From Duganella sp. Root1480D1 (GTDB lineage: Bacteria > Pseudomonadota > Gammaproteobacteria > Burkholderiales > Burkholderiaceae_D): a DNA stretch of 64,000 nt. Both the position numbers and the translations under genes were made by a program. The stretch is taken from positions 1-64,000 of the forward strand of contig NZ_LMFZ01000047.1 of assembly GCF_001427305.1 (NCBI RefSeq), written 5' to 3'. Every line of letters begins with the position of its first letter. The stretch's first letter is position 1. Of this stretch, positions 1-64,000 are shown one piece after another. A model generated the notes under the pieces. The model had not been told where the DNA came from, made no database searches, and saw only the letters and a list, made by a program, of their open reading frames with translations.

Positions 1-213
1 ATATTGCTATCGGAGGTCACTCACTCAAAATACTGACGAATCTCTTTCGAGATTACGTTTAATATATTTTGTGCGAGCGTTATAACGTATATTTTGAGCA
101 TCAGGCCCGAAGGCCTGGGCATATCGTCAAACGCCCACACTTATCGACTGTTGATTTTTAAAGATCGCTGCCTTGTTTGTTCGACGAAGCGTTGTGTTCG
201 TCATCAGCAGAGA
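1..213 (-). other. 16S rRNA leader (rRNA operon runs off the left edge)
   Basis: Read on the minus strand this is the transcribed spacer before a 16S gene that would begin just left of the window. It has a boxA-like stretch (complement of 155-166, GATCTTTAAAAA), a tight UUCG hairpin (102-117, CAGGCC/GGCCTG), a hairpin at 39-54 (AATCTC/GAGATT) and an enclosing 9-bp inverted repeat (24-32 with 90-98). It ends in a stretch resembling the GAGTGAGTGACC usual just before Burkholderiales 16S genes. The rRNA itself is outside, so the call is inference from leader architecture and tandem promoters. Confidence 0.7.
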
Positions 214-219
214 AGCGAG

Positions 220-248
220 ATTATGCGGTACAGCGTGCAACTCGTCAA
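220..248 (-). promoter_or_regulatory. rRNA promoter P2 (sigma-70)
   Basis: On the minus strand there is a -35 TTGACG (243-248), a 17-bp spacer and a -10 CATAAT (220-225). It lies directly before the boxA and leader stem-loops and points into the presumed 16S gene. Confidence 0.65.
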
Positions 249-308
249 CCCCTTCTTTTTTCTCGTTTCGCTTCGCTGATTTGTCAGCGTTGCGTTGCGA
301 GGGACAGA

Positions 309-337
309 ACTATAGCAAAGGGATCGCTGTACCGCAA
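309..337 (-). promoter_or_regulatory. rRNA promoter P1 (sigma-70)
   Basis: On the minus strand TTGCGG (332-337), 17 bp, then TATAGT (309-314), upstream of and in tandem with the second promoter at 220-248. Tandem P1/P2 promoters are typical of rRNA operons. P1 begins only 9 bp beyond the stop of the enoyl-CoA hydratase gene on the same strand, so read-through from that gene would feed the rRNA promoter region. Confidence 0.55.
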
Positions 338-345
338 GGGCTGTT

Positions 346-1122
346 TTACAGTCCCTCGAAATTCGGGGTGCGTTTTTCCAGGAAGGCGTACATGCCTTCG
401 CGCTGTGCGGGGGTGCCGAAGCCCGCATGGAACAGGCGGCGCTCGTAGTTCACACCTTCGCTCAGCGTAGTTTCAAAGGCGCGGTTCACGCAGTCCTTGA
501 TCTGCATGGCAACGGAGACCGGCATCTGGGCGATGCCTTGGGCAATCTCCAGCACAGATTCGATCAGCTTGTCAGCAGGGACCACACGCGATACCAGGCC
601 GATGCGCTCGGCTTCAGCAGCGTCAATCATGCGGGTCGTCAGCAGCATGTCCATGGCTTTCGCCTTGCCGATGGTGCGCGGCAGGCGCTGGGTGCCGCCG
701 GCGCCCGGGGTCACGCCAACCTTGATTTCCGGCTGGCCGAACTTCGCATTATCAGCGGCAACCAGGAAGTCGCACATCATCGCCAGTTCGCAGCCACCGC
801 CCAGCGCGAAGCCAGCCACGGCGCCGATTACCGGTTTGCGTACCTTCAGGATGTGCTCCCAGTTGCGGCCAATATAGTTGTCGCGGTGGGTGTCCTGGTA
901 GGTGTAGTCCTTCATTGCGGCGATGTCGGCGCCGGCGGCAAAGGCTTTCTCACTGCCGGTCAGCACGATCACGTGGATCGCCGGGTCTTTTTCGAACTTG
1001 GCGAAGGCCTCTCCAAGTTCATTCATCATATTGTCGTTTAGGGCATTCAGCGCCTTTGGACGGTTCAAGCGGATCAGTGCCACTTTGTCATGCACTTCTA
1101 CGAGCAGGTCCTGGTATTCCAT
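346..1122 (-). CDS. Enoyl-CoA hydratase (crotonase family)
   Basis: A 258-residue protein of normal crotonase length. It should hydrate trans-2-enoyl-CoA to 3-hydroxyacyl-CoA in fatty-acid or aromatic-acid beta-oxidation in the cytosol. Both catalytic glutamates are visible: E112 in GGGCELAMMCD and E132 in QPEIKVGVTPGAGGTQ, and the oxyanion-hole segment AFAAGADI lies near residues 60-67. The ATG follows a strong site (GGAGGAGAATAA). The gene is transcribed away from uspA. Substrate chain length cannot be read from the sequence; PaaF-like and general short-chain hydratases look alike here. Confidence 0.92.
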   Translation of the reverse strand: MEYQDLLVEVHDKVALIRLNRPKALNALNDNMMNELGEAFAKFEKDPAIHVIVLTGSEKAFAAGADIAAMKDYTYQDTHRDNYIGRNWEHILKVRKPVIGAVAGFALGGGCELAMMCDFLVAADNAKFGQPEIKVGVTPGAGGTQRLPRTIGKAKAMDMLLTTRMIDAAEAERIGLVSRVVPADKLIESVLEIAQGIAQMPVSVAMQIKDCVNRAFETTLSEGVNYERRLFHAGFGTPAQREGMYAFLEKRTPNFEGL

Positions 1123-1238
1123 TTATTCTCCTCCAGTCGGTTAACTATCGGGCAATTGTAGCTGTTGTGATCGAAGCGCGCGCCTATGAATCCGGGGCAG
1201 ACCTACACTGAACCAGGGAATTTGTCAGGAGAACCGCC

Positions 1239-1676
1239 ATGTTCAAATCGATTTTGCTGCCCACCGACGGCTCGCAACTTTCGGAACGGGCAACCCAGAC
1301 CGCGATCGAGTTTGCCAAAATCCACGGCGCGCGCATTACTGCGGTGTCCGTGGTCCAGCCCCTGCCCTTCGTACCATTGGCCGATGCTGTCGTGCTGCCA
1401 AATGCCGGCGTGTTCGACCAGGAAGTGCGACGTAGCGTCCAGGCCGGCCTGGACAAGGTGCTGGCCGCCGCCAGCGCCGCCGGCGTCGAATGCGAGGCGG
1501 TGATGGGCGAGGCGATCAGCCCCTATGAGGTGATCGTCAAGACCGCGGAAGAGCGCCACTGCGACATCATCTTGATGGCGTCCCACGGCCGCACGGGACT
1601 AAATAAACTGTTCCTTGGCAGCGAAACGCAGAAAGTCCTCGCCCACACGCATCTGCCGGTGCTCGTGCTGCGCTAG
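1239..1676 (+). CDS. Universal stress protein, UspA family
   Basis: A 145-residue single Usp domain. The C-terminal ATP-binding loop GRTGLNKLFLGSE fits the G-2x-G-9x-G(S/T) signature, so this is probably an ATP-binding UspFG/MJ0577-type protein. The N-terminal strand (KSILLPTDGS) is typical. AGGAG lies 7 bases before the ATG. The TAG stop overlaps the stop of mltA on the other strand inside one CTAG (1673-1676). Role: cytosolic stress adaptation; no specific partner is indicated. Confidence 0.92.
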   Translation: MFKSILLPTDGSQLSERATQTAIEFAKIHGARITAVSVVQPLPFVPLADAVVLPNAGVFDQEVRRSVQAGLDKVLAAASAAGVECEAVMGEAISPYEVIVKTAEERHCDIILMASHGRTGLNKLFLGSETQKVLAHTHLPVLVLR

Positions 1677-2905
1677 CGCGCCAGCTTAGGCAGCAGCACC
1701 CAGATAGTGCCGCGCTGTTTCATGCGACCGGCAAGATCGGCCGCTTCGGAGCCGAAACCAAAGAACAGGTCGAGGCGAATAGCGCCCTTGATCGCGCCGC
1801 CGGTATCCTGCGCCAGCATCAGTCTTTGCAGCGGCAGTTCATCGTCGCCCGGCAACGTGGTGTTCAGGTAGACCGGCGCCCCCAGCGGCAGCTGGCTGCG
1901 GTCGATCGCGACGGAACGCTGCGGCGTCAACGGCACGTTCAGCGTTCCTTTCGGTCCCACTTTCGGGTCCGGCAGCTTTTCTTCCTTGAAGAAGACGTAG
2001 CTTGGATTGGCGTTGAACAGTTCCTGCTGGCGCGTCGGATGGCCATCGATCCAGGCCTTGATGCCTTGCGCGGTGGCTTGTTCGGTGGTCAGCTCCCCCT
2101 TCTGCACCAGCCATTTGCCGATCGACTGGTAAGGGCGGCCGTTCTGGTCGGCGTAAGCAACACGCACGGTGTCCCCATCCGGCAGTTGCACGCGGCCGGA
2201 ACCCTGTACTTCGAGGAAGAACGCCTCTACCGAGTCATCCACCCATAGCAGCTCATTGCCAGGCAGGCCCGAACGCGTGATTTCCTCACGCGCTGGATAA
2301 GGCACGACGCGCTTGCCTTTCAAGCGGCCGCGCACGCGCTTGTTGGCCAGCTCCGGATAAACAGAGCCGAGGTCGATGATGACCATATCGTCCGGCACTT
2401 TGTACAACGGTGTCTGGTAAGGGCCGCCCTTCCTGCGGGCGCCGCGCAGTAGCGGTTCGTAATATCCGGTAATCAGGCCGCTATTGCTGCCGTCCGGAGC
2501 GACCACCTGGTGCGGCTCGAAGAACGATTCAAAGAACAGGCGGATGGCGGCCTGGCTGTTGCCGTCCACCGTTTTGGCAATGGCGCAAGGCTCTTTCCAA
2601 TCCGCGCCGCCAGCCAGCTTGGAGCAGGACAGCATGAAGGCCGGCCATGCGGCACGCAGGTCGTCACGGTCCCAGCCCGGCAAGTCGGAAAAACGTGCTG
2701 GGATGAACTCGGCCTTGGCAGGCGGGGTCGGCACCGCGGGCGCGGTTGGCTGGGCAGGCGGCTGGGCGGGCGTAGCCGGCACCGTTGGCGTAATTGGCGC
2801 AGGCTGCGCCGGTTTGGTTGGCGGGGGCGGCGGCGTAACGCAGCCGGCAAGCACTAACGCGACGGCGGTGGCGCAAACAGGTAAACTACGGCGTGTCAAA
2901 AACAT
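1673..2905 (-). CDS. mltA: Membrane-bound lytic murein transglycosylase A
   Basis: A 410-residue outer-membrane lipoprotein that would cleave the MurNAc-GlcNAc bond of peptidoglycan, leaving 1,6-anhydroMurNAc. Signal peptide with lipobox LAGC at about residue 22, then a Pro/Ala-rich linker to about residue 62, the MltA domain (ITGYYEPLL, TPLYKVP) and a C-terminal 3D domain with QDTGGAIKGAIRLDLFFG. That segment carries the aspartates expected for catalysis. No strong ribosome site precedes the ATG, which is only 12 bp from the start of the divergent small peptide gene, so its promoter must lie inside that gene. Confidence 0.93.
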   Translation of the reverse strand: MFLTRRSLPVCATAVALVLAGCVTPPPPPTKPAQPAPITPTVPATPAQPPAQPTAPAVPTPPAKAEFIPARFSDLPGWDRDDLRAAWPAFMLSCSKLAGGADWKEPCAIAKTVDGNSQAAIRLFFESFFEPHQVVAPDGSNSGLITGYYEPLLRGARRKGGPYQTPLYKVPDDMVIIDLGSVYPELANKRVRGRLKGKRVVPYPAREEITRSGLPGNELLWVDDSVEAFFLEVQGSGRVQLPDGDTVRVAYADQNGRPYQSIGKWLVQKGELTTEQATAQGIKAWIDGHPTRQQELFNANPSYVFFKEEKLPDPKVGPKGTLNVPLTPQRSVAIDRSQLPLGAPVYLNTTLPGDDELPLQRLMLAQDTGGAIKGAIRLDLFFGFGSEAADLAGRMKQRGTIWVLLPKLAR

Positions 2906-2917
2906 GAGGTGTTGTCT

Positions 2918-3022
2918 ATGATTTATCTGATGCTTGAAGCGCTGGTGGCGCTCTTTCTTTTGGTGTTCATCGTCTGGTGGACGCTGCCATCCAACAAAAA
3001 GAAGAAGGACGGCGACAAGTAA
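2918..3022 (+). CDS. 34-residue single-pass membrane peptide
   Basis: A small ORF that exactly fills the gap between mltA and apaG. It starts ATG with GAGG 8 bases upstream and ends TAA immediately before the apaG stop codon. Residues 2-23 are strongly hydrophobic with a Trp pair at 20-21, followed by a charged tail (KKKKDGDK), so it should be a single-pass inner-membrane peptide with the lysine tail in the cytosol. No family was recognised. Support is the ribosome site, the membrane-peptide composition and the tight fit. Confidence 0.6.
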   Translation: MIYLMLEALVALFLLVFIVWWTLPSNKKKKDGDK

Positions 3023-3397
3023 TTAGTGCAGGGTTCGCGGCAGCGACAGCACGAATTCCGGGATCTTGGTCTCGAACTGGTGGCCATCTTCGGCCACGCA
3101 GAAATATTCGCCATACATGGAGCCCTGCTGCGTGCGCAATTGTGTGCCGCTGGTGTATTCAAACACTTCGCCAGGCGCCAGCAATGGCTGGTGGCCTACC
3201 ACGCCCAGACCGCGCACTTCTTCAATATGGTTGTTCGCATCGGTGATCACCCAGTGACGGGAAATCAGTTGGGCCGGCACGGTGCCGGTGTTCTTGATGG
3301 TGATCGTGTAAGTAAACACGAAATTGGTGCGGTCCGGATTGGACTGTTCCGGCAGGTACTGGGTGCGTACCTCGACCGCAAACTCATACTGGGCCAT
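3023..3397 (-). CDS. apaG: ApaG domain protein
   Basis: A 124-residue ApaG protein, a single fibronectin-like beta sandwich linked in enterobacteria to Co2+ resistance and Mg2+ efflux. Recognisable segments are FVFTYTITIKNTGTVPAQLISRHW, GVVGHQPLLAPGE and YTSGTQL followed by MYGEY (quoted in parts). The start at 3397 (MAQYEF) is chosen over an ATG five codons upstream because AAGGAA sits 6 bases before it. Divergent from rpe, with a shared promoter region at 3425-3470. Confidence 0.9.
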   Translation of the reverse strand: MAQYEFAVEVRTQYLPEQSNPDRTNFVFTYTITIKNTGTVPAQLISRHWVITDANNHIEEVRGLGVVGHQPLLAPGEVFEYTSGTQLRTQQGSMYGEYFCVAEDGHQFETKIPEFVLSLPRTLH

Positions 3398-3424
3398 AAG
3401 GGTTTCCTTCATAACAATTGGGCA

Positions 3425-3470
3425 ATTCTAGTCCAAGCAATCGGACAGTGTCCGCACGGCAGCGTAAAAT
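3425..3470. promoter_or_regulatory. Back-to-back promoters of apaG and rpe sharing a dyad
   Basis: A perfect dyad CGGACA-G-TGTCCG spans 3442-3454. Its left arm is a -35 (CGGACA) 17 bp before TAAAAT (3465-3470), pointing to rpe. Its right arm read on the minus strand is also CGGACA, 18 bp before TAGAAT (3425-3430), pointing to apaG. Each -35 matches four of six consensus bases. Read by eye only. Confidence 0.5.
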
Positions 3471-3499
3471 AACGCATCTTTTTTCACTGCCGACCAGCC

Positions 3500-4165
3500 A
3501 TGACCACTTTCCGTATCGCTCCGAGCATCCTGTCCGCCGACTTCGCCCGCCTGGGTGAAGAGGTTCGCAACGTTGTTGCCGCAGGCGCCGACATCATCCA
3601 CTTCGACGTCATGGACAATCACTACGTACCGAACCTGACCGTCGGCCCGCTGGTATGCCAGGCGATCCGCCCGCATGTACAAGTGCCGATCGACGTGCAT
3701 CTGATGGTCAAGCCGGTCGACCGCATCATCCCTGATTTCGCCAAGGCTGGCGCCAACATCATCACCTTCCACCCGGAAGCGTCCGACCACATCGACCGTT
3801 CGCTGCAACTGATCCGCGACAACGGCTGCAAGGCTGGCCTGGTATTCAACCCGGCCACCCCACTGAGCTACCTGGACCACGTGATGGACAAGATCGACAT
3901 GATCCTGATCATGTCGGTGAACCCAGGCTTCGGTGGCCAGTCGTTCATCCCGCAGGCACTGAAGAAGATCGCCGAGGCGCGCCGCCGCATCGACGAATCC
4001 GGCCGCGACATCATGCTGGAAGTCGACGGCGGCATCAAGATCGACAACATCAAGGCCGCGGCAGAAGCAGGCGCCGATACCTTCGTGGCCGGTTCCGCGA
4101 TCTTCGGCCAGCCCGACTACAAGGCCGTGATCGACGCAATGCGCGTCCAACTGGCTTCGGTGTAA
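3500..4165 (+). CDS. rpe: Ribulose-phosphate 3-epimerase
   Basis: A 221-residue TIM-barrel enzyme interconverting D-ribulose 5-phosphate and D-xylulose 5-phosphate in the pentose phosphate pathway (and the Calvin cycle where present). Metal and catalytic positions are present: H34 and D36 in [15 protein letters not shown]67 in IDVHLMV, the [10 protein letters not shown] phosphate loop and LEVDGGI near the C-terminus. It is 4 bases ahead of gph, an rpe-gph-trp order common in proteobacteria. Confidence 0.97.
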
Positions 4166-4169
4166 TCGT

Positions 4170-4856
4170 ATGGCGGCGGTCCTGCGCGGCGTAAGGGCCG
4201 CCATCATTGACCTCGACGGCACCATGCTCGACACGATGCCGGACTTCGAGGTGGCCATCAACCTGATGCGCGAAGAACTGGGCCTGGCACCTATTGGCGT
4301 TGAGCAGATCGAACTGATGGTCGGCAAAGGTTCTGAAAACCTGGTGCGGCGGGTGCTCGCACTGGATTACGGCGAAGAAGGCGTGGAACGCCTGTTCGCG
4401 CAGGCGATGGAAGCTTACCAGCGCCATTACCTGGTCATCAACGGCCGCCACAGCGAGGTATATGCCGACGTGGTGGCGGGCCTGCAGGCGATGAAGGCCA
4501 ATGGCCTGCGCCTGGCCTGCGTCACCAACAAGCCGGTGGCCTTCGCCAAACCGCTGCTCGCACTGAAAGGCCTGGATGGTTATTTCGAAGTGCTGTTCGG
4601 CGGCGATTCCTTCGAAAAGAAGAAGCCGCACCCCATGCCATTGCTGAAGGCCTGCGAGCATTTCGACCTGCCGCCAGCCCAGGTGGTGGCGATTGGCGAC
4701 TCCTCAAACGATGCCGAAGCGGCCCGCGCGGCAGGCTGTCCTGTGCTTACCGTGCCATATGGATATAACCACGGAGTGGGTATACACGAAACAGATTCCG
4801 ATGGTATAGTTGACACGCTTCTTCATGCAGCTGAACTGATTTCAAGCGCAAACTAA
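4170..4856 (+). CDS. gph: Phosphoglycolate phosphatase
   Basis: A 228-residue HAD-superfamily phosphatase removing phosphate from 2-phosphoglycolate. HAD motif I is IDLDGTMLDT with nucleophile D14 and acid/base D16; motif II is ACVTNKP, motif III KKPHP and motif IV AIGDSSNDAEAA. It starts 4 bases after rpe, so the two are probably co-transcribed. The TAA stop is 5 bases before the trp leader peptide, and TTGACA at 4810-4815 inside its 3' end may be the -35 of the trp promoter. Confidence 0.92.
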   Translation: MAAVLRGVRAAIIDLDGTMLDTMPDFEVAINLMREELGLAPIGVEQIELMVGKGSENLVRRVLALDYGEEGVERLFAQAMEAYQRHYLVINGRHSEVYADVVAGLQAMKANGLRLACVTNKPVAFAKPLLALKGLDGYFEVLFGGDSFEKKKPHPMPLLKACEHFDLPPAQVVAIGDSSNDAEAARAAGCPVLTVPYGYNHGVGIHETDSDGIVDTLLHAAELISSAN

Positions 4857-4861
4857 CGCAA

Positions 4862-4939
4862 ATGTTTCTCAACAAAAGACACAATGTAACCCACCGGGGC
4901 TCGATTGAGGCCTGGCTGTGGCGACGCTGGCAATCCTGA
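4862..4939 (+). CDS. trpL: trp operon leader peptide
   Basis: A 25-residue ORF directly after gph with three tryptophan codons among its last eight (codons 18, 20 and 23, at 4913, 4919 and 4928), then TGA. Fifteen bases after the stop the first arm of a terminator hairpin begins, and trpE follows 97 bases after the stop. That is the layout of ribosome-mediated attenuation: scarce Trp-tRNA stalls the ribosome on the Trp codons and prevents the terminator. No clear Shine-Dalgarno site precedes the ATG, the weak point of the call. TTGACA at 4810-4815 has only a poor -10 partner. Confidence 0.8.
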   Translation: MFLNKRHNVTHRGSIEAWLWRRWQS

Positions 4940-4953
4940 CCTAGTCCTGATTG

Positions 4954-4990
4954 CTGTCGGCGCACGCGCATGTGTTCCGACAGGTTTTTT
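4954..4990 (+). terminator. trp attenuator terminator
   Basis: CTGTCGG (4954-4960) pairs with CCGACAG (4977-4983), followed by G and six Ts (4985-4990). It lies between trpL and trpE and has the form of a 3:4 attenuator hairpin. The competing antiterminator would use sequence at about 4931-4953 that was not resolved by eye. Confidence 0.75.
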
Positions 4991-5036
4991 GTAACCTGCC
5001 GCCCCCACCTTACCCTGCGGCGGAACGGAGAGACAC

Positions 5037-6533
5037 ATGACCGAACTCGAATTCAAATCCCTGGCCGCGGAAGGCTATAACCGCATCCCTCTGATCGCGG
5101 AAGCTTTCGCCGACCTGGAAACCCCACTCACCCTGTACATCAAGCTGGCCCAGACCCAGAACTACGGCAAGAACACTTTCCTGCTGGAGTCGGTGGTGGG
5201 CGGCGAGCGCTTCGGCCGCTACTCCTTCATTGGCCTGCCGGCCAACACCATCCTACGCAGCACCGGCAAGCTGACCGAAATCGTCCGGAATGGCCAGGTA
5301 ATCGAAACGCACGAAGGCAATCCCCTCGAATTCATCGAGCAGTACCAGGCGCGCTTCAAAGTCGCCGTGCGTCCCGGCATGCCCCGTTTCTGCGGCGGCC
5401 TGGCCGGCTACTTCGGCTACGACACCGTTCGTCATATTGAAAAGACGCTGGCCAGGACGCAGCCGAAGGACGACCTGGGCCTGCCCGAAATCCAGTTGAT
5501 GGTGACCGAGGAACTGGCCGTCATCGACAACCTGTCCGGCAAGTTGTACCTGATCGTCTACGCTGACCCGCAACAGCCCGAAGCCTTCTCCAAAGCCCGC
5601 CAGCGCCTGAAAGACCTGCGCGCGCTGCTGCGCCGTGGCGTCGATGCGCCGGTGACGACGCCTTCGGTGCGCACCGAAACCATCCGTGACTTCGCCAAAG
5701 AGGATTACCTGAAGGCGGTCGGCAAAGCACATGAATACATCCTGGCCGGCGACCTGATGCAGGTGCAGATCGGCCAGCGTATCCGCAAGCCTTACGTGGA
5801 TTCGCCGCTCACGCTGTACCGCTCCCTGCGTTCGCTGAATCCTTCGCCGTACATGTACTTCTACAATTTCGGCGACATGCAGATCGTCGGTGCGTCGCCG
5901 GAAATCCTGGTGCGCAACGAGACCCTGCCGGACGGCGAGAAGAAAGTGACGCTGCGCCCGATCGCCGGCACCCGCCCGCGCGGCAATACGCCGGAACGCG
6001 ATGCCGCACTGGCGGAAGAACTGCTGAACGATCCGAAGGAAGTAGCGGAACACGTGATGCTGATCGACCTGGCGCGCAATGACCTGGGCCGCATCTCCGA
6101 AATCGGCAGCGTGAAGCTGACCGACAAGATGGTGATCGAGAAGTACTCGCACGTGCAGCACATCGTCTCCAACGTGGAGGGCAAGCTGAAGAAAGGCATG
6201 TCCAACCTGGACGTGCTGCGCGCGACCTTCCCTGCCGGCACCCTGACCGGCGCGCCGAAAGTACGCGCGATGGAAATCATCGACGAACTGGAAATCTGCA
6301 AGCGCGGCATCTACGGCGGCGCCTGCGGCTACCTGTCGTTCGGCGGCGAAATGGACGTGGCGATTGCGATCCGCACCGGCGTGATCAAGAACGGCATGCT
6401 GTACGTGCAGGCGGCCGCCGGCATCGTCGCCGACTCGATACCGGAAATGGAATGGCAGGAAACTGAAAACAAGGCGCGCGCCGTGCTGCGCGCAGCCGAG
6501 CAAGTGCAAGATGGCCTGGATGGGGAGTTCTGA
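5037..6533 (+). CDS. trpE: Anthranilate synthase component I
   Basis: A 498-residue chorismate-using subunit that with TrpG makes anthranilate, the first committed step of tryptophan synthesis. The N-terminal feedback domain has the LLES motif ([15 protein letters not shown]). The C-terminal chorismate-binding domain has [26 protein letters not shown] and [26 protein letters not shown] precedes the ATG. The stop TGA is one base before the trpG start, so translation is coupled. Confidence 0.97.
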
Positions 6534-6534
6534 A

Positions 6535-7101
6535 ATGCTGCTGATGATCGACAACTACGACTCCTTCACCTACAACATCGTGCAGTATTTCGGTGAGCTG
6601 GGCGAAGAAGTGCGCGTGCACCGCAACGACGAAATCACTATCGCCGAAATCGAAGCATTGAATCCTGACCGCATCTGCATTTCGCCGGGTCCAAAAGATC
6701 CGTCGCAGGCGGGCATCTCGCTGGAAGTGCTGAAGCATTTCGCCGGCAAGAAACCAATCCTGGGCGTTTGCCTGGGGCACCAGGCCATCGGCGAAGCCTT
6801 TGGCGGCAAAGTTATCCGAGCCAAGCAAGTCATGCATGGCAAAACTTCTCTTATCGCGCATACGGGTGTGGGCGTGTTCCAGGGCTTATCCAGCCCGTTC
6901 ACGGTAATCCGCTACCACTCTTTGGCAATCGAGCGATCCTCGCTGCCTTCCTGCCTGGAAGTCACAGCCTGGACCGACGACGGCGAAATCATGGGCGTGC
7001 GGCACAAGGAGTATGACGTCGAGGGTGTGCAATTCCACCCCGAGTCCATCCTGTCCGAGCACGGCCACGCCCTGCTGAAGAATTTCCTCGACCGCAAATA
7101 A
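6535..7101 (+). CDS. trpG: Anthranilate synthase component II (glutamine amidotransferase)
   Basis: A 188-residue class I glutamine amidotransferase supplying ammonia to TrpE. Nucleophile C79 lies in [11 protein letters not shown] and the His/Glu pair in FHPESIL. The start [10 protein letters not shown] at 6535 is preferred over an in-frame ATG at 6511 or earlier because GGGGAG lies 7 bases before it and the upstream ATG is inside trpE. In some bacteria the same subunit also serves aminodeoxychorismate synthase; that cannot be judged here. Confidence 0.95.
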
Positions 7102-7115
7102 GAGAAGGAAGCATC

Positions 7116-8153
7116 ATGGCAATTACGCATCAAGAAGCACTGGTTCGCTGCATCGAACACCGTGAGATTTTCCACGACGAGATGCTGCACCTGTTCCGCC
7201 AGATAATGTCCGGCGAAATGTCGCCGGTAATGATGGCGGCCCTGACCATGGGCCTGCGCGTCAAGAAGGAAACCATCGGCGAGATCACCGCTGCGGCGCA
7301 GGTCATGCGCGAATTCTCGACCAAGGTACCGATGGCCGATACCACCAACCTGGTGGATATCGTCGGCACCGGCGGCGATGGCGCCCACACTTTCAATATT
7401 TCTTCCGCTTCGATGTTTGTCGCCGCAGCCGCCGGTGCGCGCGTGGCCAAGCATGGCGGGCGTTCCGTGTCTTCTTCTTCGGGCAGCGCGGACCTGATCG
7501 AATCCCTGGGCGCAAACATCAACCTGAAGCCAGAGCAGATCGCGCAGTCGATCGCGCAGACCGGCATCGGCTTCATGTTCGCTCCCAACCACCACGCGGC
7601 GATGAAGCATGTGGCGCCGGTGCGGCGAGAGCTGGGCGTGCGTTCGATCTTCAACATCCTTGGCCCGCTGACCAATCCTGCCGGCGCGCCGAATATCCTG
7701 ATGGGCGTGTTCCACCCGGACCTGGTGGGTATCCAGGTGCGCGTGCTGCAGCGCCTGGGTGCGCAGCATGCCGTTGTGGTGTACGGCCGCGACAATATGG
7801 ATGAAGTGTCGCTCGGTGCCGGCACCATGGTGGGTGAACTGGTCAACGGCGAAATCCGCGAGTACGAGATCCACCCTGAAGATTTCGGCCTGGCGATGAT
7901 CGCGTCGCGCAACCTCAAGGTGGCGGATGCGGTGGAATCCAAAGCGCGTGTGATGGAGGCGCTGCGCGGCGAGCCGGGGCCTGCTTCGGATATCGTGGCG
8001 CTGAATGCCGGTACCGCGCTGTACGCGGCAGGCATTGCATCCTCGATCGAGGATGGCCTGGCGCGCGCTCGCAAAGCGGTATCCTCCGGCGCGGCAGTCG
8101 CCAAGCTGGAGCAATTCGTGCGCGTTACGCAGGAACTCGGCCGGGAGGGCTAA
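7116..8153 (+). CDS. trpD: Anthranilate phosphoribosyltransferase
   Basis: A 345-residue enzyme transferring the phosphoribosyl group of PRPP to anthranilate. Conserved segments are [29 protein letters not shown] and [21 protein letters not shown] lies before the ATG, 14 bases after trpG. The LysE-type gene follows after 3 bases. Confidence 0.97.
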
Positions 8154-8156
8154 GCG

Positions 8157-8804
8157 ATGTTCGGCATCCATGACCTGACGCTGTTTGTGATCTCCGGTCT
8201 GCTGCTGAACATCATGCCGGGACCGGATTCATTGCTGATCATGGCGCGCAGCGCTACCCAGGGCTGGCGCGCGGGTTGCGCGGCGGCGCTGGGGATTGGC
8301 GCCGGCACCATGGTGCATATCGGCGCGGCGGCTCTTGGACTGTCGGCAGTGCTGGCGACCTCGGCGACCGCTTTCACCGTTGTCAAATGGGTGGGTGCGG
8401 CCTACATCGTGTGGTGTGGCATCGGGATGCTTCGGACGCGGCTTAAGGCCAGTGAAACCGGCAAACCGGTGTCCGAGCCATTGGGTCAGGCACTGCCCTA
8501 CCGCAAAATCTTTGCCCAGGGATTTTTGACCAACGTGTTGAACCCGAAAGTCGCGCTGTTTTTCCTGGCCTTCGTGCCGCAGTTCATCGACGCCGATGCG
8601 CTCAACAAGCCGCTGGCCTTCCTGGTCCTTGGTTCTATTTTCAATTTCAACGGCATGCTGTGGTGTAACGGCCTTGCCATCTTCACCGCCTTTGCGAGCG
8701 CGAGGCTGAAGGTCAAACCGCTGGTGGCGCTATGGCTGAACCGCGTGACCGGCAGCCTGTTCATCGCGCTCGGCGCACGCCTGGCCCTGGCCGAACAACA
8801 CTGA
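8157..8804 (+). CDS. LysE/RhtB-family exporter within the trp operon
   Basis: A 215-residue inner-membrane protein with about six hydrophobic segments and the LysE signature [19 protein letters not shown] near residues 16-34. The family exports amino acids such as lysine, threonine and homoserine. It is 3 bases after trpD and 8 bases before trpC on the same strand, so it must be co-transcribed. Placement inside an attenuated trp operon suggests, by inference, export of tryptophan or a pathway-related compound. Substrate cannot be read from the sequence. Confidence 0.88.
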
Positions 8805-8812
8805 AAATCATC

Positions 8813-9613
8813 ATGTCCGATATCCTGAACAAAATCCTGGCCGTGAAGGCCGACGAAGTAGCCGCTGCCAAGAAGCACCGCAGCCTGCAATCCCTGCGCG
8901 ACGAAGTCGAGGGCGACAAGGAACTGCGCGCCGGCCTGCGCGGCTTTGAAGCCAGCCTGCGCCGGAAAATCGAAGCTGGCCAGGCCGGCGTGATCGCCGA
9001 AGTGAAAAAGGCCTCGCCTTCAAAAGGCGTGCTGCGTCCAGATTTCCGCCCTGCCGAAATCGCCGGGAGTTACGCCAACGCCGGCGCGGCCTGCTTGTCT
9101 GTGCTGACCGACGTGAACTTCTTCCAGGGCTCGAACGAATACCTGCAGCAGGCGCGCGCCGCCTGCGACATTCCAGTCCTGCGCAAGGATTTCATGGTCG
9201 ACATGTACCAGATCTATGAAGCGCGGGCGATGGGCGCAGACTGCATCCTGCTGATCGTGTCCGCCCTGGACCATGGCTTGATGGCGGAAATGGAAGCCTG
9301 CGCCCACGAACTGGGCATGGACGTGCTGATCGAATCGCACGATGGCGACGAGCTGACCGCCGCGCTGGGCCTGAAGAGCCGCCTGATCGGCATCAACAAC
9401 CGCAACCTGCGCACCTTTGACGTGACGCTGGACACCACGCTCGGCCTGCTGTCGCGCATCCCGCAAGAACGCATGGTGATCACCGAATCCGGCATCATGA
9501 CCCCGGCCGACGTGCAGCGCATGCGCGAAAGCGACGTGCACGCCTTCCTGGTCGGCGAAGCCTTCATGCGCGCGCCCGACCCGGGGGCCGAGCTGCGCAA
9601 GCTGTTCAATTAA
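8813..9613 (+). CDS. trpC: Indole-3-glycerol phosphate synthase
   Basis: A 266-residue TIM barrel closing CdRP to indole-3-glycerol phosphate. Motifs: [45 protein letters not shown] and VITESGI. The start [15 protein letters not shown] at 8813 fits family alignments; a longer in-frame extension to 8732 would overlap the exporter gene. It ends overlapping the convergent hypothetical gene by 8 bases. No trpF, trpB or trpA follows, so the pathway is split in this genome. Confidence 0.96.
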
Positions 9614-11129
9614 ACCCGCAACGGTCCGACTTCATGGCGCCGGCGCGGCGCCATTCTGTAAACAAGCCCTTACCGCTAGGCTCGAACATGGTGAGGGACT
9701 GGCCGTCGAGGCTAAGCTTGAAGGTCTCGATATGTTCAGCCTTCATCCAGGGCTTGTCAGCCAGCGGCACTTGCCAGACGAAGTTGCGGTTGCGCACCGA
9801 CCATTCGCCCTGCTCCTCTTTTACTTTGTCTTCCTGGCCTTTCAAGGGCAGCACAAAGTAATTGCCGTCATCGCGCATCACCACCCTGCCATTCGGACCG
9901 ATCTTGCTGGATTCCCAGATGCCGACAATGGCGCAAGGCTGCGAATGTTTACCGAGCATTGCGTCGACATATTTTTCCGCCGCCTGTTTTCCCAGGCCGA
10001 CCAGGCTTGCCACGCCCAGCGCTGCGAACAAGCCGATCGCGGTGGAAGGCAGGATGCCGGTACTGCCGCCGCGCAGCCGGACGATGTCGTCGTATGAAGC
10101 GCCGAACCAGCCGGCGCCGACTTCATTGTCGCGCAGCGCCACTTTGCCGCGCCGTATCATCAGGAACAGGATCAGGATATTGGCGAGCGGGATGATGATC
10201 AAGGCCATCGCAATGATACGCATCACGATATTCGATCCAGCCCCCTTCGCAATCCGGTACACGCCAGCCATCGCCAAAGCTGTAACCAGCAGTGCCAGGG
10301 CAGGCCTTGGCCAGCCGGCCAGGTTGCGGATGAAATAAGCGGCGACCAGGTAAAGCACGGTTGCATAGACCGTCAGGCGCAAGCCATCGGCCAGCATGAA
10401 CAGGCGCGGGTCGGCCCCGGTATCAGCCACCGCATGCGATTCCGCCTCGGGCTCGCGGCGCGATCGCGGCGGCATGGCCGCTCTGGCGCCCGCAGGTTCC
10501 AGCGAAAGGCCAGAAGCGGCCACGGTTTGCTTTACTGCGGCGGCTCGCACTGGCGGCGGGCTTGGCGGCGGCGGTTCGGAACGCACTACGCGGCCGGGCT
10601 CCAGTGCCAGCGTAGCGTGGCAGCCAGCGCGCTCCTTCAGCGCGTCCACATAGTACTGGGCCTGGGCGCGCAGCACGCCTTTCTTGACCACCGTGCGGCG
10701 CCCGCCCGACAGCAGCGCCAGCATTTCCGTGATCGGCTTGCTCTGCACGGCTGCCAGGCGCTGGGCAGCATCGCCCAGCGTCACACCTGGCGCCGGGCCC
10801 TCCAGCACAACCTGGTAGGTGGCGGGGCGATGCACTTCGCCGGACTGGTTATCCACCACGGTCAGGCCCATTTCGCCGGCAAGATAGAGCAGGTGCGGCA
10901 ACACTTCATGCTTGCGGCTGTCCACGCTCAGGCGGCCGGCATCACCAACAAAATGGCTATCCGACCAGGGAGTATCCGGAAAAAGGGCCGTCAACGCGTC
11001 GCGAAAACGCTTCAGCAAGGCGGATGGCGGCTGCCCTCCGCAGTCTTGCCACAGCTTGTTCATAAAGGGGAAAACGTCCAGGTCTGCTTCCGGAGCTGCA
11101 ACCGACGCCAGTTGAATCTGATAACTCAT
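9606..11129 (-). CDS. Membrane protein of unknown function, long paralog
   Basis: 507 residues, family not recognised. Order: a soluble N-domain (1-105) with [14 protein letters not shown] and [15 protein letters not shown]; a second small alpha/beta module (105-185) with YQVVLEGP and [18 protein letters not shown]; a Pro/Ala-rich linker to about 240; three or four membrane segments (about 245-345); the motif [13 protein letters not shown] before another membrane segment; and a C-terminal domain of about 115 residues with GIWES and [10 protein letters not shown]. The first four parts match the shorter paralog at 12257-13426 segment by segment. The C-terminal domain is unique to this copy. The two flank an S41 peptidase. 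Confidence 0.8.
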
Positions 11130-11197
11130 GCAATTTAATTAAACTATTTTCAATCCATGTTAAATTACTATAAGGCAAAAATAAAGACAGGAGAGAC

Positions 11198-12241
11198 ATG
11201 AAAACGACAACTCGCCTGGTCATCCTGGCCGGCCTGGCAGGCTTTTACTTCTACGCGATCGCACCAATGTTGTTCGGCGTATCACAAGCACGCGAAAGCG
11301 CCGGCCAACCGATGGCTGCCACGGAACGCAAGCAGATGATTGCGCTGATGTTGTCCCGCCTGGATGCTTATTACATGCTGCCGGAAAAAGCCGCTGAAAT
11401 GCGGAAAGTGGTTGAAGCTGCCGAAGCAGCGGGCAAATACGAGGGCCTGACCGCAGGCGCCCAACTGGCCAATGCCCTGACCAACGATTTGCGCAGCGTC
11501 CAGAGGGACCATCACCTGTATGTCGAATACAAGTCGATCGTGCTGGATCCCGAAGTTCCGCCGCTAGGCTCGAAACCGGAGCCGGGCCCCGACCAGGGCA
11601 TGCTGGCGGCCGGGCTGCGCTCGGTGGAAGGACTCATCCGTGATTTCGGGGTGACGCAGGTATCGGTCCTGGACGGCAATGTCGGCTACCTCAAGCTGAA
11701 CGGCTTCCTCGAGCCCTACCAGGTTGCGTCGAAATTTGGGTCAGCCATGCGCAAGTTGCACGATACGCGCGCCATGATCATCGATTTGCGCAATAACCAC
11801 GGCGGTTCTGGCGAGTCGGTTCAGCTCTTGGCCAGCTACTTCTTCGACCAGCGCACGCGCCTGAACGATGTCATCTTCCCGCGCGAGGGGGTGACTGTGG
11901 AGGGCTGGACCAGCGAGCAGCTGGATGGCCCGCGCTACGGCCAGAACAAGCCTGTTTATATCCTGACCAGCCGCGGCACTTTCTCCGCCGCCGAAGATTT
12001 CGCCTACGCGCTGCAGCAGCAAAAACGCGCTGTCATTGTTGGTGAATCAACGCGCGGCGGCGCCAATGCTGTGGAGTTATTCAGGCTGTCGGACCATTTC
12101 CGGTTCTGGGTGCCGACTGCGCGCGCACACAACGTCCTGAGCAACGGCAGTTGGGACACAACAGGCGTCAAGCCTGACCTGGCCATGGCGGCCAATGAAG
12201 CGCTGCTGCGGACGCAGGACCGGCTGGCAGCGCAACGCTGA
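11198..12241 (+). CDS. S41-family (C-terminal-processing/IRBP-like) peptidase
   Basis: 347 residues with an N-terminal hydrophobic segment (about 6-25, signal peptide or anchor), then a tail-specific-protease domain: VGYLKLNGFLEPY, MIIDLRNNHGGSGESV and the nucleophile segment SRGTFSAAEDFAYALQQ, with GESTRGGANAVE after it. There is no PDZ domain, as in IRBP-type S41B members. The ATG has AGGAGA just upstream. It lies between two leftward paralogous membrane-protein genes, divergent from one and convergent with the other. A functional link to them is inference only. Confidence 0.85.
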   Translation: MKTTTRLVILAGLAGFYFYAIAPMLFGVSQARESAGQPMAATERKQMIALMLSRLDAYYMLPEKAAEMRKVVEAAEAAGKYEGLTAGAQLANALTNDLRSVQRDHHLYVEYKSIVLDPEVPPLGSKPEPGPDQGMLAAGLRSVEGLIRDFGVTQVSVLDGNVGYLKLNGFLEPYQVASKFGSAMRKLHDTRAMIIDLRNNHGGSGESVQLLASYFFDQRTRLNDVIFPREGVTVEGWTSEQLDGPRYGQNKPVYILTSRGTFSAAEDFAYALQQQKRAVIVGESTRGGANAVELFRLSDHFRFWVPTARAHNVLSNGSWDTTGVKPDLAMAANEALLRTQDRLAAQR

Positions 12242-12256
12242 CCAGCCGCCGCCATC

Positions 12257-13426
12257 TCAAGGCATGTAATTGATGAAGACGAAGCCGCCGCCTGCTGCCA
12301 GGACCAGCAAGGCGAGCAGCAGTTTGGTGGAAGGCAGCATGCCTTCGCGCCCGCCCAGTTCGCGCACTTCGTCGGCATCCAGCAAGGCGTTGCGGGTGGT
12401 GAGTCCGTTTTCTTTCAGGACGCCCGCCGCGCGGAAATAGCTGAAGGCGGCCAGCAGGCTGCCGACACCTGGAATCAGGGCCAGTGGCGCCAGCACCAGG
12501 CGGAACAGGGTGGAACCGGTCGCCTGGCCGAGCTGGAAGACCGAGATGGCGCCCAGCACATTCATCGCCAATATCAGCGCAATCAGGTAAGGCGACTTGA
12601 GGCGAAGGACCATCACCAGCAGCAGCACGGCAATGCTGATCGCCAGCGCCCGCGCGGCCATGCGCTGGGACTCTGCGGCCTTGAACATGTTTTCATCAGG
12701 CCCGATGCCGACACTTGTCGGTTCGTCAAAGCTGGTGACAACCAGGGCTGGTGCTTGCGGCGCGCGCACCGCTGGTGCGCTTGGCGCCTTGCTTGCGGCA
12801 GTCGCTGGCGCCCTGGGGGCAGCCTTGGAGGGCGACTTGCGCGGTTCCGGCGAGACCGAGGCACGGCAGCTGGCCCGGTCGCGCAAGGCAGCCACATATA
12901 CGTCGGCCTGCGCGCGGGTAAGGCCTTTCTTGACCAGGGTGCGGCGGCGCGAATGCAGCAGCAGCACCATTTGCGGCAGCGGCTGGTTCATCAGATCCGC
13001 AAGCTGGGTCGCGGCGACTTCAACTTCCACCCCTTCCAGCGGGCCTTCCAGCACCACCTGGTAAGCCTGCGGCCGGTGCACGGCGCCATTTTGCTCGTCC
13101 ACCACCGTCATGCCAAGGTCGCTGGCGATGCGCAGTACGTGAGGAATCACTTCGTCATGGCGGCGCGTGATCGCAACGCTGCCATAACCGCCCTTGAAGT
13201 TTTCTGCCAGGGGGCCGTCCGCCCATGGGCAGTCATCAATGGCCTTGTCCCCGGCGCCATAGCTGCTCAGGCAGGGGAAAAGCTTCAGGATGGCATCGCG
13301 AAAACTCTTCAACTGCTGGGATGGCGCAATGCTGATGGTTGCGCCGGCAATCTGTTCCAGGAAAGGGAGCACTTCCGCATCGTTGGCGGGAACTTCGCGC
13401 GCGACGATGTGCAGTAGATAAGTCAT
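12257..13426 (-). CDS. Membrane protein of unknown function, short paralog
   Basis: 389 residues, paralogous to the protein at 9606-11129. Shared segments include [76 protein letters not shown] and, after the membrane block, VRELGGREGMLPST. It has an Ala/Pro-rich linker (about 190-225), three membrane segments and a last one at the C-terminus, and lacks the extra C-terminal domain of its partner. Function unknown. A FRDAL-type N-domain beside a VKKGL module with L7/L12-like pattern suggests a cytosolic sensor on a membrane anchor, but that is inference. Confidence 0.78.
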   Translation of the reverse strand: MTYLLHIVAREVPANDAEVLPFLEQIAGATISIAPSQQLKSFRDAILKLFPCLSSYGAGDKAIDDCPWADGPLAENFKGGYGSVAITRRHDEVIPHVLRIASDLGMTVVDEQNGAVHRPQAYQVVLEGPLEGVEVEVAATQLADLMNQPLPQMVLLLHSRRRTLVKKGLTRAQADVYVAALRDRASCRASVSPEPRKSPSKAAPRAPATAASKAPSAPAVRAPQAPALVVTSFDEPTSVGIGPDENMFKAAESQRMAARALAISIAVLLLVMVLRLKSPYLIALILAMNVLGAISVFQLGQATGSTLFRLVLAPLALIPGVGSLLAAFSYFRAAGVLKENGLTTRNALLDADEVRELGGREGMLPSTKLLLALLVLAAGGGFVFINYMP

Positions 13427-13528
13427 AAATTAAACGTCACCAAACTCGTAATGAGTGATGGTAAATTACCAGCGAGCAAAATAATAGTCCGTGCGGCATG
13501 AAAACGACAGCCAGCAACGCGGCGCCGC

Positions 13529-14698
13529 TCAGGCAGCTAAAGGTGTAGGGGCCGCGATTTCAGTGCGGTTACGGCCATTTGCCTTAGCGCGGTACAGGGC
13601 GGCGTCGGCGCGCGATAACAAGCTGTCAAGAGATTCGCCCGGCGCCTGCTGGCCGGCGATGCCGATGCTGATTGTGCAAGACGGCAGCCCTGGTTGTTGA
13701 CATTCGTGCAATTTCGCCTGGATGCGCTGCGCCAGTTGCTGCGCATGCGGCAGTGCGGTTTCCGGCAGCAGCACCACGAATTCCTCGCCGCCGAAGCGCG
13801 CCACGAAATCGCTTTGGCGCACCGCGCGCACCACCACCGCCGCGACATGCACCAGCACCTTGTCGCCTTGCGCGTGGCCGTGCTGGTCGTTGATGGCCTT
13901 GAACAGGTCAAGGTCGATCGCCATCAGCGACAGCGATGAATCGTGGCGCTGCTGGCGCGCCCGCACACCGCTGAAACTTTGCAGGAAGCCGCGGCGGTTC
14001 AATACCCCGGTCAGCGGGTCGTGCGTGGAGCGCTGCTCCAGGATTTTTTGCAGCTTGCGCGTGGCCAGCATGAGGAAGGCCACCGTCATCAGCAGGGCCA
14101 TGAAGTTGGCCAGCGCCAGGTAGACATTTACCAAAGGGCTGCGCTGCATCAGGTCCGCCGCCTCGCCGCTGATGAACATGGCAGCCACGCCACGCGTCAA
14201 CACATTGACCATCTGCAGCGCCAGCAGGATGCCGAAGAACCAGCTCGTAAAATGCGGCGTGCGATGGCGCCAGACCAGGCGTAACTGGTCAAGGTAGAAC
14301 ACTGCAACCAGGAAGCTATAGGCCGTGGCGCGGCGCGGGAAGTTAGGCTCCGCCAGCAGCCACCACAGGATGGCCGCCAGTTCCAGCACCCATACTGCGT
14401 GGAAAATCGTCCATCCCGGCGGTTCGCCGAAAAAGCGCCGCGTCCCGACCATCGACAGGCCGATGCCCCACATCAGGCAGGTGTTTGCAGCAGGCAGTGC
14501 TACAGCATCGGGCAGCAGTCCGCGCGACAGGAACAACCCGCCTGCGCCAACCATGCAAAGCAGGCCGCAGGCCCAGTGCCCGACACCCGCCACCTCGCGC
14601 CGGAAGCTCACGTGCATGGAATACATGGCCACTGCCAGCACCGCGCAAGTCAGCGTGGTGGTGAACAGGATGGTGAACGGGTCCAGCGCGAATTTCAC
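13529..14698 (-). CDS. Membrane-bound diguanylate cyclase (GGDEF)
   Basis: 389 residues. The first 210 carry six or seven membrane segments with no recognised sensor domain; the rest is a GGDEF domain making cyclic di-GMP from two GTP. The active site is ARFGGEEFVVLLPET, and an inhibitory I-site RQSD sits five residues upstream, so product inhibition is expected. The start is GTG, 7 bases after the M61 peptidase stop, with no clear ribosome site. An ATG 23 codons in is an alternative. Confidence 0.9.
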   Translation of the reverse strand: MKFALDPFTILFTTTLTCAVLAVAMYSMHVSFRREVAGVGHWACGLLCMVGAGGLFLSRGLLPDAVALPAANTCLMWGIGLSMVGTRRFFGEPPGWTIFHAVWVLELAAILWWLLAEPNFPRRATAYSFLVAVFYLDQLRLVWRHRTPHFTSWFFGILLALQMVNVLTRGVAAMFISGEAADLMQRSPLVNVYLALANFMALLMTVAFLMLATRKLQKILEQRSTHDPLTGVLNRRGFLQSFSGVRARQQRHDSSLSLMAIDLDLFKAINDQHGHAQGDKVLVHVAAVVVRAVRQSDFVARFGGEEFVVLLPETALPHAQQLAQRIQAKLHECQQPGLPSCTISIGIAGQQAPGESLDSLLSRADAALYRAKANGRNRTEIAAPTPLAA

Positions 14699-14705
14699 GG
14701 TTTTA

Positions 14706-16493
14706 TCATGCGGTCGGGCGGCGCAGGCTGGTTTTCTGCTGTTCGACTGCGATGGTAATGCCCGGCACGCGGTCGCCTTGCAGCACCACGTCGAACGCCA
14801 TCAGCTCGTCGCGGCGGAAGGCATGCACCTGCACACTCTCGCCGACCTTGTAGCGCGACAGCAGGCCGTCAACATTGGACGGGTTGCCGCTGACGCGCAG
14901 GCCGTCGATGGCCACCAGCAGGTCGTTGGCCGACAGTCCGGCCTTCTGCGCAGCGCCGCCGTCATGCACGGCACTCAGCTTGCAGTCGGCGCCTTCGCGG
15001 CCGAGGTTGACGTCGAAGCTGGGTTTGGACGATTTGCGTTCGTCCTTGTAGCCGACGCCGAACTGCGGCAACAGCTTGGCCAGCGGCACGTCTTCAGTGC
15101 CGCGGATGTATTTGTCGAAGAAAGTCTTCAGCTTGAAGCCGGCCACGGTGTCGAACAGGGCCTCCACTTCTTCCGGCGTCACGCCGCGCGGCTTGCCGTT
15201 GTAGAAGTCGCGGCCGAATTTCTGCCACAGGGCGCGCATGATGTCGTCCAGCGAGCGCTTGCCATTGGTCTTGGCGCGGATGGTCAGGTCCAGGCCCAGG
15301 CCGATCAGCGAACCCTTGGCGTAGTAGCTGACAATGGCATTCGGCGAGTTCTCGTCCTGGCGATAGTACTTGCCCCAGGCATCGAAGCTGGAATCGGCCA
15401 CGCTTTGCTTGCTGCGGCCGCTGCCGCGCAACACCGCGCCGACGGTCTTGCCCAGCATCTTGAAGTAGCCCTCTTCCGCCAGCAGGCCGGCGCGCACCAG
15501 CATCAGGTCGTCGTAGTAGCTGGTGAAGCCTTCGAACAGCCAAAGCAGCGGGGTGTAGTTCTCCACCTGGTAGTCATACGGCGCGAACACCGCCGGCTTG
15601 ATGCGCTTGACGTTCCAGGTGTGGAAGTATTCATGGCTGCACAGGCCGAGGAACTTCATATAGCCTTCGCTTGGCTCCTTGCCTTTCTGCGCCATAGTCG
15701 GCAGGTCGGCGCGCGAGCAGAACAGCGCAGTGGAAGCGCGGTGTTCCAGGCCGCCGTAGCCGTCGCCCACCACCATCGTCATGAAAACGTAGCGCTCCAT
15801 CGGCGCCTTTTTCGTGCGCGGCTCGAAGAAGGCGATTTGCGTCTCGCAGATCTGTTTCAGGTCGGCGCAGACGCGCGCGATGTCGAGCTTGGGCACACGG
15901 CCGGTGAACACCACGTCGTGCTGCACGCCTTGCGCCTTGAAGCTGGCCATTTCGAACGTGCCCATTTCCACCGGGCTGTCGATCAGTTCGTCGTAGTCCT
16001 GGGCGATGTAGGTACCGAAGCCGTAGCGCCTGGCCTTCAGTTCTTTCAGTGCAGTGGCGACGCGCCACTTGGCCGCTGCTTCGTGGCCCGGGCGCTGGAT
16101 GTCAACCACATGCGGCTCGCCTTCCTGCCCGGCTGCGCGCAGGAATACACTGGTGCCATTGAAGAAGCCGTGGGTCTGGTCGAGGTGGGCGGCGCGTACC
16201 GACAGGTCCCAGGCATAGACTTCGTAGTGCACGGTAAGCTTGCCCTTGCAGGGCGCCGCTTGCCAGGAGTGCTTGTCGAGCTTTGCCAGTTCGACCGGCT
16301 GGCCGCTTGCCTCGGCGCGGATCTGCACGATGTTGCGCGAAAATTCGCGGATCATGTAGCTGCCGGGAATCCAGGCTGGCAGCACCAGCACCTGGCCTTC
16401 CGGGTCCGGCGCTTCAACGGTCATGGTGACCTGGAACATATGGGTTGCCGGGTCTTTGGCGGCGATGGCGTAACTGATTTTTTTGTTTTTCAT
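14706..16493 (-). CDS. M61-family metallopeptidase with C-terminal PDZ domain
   Basis: 595 residues of the glycyl-aminopeptidase (M61) type. The zinc motif HEYFHTWNVKRIKP lies near the middle (HExxH), with the third ligand glutamate expected in LFEGFTSYYDD. A PDZ domain follows near residues 495-580 (GLSANDLLVAIDGLRV). No signal peptide is evident, which suggests a cytosolic enzyme. Its ATG overlaps the stop of the MocA-like gene by 4 bases (16490-16493), so it belongs to that operon. Confidence 0.9.
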   Translation of the reverse strand: MKNKKISYAIAAKDPATHMFQVTMTVEAPDPEGQVLVLPAWIPGSYMIREFSRNIVQIRAEASGQPVELAKLDKHSWQAAPCKGKLTVHYEVYAWDLSVRAAHLDQTHGFFNGTSVFLRAAGQEGEPHVVDIQRPGHEAAAKWRVATALKELKARRYGFGTYIAQDYDELIDSPVEMGTFEMASFKAQGVQHDVVFTGRVPKLDIARVCADLKQICETQIAFFEPRTKKAPMERYVFMTMVVGDGYGGLEHRASTALFCSRADLPTMAQKGKEPSEGYMKFLGLCSHEYFHTWNVKRIKPAVFAPYDYQVENYTPLLWLFEGFTSYYDDLMLVRAGLLAEEGYFKMLGKTVGAVLRGSGRSKQSVADSSFDAWGKYYRQDENSPNAIVSYYAKGSLIGLGLDLTIRAKTNGKRSLDDIMRALWQKFGRDFYNGKPRGVTPEEVEALFDTVAGFKLKTFFDKYIRGTEDVPLAKLLPQFGVGYKDERKSSKPSFDVNLGREGADCKLSAVHDGGAAQKAGLSANDLLVAIDGLRVSGNPSNVDGLLSRYKVGESVQVHAFRRDELMAFDVVLQGDRVPGITIAVEQQKTSLRRPTA

Positions 16494-17185
16494 TGGATGT
16501 CGGACGGCGTGTCGATATCCTGCAGGATGCCGGGATCGTCCACCGTCAGTTCGTTAACCGGATTGTTCTTCAAGATGCCGCGGGCGCCCTGGTCGCCGGC
16601 CAGCGCCAGCAGGTCTTGCAGGTGGGCGCAACCGAAGGCGACCGGGTTGCCGCGTTGGCCCCGGTGTACCGGCGCCGCGATTGCCGCAGAATTTGCGCCG
16701 ATCGCACTTGCCAGCACGGCCATGGTGGCTGGCCGCACATAAGGCATGTCGGCCAGCGCGATCAGCCAGCCGTTCGCGTCGCGCGCATGCTGCACACCGC
16801 AAACCAGCGAAGCGGCCATGCCGTCGCCTGCATTCGCACAGGCAACGACTTCGCAACCAAGGCCGCGCAACAGGTTTGCTGTAACCGCGTCTTCCGTGCG
16901 GACCACGGCGATTACGCGCGGCACCGCAGCCAGCAAGGCGCGGGCACTGGCGACGACGACGGGATCTCCGTTCGGCAGCGCCTGCAGCAGCTTGTAGCGC
17001 TCTCCTGTCGGATCGAAACGGCTACCGCGGCCAGCGGCGAGCAAAATGCCTGCGACGGCGCTATCAGCAATGCCCGCTGCAGGCGGCGCAGCGGGAAGCG
17101 GTTCGGCGTATGGCGTGACCACGCCCTTCACGGCGCCGGCGTCCGCAGCAGCGGCGGACGCGTGGGCGGCGATGGGGGCGGCCAC
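16490..17185 (-). CDS. MocA-like molybdenum cofactor nucleotidyltransferase
   Basis: 231 residues with an NTP-transferase fold: GILLAAGRGSRF and YKLLQALPNG for nucleotide binding, ALADMPYV for the metal aspartate and GQRGNPVAF. MocA-type enzymes add CMP to Mo-molybdopterin for xanthine-dehydrogenase-family enzymes. It lies 14 bases after such an enzyme's large subunit, which supports maturation of that partner. The GTG start gives an unusual Ala-rich extension of about 45 residues before the Rossmann core; a later GTG is possible. Confidence 0.82.
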   Translation of the reverse strand: MAAPIAAHASAAAADAGAVKGVVTPYAEPLPAAPPAAGIADSAVAGILLAAGRGSRFDPTGERYKLLQALPNGDPVVVASARALLAAVPRVIAVVRTEDAVTANLLRGLGCEVVACANAGDGMAASLVCGVQHARDANGWLIALADMPYVRPATMAVLASAIGANSAAIAAPVHRGQRGNPVAFGCAHLQDLLALAGDQGARGILKNNPVNELTVDDPGILQDIDTPSDIQ

Positions 17186-17199
17186 GTGCGCTGCCTGCC

Positions 17200-19404
17200 T
17201 TAGGCCTTGGCCAGGTCGAACGGCAGCTTGCGAACGCGCTTGCCGGTCAGCTTGAACACTGCGTTGGCCAAGGCCGGAGCCAGCGGAGGCAAGCCAGGCT
17301 CGCCCATGCCGGTAGGGTTGTCGGTCGAAGCGACAGTGAACACCTCCACCACCGGCATGTCCGTCATGCGCGCCACCGTGTAGTCGTTGAAGTTCGACTG
17401 TTCGACCATGCCGTCCTTCAGCGTGATGGCTGCGCCAGGCAAGGTGGTGCCAAGTCCCATCAAGGCAGCCCCCTGCACCTGCGCTTCAATGGTCATCGGA
17501 TTCACCGGCAGGTTGCAATGCACGCCGGCCGTTACCTTGTGTACTTTGGGCTGGCCATTCCTGATCGACGCCACCACAACATAAGCCACGGAGGTTTCGA
17601 ACGATTCGTGCAGCGCCACGCCCCAGGCCTGGCCTTTCGGCAGCCTGGTTTTGCCATAGCCCGACTTTTCGACCGCCAGGTTCAACGCGGCCAACTGGCG
17701 CGCATGCTTGGGGTCGATCAGCTTGCGGCGGTATTCCACCGGATCCATTTTCGCCACATGCGCCGCCTCGTCGATCAGCGTCTCCATCACGAACGCGGTG
17801 TGGGTCGAGCCCACGGAGCGCCACCACAGCACCGGCACGTTGGCCTTCACGTTATGCACGCTCAGGTTCATCGGCACCGAATATGGATCGCCCATGCCTT
17901 CGACCATGGTCGCGTCCACGCCATCCTTCACCATCATCGGCTCGAACGGCGTGCCGGTGATGATGGACTGGCCGACGATCACATGGTTCCAGCCAACGAT
18001 ATTGCCCTTGGCGTCAAAACCGATATCGGCCTGGTGCACATGGGAAGGACGGTAGTAGCCGCCCTTGATATCGTCTTCGCGGCTCCAGATCAGCTTGACG
18101 GGGCCCTTGCCCCAGGCCTTGGCGACGTTCACCGCTTCCACGATGTAGTCGGAAGTCGGCACCGCGCGGCGGCCGAAACCGCCGCCGGCCATCATGGTGT
18201 TCAGCGTGACCTTGTCCGGCGTCAGGCCGGCAGCCTTGGCGGCAGCTACCGCGTCCAGCGTCTGGAACTGGCTGCCCGCCCAGATGGTGCAGGAATCGCC
18301 CTTCAGATCCACCACGCAGTTCAGCGGCTCCATCGGCGCGTGCGCCAGGTACGGGAACTCATAGGTCGCGCTGATTTTCTTCGGCGCCGTGGCGATGGCC
18401 GCGATATCGGCCTTCTTCACCGGCGTGCCGGCTTTCTTCGCCAGCGCCTTGTACTCGGCCAGCTGTTTCTTGCTGCTGACCTTTTCCAGGCCTTCGGTAT
18501 CCCACTCGACCACCAGCGCCTCGCGGCCCTGCTTGGCCGGCCAGTAGCCGTTTGCCACCACAGCCAGGCCGCTGCCGCCACGGTCGGTATCGACCTTGAT
18601 GACATCGATCACGCCCGGAATGGCCTTGGCCTTGGACGCATCGAACTTTTTCACTTTGCCGCCGAAAACCGGCGCACGCGCCACCAACGCAACCTTGGTG
18701 CCTTCCGGCTTGAAGTCCATGCCGAATTGCTGGGTGCCGCTCGACTTGGCGCGCGCGTCCAGGCGCGGTGTCGGCTTGCCGATGATGGTGAAGTCCTTGA
18801 TGTCCTTCAGTTTCACATCCTTGGGCACCGGCTGCTTCATGGCCGCATCGGCCATCGCACCGAACGTCGCGCTCTGGCCGGACGGGCCGCTCAGCATGCC
18901 TTTCGAAGCGCGCACCTGGGAAACCGGCACTTTCCACTGCTCGGCTGCCGCAGCAACCAGCATGGCGCGCGCTCGGGCGCCGATCTCGCGGTGCTGCTGC
19001 CAGGAGTGCTTGACGGCGGTCGAGCCACCAGTCATCTGGATGCCGAAGTTGGGGTCTTTGTACGGATCGCCGGCCGGCGCCAGCGAAGAGCGCACCTGCG
19101 ACCAGTCTGCATCCAGCTCCTCGGCGATCAGCATCGGCAGGGCCGTATGCACGCCCTGGCCGAATTCGAGGCGGTTGACCTGGATGGTGACGGTATTGTC
19201 CGGTGCGATATGCAGGAAGGCATTGGGCGCCACCGGCGGCTTGGCCGGTGCGTCGGCAGCCAGGGCGCGGGCAAAGCGCCCGCCGCCGCTGGCCACGTAG
19301 AAGCCGAGGATCAGGCCACTACCGGCCTTCAGGAAAGTACGGCGCGACACCCCTTCAGGAGCCACGCCGTCCGCTTGAGCTGCCATGAACCATTCTTTGC
19401 GCAT
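17200..19404 (-). CDS. Molybdopterin-binding subunit, isoquinoline 1-oxidoreductase type
   Basis: 734 residues of the xanthine dehydrogenase family. A twin-arginine signal (SRRTFLKAGSGLILGFYVA, about residues 20-38) means export of the folded enzyme to the periplasm. MMAGGGFGRRAVPTSDYIVEA is the cofactor-binding segment, and GEPGLPPLAPALANAVF carries the conserved active-site glutamate. GGGAGG lies 5 bases before the ATG. It follows the 2Fe-2S subunit by 11 bases. The substrate cannot be assigned; IorB homologs oxidise N-heterocycles or aldehydes. Confidence 0.88.
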   Translation of the reverse strand: MRKEWFMAAQADGVAPEGVSRRTFLKAGSGLILGFYVASGGGRFARALAADAPAKPPVAPNAFLHIAPDNTVTIQVNRLEFGQGVHTALPMLIAEELDADWSQVRSSLAPAGDPYKDPNFGIQMTGGSTAVKHSWQQHREIGARARAMLVAAAAEQWKVPVSQVRASKGMLSGPSGQSATFGAMADAAMKQPVPKDVKLKDIKDFTIIGKPTPRLDARAKSSGTQQFGMDFKPEGTKVALVARAPVFGGKVKKFDASKAKAIPGVIDVIKVDTDRGGSGLAVVANGYWPAKQGREALVVEWDTEGLEKVSSKKQLAEYKALAKKAGTPVKKADIAAIATAPKKISATYEFPYLAHAPMEPLNCVVDLKGDSCTIWAGSQFQTLDAVAAAKAAGLTPDKVTLNTMMAGGGFGRRAVPTSDYIVEAVNVAKAWGKGPVKLIWSREDDIKGGYYRPSHVHQADIGFDAKGNIVGWNHVIVGQSIITGTPFEPMMVKDGVDATMVEGMGDPYSVPMNLSVHNVKANVPVLWWRSVGSTHTAFVMETLIDEAAHVAKMDPVEYRRKLIDPKHARQLAALNLAVEKSGYGKTRLPKGQAWGVALHESFETSVAYVVVASIRNGQPKVHKVTAGVHCNLPVNPMTIEAQVQGAALMGLGTTLPGAAITLKDGMVEQSNFNDYTVARMTDMPVVEVFTVASTDNPTGMGEPGLPPLAPALANAVFKLTGKRVRKLPFDLAKA

Positions 19405-19415
19405 GGCGGCCTCCC

Positions 19416-19874
19416 TTAAGCGATGGATTTCGCGGCGTCTTTGATGGCGGCGCGGATCCGTTGATAGGTGCCGCAGCGGCAGATATTGCCCGACATGGCG
19501 TTGTCGATATCGCTGTCAGTCGGCGCCTTGTTGGTGCGCAGCAGGGCCGTCGCGCTCATCACCTGGCCGCTCTGGCAGTAGCCGCATTGCGGTACATCGT
19601 GCTTGACCCAGGCATCCTGCACCGCCTTGCCCACCTTGTCGCCGGACATGGCTTCGATGGTGGTGATCTTCTGTCCCACCGCCGCCGAAATCGGCGTCAC
19701 GCAGGAGCGGATTGCCTGCCCTTCCAGGTGCACCGTGCAAGCGCCGCACATCGCCATGCCGCAGCCAAACTTGGTGCCGGTCATATTGAGATTGTCGCGC
19801 AGGGCCCAGAGGATGGGCGTAGAAGGGTCGGCGTCGACTTGTACGTCGCGCCCGTTGATGTTCAATGTGACCAT
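19416..19874 (-). CDS. 2Fe-2S subunit of the molybdenum hydroxylase
   Basis: 152 residues with two [2Fe-2S] centres. The ferredoxin-type site is [17 protein letters not shown] plus a later RSC; the helical-bundle site is [11 protein letters not shown] with [12 protein letters not shown]. This is the IorA-type small electron-transfer subunit for the protein encoded next. It probably moves out by the partner's Tat signal, having none of its own. First gene of the leftward group running to 13529. Confidence 0.93.
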
Positions 19875-19899
19875 GCCAGCTCCCTGATTAAGTTATCTC

Positions 19900-19952
19900 C
19901 GGGGTCAGCCCTGGCAATCGGACCAGCGGTCCGATTGTTGGACCTGACCCCG
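19900..19952. repeat. 53-bp imperfect palindrome with GGGGTCAG arms
   Basis: Outer arms GGGGTCAG (19901-19908) and CTGACCCC (19944-19951), extended by one C/G pair; inner arms CAATCGGACC (19915-19924) and GGTCCGATTG (19928-19937) around AGC. It begins 5 bases beyond the dsbC stop and ends 25 bases before the 2Fe-2S gene start. There is no T run on either side, so it is not an ordinary terminator. It looks like a dispersed intergenic palindrome (REP-like); no second copy was noticed in this window. Confidence 0.7.
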
Positions 19953-19957
19953 CATTT

Positions 19958-20680
19958 TTACTTGATGGTGGCGAACTTTGCTTCCAGCGTTCGCTGGTCG
20001 ACTGCTCCTGCAATGCGGCTGCCGTCGGCGAAGAAAATCGCCGGCGTGCCATTGATGCTCATTTTCTGGCCCAGGGCCAGTACCTTTTCGTTTGGCGCGG
20101 TGCAGCCATTTGGCGCAACCGGCGCGGCTTTGCCGTTCAACATCCATTCATCCCAGGCCTTGTTGCGGTCGGACGCGCACCAGATGTTCTGCGACTTGGT
20201 GACCGAATCGGGCGACAGGATGTTGTACAGGAAGGTGTAGACGGTCACATTGTCCGTATTGGCCAGGGTGGTCTGGCGGAAGCGCTTGCAATAGCCGCAG
20301 TTCGGATCTTCGAAAATCGCCATCACGCGCTTGCCGTTGCCCTTGACGGTCTTCAGCGCCAGCTCGAACGGCAGGTCGTCGAACTTGATCTTGTTCAGGT
20401 CATCGATGCGGGCCTGGGTCAGGTCGGTGCGGGTCTGCAGGTCGAGGATATGGCCTTCCAGCAGGTAGCGGCCGGTCGGATCGGTGTAGCGCACTTCGTT
20501 GCCGATGGTTACCTCGTACATCCCAGGGATCGGGGACTTCTTGACGGAGTCGATCTTGACGCCGTTCAGGCGCTCCGCCAGGGCCTTGCGCAGTTGCGCA
20601 TCTTCTTTTGCGTTCTGCGCGTCTGCACAGGACATCAGCATGACCGAAGCCATTACCAATACCAACTTACTCTTCTTCAT
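19958..20680 (-). CDS. dsbC: DsbC-type thiol:disulfide interchange protein
   Basis: 240 residues: signal sequence with LMSCADAQ (possible lipobox, otherwise cleavage at about residue 22), an N-terminal dimerisation domain (about 25-95) and a thioredoxin domain with active site NCGYCKRF. DsbC isomerises wrong disulfides in the periplasm and is kept reduced by DsbD. A second cysteine pair lies near ...WCASDRN and NGCTAPN, as in other DsbC proteins. The gene follows the UbiH-type gene by 12 bases and is probably co-transcribed with it. Confidence 0.9.
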   Translation of the reverse strand: MKKSKLVLVMASVMLMSCADAQNAKEDAQLRKALAERLNGVKIDSVKKSPIPGMYEVTIGNEVRYTDPTGRYLLEGHILDLQTRTDLTQARIDDLNKIKFDDLPFELALKTVKGNGKRVMAIFEDPNCGYCKRFRQTTLANTDNVTVYTFLYNILSPDSVTKSQNIWCASDRNKAWDEWMLNGKAAPVAPNGCTAPNEKVLALGQKMSINGTPAIFFADGSRIAGAVDQRTLEAKFATIK

Positions 20681-20692
20681 AGGGTCTCCGCT

Positions 20693-21898
20693 TTACAGCT
20701 TTCCGAGGGCATGTGAAATCAGCCGGCGCTTTACGCCCGGCAATTTATCCAGCAAGTTTAGCCCGAAATTGCGCACTGCGCGCACCGGTTCGAGATCGGT
20801 GCCGAACAGGCGCTCCAGGCCATCCGTGGTGGCCAGCATCAGGCTTACTTCTTCCTTGCGTGCGCGGGCATAGCGCGCCAGCACACGATCATCGCCGATG
20901 GAACGGTGCTCTTCCCGTTCCGCCACGGCTTTTACCAGTTCCTGCACGTCGCCAAAGCCCAGGTTCATGCCATGCCCGGCCAGCGGGTGCACCACGTGGG
21001 CGGCATCGCCTACCAGGGCCACGCGCGGCGCCACCATCGAATGGGGGCGCATCAGCCGCAACGGGAAAGCCTTGACCACTTCCGGCTGCAGCGGGCTCAG
21101 CTTGCCCAGCTTTTCCTGGGCAAAAGCGGCCAGCCGTTGCGCCAGCGCCGTGGCGCCTTCGCGGCACAGCGAGTCGGCCAGCATGTCCGGCGCCGACCAC
21201 ACCAGCGACACCTGCTGGCCCGGCAGGGGCAGCAAGGCCACGATGCCCTGCTCGCCGGTGAACCACTGGTGCGCAACGCCATGATGCGGCAATTCGCACG
21301 CAAAGTTCGAGACCACGCCGCTCTGGTTATAGGGGCGGTAATCGAGGCCGATATCGCACTGGCCGCGCACCCAGGACTGGGCACCGTCGGCGCCAACCAC
21401 CAGCGAGGCGCCGAGGTGGGAACCATCGTCCACGGTGATCACGGCCCCCTGCTCGTCATGCTTCAGTGCGACCGCCTTGCCGTGCACGAAATGCACGTTC
21501 TGGGCGAAGCGCAGCGCCGCATCGAGGGCCTGGTCCAGGTTACGGTCTTCCACGATCCAGCACAGGGTGCCGGTATGGGCGCCATAAGCGTCGAAATTCA
21601 GCGCGCCGGCCTTGCTGCCGTCGCCATTGACCAGCATGGCGTCGACCGGGGCGATGCGCGACTGCTCCATGGCTCCCCATACTTTCAGGGAATCGAGCAC
21701 GCGGTGGGCAGTGTGATTGAGGGCGAACACGCGGACATCCCAGCTCGCATCATCCGCGCGAGCCGGTGCCGGCGGCGGCCCTAGCAAGGTCACACTCAAT
21801 CCGGATTGTGCAAACGCGAGGGCGGCCGTCTTGGCAATCGCGCCATTGCCGACGATGCAGACCGCAGTCTGCATATGGTGATGCGTGGGCTTGTTCAT
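20693..21898 (-). CDS. UbiH/UbiF/COQ6-family FAD monooxygenase
   Basis: 401 residues. The FAD/NAD fold begins with VCIVGNGAIAKTAALAFAQSG; the second FAD motif is LVGDAAHVVHPLAGHGMNLGF. The family hydroxylates the ring of ubiquinone precursors at C5, C6 or C1; which position cannot be told. The start at 21898 (MNKPTHHH) is used. TATAAT on the minus strand (21905-21910) is only 6 bases before it, so either the message is nearly leaderless or translation starts at the next ATG (21874). Confidence 0.87.
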   Translation of the reverse strand: MNKPTHHHMQTAVCIVGNGAIAKTAALAFAQSGLSVTLLGPPPAPARADDASWDVRVFALNHTAHRVLDSLKVWGAMEQSRIAPVDAMLVNGDGSKAGALNFDAYGAHTGTLCWIVEDRNLDQALDAALRFAQNVHFVHGKAVALKHDEQGAVITVDDGSHLGASLVVGADGAQSWVRGQCDIGLDYRPYNQSGVVSNFACELPHHGVAHQWFTGEQGIVALLPLPGQQVSLVWSAPDMLADSLCREGATALAQRLAAFAQEKLGKLSPLQPEVVKAFPLRLMRPHSMVAPRVALVGDAAHVVHPLAGHGMNLGFGDVQELVKAVAEREEHRSIGDDRVLARYARARKEEVSLMLATTDGLERLFGTDLEPVRAVRNFGLNLLDKLPGVKRRLISHALGKL

Positions 21899-21935
21899 CC
21901 GCGCATTATAGCTTTCCCTCAATGGAAAAAGGCTA

Positions 21936-21963
21936 TTGCAAACCTAGGATTCCCTGCTATAAT
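21936..21963 (+). promoter_or_regulatory. tRNA-Phe promoter
   Basis: TTGCAA (21936-21941), 16-bp spacer, TATAAT (21958-21963), 10 bases before the first base of the tRNA. It is close to the sigma-70 consensus. Confidence 0.7.
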
Positions 21964-21973
21964 GCTGCCTCTT

Positions 21974-22049
21974 GGCCTGGTAGCTCAGTTGGTAGAGCAG
22001 AGGATTGAAAATCCTTGTGTCGGTGGTTCGATTCCGCCCCGGGCCACCA
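21974..22049 (+). tRNA. tRNA-Phe (GAA)
   Basis: 76 bases with an encoded CCA end. The acceptor GGCCTGG (21974-21980) pairs with CCGGGCC (22039-22045) with one G-U. The anticodon GAA is at 22007-22009, flanked by the AGGAT/ATCCT stem. The T arm GGTGG-TTCGATT-CCGCC is present. It decodes UUC and UUU. Confidence 0.97.
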
Positions 22050-22065
22050 AGAATAAAAAGTGAAG

Positions 22066-22092
22066 ACGCCGATCCTTGTGATCGGCGTTTTT
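22066..22092 (+). terminator. Terminator after tRNA-Phe
   Basis: ACGCCGATC (22066-22074) pairs with GATCGGCGT (22080-22088) with loop CTTGT, followed by further Ts to 22092. The same stem recurs at 25638-25664 with one changed loop base. Confidence 0.85.
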
Positions 22093-22155
22093 CGTTTCTG
22101 CGGCTGCGGCAACTGACTGCCCAACAGTAGCCCTTCCTTATCTACCAAATTTTCC

Positions 22156-22172
22156 TGTCGGAAAACTTTACA
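22156..22172 (+). promoter_or_regulatory. Upstream motif shared by two PEP-CTERM genes (copy 1)
   Basis: TGTCGGAAAACTTTACA. It matches copy 2 (24883-24899) at 14 of 17 bases, giving TGTCGGRAAAYYTTACA. It ends 76 bases before the -24 GG of the sigma-54-type promoter of the gene at 22300. It is likely an activator (enhancer) site; PrsR is the obvious candidate from PEP-CTERM biology, which is inference. Confidence 0.6.
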
Positions 22173-22246
22173 TTTCATCAATGTAGCGCCGGCCCCTACC
22201 CTAGCCAATCCCAATTAAAACAAGGACCTACAGCAATATTTCCAAG

Positions 22247-22263
22247 TTGGCATAGACATTGCT
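22247..22263 (+). promoter_or_regulatory. Sigma-54 (-24/-12) promoter of PEP-CTERM gene 1
   Basis: TTGGCATAGACATTGCT: GG at 22249-22250 and GC at 22261-22262 with exactly 10 bases between. It fits the RpoN consensus TGGCAC-N5-TTGCW apart from two inner bases. The expected transcript start is near 22273, 27 bases before the ATG. Confidence 0.7.
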
Positions 22264-22299
22264 CTGCTGTACGCACCTATTTACCATAGAGAAAACAGC

Positions 22300-23037
22300 A
22301 TGCTGAAAATTAAGACGCTAGCGGCCGCCACGGCCATCTTTTCCACCATGTCGGCCGCCCAGGCCGGCGTATTCCTCGCCGGTACCGCGACCAACAACAT
22401 CGCCACCGCATTGACCAATCTGGGTGTTTCCTACGTCAGCGTAGGCGGCGCCATGCCGGCTGGCGTGGGCGCTGGCGACACGCTGGTGCTGTCCTTCGAC
22501 GGCGGCAGCGGTCCATACCTGAACTACACCAGCGCCCTGAACGCCGGCCTCGACGTCATCGTGTTCGGCGGTTCCTGCGACGGTGCTGCCGGCTTCAGCG
22601 CCTGGATGGGCCAATACATCAACAACACTGGCGGCTGCTGGCATACCGACGGCGCCTGGACCACCGTCGCCAACAACACCGCTACCCAATTCATGCCTGG
22701 CACCTACCTGCCGCAAGCGAATACCGTGACCTTCCACATGACCCACCTGCTGGCGACGCAAGACACCGTCATGCTGGGCGTGAACGGCGAGGGCAATAAC
22801 ATTGCCGCGCTGCGTACCTACGCCAACGGCGGCTCATTCAACTACCTTGCAATGGATCCGGGCCCCTACGGCACCGCGGGCGATATGACCAACTTCACCA
22901 TGCCTTACTTGCGTGGCGCCCTGGCCGCCGCCGCGCAAGTGCCGGTTCCGCCAAATGCGGTGCCGGAGCCAGCCTCCCTTGGCCTGTTCGGCCTGGCCCT
23001 GCTGGGCATGGGCTTCGCCCGCCGCCGCAAGCAGTAA
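22300..23037 (+). CDS. PEP-CTERM sorting-domain protein
   Basis: 245 residues: signal peptide (1-22, ending SAAQA-G), a low-charge Gly/Ala/Asn-rich body without recognised catalytic motifs, and a C-terminal PEP-CTERM signal: VPEPASLGLFG, a hydrophobic stretch, then ARRRKQ. Such proteins are cleaved by exosortase at the outer part of the envelope and often take part in exopolysaccharide or floc formation. One disulfide may form between the cysteines near residues 92 and 112. A -24/-12 promoter and an upstream motif precede it, and a terminator follows. Confidence 0.88.
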   Translation: MLKIKTLAAATAIFSTMSAAQAGVFLAGTATNNIATALTNLGVSYVSVGGAMPAGVGAGDTLVLSFDGGSGPYLNYTSALNAGLDVIVFGGSCDGAAGFSAWMGQYINNTGGCWHTDGAWTTVANNTATQFMPGTYLPQANTVTFHMTHLLATQDTVMLGVNGEGNNIAALRTYANGGSFNYLAMDPGPYGTAGDMTNFTMPYLRGALAAAAQVPVPPNAVPEPASLGLFGLALLGMGFARRRKQ

Positions 23038-23058
23038 GCAGCAAAGCCAGCAAGGAAA

Positions 23059-23086
23059 AACGCCGGCCCACCCAGGCCGGCGTTTT
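23059..23086 (+). terminator. Terminator after PEP-CTERM gene 1
   Basis: AACGCCGGCC (23059-23068) pairs with GGCCGGCGTT (23075-23084), loop of 6, followed by TTCG. A short T run, but a strong stem. Confidence 0.75.
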
Positions 23087-23145
23087 CGTTCGTGCACGGT
23101 GGCCGCTGGCTTTACCTGCGCCAGGCGCCCAAGGTATTATCAATC

Positions 23146-23739
23146 ATGCACAGCGCGAACAAGCCAGTCCGGCGCACGCCCCGGCAATACCGTTCACACC
23201 TGACGGTGGAAGCCGTTCTTGCCGCTGTCCCCCTGGTTTTGAAGCGGCACGGCGCAGGCGCGATGACGACGAACCGCATTGCCGAAGTGGCCGGAGTCAG
23301 CATCGGGTCCCTTTACCAGTATTTCCCCGACAAGCAGGCGGTGTTCAGCGCATTGCATGAGCGCCATGTGGCGGATACGCGGAGCATCCTGGAGCGCCAT
23401 GCCGCAGCGTACAAGTCATCGTCGTTCAGCGCGTTTGCCGTGGCTCTTGTTGAAGATCTGCTCGACCTTCATTCCGTCGACGCGGAATTGCACCAACTGA
23501 TTGCCGCCGCAACCAAGGTGGGACCAGAGCATTTTCGCGCCGGGCTGCAGGCGACATTTGCCGAGGCCATCGCCCGCTGCGGCGCCAGGGAGACGGACCG
23601 GGTTCTGTTCGTGCTGCCAAACCTGGTTGAGGGGCTGGTGCATGGGGCGACAATGTCGCCACTCTCCGCCCGCGATGCCAAAGGCGAGGCAGTGAAGGCG
23701 ACGCTCGCTTATTTGACGGCCCACCCGGAACTCGGCTGA
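23146..23739 (+). CDS. TetR-family transcriptional regulator
   Basis: 197 residues from the ATG at 23146 (MHSANKPVRR). The helix-turn-helix is visible as TTNRIAEVAGVSIGSLYQYFPDKQAVF; the C-terminal half is a ligand domain similar to AcrR-type proteins. An ATG at 23092 is rejected because it lies 5 bases after the preceding terminator. The gene faces the decayed NmrA-like gene (stops 13 bases apart), so a regulator-target relation with it is not implied by position. No strong ribosome site. Confidence 0.85.
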   Translation: MHSANKPVRRTPRQYRSHLTVEAVLAAVPLVLKRHGAGAMTTNRIAEVAGVSIGSLYQYFPDKQAVFSALHERHVADTRSILERHAAAYKSSSFSAFAVALVEDLLDLHSVDAELHQLIAAATKVGPEHFRAGLQATFAEAIARCGARETDRVLFVLPNLVEGLVHGATMSPLSARDAKGEAVKATLAYLTAHPELG

Positions 23740-23752
23740 CAAGTCGAGCCCT

Positions 23753-24618
23753 TCAGGAGCGCCTTGCCCTTCCGCCAAACGCGCCGAGGTTTTCCTTGAT
23801 CCAGTCGCCAAAGCTTCTTGGCGCCCTTCCCAGCTGCTGCTCTACCCCCTTGCCGACCGTGGCAAGGCGGCCCTCGCGCACGGCGCGCCAGATATCGACC
23901 AGCGCTGCGGCGTAGGGGCGATCAGCCCACAGCAGTGCTCCGGCGAGAGCCTCCCGGTCCGACATGGATTCATATCGAACGGGTTTGCCGATCGCGTCAC
24001 CGATCGCCTCGACCATATCCCGGTAACTCAGTGCCTCGCGCCCGGTGATGACGAGCGACCTGTTACGAGTGTGCTTCCGAGCCAGGACCGCTACAACGAC
24101 TTCCGCGATATCGTCCGGATGGATGAAGGCAATCCTGCCCTCGCCGGTCGATGAGTGGAGAACACCGTCCGCGCGGATCGCATTCGCCCAGCTCAGGGCA
24201 TTGGACATAAAGGCGGCGGGTCGGATGAATGTGTGTGGCACGCCGCTCTTGCGTATGGCTTCCTCTCCGCGCGCGTGCCATGGCCCTGTCCCCACGCCAG
24301 CGGCGGCGTCGAGCGTCGAGAGTTTGATCAGGTGCCGGAACTTGCCTGGCGCGCCGCCAAAGCGCAGTTGCGGTCTCTTTCTGCCAAATCGGAACCGCTG
24401 TTGACGAGAAATAGCGCCTCGCATCCCTCGAATGCCGCAGCCAGTTGATCGACAGGGCCGGCAAGGTCGCCGATCCGGATGTCGACGCGGCCGCCGAAGA
24501 ATTTCCGCGCCTTTCCTTTATCGCGTACCAGCACGCAAGGTATCTCTCCTTGGCTCAGCAGGCGCGCGGTGACGAGTGAACCAATGTTTCCGGTCGCCCC
24601 AGTGACCAGGTACTTCAT
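23753..24618 (-). pseudogene. NmrA-like NAD(P)-binding protein, frameshifted
   Basis: Two reading frames join into one atypical short-chain reductase of about 288 residues. The first part (from ATG 24618) has the dinucleotide motif TGATGNIGSLV and ends CALAARQASSGT-stop near 24329. The second frame resumes at GKFRHLIKLSTLD and runs to 23753 with AFIHPDDIAEVVV and GREALSYRDMVEAIG. One base is missing near 24340-24350; no slippery heptamer is seen there. The TetR gene converges on it. Either a decayed gene or a sequencing error. Confidence 0.8.
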
Positions 24619-24749
24619 GCCAGGCCGCACCAGGCGCACAGCACCTCGAGCGCAACGCACTGCTGCCCGGATGCGGCGAAATGAAGTCCGTCCACGTCAT
24701 TACGATTACGCACACCGAAGCGAGCGAGCATTAGTTCTTGCGACATATT
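24615..24749 (-). pseudogene. Possible remnant gene upstream of the NmrA-like gene
   Basis: On the minus strand an ATG at 24749 has GAGGG upstream, but its frame soon turns into low-quality sequence. A shifted frame reads ARFGVRNRNDVDGLHF and then AASGQQCVALEVL, ending in a TGA that overlaps the NmrA ATG by 4 bases (24615-24618). DGLHFAASGQ resembles the C-terminal block of SGNH/GDSL hydrolases, a weak resemblance. The coupling suggests a two-gene operon of which this is a broken first member. Confidence 0.35.
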
Positions 24750-24882
24750 CATGGTGAGCACCCTCTTAAGCTTTGTCAGCGCCAAGTTTGGGTGGGAATC
24801 GCACGACCGGCAACTCGCGTTTCGGAGAAGCTAACTCGTTGAAATATAAGCATTTCGGGGTGCGGTACTCAGGTATTATTTT

Positions 24883-24899
24883 TGTCGGGAAATCTTACA
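24883..24899 (+). promoter_or_regulatory. Upstream motif shared by two PEP-CTERM genes (copy 2)
   Basis: TGTCGGGAAATCTTACA, 14 of 17 bases identical to the copy at 22156-22172. It ends 86 bases before the -24 GG, ten bases (one helical turn) farther than in copy 1. Confidence 0.6.
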
Positions 24900-24984
24900 C
24901 ATTGCCATCCGAACAACGAATTTCACTAGTAAATCAAGCCCTAACTGCTTGTAACTACAAGTGAAACTTGCAATCTTATTGCAA

Positions 24985-25000
24985 TGGCATGATATGTGCT
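24985..25000 (+). promoter_or_regulatory. Sigma-54 (-24/-12) promoter of PEP-CTERM gene 2
   Basis: TGGCATGATATGTGCT: GG at 24986-24987 and GC at 24998-24999 with 10 bases between. Expected transcript start near 25010. Confidence 0.65.
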
Positions 25001-25037
25001 AAGCATGTTGGGTCTTTTTTAACTTTCAGGACCCAAT

Positions 25038-25619
25038 ATGAAAACTGTTCGCCAGTTCCTGGCTGCCATCGCGCTGATTGCCCCTTTGTCCGCCTTTGCC
25101 TTCCCGATCGCTGCCGCCGGCACCGAAGGCAACCCGGTGCTGGTTGGCAGCGTCGCCAACATCATCGCCCGCTATGAAGGCAATTCCGCTTCCTACAGCA
25201 ACGACCTTTACCTCGTCACCGATGATGGCATCGTGGGCAACGATATTTTCCTGTTCAATAACCATAGTTCCGCCGTTGGCGCGACTATGGACTTGGGCAG
25301 CTTTGCCGTTGGCAGTGAGCTGGTGTTCCGCCTGCACGTCAACAACACCAACACGGACTACTTTACCGGCCCGGCCGGCCGCAACCCGGACGGTTCTTTC
25401 CACGCACGCGTCCAGGGCGCCTGGCTGCCTAACACCACGCTGGTGAGCTTTGAAGACCTGTACAACGGTCCTTTCGATTTCAACGACCTGAGCTTCTCTT
25501 TCACCAACACCACCACCCCGGACGTTCCTGCCAGCGTGCCGGAACCAGCCAGCATGCTGCTGCTGGGCCTGGGCCTGGCCGGAATCGCCGCTTCGCGCCG
25601 CAAGCCACGCAAGTCTTAA
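25038..25619 (+). CDS. PEP-CTERM sorting-domain protein (DUF4114-like body)
   Basis: 193 residues: signal peptide (1-22, ending SAFA-F), a beta-rich body with GNDIFLFNN, VSFEDLYNGPFDFNDLSFSF (a DUF4114-like segment seen in many PEP-CTERM proteins) and the sorting signal VPEPASMLLLGLGLAG with a basic end SRRKPRKS. Expected to be exported and processed by exosortase. Its control region matches that of the protein at 22300, so the two are likely co-regulated though not in one operon. Confidence 0.88.
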   Translation: MKTVRQFLAAIALIAPLSAFAFPIAAAGTEGNPVLVGSVANIIARYEGNSASYSNDLYLVTDDGIVGNDIFLFNNHSSAVGATMDLGSFAVGSELVFRLHVNNTNTDYFTGPAGRNPDGSFHARVQGAWLPNTTLVSFEDLYNGPFDFNDLSFSFTNTTTPDVPASVPEPASMLLLGLGLAGIAASRRKPRKS

Positions 25620-25637
25620 GCAGGGTAAACACGGAAA

Positions 25638-25664
25638 ACGCCGATCCATGTGATCGGCGTTTTT
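25638..25664 (+). terminator. Terminator after PEP-CTERM gene 2
   Basis: ACGCCGATC (25638-25646) pairs with GATCGGCGT (25652-25660) with loop CATGT, then Ts to 25664. It differs from the tRNA-Phe terminator by one loop base. Confidence 0.85.
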
Positions 25665-25684
25665 GTATTGGGGACCGTACCAGC

Positions 25685-25742
25685 TTGACTTGCGCCGCAG
25701 CCCGCCCTATATTAAACCAATCGGTTAATTAAGTAATTGGTG
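25685..25742 (+). promoter_or_regulatory. arsR promoter with overlapping operator
   Basis: TTGACT (25685-25690), 17 bp, TATATT (25708-25713). Overlapping the last base of the -10 and the start point is TAAACCAATCGGTTAA (25713-25728), a dyad with AACC/GGTT arms, and a further ATTGGT half-site at 25736-25741. The position is right for repression by the ArsR protein encoded next. Confidence 0.65.
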
Positions 25743-25749
25743 AAATTCG

Positions 25750-26106
25750 ATGCAAGACGCGCTCAGCCAAACCTTTTCTGCCCTGGCAGACCCGACGCGG
25801 CGCGCCATGCTGGCGCGGCTGTCGCAGGGAGAAGCCAACGTTTCCGACCTCGCCGAACCCTTCCTGGACGAGATGAGCCTGCCGGCCATCACCAAGCACT
25901 TGCAGGTACTCGAAAAGGCCGGCCTCATCACCAAGACGCGCAAGGCGCAATGGCGTTCCTGCAAGATCAACGGCGATGGACTGAAGGATGCAGCCGACTG
26001 GATGGAGCAATACCGCGTGTTCTGGGAAGCGAGCTTCGATCGCCTCGACGCCTACCTGAAAACCGTCACCGCCCAAAAACCACCTAAAGGAGAAGAAAAT
26101 GCCTGA
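25750..26106 (+). CDS. ArsR-family transcriptional regulator
   Basis: 118 residues of winged helix: DPTRRAMLARLSQGEANVSDLAE and the recognition helix MSLPAITKHLQVLEKAGLI. It lacks the ELCVCDL-type metal-binding cysteines, so it is probably of the group that pairs with SRPBCC/AHSA1 proteins rather than a metal sensor. Its stop overlaps the next gene's start by 8 bases, indicating translational coupling. Confidence 0.9.
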   Translation: MQDALSQTFSALADPTRRAMLARLSQGEANVSDLAEPFLDEMSLPAITKHLQVLEKAGLITKTRKAQWRSCKINGDGLKDAADWMEQYRVFWEASFDRLDAYLKTVTAQKPPKGEENA

Positions 26107-27046
26107 ATTCAGCGCCCCGAATGAAATCCGCATTGTCCGCCTGTACGATGCCCCCGTGCAGGCTGTCTGGGATGCATGGACCGATCCGGCCCAGGTAGCC
26201 CAATGGTGGGGGCCGCGCGGCTTCACGCTCACCACGCATAGCAAGGAGTTGCGGGTCGGCGGAAACTGGCGCTATACCATGCATGGCCCGGATGGCACCG
26301 ACTATCCGAACACCACGGTTTATCACGTAGTGGAACCGCTGCGCAAACTGGTCTACGACCACGGCGCCACCGACGACACCCCGCCGCTGTTCCGCGTCAC
26401 CGTGCTGTTTGACGAAGTGGAGGGCAAGACCCGCATGGACATGACCATGGGCCTGGCCGATGCCGAAGCGGCAGCGCAAACCCGCCAGTTCATCAAGCAC
26501 GCCAACGGCGATTCGACCTGGGACCGCCTGGCCGAATACCTGGGCAAGCGCCTGGCGGACGAAGACAAGTTCGTCATCAACCGCAGCTTCGAAGCGCCAC
26601 TGGAAACCGTGTTCGACATGTGGACCAGGCCCGAGCACCTGGCCCGCTGGCTGCCGCCTACCGGCATGGAAATGCGCTTCTTGCGCACAGACATCCGCAC
26701 TGGCGGCGCGTCGCTGTACTGCATGAGCAATGCGGCCATCACCATGTATGGCCGCGCGCACTACGAGCAGATCCGCCGCCCCGAGCTGCTGGTCTACACC
26801 CAGCAATTCTGCGACGAGAACGAAAATGTCTCGCGCCACCCGATGGCGCCGGTGTGGCCGGAAACCATGCGCACCACAGTGCAGTTCGCGGCCGAAACGC
26901 CGCAGCGCACCAGGGTTACCGTGACATGGGAAGTGGCAGGCAAAGCTACGGCGGCGGAACTGGCTGCCTTCCTTGAACACCGCGCCAGCATGACGCAGGG
27001 CTGGAGCGGATCCTTTGACAAGCTCGACGCCGCTCTGGGCGCCTGA
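26099..27046 (+). CDS. Tandem SRPBCC (AHSA1-like) protein
   Basis: 315 residues with two SRPBCC domains in a row. Domain 1 (about 5-155) starts IRIVRLYDAPVQAVWDAWTD and includes AQWWGPRGF; domain 2 (about 160-312) starts FVINRSFEAPLETVFDMWTR with LARWLPPTG. The fold binds hydrophobic ligands in a deep cavity. Single-domain partners of ArsR genes are common; here two are fused. Ligand and function unknown. It is in an operon with arsR. Confidence 0.85.
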   Translation: MPEFSAPNEIRIVRLYDAPVQAVWDAWTDPAQVAQWWGPRGFTLTTHSKELRVGGNWRYTMHGPDGTDYPNTTVYHVVEPLRKLVYDHGATDDTPPLFRVTVLFDEVEGKTRMDMTMGLADAEAAAQTRQFIKHANGDSTWDRLAEYLGKRLADEDKFVINRSFEAPLETVFDMWTRPEHLARWLPPTGMEMRFLRTDIRTGGASLYCMSNAAITMYGRAHYEQIRRPELLVYTQQFCDENENVSRHPMAPVWPETMRTTVQFAAETPQRTRVTVTWEVAGKATAAELAAFLEHRASMTQGWSGSFDKLDAALGA

Positions 27047-27059
27047 GCTCAATTGAAGC

Positions 27060-27081
27060 CCCTGCCGGCAAAGCGGCAGGG
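27060..27081. terminator. Hairpin between convergent genes
   Basis: CCCTGCCG (27060-27067) and CGGCAGGG (27074-27081) with loop GCAAAG, between the SRPBCC stop and the M16 stop. There is no T run, so factor-independent termination is uncertain. Confidence 0.45.
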
Positions 27082-27090
27082 AGGCCTCAG

Positions 27091-29910
27091 TTACGGCTTG
27101 GAGACGGGCACCCCAGCGGCTGCACCGGCAGCGGCTTTGGCGAAGTCTCCGGCCTTGATCACCGAAACGGCTTCCGGCTTCAGGTTGGCGCGCAGTGCTT
27201 CGTTAACCTGCGCCAGGGTCAATGCACTGACTTTGGCTTCCAGGTCCTTGTCGAAGGCCATGGTGCGGTCGAAGCTCAGGTAGTTCGCCAGGCGGCCAGC
27301 CAGGCCGGCGTCGACGGTGCGGCCCACTTGCTGCGATTGCAGCCAGGCTTTCTTGGCATCGGCCAGTTCGGCGTCGGTGAAGCCATCCTTGAGCGCCTTG
27401 CCCAGCTCCTCACGCAGCGCGGCTTCCACCTTGGCGGTGTTTTGCGGCGCACTGATCGCGAAGGCCAGCCACGAGCCGGCCGGGTCGCGCGATGGCACGG
27501 ACAGTTGCGAACCCACGCCATACGACAGGCCTTCCTTCTGGCGGATGCGATCGGCAAGCCGGCTGCGCATGGCGCCGCCGCCCAGCATGTAGTTGCCCAT
27601 CAACAGTGCCGGATAGGCCGCCGCGTCGTCCTTCATCGGCACCGGCTGGATCGCGAGCAGGGCCGAGTTGGCCTTGTCCGGGGTTTCCAGCGAAATGTTC
27701 TGGCCTGCCACCTGCTTCATTTCGCTGGCGATGCGAGCGTATGGCTGCTCCGCCTTCCAGTTGCCAAACAGCCTGGCTGCTTGCGCCTGCACTGCGGCGA
27801 CGTCGAAATCACCCACCACGGACAGGGTGGCGTTGCCGGCGCCGTAGTAGGCTTTGTGGAAGGCTTTGACCTGTTCCACGGTCGCAGCCTTTACTTCCGC
27901 CAGTTGCTCCGGCAAGGTCATGGCGTGGCGTGGATGGCCCGCAGGGAAAGTATCGGTCAGGCGCTGCATTGCATTGCTGGCCAACGGTTGCGGCTCCGTC
28001 ATTTGCTGCTCGGTGCCCGAGATCATCTCGCGCTGCTGCTCGGAGAAGTCCATCGCGGTCAGCGCCGGCTTCATCATCGATTCGCCCAGCAAGTCCAATG
28101 CGGCCGCCAGCTTGTCGCGCGTGGTGGTCACGTTGACAGTCACGCCTTCGGCGCCGCCGTTGACGTTCACGTTGGCCTTCAGCTTGTCGAGGGCATCCTT
28201 GACTTCCTGGCGCGACAAGCGCTCGGTACCGCTCAACAGCAACGACGCGGCCAGGTTGCCGATGACGGCCTTGCCCGCCAGGTTCTCGGCAGTTCCCATG
28301 CGCAGCTGGATCGACGCGCTGACGGTGTTGCCCTTGGTGCTCTTAGGCAGCAACGCCAGCTTCATGCCGTTGGCCAGCACCGAACGCTGGGTGCGTTTCT
28401 CGATGTTGTCGGGGCTCGGATCGAACACCTCGCCCTGGGCGATCGCTGCGCGGCCCTTGTAGTCCTTGACCAAGGCGGCGACGTCCGGCGTCTTCGGCAC
28501 TTCGCTGCGGTCGGCCGCGTCGGTCGGGATGAAACGCGCCAGGGTCCGGTTGGAAGGCTTCAGGTACTTGAGCGCGACGGCCTGCACTGCTGCCACGTCG
28601 ATTTTCTCGACCTGGTCGCGGCGCTGGTGGAACAGGCGCCAATCGCCGGCGGCCTGGGCCGAGGTCAGGGCAATGGTAAAGCGGGCGGTGTCGTTGACGG
28701 TCTGGTCGATGTCTTTGGCGATCGAGGCCTTGGCGCGCTCGACTTCAGCTTCGGTCACCGGATTGGATTTGATGTCCTCCAGCGCCTTCAGCATCGCCTC
28801 TTCCACCGCTGCGGTCTGGCCGTCTTTCGGCACCACGGCAGCGAACAGGTGATAGCCCGGCTCCATCTGGTTGAAATCGAGGTCCGCCACGGACGATGCC
28901 AGCTTGGCATCGACCAGGGCTTTGTGCAGGCGGCCGCCGGGTGCCTCGGACAGGACGCGTCCCAGCACTTGCAAGGCTGCCGCATCGGCATGGCTGGCCG
29001 GGGCAACGTGGTAGCCGGCGGCGACGATCTGGGTGCCGCCAGTGCGGCGGATGGTGACCGAACGCTCGCCGTCCTGGGTCGGTTCCGCAGTATAGGTTGG
29101 GGCCAGCACGCGGGCCGGCTTGGGAATCTTGCCGAACAATTCGTTGATCTGGGCCAGTACCTTGGCCTCGTCGAAGCGGCCCGCCACCATCAGGATCGCA
29201 TTGTCAGGCTGGTAGTAGCGCTGGTAAAACGCGCGCAGGCGCTCAATGCTCACGCCTTCGATGTCGGAACGGGCGCCAATGGTCGACTTGCCGTAGTTGT
29301 GCCAGTCGAAGGCGACCGACATGGTGCGCTCGAGCGTGACGCGGAACGGATCGCTTTCGCCCCGTTCGAATTCATTGCGGACGACCGTCATTTCGCCCTT
29401 CTGGGTCTTGTCGTTCCACAGGTCGTCCTTGCTGATCGGCGAATTGACCATGCGGTCGGCTTCCAGCTCCAGCATCAGCTTCAGGTTGTCGTCGTTGGCC
29501 GGGAAGGTCGCGAAGTAATTGGTACGGTCATACCAGGTGGTGCCGTTGAAGCGGCCGCCGGTCTGGTTCAGCACTTCCACCGGAGTCTTGCTGCCTTTCT
29601 TGATGCCGAAGTTGGCGGTCGGCTTGAACAGCAAGTGTTCCAGCAAGTGAGCCATACCGGTTTCGCCATAGTTTTCGTGGCGCGAACCGACCATGTAGAC
29701 GATGTTGGTGGTCAGGGTCGGTTTGCTCGCGTCCGGGAACAGCAGCACGCGCAGGCCGTTGGCCAGCCGGTATTCGGTAATCCCCTCGACCGAGGTGACT
29801 TTGACTGCAGCAGCCTTGTTGGCGGCGGCCTTGGCCGGCACTGCGGGCGCGCTGGCGAATGCAGGCGACAGGATCCCTGCGCTGAGCATGATGGCGGTAA
29901 GAAGCTTCAC
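27091..29910 (-). CDS. M16-family (pitrilysin-like) zinc peptidase, secreted
   Basis: 939 residues: signal peptide (1-20), two M16 halves of about 450 residues each. The first half has the inverted zinc motif HLLEH (H88, E91, H92) and the second lacks it, as is normal. The C-half has the substrate-binding pattern GSQLSVPSRDPAGSWLAF. Likely a periplasmic peptide-degrading enzyme. Spaced by over 500 bases from the next rightward gene start. Confidence 0.93.
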   Translation of the reverse strand: MKLLTAIMLSAGILSPAFASAPAVPAKAAANKAAAVKVTSVEGITEYRLANGLRVLLFPDASKPTLTTNIVYMVGSRHENYGETGMAHLLEHLLFKPTANFGIKKGSKTPVEVLNQTGGRFNGTTWYDRTNYFATFPANDDNLKLMLELEADRMVNSPISKDDLWNDKTQKGEMTVVRNEFERGESDPFRVTLERTMSVAFDWHNYGKSTIGARSDIEGVSIERLRAFYQRYYQPDNAILMVAGRFDEAKVLAQINELFGKIPKPARVLAPTYTAEPTQDGERSVTIRRTGGTQIVAAGYHVAPASHADAAALQVLGRVLSEAPGGRLHKALVDAKLASSVADLDFNQMEPGYHLFAAVVPKDGQTAAVEEAMLKALEDIKSNPVTEAEVERAKASIAKDIDQTVNDTARFTIALTSAQAAGDWRLFHQRRDQVEKIDVAAVQAVALKYLKPSNRTLARFIPTDAADRSEVPKTPDVAALVKDYKGRAAIAQGEVFDPSPDNIEKRTQRSVLANGMKLALLPKSTKGNTVSASIQLRMGTAENLAGKAVIGNLAASLLLSGTERLSRQEVKDALDKLKANVNVNGGAEGVTVNVTTTRDKLAAALDLLGESMMKPALTAMDFSEQQREMISGTEQQMTEPQPLASNAMQRLTDTFPAGHPRHAMTLPEQLAEVKAATVEQVKAFHKAYYGAGNATLSVVGDFDVAAVQAQAARLFGNWKAEQPYARIASEMKQVAGQNISLETPDKANSALLAIQPVPMKDDAAAYPALLMGNYMLGGGAMRSRLADRIRQKEGLSYGVGSQLSVPSRDPAGSWLAFAISAPQNTAKVEAALREELGKALKDGFTDAELADAKKAWLQSQQVGRTVDAGLAGRLANYLSFDRTMAFDKDLEAKVSALTLAQVNEALRANLKPEAVSVIKAGDFAKAAAGAAAGVPVSKP

Positions 29911-29999
29911 TCTGGGTAGTTCCTATATAAAAATAAAGGTTACAAATTATATAACCATGAACTTGCCTAGATGAAAATTCTTCAACTTACCCCCTCAAG

Positions 30000-30374
30000 T
30001 CACCATAAGTGCCTGCCGTCTATCACGGTGACATCGGCCGTGGCAGCATCAAAGTCATCGAACAGGCGTGCGTTGACACCTATGCGGCGGGTCTGCCCAT
30101 CCCAGCTCCCGTCACGCTGGAAATCGGGCGAATCGGAATAAGTAGCGCAGCCGCACAACGGGCAGAAATGGTGCGCCACCGCCCGGGTTTTCCAGCGGTA
30201 GGCAGTGTCGCCCGACGGAGCCGGAACGAGCTTGAACTGGCCCGGCGAAAAATAGGCCAGCAGGGCGCCGCGCTTGGCACAAAACGAGCAAGTGCAGCGC
30301 GTGAGTTCAGGGGGAATCTCGCCATCGATTTCAAACGCGACGGCACCACAGTGGCAACTTCCTTTGATAGTCAT
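30000..30374 (-). CDS. GFA/CENP-V family protein
   Basis: 124 residues from the ATG at 30374, chosen because GGGAGG lies 6 bases before it (a longer frame would start at 30401). The zinc-binding pattern is clear: GSCHCGAVAFEI, TRCTCSFCAKRG and FCPLCGCATYSD, two zinc sites as in glutathione-dependent formaldehyde-activating enzyme. Most members have unknown substrates; formaldehyde is possible but unsupported here. Confidence 0.88.
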   Translation of the reverse strand: MTIKGSCHCGAVAFEIDGEIPPELTRCTCSFCAKRGALLAYFSPGQFKLVPAPSGDTAYRWKTRAVAHHFCPLCGCATYSDSPDFQRDGSWDGQTRRIGVNARLFDDFDAATADVTVIDGRHLW

Positions 30375-30464
30375 GGCTGGCCTCCCTGTGCAAATCGTCA
30401 ATGTAGCGCCATCGACGACTCTGGAGCGCGCAGCAAACCGTTATTACCAATATAATGCCGTCCC

Positions 30465-31445
30465 ATGAAAAATCACCTGCAACTCGCCATCGCGGCGCTC
30501 ACATTTTCCAACGCCGCACTGGCCAATGACGGCATTGCCGCGGTTGGCGTTGGCGGCATTGTGTTCGGCAAGACCGACGCCATTGCCATGAAAAAGGAAG
30601 TGCTGAACATCAGCCATAACCTGATCAGCGTCGACTATGAATTCCTCAACGAGTCGACCAGGGACGTCGATGAAACCATCGTCTTCCCCCTGCCGGCCTA
30701 CCCTGCCGCCCAACAGGGCAGCGATACTTACTACGGCCAGCCAGACGGTTTTTCGATCCGGGTGGATGGCAAGCCGGTGGCATTCCAGAGCAGGCTGGTA
30801 GCCCGCTCGCCTGACGGCGATGACGTCACTGCACAATTGCGCAAACTCGGCTTCAGCAACAAGGAAATTGCCTACTCCCCCACGTTCGCCTACAAATCAG
30901 GCAAGGTCGCTGCCTTCACCGAACAGCAAGCCAGGCAGATGATCAAGCTGGGCTTGCTCGACAAGGAATCCCGCGAGCCGACCTGGACAGTAGAAGTCAA
31001 CTACGTCTGGACCCAGAAATTCCCTGCCAATAAGATCGTCCGCGTCCACCACGACTACCGCCCCTTCGTCGCCGGCGGCCCCGGTGAATCGGCCATGCAT
31101 GAAGATTTCGCAAAGATCTATTGCACCGACCAAAGCTACCTGAACGCCCGGGCCAAGGTTGAAGCACGCAAGAACGGCTACCTCAATACCCACAACGTGT
31201 CCTACATCCTCACCACCGGCAACACCTGGAAAAACGGCATCGAAGACTTCACGCTGAATATCGTCAAGCGCAAGCCGGATGAACTGATCAGCCTGTGCTT
31301 CCCCGGCGACTTCAAGAAGATCGATGCGCGCACTTACCAGGTACGCCTGCAGAACTTCCACCCGACCCAGGACCTCGACGTCCACTTCGGCAATGTCGAT
31401 AACGACGAAGACCAAAGCGGCGTCATGCCGGTGCTGCCGAAATGA
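30465..31445 (+). CDS. DUF4424-family secreted protein
   Basis: 326 residues with a signal peptide (1-20, ending AALA-N) and the DUF4424 start NDGIAAVGVGGIVFGKTDAI followed by MKKEVLNISHNLISVDYEF and a VFPLPAY segment. Function unknown. It probably lies in the periplasm. It has two cysteines (IYCTDQSY and LCFPGDF), which could form a disulfide. Single-gene unit; the next gene is convergent with stops 6 bases apart. Confidence 0.8.
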   Translation: MKNHLQLAIAALTFSNAALANDGIAAVGVGGIVFGKTDAIAMKKEVLNISHNLISVDYEFLNESTRDVDETIVFPLPAYPAAQQGSDTYYGQPDGFSIRVDGKPVAFQSRLVARSPDGDDVTAQLRKLGFSNKEIAYSPTFAYKSGKVAAFTEQQARQMIKLGLLDKESREPTWTVEVNYVWTQKFPANKIVRVHHDYRPFVAGGPGESAMHEDFAKIYCTDQSYLNARAKVEARKNGYLNTHNVSYILTTGNTWKNGIEDFTLNIVKRKPDELISLCFPGDFKKIDARTYQVRLQNFHPTQDLDVHFGNVDNDEDQSGVMPVLPK

Positions 31446-31451
31446 GTGCAA

Positions 31452-33005
31452 TCAATTGGCGGCTGCACGCTTGCTGTAGATGACCAGCTCCTTTTCGGGC
31501 TTGTCCAGCGTGCCGCGCATCGGGATCGTGCGCACCTTGCGATAGAGGGTGTCTTCGCCCAGCAAGGATTCAAACGCGGCCATGGCTGGCTGGTCCGCCA
31601 GATAGCCGGGCTGGATCACGATGGTGTCGATCCGGTGTTGCGCCAGGAGCTGCAGGATCTCGCGCCGTCCATACCCGAGGTCTCTGATGCCCAGTTCGCG
31701 CATGATGGCGATTTCCACGAACAGCTTGTCGGCGCGCCGTACTCCGACATCCGGCCGCAGGTCCAAAGTGCGCAAGTCGTAGATGAAGTTGCCATCACGG
31801 TGCGCCGAGATCAGCACATTGCTGTTGCGCGGAGCCAGCTCCGCCGCCAGTTGCGCCGCCTCCTTGAAGCCTGCGACATATGGCACGGGCGGCATCAGGG
31901 CAAGCTGGGCGAGCTGCCAGGCGGCCAGTGCCGGAATCGCGACCGGCGCCAGGCGCCCGCCAATTGTCGCAAGGCCTGCAACAGCGGCCAGGAAGAGGAA
32001 GGTAATTCCAGGCAGGTTGAAGCGTCCGTCCTTGTTCGACACAACGGTAAAGAACAGCCAGGCACAGAGGGCGAACGCCAGCAGGACCCTGGCCACCGGC
32101 GGCAGCTTGCGCAGCGCAGCAGCTCGCACAATCGCTCCCAGCCCCACAATAACCAGGACGATGCAAGGCCAGCCGAATTGCTGCGGCAGTCGCCTGAGGT
32201 ACCAGGTCCAGTTCTCCAGCGTCCACAAGCCCGGCATGCCCGGCACGGCCGTGGCGAGCGATTGGTTGACCTGGCTGAAATGGGCCACCATCAGCACTGC
32301 CGGCGCGGTCACGCACCCCATCAACACGAATGCCGCCAGGCGTTGGCGCAGCGGCGCCGGGTTGGCGTAGCGATGGAGGAAAAGGAAATACAGGAACGCC
32401 GGCACGGCAAACATGGCCTGCACCCGGGTCAGCATGGCCAGGCCCATCAGCAGTGCGCTCAGGTAAAGCCACAGCCGCCCGCCAAGTTCGAGGTAACGCA
32501 GCAAGGCATAGCCGGTCGCCAGCAGCATGGCCAGCGCCGGCACGTCGAGTTGCACCTGGCGCGACCACAGGGCAAACGGCGCCAGGCTCAACATGGCCAG
32601 CACGGCCGCCCCCGCCGTCAGCGGCCCCAGCAAGCGGCGCAACAGCAGGTAGGACATGCTCCCGGCCAGCAGCACATACAGGCTCACTGCCGCCTGCGAG
32701 GCCGCATGGTTGGCGCCCAGCACGAGCAGCACAGGCACTGAGCTCAAATAAAAAAACGGCGGGTAAAAGCCGACATTGACCGCCGGATAGCGCTGGTAGT
32801 AATCGGCCGCGAAACGCAGCGGGTCGAGCAAGCCGCCATCGAGCAGGAAGTCGCGGATAAATACCCCGTTCATCGCATGGCGCGAAGCGTCATACCACCA
32901 GAAATCGCCATTGGTCGGCGCCGTATGGAAGTAATACAGGGCGAGCATGGCGATTGCGCCAAGCGCAGCCAGTGCGCGCAGCCGGAGCGCCAATGCTTCG
33001 CTCAT
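31452..33005 (-). CDS. GT-C membrane glycosyltransferase
   Basis: 517 residues with ten or more membrane segments. Characteristic of the PMT/GT39-type fold: an N-terminal hydrophobic helix, then the first periplasmic loop with WWYDASRHAMNGVFIRDFL and the acidic residues that act in catalysis. It would use an undecaprenyl-phosphate sugar on the periplasmic side. Its ATG overlaps the GtrB stop by 4 bases (33002-33005), so it is the third gene of a gtrA-gtrB-GT-C module. Acceptor (O-antigen, glycan or protein) unknown. Confidence 0.82.
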   Translation of the reverse strand: MSEALALRLRALAALGAIAMLALYYFHTAPTNGDFWWYDASRHAMNGVFIRDFLLDGGLLDPLRFAADYYQRYPAVNVGFYPPFFYLSSVPVLLVLGANHAASQAAVSLYVLLAGSMSYLLLRRLLGPLTAGAAVLAMLSLAPFALWSRQVQLDVPALAMLLATGYALLRYLELGGRLWLYLSALLMGLAMLTRVQAMFAVPAFLYFLFLHRYANPAPLRQRLAAFVLMGCVTAPAVLMVAHFSQVNQSLATAVPGMPGLWTLENWTWYLRRLPQQFGWPCIVLVIVGLGAIVRAAALRKLPPVARVLLAFALCAWLFFTVVSNKDGRFNLPGITFLFLAAVAGLATIGGRLAPVAIPALAAWQLAQLALMPPVPYVAGFKEAAQLAAELAPRNSNVLISAHRDGNFIYDLRTLDLRPDVGVRRADKLFVEIAIMRELGIRDLGYGRREILQLLAQHRIDTIVIQPGYLADQPAMAAFESLLGEDTLYRKVRTIPMRGTLDKPEKELVIYSKRAAAN

Positions 33006-34024
33006 CGGTCCAGCTTCCTGCGGAATCCCGCGCCGACCACCCGATCCACATGGAAGCGCGGTCGCTTCTTGGAAGCTTCATACACCTTGGCCAGGTATTC
33101 GCCAATCACGCCCAGGCTAAGCAATTGCACCCCGCCCAGGAAATACATGGGCAGGACAACCGACGCCCAGCCGGGCAGCGCCTGCTCCGTGAACAAGCGC
33201 AGGAACAAGGCCCAGGCAGCCAGCAGCATGCTGCCGAACGAGACCAGCATGCCGGCGCCGGTGATCATGCGCAGCGGGTAGGCAGTGAAAGAAGTCACCC
33301 CCTGCCAGGCCAGTGCCAGCATTTTGCGCAATGGATATTTGGATTCCCCGGCAAAACGCTCTGCCCGCTCAAATTCCACCACGGAGGTCTGGAAGCCCAG
33401 TTGCATGACTATGCCGCGCAGGAACAGGTGCGTTTCCTCGTAGGAGCGCAAAGTTTCCACTGCCCGCCGCGACAACAGGCGGTAATCCGCATGGTTGAAG
33501 ACAATCTGCACGCCGAGAAAGGCCAATAGCTTGTAATAGCCCTCTGCGCTGACGCGCTTGAACCAGGTGTCGGTACTGCGCTTGCTGCGCACCGCGAAAA
33601 CGACTTCACTACCCGTGCAATAGGCCTTGACCATTTTCGGGATGGCTTCCAGGTCATCCTGCAAGTCCGCATCCAGGCTGACCAGCACATCACCTGGGGC
33701 CGTCATCAATCCGCACAACAGGGCATTCTGGTGGCCGCGATTTCGGCTGAGTTTGATGCCGGAAACTTCCTTGTGCTCGGCGGCGTAGCTGACAATCATG
33801 GGCCAGGTGTTGTCGCGGCTGCCGTCGTCAACATAATAGATACCGCTGCCTTGCGCCATCTGGCCACTGTCGATCCACTCCCGGAGCAGCGCCAGCAAGC
33901 GCCGCGTTGTTTCGGGCAACACTTCCTGCTCGTTATAACAGGGCAATACCAGGCTGACGACGGGCGGTACCTTGATTTCCTCTATGGACGAAAAGTCCAG
34001 AAGGCGCTGACCAGGTAGTTCCAT
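33002..34024 (-). CDS. GtrB-type family 2 glycosyltransferase
   Basis: 340 residues: GT-A domain beginning VSLVLPCYNEQEVLPETTRRL, the first Asp site YYVDDGSRDNTW, the DXD-type SLDADLQDD, and two C-terminal membrane segments (about 240-310). Family members transfer glucose or another sugar from a nucleotide sugar to undecaprenyl phosphate at the cytosolic face. The start at 34024 has AGGAG 8 bases upstream and overlaps gtrA by 43 bases. Confidence 0.88.
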   Translation of the reverse strand: MELPGQRLLDFSSIEEIKVPPVVSLVLPCYNEQEVLPETTRRLLALLREWIDSGQMAQGSGIYYVDDGSRDNTWPMIVSYAAEHKEVSGIKLSRNRGHQNALLCGLMTAPGDVLVSLDADLQDDLEAIPKMVKAYCTGSEVVFAVRSKRSTDTWFKRVSAEGYYKLLAFLGVQIVFNHADYRLLSRRAVETLRSYEETHLFLRGIVMQLGFQTSVVEFERAERFAGESKYPLRKMLALAWQGVTSFTAYPLRMITGAGMLVSFGSMLLAAWALFLRLFTEQALPGWASVVLPMYFLGGVQLLSLGVIGEYLAKVYEASKKRPRFHVDRVVGAGFRRKLDR

Positions 34025-34368
34025 GTGATGACTCCTAAGGTAGTCAAAACTTGGGCAATCGCCGCAGCCAGGCCAATGGCGATCAATGCGCGGAGCAAGA
34101 CATAATTCAATAGCCAGCCCATGAGGGCCATCACAGTGAAGCGCAAGGCGCCGCGGTACCCGACTTCGGTACGGAAGGTCAGCCTGGCGTTCAGTAGGTA
34201 GTTTGCAATTGCGCTGAGCGCGTAACCGATCGTGGACGCAGCAAGCACATCCATGCCTGCGCCGTAGACAAACAGCAGGGTCAACACATAATGCAAAGCT
34301 GTCGCACTTCCGCCCACGACCAGGAAGCTGAACAAACTTCGCGCCGACAGAGTCTTGGTAATAGGCAT
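33982..34368 (-). CDS. GtrA-like membrane protein
   Basis: 128 residues with four membrane segments and the GtrA pattern FLVVGGSATALHYVLTLLFV, ANYLLNARLTFR near its middle and a C-terminal WNYLVSAFWTFR. GtrA proteins are thought to flip the lipid-linked sugar made by GtrB. Start MPITKTL is used; an ATG 8 codons upstream is possible and neither has a good ribosome site. First gene of the three-gene module. Confidence 0.82.
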   Translation of the reverse strand: MPITKTLSARSLFSFLVVGGSATALHYVLTLLFVYGAGMDVLAASTIGYALSAIANYLLNARLTFRTEVGYRGALRFTVMALMGWLLNYVLLRALIAIGLAAAIAQVLTTLGVITWNYLVSAFWTFRP

Positions 34369-34674
34369 GTACCAAGTTTGACATACATACATGGCTACGT
34401 GCCAGTTTTGTCGCGGGGGGCCTTGCGCCGCATTTCACATTACGAAAATCGAATCTCATATCGTAGAAAATTGCTTGGCGGCGCACCATACCGAACAGTT
34501 CATTCCGCGAAAAGCAATTTCATATCATGGCATTAAATCACTAACACACTGAATTTAAACAACAAAATATAGCTTATATGTCTTATATAAGACATGGTGC
34601 ATCGCAAAAGAACGGCCTATCATTATTCCAAGTGCTTCACCTTTTTTAATCCGCTTTTTTGCTAGGAATAGACC
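34369..34674. other. Divergent intergenic region gtrA-aceA
   Basis: About 306 bases without a gene. The right half is AT-rich and carries the palindrome at 34578-34595. No clear -10/-35 pair for aceA was found by eye, so its promoter is unassigned. Confidence 0.6.
34578..34595. promoter_or_regulatory. Perfect 18-bp palindrome upstream of aceA
   Basis: ATGTCTTATATAAGACAT, fully self-complementary, 79 bases before the isocitrate lyase ATG. It has the look of a dimeric regulator's operator. The regulator is not in this window. Confidence 0.65.
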
Positions 34675-36255
34675 ATGTCCCACTATCAAGACGACATCCA
34701 AGCCATCGCAGCCCTGAAGGAACGCAATGGCAGCGCCTGGAACGCCATCAGCCCGGAAGCGGCCGCCCGTATGCGCGCCCAGAACAAGTTCAAGACCGGC
34801 CTGGACATTGCCCGCTACACTGCCAAGATCATGCGCGCCGACATGGCCCGTTACGATGCCGACCCATCCCAGTACACCCAGTCCCTGGGCTGCTGGCACG
34901 GTTTCATCGGCCAGCAAAAAATGATCTCGATTAAGAAGCACTTCAACAGCACCGACCGCCGCTACCTCTACCTGTCGGGCTGGATGGTTGCTGCACTGCG
35001 CTCCGAATTCGGCCCGCTGCCTGACCAGTCGATGCACGAAAAAACTGCCGTGTCGGCCCTGATCAAGGAGCTGTACACCTTCCTGCGCCAGGCTGATGCG
35101 CGCGAACTGGGCGGCCTGTTCCGTCAACTGGATGCCGCCAGCGGCGACGCCAAGAAAGCCATCCAGGACAAGATCGACAACCACGTGACCCACGTCGTGC
35201 CGATCATCGCCGACATCGACGCCGGTTTCGGCAATGCCGAAGCGACCTACCTGCTGGCCAAGCAGTTCATCGAGGCCGGTGCCTGCTGCATCCAGATCGA
35301 GAACCAGGTGTCGGACGAAAAGCAGTGCGGCCACCAGGATGGCAAGGTCACCGTTCCACACGAAGACTTCCTGGCCAAGATCCGCGCCGTGCGCTACGCC
35401 TTCCTCGAGCTGGGCGTGGATGACGGCATTATCGTGGCCCGTACCGATTCGCTGGGCGCCGGCCTGACCAAGCAGATCGCCGTCACCAGCAAGCCAGGCG
35501 ACCTGGGCGACCAATACAACGCCTTCCTGGATTGCGACGAAGTCGCCGCCGACGCCCTGGGCAACGGCGACGTGATCATCAAGCGCGACGGCAAGCTGCT
35601 GCGTCCTAAGCGCCTGCCTTCCAACCTGTTCCAGTTCCGTTCCGGCACCGGCGAAGCGCGCTGTGTCCTGGACTGCATCACCTCGCTGCAGAACGGCGCC
35701 GACCTGCTGTGGATCGAAACCGAAAAACCGCACATCGGCCAGATCGGCGGCATGGTCAAGGAAATCCGCAAGGTAATCCCGAACGCCAAGCTGGTGTACA
35801 ACAACAGCCCATCGTTCAACTGGACCCTGAACTTCCGCCAGCAAGCCTACGACCGCATGAAGAACGCCGGCGAAGACGTATCGGCCTACGACCGCGCCGC
35901 GCTGATGAATGTCGAGTACGACAGCACCGCGCTGGCCCTGGAAGCAGACGAGAAGATCCGCACCTTCCAGGCTGACGCAGCCCGCGAAGCCGGCATCTTC
36001 CACCACCTGATCACCCTGCCGACCTACCACACCGCGGCCCTGTCGACCGACAACCTGGCCAAGGAATACTTCGGCGACCAGGGCATGCTGGGCTACGTGG
36101 CTGGCGTGCAGCGCAAGGAAATCCGCCAGGGTATCGCCTGCGTCAAACACCAGAACATGTCCGGCTCCGACATCGGCGACGACCACAAGGAATACTTCAG
36201 CGGCGAATCGGCGCTGAAGGCCGCCGGTAAAGACAACACCATGAACCAGTTCTAA
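34675..36255 (+). CDS. aceA: Isocitrate lyase
   Basis: 526 residues, the long bacterial type found in Pseudomonas and Burkholderiales. Cleaves isocitrate to glyoxylate and succinate, the entry to the glyoxylate bypass needed on acetate or fatty acids. The catalytic loop is EKQCGHQDGKVT with C218 (KQCGH rather than KKCGH); ADIDAGFGNAEATYLLAKQF binds Mg and the substrate. No malate synthase gene is adjacent. Followed by a strong terminator. Confidence 0.97.
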   Translation: MSHYQDDIQAIAALKERNGSAWNAISPEAAARMRAQNKFKTGLDIARYTAKIMRADMARYDADPSQYTQSLGCWHGFIGQQKMISIKKHFNSTDRRYLYLSGWMVAALRSEFGPLPDQSMHEKTAVSALIKELYTFLRQADARELGGLFRQLDAASGDAKKAIQDKIDNHVTHVVPIIADIDAGFGNAEATYLLAKQFIEAGACCIQIENQVSDEKQCGHQDGKVTVPHEDFLAKIRAVRYAFLELGVDDGIIVARTDSLGAGLTKQIAVTSKPGDLGDQYNAFLDCDEVAADALGNGDVIIKRDGKLLRPKRLPSNLFQFRSGTGEARCVLDCITSLQNGADLLWIETEKPHIGQIGGMVKEIRKVIPNAKLVYNNSPSFNWTLNFRQQAYDRMKNAGEDVSAYDRAALMNVEYDSTALALEADEKIRTFQADAAREAGIFHHLITLPTYHTAALSTDNLAKEYFGDQGMLGYVAGVQRKEIRQGIACVKHQNMSGSDIGDDHKEYFSGESALKAAGKDNTMNQF

Positions 36256-36276
36256 GCCTGCCCTCCAACGCAAGCA

Positions 36277-36301
36277 ACGCCACCTTCGGGTGGCGTTTTT
36301 T
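36277..36301 (+). terminator. aceA terminator
   Basis: ACGCCACC (36277-36284), UUCG tetraloop, GGTGGCGT (36289-36296), then a run of Ts to 36301. Textbook factor-independent terminator. Confidence 0.92.
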
Positions 36302-36363
36302 ATTGCCCTTCGGAATTTGTGTGGTTTCCTGGTCAATCGCTGGCGCTTAACGAAACGTCACGA

Positions 36364-36393
36364 TTGACCTAAATAGCAGAAGCCTTCTAGCAT
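36364..36393 (+). promoter_or_regulatory. Possible S8 protease promoter
   Basis: TTGACC (36364-36369), 18-bp spacer, TAGCAT (36388-36393), 83 bases before the ATG. Weak -10. Confidence 0.4.
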
Positions 36394-36475
36394 CAACCTT
36401 GATAGCCGCTACGTGCGGCTGTCTCGCTTCTGGTGTCCAAGGCCCTTCATCCACATACGATTCCCAGGACTCATC

Positions 36476-38044
36476 ATGTTCAAAAAACATACCGGAAATA
36501 CTCGCACCAAATTCGCCATGACCGTACTGGCCGCGGCAATCAGCGCCCACTTCTCGCTCGCCAGCGCTGCCACCGACGGCAGCACGCGCGTCATCGTCGG
36601 CTTCAAAGCCGGCGGCGCGGCAAACGGCAAGGCAGCCATCGCGGCGGCGCGCGGCAAAGTGGTACAGGACCTGGCGGAAATCAACGCCACGGCAGCCGAG
36701 ATCCCCAGCAGCGAACTGGCCATACTGCGCAAGAATTCCCAGGTCGATTTCGTGGAGGAGGACCAGAAGCGCTACCCCTTCGCCACCAGCACGCCGTCCA
36801 CCGGCACGCCCTATATGCTGGGCCAGTTGGTCCCGTATGGCATCAGCATGGTCCAGGCCGACCAGCTGCCGGACACATACGTCAGCAACCGCACGGTCTG
36901 CATCATCGACTCCGGCATCGACCTGGCGCATGAAGACCTGAACGGCAATCACCTCAGCGGCAACAGCAATCCAGGCACCGGCAACTGGTACACCGACGAA
37001 CTGCATCACGGCACCCACGTGGCCGGCACCATCGCCGCCCTCAACAACGCTGGCGTCGGCGTGGTTGGCGTCAATCCCGGCCGCCAGTTGAACATCCATA
37101 TCGTCAAGGTATTCAGTGCCGACGAATGGACCTACACCTCGACCCTGATCGGCGCCGCCAACAAATGCGGCGCCGCGGGCGCCAATGTGATCAGCATGTC
37201 GCTTGGCGGCGGCGCCCCGAGCATCGCCGAGGAACTTGCTTTCGCCGGGCTGGCCAAGCGCGGCGTGCTGTCGATCGCGGCGGCCGGCAATGATGGTAAC
37301 AATACCCAGTCCTATCCAGCCGGCTATTCCAGCGTGATGTCGATCGGCGCAGTGGACCAGGACATGAAGATTGCCGACTTCTCGCAATTCACGCCGAAAG
37401 TCGAGCTGTCAGCGCCTGGCGTGAGCGTGCTGTCGACGGTCCCGATGGGTTCCGGCCGCGAAACGGAATTGAAGGTTGGCGCCTCCAGCTATGCTTCGCG
37501 CGTCATGGATGGTTCACCAGCAGGCGCCGTCACTGCGCCGTTGGCCAACTTCGGCCTCGGCACGGCAACCGACAGCGCCATGGCCGGCAAGATCTGCCTG
37601 ATCCAGCGCGGCTCGATCTCGTTCGGCACCAAGGTCGCCAACTGCCAGGCCAGCGGCGGCGTCGGCGCGGTGGTGTACAACAACGTGGCGGGCGAATTGA
37701 ACGGCACCTTGGGCGGCACCGTGACGGCAATTCCTTCGGTCGGCGTCTCGGACACCGATGGCGCCAGTCTGGTGGCGCAACTTGGCCAGCAAGCCAGCCT
37801 GAAGGTGACTGCCACCAACTACGCCTTGTTCGACGGCACCTCGATGGCGACGCCGCACGTGTCGGCAGTGGCTGCGCTGGTGTGGAGCTACTTCCCGAAA
37901 TGCAGCGCGGCCCAGATCCGCAGTACGCTGGACAAGACCGCGCTTGACCTGGGTGCGGCCGGCCGCGATCCATATTATGGCTACGGCCTGGTGCAAGCCA
38001 AGGCGGCGTATGACCGCATCCGTACCATGGGCTGCAACAATTAA
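36476..38044 (+). CDS. Secreted S8 (subtilisin-like) serine protease with PA insert
   Basis: 522 residues from the ATG at 36476, with AGGA upstream; a frame from 36413 adds 21 residues without a ribosome site. Signal peptide (ending LASA-A near residue 31), inhibitor-like propeptide (about 36-95, RVIVGFKAGG to VDFVEEDQK) and the subtilisin domain with the triad D145 (CIIDSGIDLAHED), H178 (HHGTHVAGTIAA) and S456 (DGTSMATPHVSAVAA). A PA domain is inserted between H and S (about 330-440, KICLIQRGSISF). An extracellular protease. Confidence 0.93.
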   Translation: MFKKHTGNTRTKFAMTVLAAAISAHFSLASAATDGSTRVIVGFKAGGAANGKAAIAAARGKVVQDLAEINATAAEIPSSELAILRKNSQVDFVEEDQKRYPFATSTPSTGTPYMLGQLVPYGISMVQADQLPDTYVSNRTVCIIDSGIDLAHEDLNGNHLSGNSNPGTGNWYTDELHHGTHVAGTIAALNNAGVGVVGVNPGRQLNIHIVKVFSADEWTYTSTLIGAANKCGAAGANVISMSLGGGAPSIAEELAFAGLAKRGVLSIAAAGNDGNNTQSYPAGYSSVMSIGAVDQDMKIADFSQFTPKVELSAPGVSVLSTVPMGSGRETELKVGASSYASRVMDGSPAGAVTAPLANFGLGTATDSAMAGKICLIQRGSISFGTKVANCQASGGVGAVVYNNVAGELNGTLGGTVTAIPSVGVSDTDGASLVAQLGQQASLKVTATNYALFDGTSMATPHVSAVAALVWSYFPKCSAAQIRSTLDKTALDLGAAGRDPYYGYGLVQAKAAYDRIRTMGCNN

Positions 38045-38988
38045 GCCGGGGTAAGCGCTTGCAGTGCGAGGGAAGCCATGGCGCGGATTCCCTCGTAAGA
38101 CCTGGCAGAGGCGATGAACCTGCCGTTGTGGCAAAAGCCGGCATCCGGCACGCCGGTAACCGCTGCCAGTTCGGCATCGTGCAAGCCCGCCCAGGATTCC
38201 GGCAAGTCGGCCCGCGCGTCGAAGCTCTCGGCGCTGACCGGGACGGTATGCAGCAGGTGGCGCTGCTCGGCGATGCTGTAGCTGATCACGAACAGCACTT
38301 TCGGCATTTCCTTGCGCACTACCTGGCTCCATGGCAGCGCGCCGTTTTTCAGGAACAGAACCTTGCCGCCCTCCAGCACTTCGGCCTGGCGCACCTGCTC
38401 CACCGCCAGCAAGGCGCCGACCCGGTATTTGACGGCATTCACCATGACATCGGTCAGCACGGCCATGGCACGGCGGAATTGCGCCAGCCGGAACGCCTCG
38501 CTCGCCTCGCCGTAACCCACCCTTTGCCCGTCAAGCCAGTTGATGTTGTAGCCGGCAATCACTGCCGACAAACCGTAGCCGCCCGGCGCGCTCTTCGTCG
38601 CGCCGACGTCCGCCAGGTCGAGGTATTGCACCACATCCGCATCGATGCCGTAGGCGATCTCGCGCGCCTGCCCTTCCGTAAGTTCCTGCCCGGCATGGGC
38701 AAGCGCCAGCGCGCTCACACAGCGGGCGCCATGCTCACGCCACACCAGCCCCGCGCTGGCGTAAGGAACACCGGTCTGCCGCGCCACATCGAAACCTTTT
38801 TGATGATGATCGAAGCGGCCTGCGGCCGGGTCCCACACGCCGCCGACGTCGACCGCAAAGTCGGCCGTGTCGATGACCGCCTGGTCGCGCGTGCGGACGA
38901 TCCCGGCGCCGGGATACAAAACGTTCAGGACAGCGACCGCCCACGCATCGTCTGCGTGGAAGGTGCCGCTGTGAGTCACTATGAGCAT
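38041..38988 (-). CDS. MYG1-family protein (predicted metal-dependent phosphoesterase)
   Basis: 315 residues of the MYG1/GAMM1 family. THSGTFHADDAWAVAVL at the N-terminus and FDHHQKGF near residue 70 are the metal-binding blocks of the DHH-like fold. The eukaryotic homologs are 3'-5' RNA exonucleases of organelles; the bacterial role is not established. Start MLIVTHSG at 38988 is favoured (GGAT upstream). Its stop overlaps the S8 gene's stop by 4 bases. Confidence 0.85.
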   Translation of the reverse strand: MLIVTHSGTFHADDAWAVAVLNVLYPGAGIVRTRDQAVIDTADFAVDVGGVWDPAAGRFDHHQKGFDVARQTGVPYASAGLVWREHGARCVSALALAHAGQELTEGQAREIAYGIDADVVQYLDLADVGATKSAPGGYGLSAVIAGYNINWLDGQRVGYGEASEAFRLAQFRRAMAVLTDVMVNAVKYRVGALLAVEQVRQAEVLEGGKVLFLKNGALPWSQVVRKEMPKVLFVISYSIAEQRHLLHTVPVSAESFDARADLPESWAGLHDAELAAVTGVPDAGFCHNGRFIASARSYEGIRAMASLALQALTPA

Positions 38989-39090
38989 GCCAAATCCAAT
39001 CGATGAAACTACAGTCATGATATACCGTGACACAATCCAGATACGTTTCGTTTCTATACTTGGCGCACAACAACACACGCGGAGGAAGCC

Positions 39091-40107
39091 TTGGAGCAGA
39101 AGATCGACACGCAACGCCGTTCCCTGATGGGAGGTTTCCTGGCATTGGCCGGCCTGGCCACGCTGGCGCCCATGGCACAGGCAATACCCCTGCCGGCTAG
39201 CACCGGCCGTTCCCTTGGCACCCTGCGCACGGTCCGCACGGCTGAACTGGAAATCGGCTACGCCGAACTGGGTCCCGCCAGCGGCCAGCCAGTCATCCTG
39301 CTGCATGGCTGGCCTTACGACATCCACAGCTTCGAAGACGTTGCGCCGTTGCTGGCAGGCGCCGGCTACCGGGTGCTGATGCCCTACCTGCGCGGCTATG
39401 GCAGCACGCGCTTCCTGTCCAAGGACACGTTCCGCAACGCCCAGCAGACTGCCGTGGCGCTCGACATCATCGGCATGATGGATGCGCTGAAAATCGACAC
39501 CGCCATCTTCGGTGCCTTCGACTGGGGTGCGCGCACGGCCTGCATCATCGCCGCCCTGTTCCCGGAACGCTGCAAGGGCCTGGTCTCGGTCAGCGGCTAC
39601 CTGATCGGCACCCCGGCAGGCAACCAGAAACCCTTGCCGCCGCAGGCCGAATACGAGTGGTGGTACCAGTACTACTTCGCCACCGAGCGTGGCCGGCTCG
39701 GTTATGAAGCCAACCGCAACGACTTCAACCGCCTGATCTGGAAAACCGCGTCGCCAAAATGGGCCTTCGATGAGGCCACGTTCGCCCGCAGCGCTGCAGC
39801 CTTCGACAATCCGGATCACGTCGACATCGTGGTCCACAACTACCGCTGGCGCCTGGGCCTGGCAGACGGCGAGCGCAAATACGATGCCCTGGAAGCCAGG
39901 CTGGCGGCAGGCCCCGCGATCACCGTACCATCGATAACGATGGAAGGCGACGCCAATGGCGCGCCACACCCGCCGCCGGCGGCCTATGCGAAGAAATTCA
40001 CCGGCAAGTACCAGCACCGCACGCTCGCAGGCGGCATCGGCCACAACCTGCCACACGAAGCGCCGCGCGAGTTTGCGCAGGCGATCATCGACGTGGCTGC
40101 AATGTAA
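39091..40107 (+). CDS. Alpha/beta hydrolase, epoxide-hydrolase type, Tat-exported
   Basis: 338 residues with a TTG start 4 bases after GGAGGA. The signal contains a twin arginine (TQRRSLMGGFLALAGL). The hydrolase core has LLHGWPYDIHSF (oxyanion hole) and the nucleophile elbow GAFDWGARTAC, with Asp rather than Ser, as in epoxide hydrolases and haloalkane dehalogenases. The last His lies in GGIGHNLPHEAP. Substrate unknown. It ends adjacent to the convergent DJ-1 gene, with no gap. Confidence 0.87.
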   Translation: MEQKIDTQRRSLMGGFLALAGLATLAPMAQAIPLPASTGRSLGTLRTVRTAELEIGYAELGPASGQPVILLHGWPYDIHSFEDVAPLLAGAGYRVLMPYLRGYGSTRFLSKDTFRNAQQTAVALDIIGMMDALKIDTAIFGAFDWGARTACIIAALFPERCKGLVSVSGYLIGTPAGNQKPLPPQAEYEWWYQYYFATERGRLGYEANRNDFNRLIWKTASPKWAFDEATFARSAAAFDNPDHVDIVVHNYRWRLGLADGERKYDALEARLAAGPAITVPSITMEGDANGAPHPPPAAYAKKFTGKYQHRTLAGGIGHNLPHEAPREFAQAIIDVAAM

Positions 40108-41007
40108 TCAGATGAAGCTGGCGGGATGCGCCTCGAACAGCTTCTTGTGCTCTTCCATGCAGAAGTAATACGTGCGCTTGCGGTAGGTGGTGGAGGCCGC
40201 GCTGGCCTTGTCGACATCCATATCGCAAACGGGACATAGCGGGTGCCGCTCGCTTGAACGGCGCGCCTTGGCGTAGATGCTGTTGGAGTTCGGGTCCAGC
40301 CAGCCCTGGCCCTGGTATTCCAGGGTATAGGCAGTATTGCTTGCGACGGCGCGGCCAAAGTAGCGCTCCACCACGCGCAGGGCGAGGTCGATGCCGGAAG
40401 ACAGCCCGCCGGCGGTGGCGATATTGCCCTCTTCCACAAAGCGCGCACCGCGCCTGAGGGTGACGCGGGGGAAGCGCATGGCGAAGTCCTTGAATGCGCC
40501 GTGATAGGTGACGGCCGACTTCCCGTCCAGCAGTCCGGCATGGGCCAGGATGAATGCTCCGGTACAGACCGACATGGTCAGGTCCGCCGTGCGCGAAGCC
40601 TGGCGCAGCCAGTCCAGCACTGCCGGATCGCCCACGGTTTGGGCCGGCACCACGATCAGCTTTGGCGCGGGTGCATTGGCGATGGAGTAGTTCGGCACGA
40701 TCTTCATGCCGCCGTAGGTAGTGATCGGTGCTTCCGTTGCGCCAACGGTGTAGAGCTGGAACACCGGCCCCTCGCCACGTCCCGGCACACTGACATTGGA
40801 AAACACTTCCCACGGTCCGCCAAAGTCGATGACGACGGCGTTATCGGACAGCAGGAAAGCCACCGGAATGCTGCCTTGCGCAGGCGGTTTCAAGGGCGCT
40901 GCCGGTGCCGGTGCGCCGGGCTGCTGCGCGTTGGCAAGGCCCAGGGCCGGCAGCGCGGCACCCAGTCCCATTGCGGTGGAAATACGGAACAGCTCTCTTC
41001 TTTTCAT
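40108..41007 (-). CDS. DJ-1/PfpI-family protein with C-terminal YHS domain
   Basis: 299 residues from the ATG at 41007. Twin-arginine signal (MKRRELFRISTAMGLG), a GlxA/isocyanide-hydratase-like DJ-1 domain (about 50-235) with cysteine elbow SVCTGAFILAHAGLLDG and YHGAFKDF, and a YHS-type domain at the end (HPLCPVCDMDV ... YYFCMEEHKKLF) with a cysteine-rich metal-binding pattern. The DJ-1 domain is normally cytosolic or AraC-linked; here it is exported and fused to a possible metal-binding module. Function unknown. Confidence 0.85.
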   Translation of the reverse strand: MKRRELFRISTAMGLGAALPALGLANAQQPGAPAPAAPLKPPAQGSIPVAFLLSDNAVVIDFGGPWEVFSNVSVPGRGEGPVFQLYTVGATEAPITTYGGMKIVPNYSIANAPAPKLIVVPAQTVGDPAVLDWLRQASRTADLTMSVCTGAFILAHAGLLDGKSAVTYHGAFKDFAMRFPRVTLRRGARFVEEGNIATAGGLSSGIDLALRVVERYFGRAVASNTAYTLEYQGQGWLDPNSNSIYAKARRSSERHPLCPVCDMDVDKASAASTTYRKRTYYFCMEEHKKLFEAHPASFI

Positions 41008-41144
41008 GGCATGCCCTCGAGGGATTGTTAAGGCTTGCAGTTTCCCATCGCTCCCTGTGCGAGGCGATGCAGCTCGCTGCAGCCCGCTGTGGTTTCGCTG
41101 CAAAGCCGTCGCCCGGTGCTTTGATTTCCCCTATCATTGCGGCC

Positions 41145-42179
41145 ATGACCGCAATCGCCCCCTTCCTCGCCTGGCTGGCGTTGGCTTTATTCGATGCCAC
41201 ACAAACCGTGGTATCCATGCACGCCATGGGCATGCAGCACGACTGGTGGACCTTGTTTTTCGTGATCGTCGCCTCGTGGGGCGTGTGGGCAGCCGCGACC
41301 CCGGTCGCGCTCGCACTGCTGCGACGCTTTCCCCTGCCATCGCGCGTTGCGGGCAATTGGGCCGTGCATTTCTGCGCCTGCCTGGCGATCGGCGCGGCCT
41401 GGACCTGCTGGGCCGCCACGCTCGAACATGCACTCAATCCCTTCGCCTATGCCAAAGGGCCTGAGCCGTTCCTGCCTTTGTGGAAATCGAAATTCATCGG
41501 CAACCTGGTGGGCGACGTGATCCTGTACGGCGCGATTGCGGCGCTAAGCGTGACCTTCGCCACGCGCAAGCGCCTGTCGCAGCAGCGCGAATTGCTGGCG
41601 CAGGCGCAACTGGCCGCACTGCGGCTTCAGCTCGAACCGCATTTCATCTTCAATGCGCTCAATGCGGTCACCGGCTTGATCCGCGAGAAGAAGGACAACG
41701 AAGCCATCGCCACCATTGCCGCACTGGGCGACCTGCTGCGCCGTGTCACGGACCGTTCGGAGCGCCAACTGGTGCCTCTGGAAAGCGAGGCCGAGTTCCT
41801 GCGCAAATACCTCGAGATCCAGCAAGTGCGCTTCGGCGAGCGCCTGCACTGGCAGCTCGATATTCCGGCAGATGTCGCAGGTGCACAGGTGCCCGACCTT
41901 GTCCTGCAGCCGCTGGTGGAAAACGCCATCAAGCACGGCATCGCCAAACGCGCCAAAGGCGGAACGCTGCACATCACGGCCGCCCGCGCCGGCGATACGC
42001 TGACGCTGTCCGTTGCCAACGACGGCCCGGCGCTGGCCGCGGAACTGCGCGACGGTGTTGGCCTGTCCAATACGCGCCAGCGCCTGCAGGCGCTGTACGG
42101 CGATCGGCAGTCGCTGGCATTGCTTGATACGGCGCAAGGCGTACAGGCCATGCTCATCCTGCCCTACCGGGAGCAATGA
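41145..42179 (+). CDS. LytS-type sensor histidine kinase
   Basis: 344 residues: four membrane segments (about 4-22, 36-58, 72-92, 117-138), then a His_kinase domain with phospho-site LEPHFIFNALNAVTGLIRE and an ATPase domain with LQPLVENAIKHGI and VANDGPAL. Its stop overlaps the response regulator start (ATGA at 42176-42179). Autophosphorylation and transfer to the next gene product is inferred from the pairing. Signal unknown. Confidence 0.9.
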   Translation: MTAIAPFLAWLALALFDATQTVVSMHAMGMQHDWWTLFFVIVASWGVWAAATPVALALLRRFPLPSRVAGNWAVHFCACLAIGAAWTCWAATLEHALNPFAYAKGPEPFLPLWKSKFIGNLVGDVILYGAIAALSVTFATRKRLSQQRELLAQAQLAALRLQLEPHFIFNALNAVTGLIREKKDNEAIATIAALGDLLRRVTDRSERQLVPLESEAEFLRKYLEIQQVRFGERLHWQLDIPADVAGAQVPDLVLQPLVENAIKHGIAKRAKGGTLHITAARAGDTLTLSVANDGPALAAELRDGVGLSNTRQRLQALYGDRQSLALLDTAQGVQAMLILPYREQ

Positions 42180-42880
42180 TGCTGCGCGCCCTGATTGTCG
42201 ACGACGAACCGCTGGCACGCAGCAATGTCGCCCTGCTGCTGGCACGCGATCCTGCCATCGCCGTGGTCGGCCAGTGCGGCTCGGCGGAAGAAGCCCTGGC
42301 AGCGCTGCCGGCGGCCCGGCCCGACCTGGTCTTCCTCGACATTGAAATGCCGGAATGCGACGGATTCGAACTGCTTGAGCGCCTGGGCACAGCGCCACCC
42401 TTTGCGGTCGTCTTTGTCACGGCCCACCACCGGTTCGCGCTGCGCGCCTTCGAAGTGGGCGCCCTCGACTACCTGCTCAAGCCGTTCGACGACCAGCGCT
42501 TCGAACGCGTGCTGGAACGCGTCAAAGAGCGCCTGCGCCTGCCGGGCGAAACGCACCGCTTCATCATCAGGAGCGGCAACGCCCTGGAGGTGGTGAAGTT
42601 TGCGGACGTCGACTGGATCGAAGCCAGCGACTACTACGCCTCGCTGCATGCCGGAAGCCGTGCGCACATGCTGCGCCGCAGCCTGTCCGAGCTGGAGGGC
42701 GAGCTGGCGCCGCACGGCTTCCAGCGCATCCACCGCTCCGCCATCGTCAACCTGGCACGCCTGCGCGCACTGGAACTCGGCAAAGACGGCGAGTATGAAG
42801 TCGTGCTGGAAACCGGCCAGCGCCTGCGCATGAGCCGCAGCTACCGCAAAACAGTGCTGGATCGAATGTCCCCGACTTAG
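42176..42880 (+). CDS. LytTR-family response regulator
   Basis: 234 residues: receiver domain with phospho-acceptor D55 in VFLDIEMPECDGFE and acidic pair DDEP at 9-12; LytTR DNA-binding domain from about residue 130 (VVKFADVDWIEASDYYA, MSRSYRKTVLDRM). The start could be either of two consecutive ATGs. Forms a two-component pair with the kinase just upstream. Targets not evident. Confidence 0.92.
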   Translation: MMLRALIVDDEPLARSNVALLLARDPAIAVVGQCGSAEEALAALPAARPDLVFLDIEMPECDGFELLERLGTAPPFAVVFVTAHHRFALRAFEVGALDYLLKPFDDQRFERVLERVKERLRLPGETHRFIIRSGNALEVVKFADVDWIEASDYYASLHAGSRAHMLRRSLSELEGELAPHGFQRIHRSAIVNLARLRALELGKDGEYEVVLETGQRLRMSRSYRKTVLDRMSPT

Positions 42881-42912
42881 TTATACTTGCATTTTTCTTA
42901 ACCTCAGAACAT

Positions 42913-43389
42913 ATGCAACGACTGACATTGGCCATTGCCGCGCTGGCCCTGAGCGCGTGCGCCACCAAGGACCAAAACCGCATCCAGGAAATCGGGGCCA
43001 CGCCGCTGCGGGACCTGAATATCGCCAAAATCGAGATCCCCGACGTCCTGCGGGACGCAGTGGGCAATCCATACAAGAGCCCTTCCGACCGAAGCTGCCC
43101 GGCCCTGCTGGCGCAAGTTGCGGACCTCGACGAAGAGCTGGGCCCGGACCTTGACGTTCCCGAGGAAAAGCAGAACCGCATGGACGCTTCGAAGGAAGCC
43201 CTGGGCGACGCCGCCACCGGCGCCCTGGCGCGCACGGTGGAAGGCGCGATCCCCTTCCGTGGTTGGCTGCGCAAGCTGAGCGGCGCCGAGCGCCATTCGA
43301 AGCAGGCGCAGACCGCGGTCCTGGCAGGCAAAGTCCGCCGCGGCTACCTGCGCGGCCTGATGGAGTCGAATTCCTGCATGAAGGCATAA
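42913..43389 (+). CDS. Lipoprotein of unknown function
   Basis: 158 residues with a short signal and lipobox LSAC (Cys at about 16). The mature part is acidic at first (LDEELGPDLDVPEEKQN) then basic (RKLSGAERHSKQAQ) with no recognised fold. Two further cysteines, SCPALL and NSCMKA, may pair. Likely tethered to a membrane facing the periplasm. Confidence 0.75.
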   Translation: MQRLTLAIAALALSACATKDQNRIQEIGATPLRDLNIAKIEIPDVLRDAVGNPYKSPSDRSCPALLAQVADLDEELGPDLDVPEEKQNRMDASKEALGDAATGALARTVEGAIPFRGWLRKLSGAERHSKQAQTAVLAGKVRRGYLRGLMESNSCMKA

Positions 43390-43468
43390 ACGCGCATAAA
43401 CCGCTTGCTTTTGCTGCGCCGCATCATGCTAGAATCGTTGCAATCTTAGCCACAGTGGGGGCCAGCAA

Positions 43469-44239
43469 ATGAAACGCGTAATCTTCAACCAGAAGGGCGG
43501 CGTCGGTAAATCGACCATTGCGGTAAACCTGGCGGCCATTGCGGCGCACCATGGCAAACGCACGCTCTTGATCGATATCGACCCGCAGTGCAACAGCAGC
43601 CGCTACCTGCTCGGGGCGGCTACCGAAGGACTGGCGCCGACCCTGGGCGCCTACTTCGAGCAGATGCTCAGCTACAGCATCTTCGCCAGGCCGGTCGGCG
43701 AATACGTGCACGCCACGCCATTCGACAACCTGTCCATCATGCTGGCCCATCCCGAACTGGGCGACCTGCAATCGAAGCTGGAATCGCGCCACAAGATCTA
43801 CAAGCTGCGCGACACCCTGGGCGAGCTGGAAAAGGAATACGACGAAATCTACGTCGACACGCCGCCGGCCTACAACTTCTTCACCCAGTCCGCCCTGATC
43901 GCGGCCGATAGCTGCCTGATCCCCTTCGACTGCGACGACTTTTCGCGCCAGGCGCTCTACACCCTGGTCAACAACGTGAAAGAGATCAAGGCCGACCACA
44001 ATCCCAGGCTGCAGATTGAAGGCATCGTGGTCAACCAGTTCCAGCCGCGCGCCCTGCTGCCGCAGCGCATGGTGGACCAGCTCAAGGAAGAAGGCTTGCC
44101 GGTATTCGAGAACAAGCTCTCAAGCTCGATCCGCATCCGCGAATCGCACGAGCGCAACCTGCCGATGATCCACCTCGATCGCAGCCACAAGCTAAGCCTG
44201 GAGTTCCTGGCCCTGTACGGCGAGCTGCAGCCGGCGTAA
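43469..44239 (+). CDS. ParA-family ATPase (orphan)
   Basis: 256 residues. Deviant Walker A KGGVGKST at 9-16, with FNQ before it, and Walker B-like YDEIYVDTPPAYN. Such MinD/ParA proteins form ATP-dependent dimers on DNA or membrane and position cargo. No parB or centromere-like repeats are nearby, which argues against plasmid partitioning and for an orphan ParA or a chromosome-borne positioning function. It lies between a lipoprotein gene and the trhP pseudogene, single gene by spacing. Confidence 0.88.
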   Translation: MKRVIFNQKGGVGKSTIAVNLAAIAAHHGKRTLLIDIDPQCNSSRYLLGAATEGLAPTLGAYFEQMLSYSIFARPVGEYVHATPFDNLSIMLAHPELGDLQSKLESRHKIYKLRDTLGELEKEYDEIYVDTPPAYNFFTQSALIAADSCLIPFDCDDFSRQALYTLVNNVKEIKADHNPRLQIEGIVVNQFQPRALLPQRMVDQLKEEGLPVFENKLSSSIRIRESHERNLPMIHLDRSHKLSLEFLALYGELQPA

Positions 44240-44309
44240 ATGCGCCGAACTTGATCCAGGTCATGGCCGGGCGGCGGCGGCATGGCTACGCTGGCGGATT
44301 TTGCCCGCC

Positions 44310-45605
44310 ATGCCGACCGCCCCCGAACTCCTCCTGCCCGCCGGCTCCCTGGCGAAGATGAACGCCGCTTTCGATTACGGCGCCGACGCCGTGTATGCCG
44401 GACAGCCGCGCTACAGCCTGCGCGTGCGGAACAACGACTTCTCCACCCTGCAAGCGCTGCAGGACGGCATTGACGGCGCCCATGCGCGCGGCAAGCAGTT
44501 CTTCGTCGCCAGCAATATCTTCGCCCACAACTCCTAGCTCAAGACCTACCTGCGCGACATGGCGCCCGTGATCGCCATGAAGCCCGATGCGCTGATCATG
44601 GCCGACCCTGGCCTGATCATGATAGTGCGCGAAGAGTGGCCGGAGATGCCGATCCACCTGTCGGTGCAGGCCAATGCCGTCAACTGGGCCGACGTGAAAT
44701 TCTGGCAGCGCATGGGACTCACACGCGTGATCCTGTCACGCGAACTGTCGCTCGACGAAATCGAGGAAATCCGCCAGCGCTGCCCCGACATGGAGCTGGA
44801 AGTATTCGTGCATGGTGCGCTGTGCATGGCGTACTCGGGCCGCTGCCTGCTGTCAGGCTATTTCAATCACCGCGACGCCAACCAGGGCACCTGTACCAAC
44901 GCCTGCCGCTGGGACTACAAGGTGGGTGAAGGCTGCCAGGATGCGAGCGGCGATATCTCGGTACTGCACCAGCAGCCGCGCCATCCGCTGGCCAACCAGA
45001 CCTACCTGCTGGAAGAAGCCGGGCGCCCGGGCCAACTGATGCCGATCTTCGAAGACGAACACGGGACCTACATCATGAATTCAAAAGACCTGCGCGCAGT
45101 GGAGCACGTCGAGCGCCTGGTGAAGATCGGCATCACCTCGCTGAAAGTCGAAGGCCGCACCAAGTCCGCTTATTACGCAGCGCGCACGGCGCAGGTTTAC
45201 CGCAAAGCCATCGACGATGCGGTAGCCGGCCGGCCGTTTGACGAAAGCCTGCTCGGCCAGTTGCAAGGCCTGGCCAATCGCGGCTACACGGACGGTTTCT
45301 ACCAGCGCCATCACACGCAGGAACACCAGAACTATATGCGCGGCGCCTCGGAAACCGATCGCAGCCAGTACGTTGGGGATGTGTTGGGCATCGACGGCGG
45401 CTGGGCGCGCGTCGACGTGAAGAATCATTTCGCGGTGGGCGACCGCATTGAAGTCATGCACCCGGGCGGCAACCGCGATATCGCCATCGAGCGCATGCTG
45501 GCGGACGATGGCAGCGAGATCACGATTGCACCTGGCAGCGGCCACGTTGTGCGCATCCAGCTCGATGAAGGGCTGGATGGCGCACTGCTGTCGCGCTACC
45601 TCTGA
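44310..45605 (+). pseudogene. trhP: tRNA hydroxylation protein TrhP (peptidase U32), interrupted by an amber codon
   Basis: A full-length U32 gene of about 431 codons with TAG at codon 76 (44535-44537), in frame throughout: before it VASNIFAHNS, after it LKTYLRDMAPVI. Family members have a Lys codon at this place (HNAKLKT), so a single AAG-to-TAG change explains it. The rest is intact, including MPIHLSVQANAVNWADV and the four conserved cysteines of ALCMAYSGRCLL and GTCTNACRWDY. TrhP with prephenate helps form 5-hydroxyuridine at tRNA position 34. Confidence 0.85.
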
Positions 45606-47534
45606 TTACTGCAGGTTGATCGCCGATACAGAGCGGTTGTCTTCCATAATGTATAGCACGCCGTTGCTGGAGATCGCAAGATTGCCGCCGCGCGGGTAGT
45701 TCCACACTACTTTATGGGTCGCAAGGTCAACCGCTACGGTCCTCAGCCTGCCACTGACGAAGGCCAGGTTGCGCACCACGACCACGCTCCGGAAGTTATC
45801 CTGGCCCAGGCTTTCTGAAGTCCACTGCAGCTTGCCGTCGGACAGGGAGCGGGCCTCCAGCACAGTGCTCATGCCGGCCACGGAATACACCATGCCATTA
45901 CCCACAGCCATATCGACCACATTGCTGTTCGCCACCGACCAGGCAACTGTGCGCAAAGTCAGGTCAAAGGCGCTGATACCCGAACCGTAGGTCAAGGCCA
46001 GGTTGCCGGACAACGTCACACTCTGTTCGCCCACGGCGTTGGCGTCAGGACCAGGCGCCACCCACTTCAGATTGCCATTGCTGGTATCGAGCACGCGAAG
46101 TTTCCCATCCAGGAATACATAAACGTTTTCAACGTCGACAGCCGGCGTAGGGCTAGAACGCAGCGCGCTTTGCATGGGAGAGGACCAGCGCTTGCTCAAG
46201 AGCGAGGATGAGAACGCTGTCATGCCGCGGTCATAGTCATAACCGCCCATCAAAAACACGTCGGTGCCAGCGACAGTCGGTGCGCGGGAACTCGTATACG
46301 CGCCAATTGCGGTTTTTGAGACCAGATTGCCGTTCTGCTGGTCAAATACCCAAAGGTCGTTCGTCACATCGTCAGTGACCACGAACACAAACCCATTGCC
46401 GACAGCCGGCGAGTTGGCGCGGTTGACTTTGCCCAGGCTGCTGCGCCACAGAATGCTCCCGTCGGCCTCACTGATGGCAAGCAGCTCGAATTCGCTGTCG
46501 AAGCTCTTGCCAAGCGTCATAAACACCTTGCCATTATCGGTGGCGACACTATTCGTTGATTCAGTCATAGCGTTCGCAGGCAAGCTGAAACGCCGCGAGA
46601 ACTTGGTCGCGTCGAAAGTCGCATCGACAAATCCGCTGTGCGCAGCGTTGCCCTGGAAGCTAGACCAGGCGCCAACGCCCGGTACACGCAAGAGCGTGCT
46701 CAGGTTGCTTGCATTCTTGACCGTCAATTTCAGCGGGACGGTCCAGGGAGAACCAGATATCGGCAAACGGCAGGTTGCCGGGTCGTCGCGGCACAGGCGA
46801 ACTTCCACATTGCTGTTGTATTCCCCCGGCTGCAAGGCGGCAGCAGATTTCAGCGTGGCTTTGAATCCTTGCGCAGTCTGCGTATAGCTGACATTACTCA
46901 AACCACCCTTGTCGTACACGCCCACCATGAATTGCGTATTCAGCAGGTCGCCGGTAAACGTGCCGTCCAGGTTCAGTTCAACCTGTTCGCCGGCATAGGT
47001 TTCTGCCTGCAGTGATTGCGCCGACAGGGCAAGACGCTTAGCCGCCTCCGTTGTCGATTTCACGTTGACTTTCAGCGGTACTTTCCATGGCGAACCAGGC
47101 AGCGGCTTGCTGCAGGTCAGCGGAGCATCTTCGCACAAGCGGACTTCAAGATTGACCTGGGTCAGACCGGCGGGAAGCTTGGGCGAGGTGCTCAGGCTGG
47201 CTTGATAGGTCATCTCGTTCAGGGCCGAAATCTGCACGTCGGTGGTAATCGTGCCCGATGTGTCGACGATGGCCACATTGAACGGCTTGGTAAACGTGCG
47301 GCTGGAAGTCGCAGTGATCTTGAACGGAATCGACTCTCCTTCGTAGCCCGATAATTCGACCGGGTTCGGCGTGAAGGAGAGCCAACTGCCTTCGGGGTTG
47401 GTGGTGGTGGATCCGCCGGTGCCGCTGCTCGCGCCAGAGCTACCGTTGGCGCCCGGACTACCGCCGCCGCCACCGCAGGCGGCCAATGCCAGTGCCATCA
47501 CGAACGGCACGGAAGCGCGAAATACTGGATGCAT
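45606..47534 (-). CDS. PQQ-repeat (beta-propeller) lipoprotein
   Basis: 642 residues: lipobox LAAC at about 20, a Gly/Ser/Thr-rich linker (GGGGGSPGANGSSG) and two similar beta-domains of about 110 residues (each ending LCEDAPLTCSKPLPGSPWKV or LCRDDPATCRLPISGSPWTV, with paired cysteines), then a PQQ-like propeller (about 290-640) with repeats such as FELLAISEADGSILWRSS and VWVFDQ-like blocks. Surface or periplasmic lipoprotein; function unknown. Its stop is adjacent to that of trhP, with no gap. Confidence 0.82.
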   Translation of the reverse strand: MHPVFRASVPFVMALALAACGGGGGSPGANGSSGASSGTGGSTTTNPEGSWLSFTPNPVELSGYEGESIPFKITATSSRTFTKPFNVAIVDTSGTITTDVQISALNEMTYQASLSTSPKLPAGLTQVNLEVRLCEDAPLTCSKPLPGSPWKVPLKVNVKSTTEAAKRLALSAQSLQAETYAGEQVELNLDGTFTGDLLNTQFMVGVYDKGGLSNVSYTQTAQGFKATLKSAAALQPGEYNSNVEVRLCRDDPATCRLPISGSPWTVPLKLTVKNASNLSTLLRVPGVGAWSSFQGNAAHSGFVDATFDATKFSRRFSLPANAMTESTNSVATDNGKVFMTLGKSFDSEFELLAISEADGSILWRSSLGKVNRANSPAVGNGFVFVVTDDVTNDLWVFDQQNGNLVSKTAIGAYTSSRAPTVAGTDVFLMGGYDYDRGMTAFSSSLLSKRWSSPMQSALRSSPTPAVDVENVYVFLDGKLRVLDTSNGNLKWVAPGPDANAVGEQSVTLSGNLALTYGSGISAFDLTLRTVAWSVANSNVVDMAVGNGMVYSVAGMSTVLEARSLSDGKLQWTSESLGQDNFRSVVVVRNLAFVSGRLRTVAVDLATHKVVWNYPRGGNLAISSNGVLYIMEDNRSVSAINLQ

Positions 47535-47637
47535 AGAAATAAGGCCCGTAGGAAAAAGGCATTATTTTATTGCAAGCAATATTTCAAAAACTCACCATTA
47601 CTCACTTTGCAACTAAAATACAACGTTCCTGAACCAT

Positions 47638-49662
47638 TCACCAGAAGATCACGCGCTGTTCCGGCGGCAGGTACATCTTGTCGCCGTCCTTCACGCCGAA
47701 GGCGTCGTAGAAACCCGGGTGGTTTTTCAGGCTGCCGTTGACGCGGAATTCGGATGGCGAGTGCGGGTCGGATTTCACCTGCTGGATCAGGAAAGCGTCG
47801 CGGCCTTTGCCGCGCCGTGCCTGCGCCATGCCCATGAAGATGCGCTGTTCCGCGGTATAGCCATCGATCACCGGGCCGGGCTGGCCTTTCATGTAAATCC
47901 TGTAAGCGCGGGTGGCCATGATCAGGCCGGCGTTGTCGGCGATGTTCTCGCCCAGTGTCAGATCGCCGTTCACGTTATAGCCCGGTACCGGGCTGTAGCT
48001 GTTGTACTGCGCTACCAGCATCTTGCCGCGCGCCGCGAACTTTTCGCCGTCTTCCGTGGTCCACCAGTTGCGCAGGTTGCCGTCGCCGTCGTACTGCGAG
48101 CCCTTGTCGTCAAAGGCATGGCTGATTTCGTGGCCGATGGAGATGCCGACCGCACCGTAATTGACCGCCGGTTCGGCTTTGGCGTCATACAGCGGATACT
48201 GCAGGCGCGCCGCCGGGAACACCACCTCGTTCAGCGACGGGCTGTAATAGGCGTTGACGGTTTGCGGCGTCATGCTCCAGGCCGAACGGTCCACCGGCTT
48301 GCCCAGCTTGTCGATGCTGAAGTTGTGCGTAAATTCGCGCGAGCGCAACACATTGCCAACCAGGTCGTTGCGCGCCACTTTCAGCTTGCTGTAATCGCGC
48401 CATTTGTCCGGATAGCCAACCTTGACGTTGATCTTGGCCAGCTTGGCCTGCGCCTGCAGCTTCGTTTCAGGGCTCATCCACTCCAGCGTCTCGATGCCTT
48501 CGCGGAAGGCGGCGATGAAGTTCTGTGCCATCTCGGCCACCTGCTGCTTGCGCTCAGCCGGGAAGTATTCCTTCACATAGGCCTTGCCCACCATTTCACC
48601 GAGCGCGCGGTTCACTTCCGCAATGGCGCGTTTTTGCAGCGCACGGTTTTCCCTGGTGCCTGCCAACACTGCGCCGCGGAAGGCAAAGTTCTCGTCGACC
48701 AAGGGCTGGGACAGGTAAGGCGCGAACGAGCTGATCATGTGGAATTCAAAGTATGCCTTCCACACCGGCAGCGGCGTCGCTTCAATCAGCTTGTCCAGCG
48801 CCGCCAGGTAGCTTGGCTGGCTGACAACCACGGAATCGACCTTGCCTGCCGCGCCGACACCTTTCAGGTAAGCGTCCCAGTCGAAGCCCGGCATCAGCGC
48901 TTTCAGTTCGGCCAGCGACAGCTTGTTGTAAGTCTTCACCGGGTCGCGGTTTTCCACAGCGGACCAGTGGGCGCGGGCGATCCCGGTTTCCAGCGCCACG
49001 ATCTGCCCTGCCTCCTGCGCTGCTTGCGCATGGCCGGCCAGCGCCAGCATCTTCTCAACGTGCAGCTGGTACTTGGCGCGGATATCGCTCAGGCGCGCAT
49101 CCTTATCGGACAGGAAGTAGTCGCGGTTCGGCAAGCCCAGGCCGGACTGGCGGATGCCCACCACATAGCGCGTCGAATCCTTCGCATCCTGGCGCACGCT
49201 CATGTCGAGCGGGCCGCCGGCATCGATTCGGTTCAGGTGCGCCACCAGCGCAGCGATGCCCTGCTTGCCGGACAAGGCGGCAATGCGCGCCTGCTCCGCC
49301 TTCAACGGCTTCAGGCCCAGCGCATTGCGGCGCGCTTCATCCATGAAGCTGGCGTAGTAGTCGCCGATTTTCTGCGCATCGGAACCGGGCTTGCGCGCCT
49401 TGTCGCGCTCTGCGTTTTCGATGATGGATTTCAGCTGGCCTTCCACGTTTTCCTGCGCCACATTGAACGCGCCCCAGCTCGAACGGTCAGCCGGGATCTC
49501 GACGCCGCTCAGCCACTTGCCCTGGGAATAGCGGAAAAAATCGTCCTGCGCGCGAACCTGCTGGTCGATGCCTGCAGCATCGATGCCCGACCCCGGTTCC
49601 GCCGCCCATGCGTGCGAACATGCCAGGCCAAGAATCAGGCTGCCGAGAATAGTGCGTTTCAT
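47638..49662 (-). CDS. M13-family (neprilysin-like) zinc endopeptidase, secreted
   Basis: 674 residues from ATG 49662, with GGAG 7 bases upstream. Signal peptide (1-20, ending AWA-A), then the large M13 domain. The zinc motif is SIGHEISHAFDDKGSQYD and the third ligand is the Glu in LGENIADNAGL. The C-terminus RVIFW is close to the family's usual CxxW end. It has few cysteines, as in bacterial PepO types. Cuts small peptides. Confidence 0.93.
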   Translation of the reverse strand: MKRTILGSLILGLACSHAWAAEPGSGIDAAGIDQQVRAQDDFFRYSQGKWLSGVEIPADRSSWGAFNVAQENVEGQLKSIIENAERDKARKPGSDAQKIGDYYASFMDEARRNALGLKPLKAEQARIAALSGKQGIAALVAHLNRIDAGGPLDMSVRQDAKDSTRYVVGIRQSGLGLPNRDYFLSDKDARLSDIRAKYQLHVEKMLALAGHAQAAQEAGQIVALETGIARAHWSAVENRDPVKTYNKLSLAELKALMPGFDWDAYLKGVGAAGKVDSVVVSQPSYLAALDKLIEATPLPVWKAYFEFHMISSFAPYLSQPLVDENFAFRGAVLAGTRENRALQKRAIAEVNRALGEMVGKAYVKEYFPAERKQQVAEMAQNFIAAFREGIETLEWMSPETKLQAQAKLAKINVKVGYPDKWRDYSKLKVARNDLVGNVLRSREFTHNFSIDKLGKPVDRSAWSMTPQTVNAYYSPSLNEVVFPAARLQYPLYDAKAEPAVNYGAVGISIGHEISHAFDDKGSQYDGDGNLRNWWTTEDGEKFAARGKMLVAQYNSYSPVPGYNVNGDLTLGENIADNAGLIMATRAYRIYMKGQPGPVIDGYTAEQRIFMGMAQARRGKGRDAFLIQQVKSDPHSPSEFRVNGSLKNHPGFYDAFGVKDGDKMYLPPEQRVIFW

Positions 49663-49839
49663 GTCATAGCTCCGGTGAAAAAATGCTTCCGGCAGTATGC
49701 CGCAGCCAGCGCGGCGCGTGGTCGCCACAGCCCAACGAGCAACACTAAGTTACATAAGGACCCTGCATTTGACCTGCGGCCCGCCAAGGCCGATACTTGC
49801 CGGGTTTTAGATCCATTCACCCCAACCAGGAGGTAAGCA

Positions 49840-51492
49840 GTGAAACATTCCATGCTGGCCACCGTGCTGCTGGCTGCAGCCGCAGCACAAGCGCAGGACG
49901 TGCCGAAGATCGATCCACAGCGCTTGTCGCAGGACGTCAAAACTTTGGCATCCGATGAATTCGAAGGCCGCGGCCCGAACACCGCCGGCGAGGTAAAGAC
50001 CGTTGAATACATCGCCAAGCAATTCGAAGCAGCCGGCCTGAAGCCTGGCGGCGACCTGGTGAAGGGCAAGCGCAGCTGGTACCAGGAAGTGCCGCTGGGC
50101 CGCTTTGAGATCAAAGGTCCGGTGGTGCTGAACGCACATGCCGGCAAGGACAAGCTGCCGTTCGCGCAAGGCGAGCAAGTGGCCGTGCGCGCCGCAATGA
50201 ATGGCGCCAGGCGCGTCGACTTCGACAAGGCCCCGCTGGTGTTCGTCGGCTACGGCGTCACCGCGCCCGAGCGCAAATGGAGCGACTTCAAGGGCGTGAA
50301 CCTGAAGGGCAAGCTGGCCGTGGTGCTGATCAACGATCCGGACTTCGAAACCGGCGAGGGCGAATTCGGCGGCAAGGCCATGACCTACTACGGCCGCTGG
50401 ACCTACAAGTACGAAGAGATGGCACGCCAGGGCGCGATCGGCACCCTGATCGTGCATGAAACCGCACCTGCTTCCTACGGCTGGGCGACGGTGAAGAACT
50501 CCAACACCAACGTGATGTACGACATCGTGCGCAAGCGACCCGGCAAGTCGCACGCGCCGATGGAGGCATGGATCCAGCGCGACGTAGCCGCTGACCTGTT
50601 CAAGCGCGCCGGCCTCGATTTCGACGCACTCAAGAAGCAGGCGCAAACGCGCGAGTTCAAGCCGGTCGAACTGAAAGGCGTGAGCCTGTCGGCCCACTAC
50701 GCGGTGGATGCACAAGTGATCAAGTCGAAGAACGTGATTGCGGTGCGCGAAGGCACGGCGGCGCCGAACGAAACCGTGATCTACAGCGGCCACTGGGACC
50801 ACCTCGGCGTCGGCCTGCCTGACGCCAAAGGCGACAAGATCTACAACGGCGCGATCGACAACGGCACCGGCATCGCCGCCCTGCTGGAACTGGGCCGCGC
50901 CTACGCCAAGGCGCCGCCCCCCAAGCGCAGCGTGGTGTTCCTGGCCGTGACGGCTGAGGAAAAAGGCTTGCTCGGTTCCGAGTACTACGCGGCCAACCCG
51001 GTCTACCCCCTGGCCACCACCGTCGGCATGATCAATATGGATGCACTGAGTCCATACGGCCCGGCGCGCAACTTCACCATTTCCGGCAGCGCCAAGCTGG
51101 ACCTGCTCGATATGCTGGTTGCCAGGTTCAAAGCGATCAACGTGGGCTACACGCCCGACCCGCACACCGAAGCCGGCTACTTCTTCCGCTCCGACCACTT
51201 CCCGATGGCCAAGCGCGGCGTGCCCGCCTTCTCGCTCGATTCCGGTGAAGACTGGGAACAAGGCGGCGTGGCTGCAGGTAAAGCAGCGCAGGAAGCCTAC
51301 ACCACCAACAACTACCACCAGCCTTCGGACGAGTGGGATGCCAAGTGGCCGTTCACCGGCATGGCGCGCGACCTCGGCGTGCTGTACAGCCTGGGCCGCG
51401 ACCTGGCCGAATCGAAGAACTGGCCGAACTGGTCGAGCGATTCCGAATTCCGCGCGGTCCGCGACCAGAGCGCAGCAAAACGATCTAAATAA
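49840..51492 (+). CDS. M28-family zinc aminopeptidase, secreted
   Basis: 550 residues with a GTG start 6 bases after AGGAGG, better than the ATG four codons on. Signal peptide (1-18, ending AQA-Q). A PA-like insert (about 115-240) precedes the peptidase domain: YSGHWDHLGVG, GAIDNGTGIAALLELG, TAEEKGLLGSEYY and RSDHFPMAKRGVPAF give the five M28 zinc ligands. Divergent from the M13 peptidase with about 177 bases between them, pairing two exported peptidases. Confidence 0.92.
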   Translation: MKHSMLATVLLAAAAAQAQDVPKIDPQRLSQDVKTLASDEFEGRGPNTAGEVKTVEYIAKQFEAAGLKPGGDLVKGKRSWYQEVPLGRFEIKGPVVLNAHAGKDKLPFAQGEQVAVRAAMNGARRVDFDKAPLVFVGYGVTAPERKWSDFKGVNLKGKLAVVLINDPDFETGEGEFGGKAMTYYGRWTYKYEEMARQGAIGTLIVHETAPASYGWATVKNSNTNVMYDIVRKRPGKSHAPMEAWIQRDVAADLFKRAGLDFDALKKQAQTREFKPVELKGVSLSAHYAVDAQVIKSKNVIAVREGTAAPNETVIYSGHWDHLGVGLPDAKGDKIYNGAIDNGTGIAALLELGRAYAKAPPPKRSVVFLAVTAEEKGLLGSEYYAANPVYPLATTVGMINMDALSPYGPARNFTISGSAKLDLLDMLVARFKAINVGYTPDPHTEAGYFFRSDHFPMAKRGVPAFSLDSGEDWEQGGVAAGKAAQEAYTTNNYHQPSDEWDAKWPFTGMARDLGVLYSLGRDLAESKNWPNWSSDSEFRAVRDQSAAKRSK

Positions 51493-51509
51493 AAATACAA
51501 TCCCAAGTC

Positions 51510-51540
51510 AAGGCCCTCCACCGAGGGCCTTTTCTTTTTC
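51510..51540 (+). terminator. Terminator after the M28 peptidase gene
   Basis: AAGGCCCTC (51510-51518) pairs with GAGGGCCTT (51523-51531), loop CACC, followed by TTCTTTTTC. Confidence 0.85.
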
Positions 51541-51595
51541 TGCGGAGCGTGCCATGCTGGCTTCACAAAAAGGATCGTTTTAGCTGGAGACAACC

Positions 51596-53203
51596 ATGAA
51601 CTTCACGCAGTCGATGAGCATTGCCAAGAAACTGGCAGTGCTGAATGCTGGCGCCATCCTCGGCATCATCATCCTTACCGCCATCTTCCTCATTTCAGAG
51701 CGCACCCTCATCCTTGAGGAAAGGACAAGCAATGTGCGACAGGCCGTTGAAACGGCTTACGGTGTGCTCGACTACTACCAAAAGCAGGAAGCCAGCGGCG
51801 CCCTGCCCCGCGCTGAAGCCCAGAAGAAGGCGATGGAAGCGATCAAGGTGTTGCGTTATGGCAACAACGAATATTTCTGGCTGAATGACATGCAGCCGAA
51901 GATGATCATGCATCCGATCAAACCGGAACTCGATAACAAAGACCTCAGCGCCAACAAGGACCCGACCGGCAAACACCTGTTTGTCGAATTCGTCAACATG
52001 GTCAAGAAGGCAGGTGCCGGACCCGTCGATTACATGTGGCCAAAGCCGGGCAGCGACAAGCCGGTGCAGAAGGTCTCCTTCGTCAAAGGCTTTGAGCCAT
52101 GGGGCTGGATCCTTGGCTCCGGCGTCTACGTCGACACCGTCGATGCCACCGTGCGCGGACGCGCCGTCACCTTCGCCGCCGGTGCGGTCGTGCTGGCCGC
52201 CGTGCTGCTTGGCATCGGCGTCTTCATCGCCCGCGGCCTGCTGCGCCAGTTGGGCGGCGAACCGGATTACGCTTCCTCGATTGCCCGCAGCATCGCCGGC
52301 GGCGACCTGACCGTGCCGATCGACGTCAAGCGCGATGACAGCAGCAGCATGGTCAATGCGCTGAAGGGCATGCGCGATGACCTGGCGCGCATTGTCAGCT
52401 CGGTGCGCACCGCCACCGATACCATCGCCACCGCATCGAGCGAGATCGCGGCCGGCAACAGCGACCTCTCGGCACGCACCGAAAGCCAGGCCAGCTCTCT
52501 GGAGGAAACCGCCGCCTCGATGGAAGAACTGACTTCGACCGTGCGGCAGAATGCAGACAATGCGCGCACCGCGAACGAGCTGGCAGCCAACGCTTCGGAA
52601 GTGGCGCAGAAGGGCGGCGCAGTGGTGTCGCAAGTGGTCGAGACCATGGCTTCCATCGACAGTTCTTCACGCAAGATCGTCGACATCATCAGCGTGATCG
52701 ATGGCATTGCGTTCCAGACCAACATCCTGGCACTGAATGCGGCGGTGGAGGCGGCGCGGGCCGGTGAACAGGGCCGCGGCTTCGCGGTCGTGGCATCGGA
52801 AGTGCGCAACCTGGCGCAGCGCAGTGCGGCGGCGGCCAAGGAAATCAAGGACCTGATCGGCGCCTCGGTGGAGACCGTGGGCATCGGCAATTCGCTGGTG
52901 GCGCAGGCCGGCAGCACCATGCAGGAAGTGGTGGAGAGCGTGCACCGTGTCCGCCAGGTGATCAATGAGATCAGCACCGCTTCCAACGAACAGAGCGCAG
53001 GCATCGCGCAGGTCAATGAAGCGATTTCGCAAATGGATGCGGTGACGCAGCAGAACGCTGCGCTGGTGGAGCAGGCTGCCGCTGCTGCGGCCAGCATGCA
53101 GCAACAGTCGGCAGCGCTGCTGCAGGCGGTTGGCGTGTTCCGGGTCGACGCCGAACCTTCTGCCATGACGGCGCGCCGCACGCCACGCCTTGGCCGCAGC
53201 TAA
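51596..53203 (+). CDS. Methyl-accepting chemotaxis protein with cache domain
   Basis: 535 residues: membrane segment (about 12-33), periplasmic single cache domain (about 40-185, [18 protein letters not shown]), second membrane segment (about 188-210), HAMP (to about 265) and a signalling domain. The CheA/CheW-binding hairpin tip is [22 protein letters not shown]. Methylation helices contain [20 protein letters not shown]. Class and ligand unknown; cache domains of this type often bind small organic acids. Confidence 0.93.
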
Positions 53204-53217
53204 TGCCGTGATATGAT
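53190..53217 (+). promoter_or_regulatory. Promoter for the VOC gene leader
   Basis: TTGGCC (53190-53195), 16-bp spacer, TATGAT (53212-53217), inside the end of the chemoreceptor gene. It implies a transcript start near 53224 and a 5' leader of about 187 bases. Confidence 0.45.
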
Positions 53218-53221
53218 CGGG

Positions 53222-53400
53222 CCTGTCGAAAAAGGCAGGACCGGTTCAAGGTAAGCCCGGTCCCTCTCCTCCCCGGAGAGCTCTGCTCCGTGCGCAGTCT
53301 TGCATGAGAACCCACGACGATCCCGGCGCGAACGCGTCTCGGGCTCGTCGGGGCGTGGCCGGTCGATCCTCTCAGGCACTCCCGTTGGGCCCACCAACCA
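53222..53400 (+). other. Highly structured 5' leader before the VOC gene
   Basis: No gene is seen in 53204-53410. Instead, stem-loops follow one another: CCTGTC/GGCAGG (53222-53239), ACCGG/CCGGT (53240-53261), CTCTCC/GGAGAG (53264-53280), and a long one with CGACGA/TCGTCG arms (53315-53350) and an inner CCCG/CGGG. Alternatives exist: GGAG (53275-53278) can pair with CTCC (53286-53289) instead, and CCACG with CGTGG (53312-53316, 53354-53358). It resembles a cis-acting RNA, yet no recognised riboswitch signature was found. Confidence 0.5.
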
Positions 53401-53410
53401 TGGAGTCAAC

Positions 53411-53779
53411 ATGCAATTGAATCACCTCGACTTGTCCGTGTCCGATGTGGCAACGGCTTCCGCTTTCCTGATCCGCCATTTCGGCTTCACCCTTCTGCAA
53501 ACCAAAGGCAATCACGGCATGGCTGTACTGGCCGGCGATGGCGGTTTGGTACTCGTGCTGACCCGGCATGAGGAACCCACCTACCCCAAGACCTTCCACA
53601 TCGGCTTCCTCGTCGACGATGCTGGAAAAGTCGGCGCAAAGCATGCCGAACTGGCGGCCGCTGGCGTGAACGGGCTTTCACCTGTGCAGGAGATGCGCGG
53701 CGGCCCAGGCTTCTACTGCCGCACCGATTGGGGCATCCTGCTTGAAGTCGCAAACCGCACGCCACTTCAGGCAAGTTGA
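53411..53779 (+). CDS. VOC-superfamily (glyoxalase/bleomycin resistance-like) protein
   Basis: 122 residues from ATG 53411, with GGAG 6 bases upstream. One VOC beta-alpha-beta-beta-beta set in each half: MQLNHLDLSVSDVATASAFL to VLVLTRHEEP, then FHIGFLVDDAGKV to GILLEVANRTP. His 5 and Glu 115 are candidate metal ligands. Substrate unknown; members include glyoxalases, dioxygenases and antibiotic-binding proteins. The structured leader suggests RNA-level control. It ends overlapping the convergent arginase-fold gene by 13 bases. Confidence 0.85.
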   Translation: MQLNHLDLSVSDVATASAFLIRHFGFTLLQTKGNHGMAVLAGDGGLVLVLTRHEEPTYPKTFHIGFLVDDAGKVGAKHAELAAAGVNGLSPVQEMRGGPGFYCRTDWGILLEVANRTPLQAS

Positions 53780-54591
53780 CCGAACTTTCGTAAGATCGGC
53801 AGCAGCGACTGGATCAACGGTTCCGGCGAAACCGGCGGGCCGTCAACGACCCACGAGTTCTGGAATTCGGCAATCTCCAGCCCAAGGACTTCGCTCTCCG
53901 CGAGGACTTCGCAGGCGCTGCGCAAGTCCTCGAGACTCAGTCCGTTCGGATGCACGTAGTCGGTCGGAACTATGCCCGGCTCCAGCACATCGCAGTCCAG
54001 ATGGACATACACTGCCCTGCCCGCGATGGCCAGGCGGAGCTTTTCTGCCAGGCCGCCCCCCGGCTTGATATGGCACACCCTGCCCGATTGAATAAGGTCC
54101 ACTTCAAACGGGTCCAGGTCGCGTTGCCCCACCAGGACAATGTCTTCCAATGCCGTTCCTGCACCAAGCCCTGAGTCCCACAGTCCTGCCGGGCCTGATA
54201 AAGCCAATCCGCCGAGATATCCGCTCGTCGTCGAGGCCGGCGTATTCAAGTCGGCGTGAGCGTCGAACCAGACGATGCAGACATCGTTGTGCAAGGCCGA
54301 TATGACGGGAAGCGTGGCAAGTGAAACAGCACACCGGCTCGTCGCGGAAAGGGGCTTTTCGCCCCGTGCAACGACTTTCCTGAAATGCTGTTGAAGCTTA
54401 TGCAGTGTTGGCAGCGCATGGTTCAGCTCTGTACGCCACTCAGTGTTCAGGGCCGGCTCCGGGCTGCCAATGGTCACGGCCGGTAAATCAAAGAGCTTGC
54501 CCAAGTGTTCGCCGATGGACCTGGCGCCTGGAATTGCCAGGTTATTGTGGTCGCCTGCCAGGCCTTGGAAGATGGTTAATGCAGTAGTCAT
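53767..54591 (-). CDS. Arginase/agmatinase-fold protein with degenerate metal site
   Basis: 274 residues from ATG 54591. Ureohydrolase fold: metal-binding blocks WFDAHADLNTP and VHLDCDVLEPG are intact. The first block, normally GGDH or GGDC, reads TSRCAVS near residue 90, so its Gly-Gly-Asp is lost and Cys stands in the ligand position. Substrate therefore uncertain; a catalytic role is not assured. Divergent from the ArgP-like gene, which may regulate it. Confidence 0.8.
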   Translation of the reverse strand: MTTALTIFQGLAGDHNNLAIPGARSIGEHLGKLFDLPAVTIGSPEPALNTEWRTELNHALPTLHKLQQHFRKVVARGEKPLSATSRCAVSLATLPVISALHNDVCIVWFDAHADLNTPASTTSGYLGGLALSGPAGLWDSGLGAGTALEDIVLVGQRDLDPFEVDLIQSGRVCHIKPGGGLAEKLRLAIAGRAVYVHLDCDVLEPGIVPTDYVHPNGLSLEDLRSACEVLAESEVLGLEIAEFQNSWVVDGPPVSPEPLIQSLLPILRKFGQLA

Positions 54592-54634
54592 GGGTCCAGT
54601 TTGACGCTGCAAAATGAATAAGACAAACTAATAA

Positions 54635-54653
54635 TTCTTAATCTGGTTAAGAA
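54635..54653. promoter_or_regulatory. Perfect 7-5-7 dyad between arginase-like gene and argP
   Basis: TTCTTAATCTGGTTAAGAA: arms TTCTTAA and TTAAGAA around TCTGG, ending 6 bases before the argP ATG. It has a LysR-type operator shape and would overlap argP's ribosome site, suggesting autoregulation. Confidence 0.6.
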
Positions 54654-54659
54654 AAACTG

Positions 54660-55577
54660 ATGAACAGCCTTAACTCTTCGCAGCTGGCCGCATTCGCGGA
54701 AATCATCCGCCAGGGCAGCTTTGATGGCGCAGCAAAGAAGCTCAATGTCACCGCTTCCGCCATCAGCCAGCGCATCAAGCAACTGGAAGACCGGCTCGGA
54801 CAAGTGCTCCTTGTGCGGGAAATACCCTGCCGGCCCACGCGCGCGGGACAGGAGCTGCTAAAGCACGCAAACCAAGTCGACTTGCTGGAGAAAGAGTTAA
54901 TCGAGAACATGGGCGCAGCCAATGCAGCGCTCAGCCAGCCGTTGAGCCTTTCGATCTCGGTCAATGCAGACTCCCTCGACGGCTGGTTCGTCCACGCTTT
55001 CGAAACATGCTGCTCGTCAGCGCCTATCCTGCTCGACATCCGCGTTGAAGACCAGGACTATTCTGCACAAATGCTGCGCGATGGCGAGGTAATGGCGGCG
55101 ATTGCGGCCTCCCCACTTGCGCCGCAAGGCTGTTCAGCAGAAAGGCTGGGGAGCATGCGTTATCTGGCGCTATGCTCGCCAGCTTTTTTCAGCCGCCATT
55201 TCCAAAGCGGAGTCAACGAAAGCACGCTCACGCAAGCACCAACATTGATTTACAACGCCAAGGACGACATGCAGCAGTCCTTTGCGAAAGCGATCGTCGG
55301 ACGCCCCATTCATCCGCCAGCGCACTTCATTCCTTCGACAAGCAGCTTTGTCCACCTTGCCAGGCAGGGCTTCGGCTGGGGCATGATTCCGGAGCATATG
55401 GCCAATGAACTTATGGTGCGCGGCGAGTTGGTAGAAGTGGCGCCGGGCAGGCACATCGATGTCGATCTCTATTTCCACAGATGGCAAATCAAATCCCGCG
55501 CACTGGACATACTGAGCACCGCCATACGGACGGCGGCGCAGCAGTATTTGCGTCCAGTTGCAGGCTGCCCTATTTGA
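54660..55577 (+). CDS. ArgP-like LysR-family regulator
   Basis: 305 residues. Winged HTH at the N-terminus: AFAEIIRQGSFDGAAKKLNV and TASAISQRIKQLEDRLGQVL, with ArgP-type CRPTRAGQELLKHANQV after it. The effector domain (about 95-300) starts LSLSISVNADSLDGWFVHAF. ArgP (IciA) responds to lysine or arginine and usually controls an exporter; here the divergent neighbour is an arginase-fold gene. Its stop overlaps the convergent DUF1579 gene by 8 bases. Confidence 0.85.
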   Translation: MNSLNSSQLAAFAEIIRQGSFDGAAKKLNVTASAISQRIKQLEDRLGQVLLVREIPCRPTRAGQELLKHANQVDLLEKELIENMGAANAALSQPLSLSISVNADSLDGWFVHAFETCCSSAPILLDIRVEDQDYSAQMLRDGEVMAAIAASPLAPQGCSAERLGSMRYLALCSPAFFSRHFQSGVNESTLTQAPTLIYNAKDDMQQSFAKAIVGRPIHPPAHFIPSTSSFVHLARQGFGWGMIPEHMANELMVRGELVEVAPGRHIDVDLYFHRWQIKSRALDILSTAIRTAAQQYLRPVAGCPI

Positions 55578-56181
55578 CGCGGGTGTAGTTCATCTCCATC
55601 CACTTCATGTCCTTGCCATTCGGACCCGGCCCCCACATTTCCAGCTTGTGGTTGTCGTTATCGGTGATGGCCACGCTCATCGTATAGGGGATTTCCTTGC
55701 CGCTCATCGGGTCGGACATCATGCCCTTGTACTTGATGGTGTTGCCGGTCATGGCGCCGTGGGCCAGCGTCATGCCGGTGCCACCGGAATCGATCCAGCT
55801 GCCGAAGTACTTCTTGGTCACGTTGTCATAGCCCTGGATGCCCATGCCGTCGAATGGCTGGCCCATGAACTTGCCCTGGTAATTCTCCTGCAGGTAGCGG
55901 TTACCCATGATCCACTTGCGTTCCGTGGAGCCGTCGGTTTCTTCAGGAGGTTTGGATGGGTCCATCCACATTTTCGACTTGACCGTGAACTTGCCGGCCA
56001 ATGCATCGAGCTTCTTGTGCGCCTCGCCGGGCGCGGCGGCTTTGGCCATCATCTCCATCGCCGCCTTTTCATCAGGCGGCGCGGCGGCCTTCTTCTTTTC
56101 CGGCGCAGCACAGACGGCAGCGCCAGCCAGGGTGAATCCTGCAACAACAACCAGGTACTGCACGACACGACGGGGCTTCAT
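55570..56181 (-). CDS. DUF1579-family secreted protein
   Basis: 203 residues from ATG 56181, with AAGGAGG 5 bases upstream. Signal peptide (1-24, ending AAVCA-A), a lysine/alanine-rich linker, then a DUF1579 beta-barrel: LDALAGKFTVKSKMW, YLQENYQGKFMGQPFDG and GNTIKYKGMMSDPMSGK. Such lipocalin-like barrels have no assigned function. Confidence 0.85.
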   Translation of the reverse strand: MKPRRVVQYLVVVAGFTLAGAAVCAAPEKKKAAAPPDEKAAMEMMAKAAAPGEAHKKLDALAGKFTVKSKMWMDPSKPPEETDGSTERKWIMGNRYLQENYQGKFMGQPFDGMGIQGYDNVTKKYFGSWIDSGGTGMTLAHGAMTGNTIKYKGMMSDPMSGKEIPYTMSVAITDNDNHKLEMWGPGPNGKDMKWMEMNYTRVK

Positions 56182-56243
56182 GGCTTCCTCCTTATCCAGC
56201 AGGGTTGTGGAAGAGCCATTCTCCGCGCCGCCGCGCAGCCCTG

Positions 56244-56423
56244 TCAACCGCGCCGCTCGGTTTCGCGCAACTTGCGCCGCAAACGCAGGTTATCCGCCAC
56301 AACCGACACCAATGCCAGCATCATCAGTACGACTATCGCATCAGCATCCAGGTAGCGCCAGAACGCCCACGCGCCAAGCGCGCAAGCAATCGCAGACAGG
56401 AGAAGAAGAACCTCGTCTTTCAT
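56244..56423 (-). CDS. 59-residue two-pass membrane protein
   Basis: Start ATG 56423 with GGAGG 7 bases upstream. Two hydrophobic segments (about 4-22 and 27-46) joined by a short acidic turn (RYLDADA), then a basic tail RLRRKLRETERRG. No family recognised. Same strand as the DUF1579 gene, 62 bases before it. Confidence 0.65.
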   Translation of the reverse strand: MKDEVLLLLSAIACALGAWAFWRYLDADAIVVLMMLALVSVVADNLRLRRKLRETERRG

Positions 56424-56466
56424 CCTCGAACCTCCGATCCCATCGCGTCGCCTAGAAGAGAGAGTA

Positions 56467-56485
56467 GCGCCGCGTGGGGCGGCGC
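56467..56485. terminator. Hairpin after the MerR-type gene
   Basis: GCGCCGC (56467-56473) and GCGGCGC (56479-56485), 26 bases beyond the regulator's stop. There is no T run on the minus strand; termination is doubtful. Confidence 0.35.
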
Positions 56486-56511
56486 GTTTTGCGTTGGGGC
56501 AAGCGAAGCGT

Positions 56512-57243
56512 TTAAGCCGCGTAGATGCTGACGGCTTCGACCATGAAAGGAGCCAGGTCGGGGTGGATGTTGTCGAAGCTGGCGCGGAAGCGTGGGTCGT
56601 CGCGGTAAGTAGCTGCGAGCCGTGGCAGGTGCTCACGTTCGGCGGGCCAGAAGTGCTGCATGTGATGATGCCAGCGCGCGACCAGGATTTGCACGGTCTC
56701 GCTGCTGGCGCCCAGCCCCATCGCGACTGCCAGCTCGGAATAAATCGCATTGCCTTCATCGATCAGGTCTTTCTGCTTGCCCTCGCTATAGCCTTGCCAT
56801 TGCCTGGCCGACGCTTGCACGACGTCCTTGCCGTATTTCTGTTCCGCTTCCCGCTCGTATTTGTGCTGGCGTTCGCGCAGGCCGTCAAAGAGTTGTACTG
56901 CTTTCATGGTCTGGTTTCCTTTCAGGTGGAGGATGGTTCTGTCCACCGTGGAGATCAGCCCTTGCAGTTCCTGCAGCCGGCCCGCCAGTGCGTGCTTGTG
57001 GCTTTGCAGCGCCGCTAATACGTCGAAGCCGGGTTGCGACATGATGTCGAAGATGGCGGCCAGCGGCACGTCCATTTCCCGGTAAAACAGGACTTGCTGC
57101 AGCCGCAACAGGTCCGCTTCGTTGTAATAGCGGTAGCCGTTATCGCCAACGCGCGAGGGCTTGAGCAAGCCGATGCTGTCGTAGTAGCGCAGCGTGCGCC
57201 CGGTTACGCCAGTTATATCGGAGAGCTGTTTCACGGTGTACAT
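56512..57243 (-). CDS. TipA-like MerR-family regulator
   Basis: 243 residues: MerR DNA-binding domain (YTVKQLSDITGVTGRTLRYYDSIGLLKPSRV), a long coiled-coil linker (about 75-125) and a C-terminal TipAS domain (about 125-240, including ARWHHHMQHFWPAEREHL), which in TipA binds thiopeptide and other drugs. Targets are likely its own promoter and nearby genes. A dyad sits just upstream. The GNAT gene lies to its right on the same strand and is not co-transcribed with certainty. Confidence 0.88.
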   Translation of the reverse strand: MYTVKQLSDITGVTGRTLRYYDSIGLLKPSRVGDNGYRYYNEADLLRLQQVLFYREMDVPLAAIFDIMSQPGFDVLAALQSHKHALAGRLQELQGLISTVDRTILHLKGNQTMKAVQLFDGLRERQHKYEREAEQKYGKDVVQASARQWQGYSEGKQKDLIDEGNAIYSELAVAMGLGASSETVQILVARWHHHMQHFWPAEREHLPRLAATYRDDPRFRASFDNIHPDLAPFMVEAVSIYAA

Positions 57244-57258
57244 GCAGCCATCCTCAAG

Positions 57259-57281
57259 CTTGACGCGACGTCATGGTCAAG
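57259..57281 (-). promoter_or_regulatory. MerR-type operator/promoter
   Basis: CTTGAC (57259-57264) and GTCAAG (57276-57281), a 23-bp dyad. On the minus strand TTGACC gives a -35; GAGGAT follows 19 bases later as a weak -10. A long 19-bp spacer over a dyad is characteristic of MerR-activated promoters. Confidence 0.55.
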
Positions 57282-57289
57282 CACTAATT

Positions 57290-58126
57290 TCAGCCCAGTT
57301 CAAAAGTCGTGATGCCATACTGCCGCGCCAGCGGCAATCCCGGGTCTGCACCAGTGTACATGCGCGCCGTTTCAAAGCAGGCATGCATGCCGCGCCGCTC
57401 GGCCAGCTCGATGGCGGCCGCATTCGGCTCCGGCACGTCGAGGAACACCGGTTCGTCGGCCGGCACGCGCCCGCATACGGCCTGCATCAATTCCTCGGCC
57501 ACCTGCGGCGACTCGGCGCAGAGCGGGCCAATCTTGAAGCCGGCGCGGCATGGCCGCAGCACTGCATAGCCAAGCAGCGTGCCGCCGGCATCCCGCACAC
57601 CGAGTGCCACGCTGCCTTCCTGCCGCAACCAGCAGCGCATGAACTGCTGGCGGTCGTCGGGGAAGAAGGCGCGATCGTATTCCAGCACTTCGGCGAGATC
57701 CTGCGGCCCTAGCGGCAGCACGCGATCGGCCACGGGCACGTCTGCGCCTCGGCCCTCATACCTGACGTTGCGGTGTGCCAGCCTGAAGCCGGAGCGCGCG
57801 TAGTTTTCCTGCTGGGCCGGCACCCCATCCAACCCCACGTTGCGCCCTTCGAGGCGCGCCATGCCGGCGCGCCAGACCGCCATGCCGAGTCCCTTGCCAC
57901 GAAACTCCGGCCGCACGATATAGCCGCCGATAAAGCCGAAGCCGCTGCCATACCGGACTGCGAAGATGCTGGCCACCGGCTCGCCATCGATCGAGCCAAG
58001 CAGAAAGCCGTCCGGGTCGGCGGCATAAAAGCTGGCTGCATCCTGCAGGCCTGGATTCCAGCCTTCTGCCGCAGCCCATTCGAGCACCATTTCCAGCTCG
58101 GGCGGGGTCATGGCACGAATGTCCAT
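57290..58126 (-). CDS. Two-domain GNAT acetyltransferase
   Basis: 278 residues from ATG 58126; the frame opens earlier but overlaps the methyltransferase. First GNAT domain (about 1-135) with VRPEFRGKGLGMAVW (acetyl-CoA loop RGKGLG), then a YitH-like second domain (about 140-278: GYAVLRPCRAGFKIGPLCAE, VFLDVPEPNAAAIELAERRG). Substrate unknown. It starts one base after the methyltransferase stop and is co-transcribed. Confidence 0.85.
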   Translation of the reverse strand: MDIRAMTPPELEMVLEWAAAEGWNPGLQDAASFYAADPDGFLLGSIDGEPVASIFAVRYGSGFGFIGGYIVRPEFRGKGLGMAVWRAGMARLEGRNVGLDGVPAQQENYARSGFRLAHRNVRYEGRGADVPVADRVLPLGPQDLAEVLEYDRAFFPDDRQQFMRCWLRQEGSVALGVRDAGGTLLGYAVLRPCRAGFKIGPLCAESPQVAEELMQAVCGRVPADEPVFLDVPEPNAAAIELAERRGMHACFETARMYTGADPGLPLARQYGITTFELG

Positions 58127-58127
58127 A

Positions 58128-59051
58128 TCAGGTCCCAAGCGACGAGTCATAAGCGGCGAATGCGGCGCGCACGGCATATTCCCAGGCAGCGCTATCCTGT
58201 TCGTAAAGGAAGCTGGCCGCCGGCGGCGCGGCCGCATCCAGTGCACTACGCCGGCGATACAGGAACACCGTCGTCCATGCCACGCTGGGCGGGGCGAATT
58301 GCTTCACCAGCTCGAAGGCCGGGTGCTGCATGGGGAACGTGACGGTCGTCACCAGGGCGCCCTCCGGCAATTCGCTTGCCAATTTTTCGGCCAGCCGGTC
58401 CATCATCGGCGCGAAGCAGGTGCTGTAGATATAGACCATGCTCGCGTCGGAGACATCGGTGGCAAACATATCCTGGTGCAGCAGGCGCACGCGGGCAGCT
58501 ACCCTGGCTGCCGCGGCGGGATCGTCCGCCACGCCGGCTGCCAGCATCTGCGCCAGCCGTACCTGCGCCATGTCATTGCGATAGCCAAGCAGCTCAACGC
58601 CTGTGCAGCGCATGCCGGGCAAGGCCAATGCCGCGCTCAATACGACCTTGCCAAGGCCGCTGCCAAGGTCAATGAAGTGGCCATGCAGGGGCAGCCAGGG
58701 CGCGATGGCTTCGAAGTAGTTATCCAGTTCCTGCTGCGTGAATTCGCCGTAGATCAGGCGGCCATCGTCGACCAGCCATTGCGCCAGGTCGGCGTCGGAG
58801 ATCTCGGCCAGGCCGTGCGCCGGAGCGCGTTCGGGCAGCATGCCATGCTGCTGGATGCCGGCCGGTACGCAGCCTGCAATGAGGCGCCGGTGCGGCTTCA
58901 GGCGGCCAATGAAGGCATCGCGCAGCTCCGGCTTGCGGAACGCTTCGCGCACCGCCAGGCCGATTTCGACGTAACGGGCGAGCACTGCATCGTCAATAAC
59001 GGGCCTTACGTGCTGCGCGCCACTTGTGATTGCCCGCCGCATCGAGAGCAT
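58128..59051 (-). CDS. DOT1-like SAM-dependent methyltransferase
   Basis: 307 residues. YGEFTQQELDNYFEAI, FIDLGSGLGKVVLSAALALP and TGVELLGYRND correspond to DOT1 blocks (YGE..., DLGSGxGxVV, GVE), with MVYIYSTCFAPMMDRLAEKL in the place of DOT1's NNFAF region. Eukaryotic DOT1 methylates histone H3K79; bacterial members have no known substrate. N-terminal 110 residues are of unclear fold. Coupled to the GNAT gene. Confidence 0.75.
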   Translation of the reverse strand: MLSMRRAITSGAQHVRPVIDDAVLARYVEIGLAVREAFRKPELRDAFIGRLKPHRRLIAGCVPAGIQQHGMLPERAPAHGLAEISDADLAQWLVDDGRLIYGEFTQQELDNYFEAIAPWLPLHGHFIDLGSGLGKVVLSAALALPGMRCTGVELLGYRNDMAQVRLAQMLAAGVADDPAAAARVAARVRLLHQDMFATDVSDASMVYIYSTCFAPMMDRLAEKLASELPEGALVTTVTFPMQHPAFELVKQFAPPSVAWTTVFLYRRRSALDAAAPPAASFLYEQDSAAWEYAVRAAFAAYDSSLGT

Positions 59052-59085
59052 GGTTTCCCCCTCACCGGTTGATTATCCACTTTAC

Positions 59086-59113
59086 AATAAAAAACCGCCC
59101 CGAGGGGCGGTTT
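59086..59113 (-). terminator. Terminator of the TonB receptor gene
   Basis: AAACCGCCC (59092-59100) and GGGCGGTTT (59105-59113); on the minus strand the stem is followed by TTTTATTG. It lies 20 bases beyond the receptor stop codon. Confidence 0.8.
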
Positions 59114-59133
59114 CGCGTCAACCGGATAGCGCT

Positions 59134-61686
59134 TTAGAAGCGATAGTTCAGCGACGCTGCGTAGGTACGGCCAAGCTGGCTGAAATGCGAGCCATCGTAG
59201 GTCACCATGTCGTAGCGGCCGTTGAAGGTGATCAGGTTGCGCTGGATGGCCTTGGCATTCGGATCGTCGATGACCTTCTGGCCGTCGGCATTCAGGGCAC
59301 GGAACTCCCACTCAGGCGTGGTGTTGAACACGTTGTTGACGTTGAACGACACGGTCAGGTTCGGCATCAGGTTGTAGTTGACGGCGAAGTCGGTGACGTT
59401 CTTGGTCTTGAACTTGGTCTCCAGGTTGCTGTCCAGGCCGGCCTGGCGGAAGCGGGTCGGGCCGAACACGGTGTTGTTGACCGACAGGTTCAGCTTCTTG
59501 TAATCCCAGTCGGCGCCGAGGATGGTCTTGAACTTCGGACGCGAGGTGAACATCAGCGCTTCCTGGGTTGCATCCAGCACGGACTGGCCGGCGTTGGCCA
59601 CGATCGGAGGATTCTTCACCTCGCCGTCGCGTTCATTCTTGCGGGTGAAGTTGCCGGACAGGTTCAGGGTCAGTTTGCCGTCGGCCAGCGCGATGTTCTT
59701 GCGCGACACAACGTAGTCCAGGCCTTCGGTCTTGGTTTTCACCGCGTTCACGAAGAAGCTGACGGAAACGATGCCGTTGGCAGCCAGGATCTGGTCCAGT
59801 TGCTGGGTAGGATCGCCGGTCGGCACGATTTCCTTGCCCAGCACGATGCGGTCCTTGACCTTGATGCGGTAATAGTCCAGGGTCATGCTGGTGTTTTCAT
59901 CCGGCTTCAAGCCCACACCGAGGGTGATGTTGTCGGACTTTTCAGCCTTCAGCTTCGGCACGCCCAGCGCAGCAGCTTGCGCCGACACGTTGTTCACCAG
60001 GCCGGACACCTGGATGCCGCCGCCAGGCACGAAGGAATACTGCGCCTTCTGGGTGTAGATCTGTGCCAGCGATGGAGCGCGGAAGCCCTTCGATGCCGAT
60101 GCGCGCAGCGTCACCCAGTCGTTCGCCTTGTAGCGGGTGGACAGCTTCCACACGAAGGCCGAACCGAAGTCGGTGTATTTTTCCCAGCGGCCGGTGCCAT
60201 CGACCAGCAGGTCCTTGCTGATGTCCCAGGTCGAACCGGCATACAGGCCGTAGTTGGAACGCGACGATGGGAAGGAGTTGTCCGGGTGGTTGCCGGCGAA
60301 GGAATCGGCACCGGTGCCCTGCCAGGAGGCGCGCTCGCCTGCCTTCACCTCGAACTTCTCGTGGCGCAGCTCGGTACCGGCGTAGAAGTTGACGGTATCG
60401 GTCAGCTGCCTGGAGATGTCGCCGTTGAACACGTAGTGCTGGAACTCGACGCCGCCGGCGTAGAAATGGGTCGGCGAGTGCTCGGTGCTGGTACCGGCAA
60501 GCACCGCATCTTCCATGCTGCGGTTGACGGAGTGGTCGACGTCGTACTTCTGCTTGTTGCCGCCGTAGGTCAGGCTGAAGTCCGCATTCCAGCCGGCCAG
60601 GTCCATCTTCACGCCGGCGGTGGCATTGTAGTCATCCAGCGTGCCGTCGAAGGTTGGCTGGTAACCTTCGTACACCGTGCCGGCCGGGTGCAGCAGACCG
60701 TAGTCGGTCGGGCGCCAGTAAGGAGTACGGTAGTTCGCGAAGGAGTTGACCTTCTTGTTCACATAGGCCGCGTTGGCGTAGATCGCAATGCCTTCGCCAA
60801 TATCGTAGCGGGTATTGAACAGGCCCTTGTAGGCCTTGGTCTTCGGCGAGCCGTTGACGTTGCGCGCGTCGGGATATTTCGACAGGAAGGCCTGCACTTC
60901 CGACAGCGGTGCGCCGAAGTCGCCCGATTCGCCGGCGGCACTGACCGCGCCCGAACGGCTGGACAGGTTCACGCGCGAAGCATCGATGGTGTAGTTGAAG
61001 AAGCCACGGTCGCCGCCCAGCGCGAAGCCCTGGTTCAGGCTCACGCCGCCCATGCCGCCATCGTGCTTGTGGGTGATGCCGGTGCGCGCGGTGACCGAAC
61101 CGCCTTCGGCATTGTCCTTCAGGATGATGTTGACCACGCCGGCAATCGCGTCGGAGCCGTACTGTGCCGACGCGCCGTCGCGCAGCACTTCGATGCGCTT
61201 GATCGCATCGGCTGGAATGGCCGAAATGTCGGAGCCGGACTCACCGCGGCCTGGCGAGGTCTGGGTATAGACCAGCGAGCTCATGTTCTTGCGCTTGCCG
61301 TTGATCAGGATCAGCACGCGGCTCGGGCCCATATTCCGGATTTCGTAAGGATCCAGCAGGGAGGTGGCGTCGTTGACCGGGGTCTGTACGGTGTTGAAGG
61401 AAGGGACGCGGAACTGCATCGACTTGTCGAGGGTGGCCTGGCCGGTCTTGGTCAGTTCGCGCGAGCTAAGCACGTCAACCGGTACCGGGGTATCCACCAT
61501 GGTGCGCTGCGAACCGCGGCTACCGGTCGAAACAATGACCACCTTCTGGATGTCGTCGGTGGTGGTGTCGCTGGCCTGCTGCGCCTGGATAGGGGCGGCA
61601 TCCTGTGCTTGCGCGTGGGCTTGGCCCAGCAGCACGAAGGGGCTGGCAGACAACATTAATGCTGCAATCGGAAAATGTTTATTCAT
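59134..61686 (-). CDS. TonB-dependent outer-membrane receptor
   Basis: 850 residues: signal peptide (1-25, ending AHA-Q), a short extension, plug domain (about 50-200: TPVPVDVLSSRELTKTGQ, VLILINGKRKN and IKRIEVLRDGASAQYGSDAIAGVVNIIL) and a 22-strand barrel ending AASLNYRF, with a C-terminal Phe. No N-terminal signalling (STN) domain, so it does not itself signal to a sigma factor. Ligand unknown; members import siderophores, vitamin B12 or glycans. Divergent from the solute-binding protein. Confidence 0.93.
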   Translation of the reverse strand: MNKHFPIAALMLSASPFVLLGQAHAQAQDAAPIQAQQASDTTTDDIQKVVIVSTGSRGSQRTMVDTPVPVDVLSSRELTKTGQATLDKSMQFRVPSFNTVQTPVNDATSLLDPYEIRNMGPSRVLILINGKRKNMSSLVYTQTSPGRGESGSDISAIPADAIKRIEVLRDGASAQYGSDAIAGVVNIILKDNAEGGSVTARTGITHKHDGGMGGVSLNQGFALGGDRGFFNYTIDASRVNLSSRSGAVSAAGESGDFGAPLSEVQAFLSKYPDARNVNGSPKTKAYKGLFNTRYDIGEGIAIYANAAYVNKKVNSFANYRTPYWRPTDYGLLHPAGTVYEGYQPTFDGTLDDYNATAGVKMDLAGWNADFSLTYGGNKQKYDVDHSVNRSMEDAVLAGTSTEHSPTHFYAGGVEFQHYVFNGDISRQLTDTVNFYAGTELRHEKFEVKAGERASWQGTGADSFAGNHPDNSFPSSRSNYGLYAGSTWDISKDLLVDGTGRWEKYTDFGSAFVWKLSTRYKANDWVTLRASASKGFRAPSLAQIYTQKAQYSFVPGGGIQVSGLVNNVSAQAAALGVPKLKAEKSDNITLGVGLKPDENTSMTLDYYRIKVKDRIVLGKEIVPTGDPTQQLDQILAANGIVSVSFFVNAVKTKTEGLDYVVSRKNIALADGKLTLNLSGNFTRKNERDGEVKNPPIVANAGQSVLDATQEALMFTSRPKFKTILGADWDYKKLNLSVNNTVFGPTRFRQAGLDSNLETKFKTKNVTDFAVNYNLMPNLTVSFNVNNVFNTTPEWEFRALNADGQKVIDDPNAKAIQRNLITFNGRYDMVTYDGSHFSQLGRTYAASLNYRF

Positions 61687-61850
61687 GTATTTCTCTCTTC
61701 CATACAGATTTTAAAAAAACTAGAGGAGAATTTATATGCAACATTTTCATCCGTCTATTATTTCCAGTTATACATGCACAAATACAACATGTATGGATCT
61801 TTTTTATGAAGTCGCCCGGAACGGAAAAACGCCGTGATAATCTTTGTGCC

Positions 61851-62636
61851 ATGAGCTATAAAAGCCTCTGCGTGCTGCTGGCACTGATGAGCGGCATGGC
61901 TGCCCATGCCGCGAAAGAGCCGCCGTTGCGCCTGTGCTTTGAAGATGTGGACCAAAGACCCTGGAGCACGCCGGATGGAAAAGGCCTCAATTTCGAATTA
62001 TTAAAAAGAGTTGAATCACTCCTTAATGAACATTTTATTTATTCACCGAAACCCTGGAAACGTTGCTTAAGTGAATTAAAACTTGGCCAGGTGGATGCGG
62101 TAGTCGGTGCCGCAGATGCCATTGACCGCCGCGCATGGTCGCGTATCCCCCAATTACCCGATGGGCGCGAAGATCCCGGCCGCGCCTTGTTTGAAGACGC
62201 GGCCCTGGTCTTCCTGCGCGTGGGCGGCAACGGGAGCTGGGATGGCCACGAATTGCTGGCCCCCGGCAAGGTCGTGGTGGTGCAGACCGGCTACCTGGTC
62301 GGGCAGCAATTGCGCGAAAAGGGCTATATCCCGCACGACACCGTGAAGTCGGCAGCCGATGCGCTGCGCATGCTGACCACGGGCAGCTTTGACGTTGCCA
62401 TCCTGCAGGGGCTGGAGGCGAGCAAGCTGGCGCACGAAGATCCCCGCTTCATCGGCAAGGTCCAGCAGGCCGAGCCGCCCTATTCCACCGTCCACCTGCA
62501 CCTCATGGTCGGGCGCGGCGTGTACCAGCGCGATCCGCAGCGGGTGGAAGCGATCTGGCAAGCCATCGGCAGCGTGCGCCAGACGCGCGATTACCGGCAA
62601 GTCGAGGAGGCGGCAGGCATAAAACATTTCCATTAA
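61851..62636 (+). CDS. Periplasmic solute-binding-type protein (SBP_bac_3-like)
   Basis: 261 residues from ATG 61851. Signal peptide (1-20, ending AAHA-A), then a bilobed binding fold: PPLRLCFEDVDQRPW, GLNFELLKRVESLLNE, LGQVDAVVGAADAIDR and GKVVVVQTGYLVG. No permease or ATPase is adjacent, so it may be an orphan sensor-like binding protein. Two cysteines (LCFED and RCLSEL) may form a disulfide. Ligand unknown. Confidence 0.75.
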   Translation: MSYKSLCVLLALMSGMAAHAAKEPPLRLCFEDVDQRPWSTPDGKGLNFELLKRVESLLNEHFIYSPKPWKRCLSELKLGQVDAVVGAADAIDRRAWSRIPQLPDGREDPGRALFEDAALVFLRVGGNGSWDGHELLAPGKVVVVQTGYLVGQQLREKGYIPHDTVKSAADALRMLTTGSFDVAILQGLEASKLAHEDPRFIGKVQQAEPPYSTVHLHLMVGRGVYQRDPQRVEAIWQAIGSVRQTRDYRQVEEAAGIKHFH

Positions 62637-62674
62637 TATTTCCATCGAGGAAATTATATGGTTAAATAAATGGC

Positions 62675-63367
62675 ATGAATTTCCTTCTCGATGGACGCCT
62701 GTCCCTGATCACCCCCGAAGGCGTGCGTTTGCAGCTAGTTCCTGCCGGCCCGGTAGTACGCGCTTACGCATGGGCCATCGATTTCCTCGCTTGGGGCATC
62801 GGCGCCAGCGTCCTGCTGTCGATCGCCAGCGTGCTCATCCCCTCCGAAAAACTGTACAGCGGCGTCGCTACCCTGTTGTGGTTTTTCGCCTACTGGGCCT
62901 ATCCGGTGTTGTGCGAGATCTACGCCAACGGCCGCACGCTGGGCAAGCATGTGGTCGGCCTGCAGGTGCTGCGCGCCGACGGCCTGCCGGTGCGCTGGCG
63001 CGAATCGGTGCTGCGCAACTTGCTGCTGGTGGCCGACTTCCTGCCACTGTTTTACGCCTCCGGCCTGGTCGCCATGCTGTTCGACCGCCAGTTTCGCCGC
63101 CTGGGCGACATCGTGGCCGGCACCCAGGTGGTGTACCGCGACAAGCCGCCCAAGCGCGTTGAAGTACCCGATGCGGCGCCGCTGCCGCTGCCCTTCCCGC
63201 TGACGCCGGAGCAGCAGCGTGCCCTGGCCGACCTGTTCGCGCGCGAAAGCCGCCTGCCGCACGGGCGCATGTTGGAACTGGCCGATTTCGCCGAACCGCT
63301 GACCGGCCGCCAGGGCGAAGCTTCGCTGGAACGCTTGCGCGGCATGGCCGCAGGACTGGTCCGATGA
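62675..63367 (+). CDS. RDD-family membrane protein
   Basis: 230 residues. RDD fold: VVRAYAWAIDFLAWGIGASVLL (helix 1, with Arg/Asp), TLGKHVVGLQVLRADG, RESVLRNLLLVADFLP and FDRQFRRLGDIVAGTQVVYRD, with three to four membrane segments and a cytosolic C-terminal tail (about 160-230). The family's function is unclear; some act in ion homeostasis. Its stop overlaps the next start (ATGA at 63364-63367), so both are translated together. Confidence 0.88.
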   Translation: MNFLLDGRLSLITPEGVRLQLVPAGPVVRAYAWAIDFLAWGIGASVLLSIASVLIPSEKLYSGVATLLWFFAYWAYPVLCEIYANGRTLGKHVVGLQVLRADGLPVRWRESVLRNLLLVADFLPLFYASGLVAMLFDRQFRRLGDIVAGTQVVYRDKPPKRVEVPDAAPLPLPFPLTPEQQRALADLFARESRLPHGRMLELADFAEPLTGRQGEASLERLRGMAAGLVR

Positions 63368-64000
63368 AGCAAGCCCAGTTTGAAGCGGCTTACGGTCCGC
63401 TGTGGAGCGAGATCGATAGCCTGCTGTCCAGGCGCGCCGACGGCCGCGAAGCCCTGCCCGAACAATACCGCCGCCTGTGCCAGTGCCTGGCCCTGGCCAG
63501 CCAGCGCGGCTACTCGCCGCAACTGGTGTCCTACCTGCACGGCCTGGTGGCGCGCTGCCATCACGCGCTGTACGGCGTGGCAGCGGAACGCCCCACCGTG
63601 CTGCTGCAATGGCTGCGCGCCGACTTGCCGCGCCGCGTGCGCGCCGAATGGAAACTGCTGCTGCTGGTGCTGCTTTGCCTGCTGGGGCCAGCCATCGCGA
63701 TCGGCGTGCTGGTCTGGCATGACGCGCACAATGCCTTCCTGTTTGCCTCGCCGGAAGAGCTGACCCACATGCACCAGATGTATGCGCCGTCCAGCATCAA
63801 GAGCGGCCGTGGCGGCAGCGAGGGCGACCTGCAGATGTTCGGCCACTATATCTGGAACAATGTCTCGATCGGCTTCCGCACGTTCGCCGGCGGCATTTTC
63901 GGCGGCGTGCCAGCCTTGCTGAGCGTGCTGTTCAACGGCATGAAGATGGGCGTGGTGGCAGCCTGGCTCAGCCTCGACCCTGCGACGCGCGGCAACTTCT
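63364..64000 (+). CDS. SpoIIM-type (DUF95) membrane protein, cut by the right edge
   Basis: Open from ATG 63364 to the end of the window, 212 codons, with the C-terminus missing. N-terminal soluble part (about 1-95), a membrane segment (about 100-122), then FGHYIWNNVSIGFRTFAGGIFGGVPALLSVLFNGMKMGVVAAWL, typical of stage II sporulation protein M homologs. In non-sporulating proteobacteria it accompanies RDD, MoxR-like ATPase and DUF58 genes, which would lie to the right. Confidence 0.8.
   Translation, partial: MKQAQFEAAYGPLWSEIDSLLSRRADGREALPEQYRRLCQCLALASQRGYSPQLVSYLHGLVARCHHALYGVAAERPTVLLQWLRADLPRRVRAEWKLLLLVLLCLLGPAIAIGVLVWHDAHNAFLFASPEELTHMHQMYAPSSIKSGRGGSEGDLQMFGHYIWNNVSIGFRTFAGGIFGGVPALLSVLFNGMKMGVVAAWLSLDPATRGNF

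What the first reader, a model, noticed from the sequence alone, without database searches (positions are those of the whole stretch)
53190..53410. Structured RNA leader with alternative pairings before a VOC gene
A promoter inside the chemoreceptor gene would give a leader of about 187 bases made of consecutive stem-loops, with two mutually exclusive pairings (CTCTCC/GGAGAG versus GGAG/CTCC; CGACGA/TCGTCG versus CCACG/CGTGG). Signatures I know for glycine, guanidine, TPP, FMN, cobalamin, fluoride, ZTP and cyclic di-GMP riboswitches are absent. It may be an undescribed riboswitch or other cis-acting RNA controlling a small enzyme of unknown substrate.
Basis: partly seen in the sequence, partly recalled or inferred. 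Interest (0 to 1): 0.62.

Follow-up and report, generated by a model that had tools for sequence, protein, structure and literature searches.

The report
Undescribed riboswitch candidate controlling resistance-type genes
The untranslated stretch before a small enzyme gene is one copy of a strongly conserved, folded RNA switch, absent from the RNA family library searched, that soil bacteria carry in front of drug-pump-like and drug-modifying-like genes and that probably turns them on when it senses a toxic small molecule.

Summary
The leader at 53225-53410 is real and is one copy of a widespread structured RNA with no Rfam 15 match. Orthologous VOC genes in Burkholderiales, Frateuria and myxobacteria carry it. 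A covariance model built from VOC leaders alone found the same RNA before unrelated genes: FAD monooxygenases resembling rifampin monooxygenase or aklavinone hydroxylase, and Tet-like MFS pumps. The host genome has a second copy, before a monooxygenase. Over 92 sequences 93.6% of pair cells are paired and 23 of 27 pairs show compensatory change; 0 of 500 shuffles match. Best reading: a ligand-ON translational riboswitch, probably sensing an aromatic natural-product toxin. The RNA class is close to certain; ligand binding, ligand identity and the ON direction are inferred. For the window's own copy, folding does not predict release of the Shine-Dalgarno.

The parts
53190..53217 (+). sigma-70-like promoter, TTGGCC-16-TATGAT with TG before the -10
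   Evidence: in 32 of 40 leaders the best hexamer with A2 and T6 ends 6 or 7 bases before the first base of the motif, against a mean of 2.4 and a maximum of 7 in 500 shuffles
53225..53318 (+). conserved RNA core (putative aptamer): P0, linker, P1, P2, P3
   Evidence: models R1/R2: 97.2 and 86.7 bits (the window is in both training sets); 92-sequence alignment
53225..53228 (+). P0 5' strand GUCG, at the inferred transcript start
   Evidence: covarying helix, 99.2% of cells paired; GC/AU, UA/UG/CG, GC/AU/GU/UA
53315..53318 (+). P0 3' strand CGAC, shared with P4
53229..53237 (+). conserved linker AAAAAGGCA; 53235-53236 may pair with the P1 loop at 53255-53256
   Evidence: pair 11-32 is GC in 84, AU in 3, GU in 1 and mismatched in 3 of 92, one gapped
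53238..53263 (+). P1 hairpin (53238-53244/53257-53263) with conserved loop GGUAAGC (53250-53256)
   Evidence: 5 of 7 pairs with change on both sides
53264..53280 (+).
   Evidence: 5 of 5 modelled pairs with change on both sides
53285..53311 (+). P3 hairpin, 53285-53293/53302-53311
   Evidence: 9 of 9 pairs with change on both sides, 86.3% of cells paired
53311..53353 (+). P4 hairpin (CGACGA 53315-53320/UCGUCG 53345-53350 plus CCC 53311-53313/GGG 53351-53353), competes with P0
   Evidence: the corresponding helix CGAAC/GUUCG keeps at least 4 of 5 pairs in 29 of 29 monooxygenase and pump leaders
53378..53406 (+). Shine-Dalgarno sequestor hairpin: ACUCC 53378-53382 with GGAGU 53402-53406; inner GUUGG/CCAAC
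53350..53383 (+). possible anti-sequestor: GGGGCGUGGCC 53350-53360 with GGCACUCCC 53375-53383 (weak)
   Evidence: duplex -9.9 kcal/mol, but P0+anti-sequestor is 3.1 kcal/mol above the P0-only fold
53402..53405 (+). Shine-Dalgarno GGAG
   Evidence: sequence
53411..53779 (+). controlled gene: 122-aa VOC protein with invariant His5, His63, Glu112
   Evidence: Pfam Glyoxalase 6.9e-15; invariant in 19 aligned sequences; model pLDDT 91.5, best structural match 1xqa Z 17.9, rmsd 1.2 over 111 residues

Best explanation
A previously unlisted class of translational riboswitch that turns gene expression on. SHOWN by comparison: a core of about 75-110 bases with helices P0-P3 and conserved linker, loop and junction bases; promoter-like hexamers that place transcription start at its first base; mostly detoxification-type genes directly downstream. 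INFERRED: without ligand, the P0 3' strand pairs downstream (P4) and the Shine-Dalgarno is held in a sequestor hairpin. When a small molecule binds the core, P0 closes and P4 opens. The freed P4 3' strand (GUUCGUCCG in the monooxygenase and pump leaders) then pairs with CGGUCGAAC in the sequestor's arm, and ribosomes can bind. The ligand is probably a toxic aromatic natural product (polyketide, ansamycin or quinone type) that the monooxygenases, VOC enzymes and MFS pumps modify or expel.
For: Covariation: 92 sequences, 23 of 27 pairs with change on both sides, 437 double-change cells against 132.8 in shuffles, 0/500; helices slid by 1-3 columns fall to 32-46% paired. A MAFFT alignment not fitted to structure agrees on covariation score and cells paired (0/500). 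A model trained only on VOC leaders retrieved leaders of unrelated genes. Downstream proteins: 40 of 91 match FAD_binding_3, 38 Glyoxalase/VOC, 5 MFS_1, 2 ABM, 2 NmrA, 1 adh_short. Nearest named relatives of the representatives scanned are rifampin monooxygenase, aklavinone hydroxylase RdmE and the Tet(42) and Tet(A)/(B)/(C) pumps, all below cut-off. In Pantoea dispersa the leader precedes an SDR gene and a pump scoring 421 bits against a Tet(A)/(B)/(C) cut-off of 475. P0 covaries, yet has probability over 0.5 in 0 of 65 predicted full leaders; its 3' strand pairs downstream in 59 of 65; in the isolated core P0 forms in 44 of 65. Enforcing P0 raises mean Shine-Dalgarno accessibility by 0.149 over 58 leaders, against 0.017-0.094 in 12 sets with shuffled platforms. 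The anti-sequestor can form all 8 pairs in 24 of 29 monooxygenase and pump leaders, with compensatory CAG/CUG in L107. No conserved upstream ORF.
Against: Only 28 of 58 leaders gain more than 0.1 in Shine-Dalgarno accessibility. The effect rests on the monooxygenase leaders (0.143 against 0.016 in shuffles for the larger group); for the 25 VOC leaders it is 0.159 against 0.102 and for the 4 pump leaders 0.147 against 0.121. The window gains 0.03, less than its own shuffled platforms (0.27), and the second copy L102 gains nothing. Five of 29 leaders (L091, L094, L095, L101, L122) cannot form the whole anti-sequestor. The linker-loop contact has 3 mismatches in 92, and 11 in its second pair. P0 is short and one leader (L122) has a mismatch in it. 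In the 13-sequence MAFFT alignment P0 does not vary, P3 shows no compensatory change, and two of five measures are weak (11/500 and 134/500). A VOC homolog of 53% identity (L003) and 19 more distant ones have no model match. The genes share a theme, not a pathway, so the ligand is a guess.
Confidence: 0.72

Rival explanations
1. A protein-binding leader: a dedicated RNA-binding regulator, not a small molecule, stabilises the core and controls translation.
For: Covariation and the switch layout do not say what stabilises P0.
Against: The RNA stands before genes of several unrelated families in distant lineages and on plasmids. In the six plasmid stretches that carry annotation no common regulator gene lies beside it. 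Conserved bases sit in internal linkers and loops, as in aptamers.
Confidence: 0.14
2. Ribosome- or leader-peptide-mediated attenuation: a translation-blocking drug stalls a ribosome on a short ORF in the leader and rearranges it.
For: The controlled genes look like resistance genes, and attenuation is common for ribosome-targeting drugs (recalled). Several VOC leaders contain an ATG in P3.
Against: By eye no start codon, frame or peptide is conserved over the 40 leaders listed, while RNA pairs are; the core begins at the inferred transcript start.
Confidence: 0.08
3. A structured leader with a constitutive role (mRNA stability, RNase or small-RNA target, thermometer) without ligand.
For: GC-rich stems; a Shine-Dalgarno in a hairpin also fits a thermometer.
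Against: Conservation of unpaired bases, a covarying closing helix that loses to downstream pairing, and gene choice mainly among detoxification-type enzymes and pumps.
Confidence: 0.05

Closest known systems
yjdF (azaaromatic) and guanidine (ykkC) riboswitches
   Same: RNA leaders tied to genes against toxic small molecules; the yjdF class may sense diverse planar hydrophobic compounds and raise an exporter (passages of PMC7266159)
   Different: no Rfam match at gathering score in the leader or in 19 related loci; other gene families
Orphan candidates from intergenic-region surveys (PMC2864571, PMC6429828, PMC8632094, PMC11109978)
   Same: found by conservation and covariation upstream of genes, ligand unknown
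   Different: term searches of those main texts found no monooxygenase, glyoxalase or tetracycline. Supplements could not be read, the 224-candidate survey is not held, and the 2010 survey lists a 'Burkholderiales-1' motif without an Rfam number that I could not compare
Drug-inducible leader-peptide attenuators of resistance genes (recalled)
   Same: RNA leaders before resistance genes, induced by the drug
   Different: need a translated leader ORF; none is conserved here
Proposed aminoglycoside riboswitch of aac/aad genes (listing of PMC7588185; dispute in passages of PMC7266159)
   Same: a claimed leader RNA that senses an antibiotic and switches on resistance
   Different: disputed as an integron attI1 site; here the RNA precedes several gene families and covaries in all four helices

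Membership tests
riboswitch (general) | lies in the 5' leader of a gene on the same strand | tested here: met
   for 91 of 92 aligned copies an ORF was chosen that starts 32-149 nt downstream (search limited to 20-270 nt; L059, L151 and L152 corrected by hand); L108 ends at a contig end
riboswitch (general) | conserved core with covarying helices | tested here: met
   weaker on a 13-row sequence-only alignment
riboswitch (general) | mutually exclusive pairing that couples the core to an expression platform | tested here: met
   P0 against downstream pairing in 59 of 65 leaders, in silico
riboswitch (general) | core closure exposes or hides the ribosome-binding site | tested here: inconclusive
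   mean rise above shuffled platforms, but only 28 of 58 leaders rise by more than 0.1 and the window does not
riboswitch (general) | binds a small molecule or ion directly, without protein | not testable with these tools
   needs in-line probing or SHAPE
any of the 4227 Rfam 15 families, known riboswitches included | covariance-model match at gathering score | tested here: not met
   window: only a tRNA elsewhere; 19 loci: none. At E up to 10 on three leaders the best were E 9.6 (MH_s15), 0.048 (a microRNA family) and 0.13 (a snoRNA family), all far below gathering; Glutamine-II reached 12.7 of 33 bits on the other strand and c4-a1b1 14.4 of 46.7
leader-peptide attenuator | conserved translated upstream ORF | tested here: not met
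   by eye over 40 leaders
intrinsic-terminator riboswitch | hairpin followed by a U run before the gene | tested here: not met
   no terminator-like site on the + strand of 52800-54000; other leaders not scanned

The most novel reading that the evidence does not exclude
A natural riboswitch class whose aptamer directly binds aromatic antibiotics or related toxins (tetracycline, anthracycline, ansamycin or quinone-like) and switches on genes that modify or expel them, spread across Pseudomonadota and myxobacteria and carried on plasmids: antibiotic sensing by RNA itself.
Probability: 0.42. Interest if true: 0.93.

Novelty: new variant of a known kind. Interest (0 to 1): 0.85.

Why it matters
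It would be a new riboswitch class with an unusual regulon: drug-type monooxygenases, Tet-like pumps and VOC enzymes. That gives concrete ligand guesses and a ready assay, and bears on the contested question of whether bacteria use natural RNA aptamers to sense antibiotics. It also gives a handle on the substrates of uncharacterised resistance-like enzymes, and shows how such genes can move between bacteria with their own RNA control.

Tried and rejected
Searching the leader DNA in 61 related genomes gave a meaningful match only in the window and one near relative (the rest at E 0.04 or worse); sequence search alone misses the family. Twenty VOC homologs of 25-53% identity (L003-L022) carry no copy within 1,500 bases: a narrow pattern found none, and model R2 gave nothing better than 13.6 bits, E 0.35. 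Upstream ORF attenuation: not supported. Rfam families: none. Transcription terminator: none on the + strand. E. coli genomes: no match to the L102 leader. Phylum of Minicystis: 1 of 282 genomes, Minicystis itself, although the four other myxobacterial or 'Deltaproteobacteria' genomes have copies when searched directly, so the sample or its stricter filter misses some. Order sample: 6 of 399, own genome included; phylum sample: 12 of 398, own genome included; in both, G677/L126 (31 bits, coding-like) looks false.

Dropped before the A6 counts: L103 (near-copy), L112 (36.6 bits, degenerate copy without a clear gene), L119-L121 (weak, coding-like), L126, duplicates of loci already in (L053, L072-L076, L124, L127, L138-L144) and loci cut at a contig end (L081, L084, L090). 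Weak matches that were never fetched were not judged. L167 and L168, short BLAST hits, gave no model match. The chance match L092:228-333 in A4 was left out of A5.

Paper searches showed no description of this RNA in the rows listed; for 87, 88 and 102 only a part of the hits was listed.

Full report
What is there. The 3' end of a chemoreceptor gene (51596-53203) is followed by a leader and a 122-aa VOC gene (53411-53779); the next gene, an arginase-family protein, is convergent. A promoter-like site, TTGGCC-16-TATGAT with extended -10, ends at 53217, so the transcript should begin near 53225. Folding the leader alone is only mildly better than chance (z -1.9; 7 of 200 shuffles as good).

Comparison. 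Scanning bacterial genomes for the VOC protein gave 19 loci. In all 19 the same leader is recognisable by eye in front of the gene: Duganella, Massilia, Telluria, Albitalea, Pelomonas, Frateuria, one Oxalobacteraceae and one betaproteobacterial assembly, and five myxobacterial or 'Deltaproteobacteria' genomes including Minicystis and Nannocystis. The scan reports only relatives that share short conserved peptides. More distant VOC homologs (L003-L022, 25-53% identity) have no model match, so the leader goes with one VOC group. The consensus begins GUCGAAAAAGGCAGG and runs through a P1 hairpin with loop GGURAGC, a P2 hairpin, CUCUGYUC, a P3 hairpin and CCCRCGAC. Nothing in Rfam 15 matches at gathering score: the window leader, 19 loci. 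At E up to 10, three leaders gave only weak, unrelated matches far below gathering.

Architecture. The 5' GUCG pairs with CGAC at the end of the core (P0), enclosing linker AAAAAGGCA, P1, P2, a junction, P3 and CCN. A model (R1) was built from 13 VOC leaders. In 343 genomes sampled from the family it found matches in 56 at E up to 0.1; by my count of the table 41 are at E up to 0.001; three weak ones fetched (L119-L121) look false. Many lie before genes unrelated to VOC, which is an independent success of a model trained on VOC leaders. The host genome holds two copies; the second precedes a 512-aa monooxygenase whose best NCBIfam match is rifampin monooxygenase, 343 bits against a cut-off of 800 (L102).

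Covariation. On 56 sequences, 21 of 25 pairs have changes on both sides and 0 of 500 shuffles match any of the five measures. On 92 sequences, 93.6% of cells pair, 23 of 27 pairs have changes on both sides, and slides by 1-3 columns drop to 32-46% paired. P0 pairs in 99.2% of cells with types GC/AU, UA/UG/CG and GC/AU/GU/UA. A two-pair contact between linker and P1 loop is suggestive only (GC 84, AU 3, GU 1, mismatches 3; second pair 11 mismatches). These alignments were fitted to the model. In the sequence-only alignment A3 (13 rows) 92.9% of cells pair and the covariation score beats all shuffles, but P0 is invariant, P3 has no compensatory change and two of five measures are weak (11/500, 134/500).

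Promoter. In 32 of 40 leaders the best hexamer with A2 and T6 within 14 bases ends 6 or 7 bases before the first G of P0; 500 sets of shuffled upstream stretches give a mean of 2.4 and a maximum of 7. The transcript appears to start with the core. By eye no upstream ORF is conserved.

Platform. In 29 monooxygenase and pump leaders the region after the core is highly conserved: CGACGAAC...GUUCGUCCG (P4), then CGCUCCGGUCGAAC, then GGAG and the start codon. P4 keeps at least 4 of 5 pairs in CGAAC/GUUCG in 29 of 29. CUCC can pair with the Shine-Dalgarno GGAG. The P4 3' strand GUUCGUCCG can instead pair with CGGUCGAAC, which would break the sequestor: all 8 pairs are possible in 24 of 29, not in L091, L094, L095, L101 and L122. 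L107 keeps it by CAG/CUG (duplex -8.6 kcal/mol; -5.8 without the partner change). In L068 the free fold pairs the P0 3' strand CGGCC directly with the ribosome-binding region AAAGGUCG. In Minicystis (L067) such a pairing can be drawn by eye, but the free fold holds the Shine-Dalgarno against P3 instead.

Switch test in silico. In 65 leaders, ended at an assumed start codon, P0 has probability above 0.5 in none; its 3' strand pairs downstream in 59; in the isolated core P0 forms in 44. Enforcing P0 raises Shine-Dalgarno accessibility by 0.149 on average in 58 leaders, against 0.017-0.094 in 12 sets with shuffled platforms; 28 of 58 rise by more than 0.1. By class the rise against shuffles is 0.143 against 0.016 (24 leaders of the rifampin-monooxygenase-like group), 0.160 against -0.009 (4 of the RdmE-like group), 0.159 against 0.102 (25 VOC), 0.147 against 0.121 (4 pumps) and 0.014 against 0.017 (1 other VOC). 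The window's own leader goes from 0.19 to 0.22, less than its shuffled platforms (0.12 to 0.39), and L102 stays at 0.07. A weak anti-sequestor can be drawn for the window, but costs 3.1 kcal/mol relative to the P0-only fold. So an ON switch is favoured, not shown.

Genes. Of 91 downstream proteins, 40 match FAD_binding_3, 38 Glyoxalase, 5 MFS_1, 2 ABM, 2 NmrA, 1 adh_short. Representatives were scanned further. The monooxygenases fall in two groups: one nearest rifampin monooxygenase (L095, L102, L165; solved relatives 5kow, 5vqb), one nearest aklavinone hydroxylase RdmE (L117, L111, L145; solved relatives GrhO5, RubL, RdmE). Pumps are nearest Tet(42) (L105, L083) or Tet(A)/(B)/(C) (the Pantoea pump, 421 bits against a cut-off of 475). 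All are below the curated cut-offs, so these are relatives, not assignments. The VOC protein has invariant His5, His63 and Glu112 in 19 sequences, positions that I recall as the VOC metal-binding triad. Its model (pLDDT 91.5) is closest to 1xqa (Z 17.9, rmsd 1.2, 111 aligned), then FosX (15.3, 2.0, 116), the phenazine-resistance protein EhpR (14.7, 2.1, 115) and FosA (14.5, 2.2, 116); a shared fold shows no function. The common theme is modification or export of toxic aromatic natural products; that theme is inference.

Spread. With R2 at E up to 0.001, centre genomes included: 6 of 399 genomes of the order, 12 of 398 of the phylum, 14 of 131, 4 of 99 and 1 of 4 in three hit-bearing families, 1 of 282 in the phylum of Minicystis. 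The L102 leader matches 14 plasmids: Agrobacterium 5, Caballeronia 2, Rhizobium 2, Methylorubrum, Sphingobium, Pantoea, Rahnella and Methylobacterium; the last two only by 32-34 bases and without a model match. In Pantoea dispersa it precedes an SDR gene and a 'TCR/Tet family MFS transporter'. The window leader matches one plasmid, of Eleftheria terrae, before a VOC gene.

Literature. Nine full-text searches showed no description in the rows listed (listings only, some capped). Term searches inside four surveys and one review showed no such association (passages only). Supplements were not available, the 224-candidate survey is not held, and the 2010 survey lists a Burkholderiales-1 motif without Rfam number, which I could not compare. 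So an earlier unnamed or unelaborated entry cannot be excluded.

Verdict. The RNA class is almost certain; a ligand-ON translational riboswitch is the best mechanism (0.72); the ligand class is a reasoned guess.

Noticed in passing
L102 (G000:C6:46000-51000), core at 3310-3398 on the minus strand: Second copy of the RNA in the host genome, before a 512-aa monooxygenase nearest to rifampin monooxygenase.
   Followed up: yes
L164 2501-4624: Pantoea dispersa IncFIB plasmid: the leader precedes an SDR gene and a 'TCR/Tet family MFS transporter' (421 bits to the Tet(A)/(B)/(C) model, cut-off 475), near isochorismatase and MarR genes.
   Followed up: partly
L112 1253-1340: Degenerate second-line copy (36.6 bits) without an evident intact downstream gene, perhaps a decaying locus.
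   Followed up: no
L125 1676-1927 and L151 1680-1817: Leaders followed by short NmrA-like ORFs of 84 and 46 aa, far shorter than the 298-position profile; truncated genes or frameshifts possible.
   Followed up: no
L152 1657-1872: Leader precedes a 72-aa protein that looks like a small membrane protein of unknown function.
   Followed up: no
L150 1021-1449: Leader precedes a 143-aa protein that by eye looks like a MarR-type regulator, unlike the enzymes and pumps elsewhere.
   Followed up: no
L003 (G026), VOC homolog of 53% identity: This homolog has no copy of the RNA within 1,500 bases by model search, so the RNA is not always kept with VOC genes of this similarity.
   Followed up: partly
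window 53225-53229 with 53363-53367: In the free fold the very 5' GUCGA pairs with UCGAU downstream, so both strands of P0 may be occupied when ligand is absent.
   Followed up: no
window 53767-54588 (-) and 54660-55577 (+): Arginase-family gene and a divergent ArgP/LysG-type regulator next to the VOC gene; probably unrelated to the leader.
   Followed up: no
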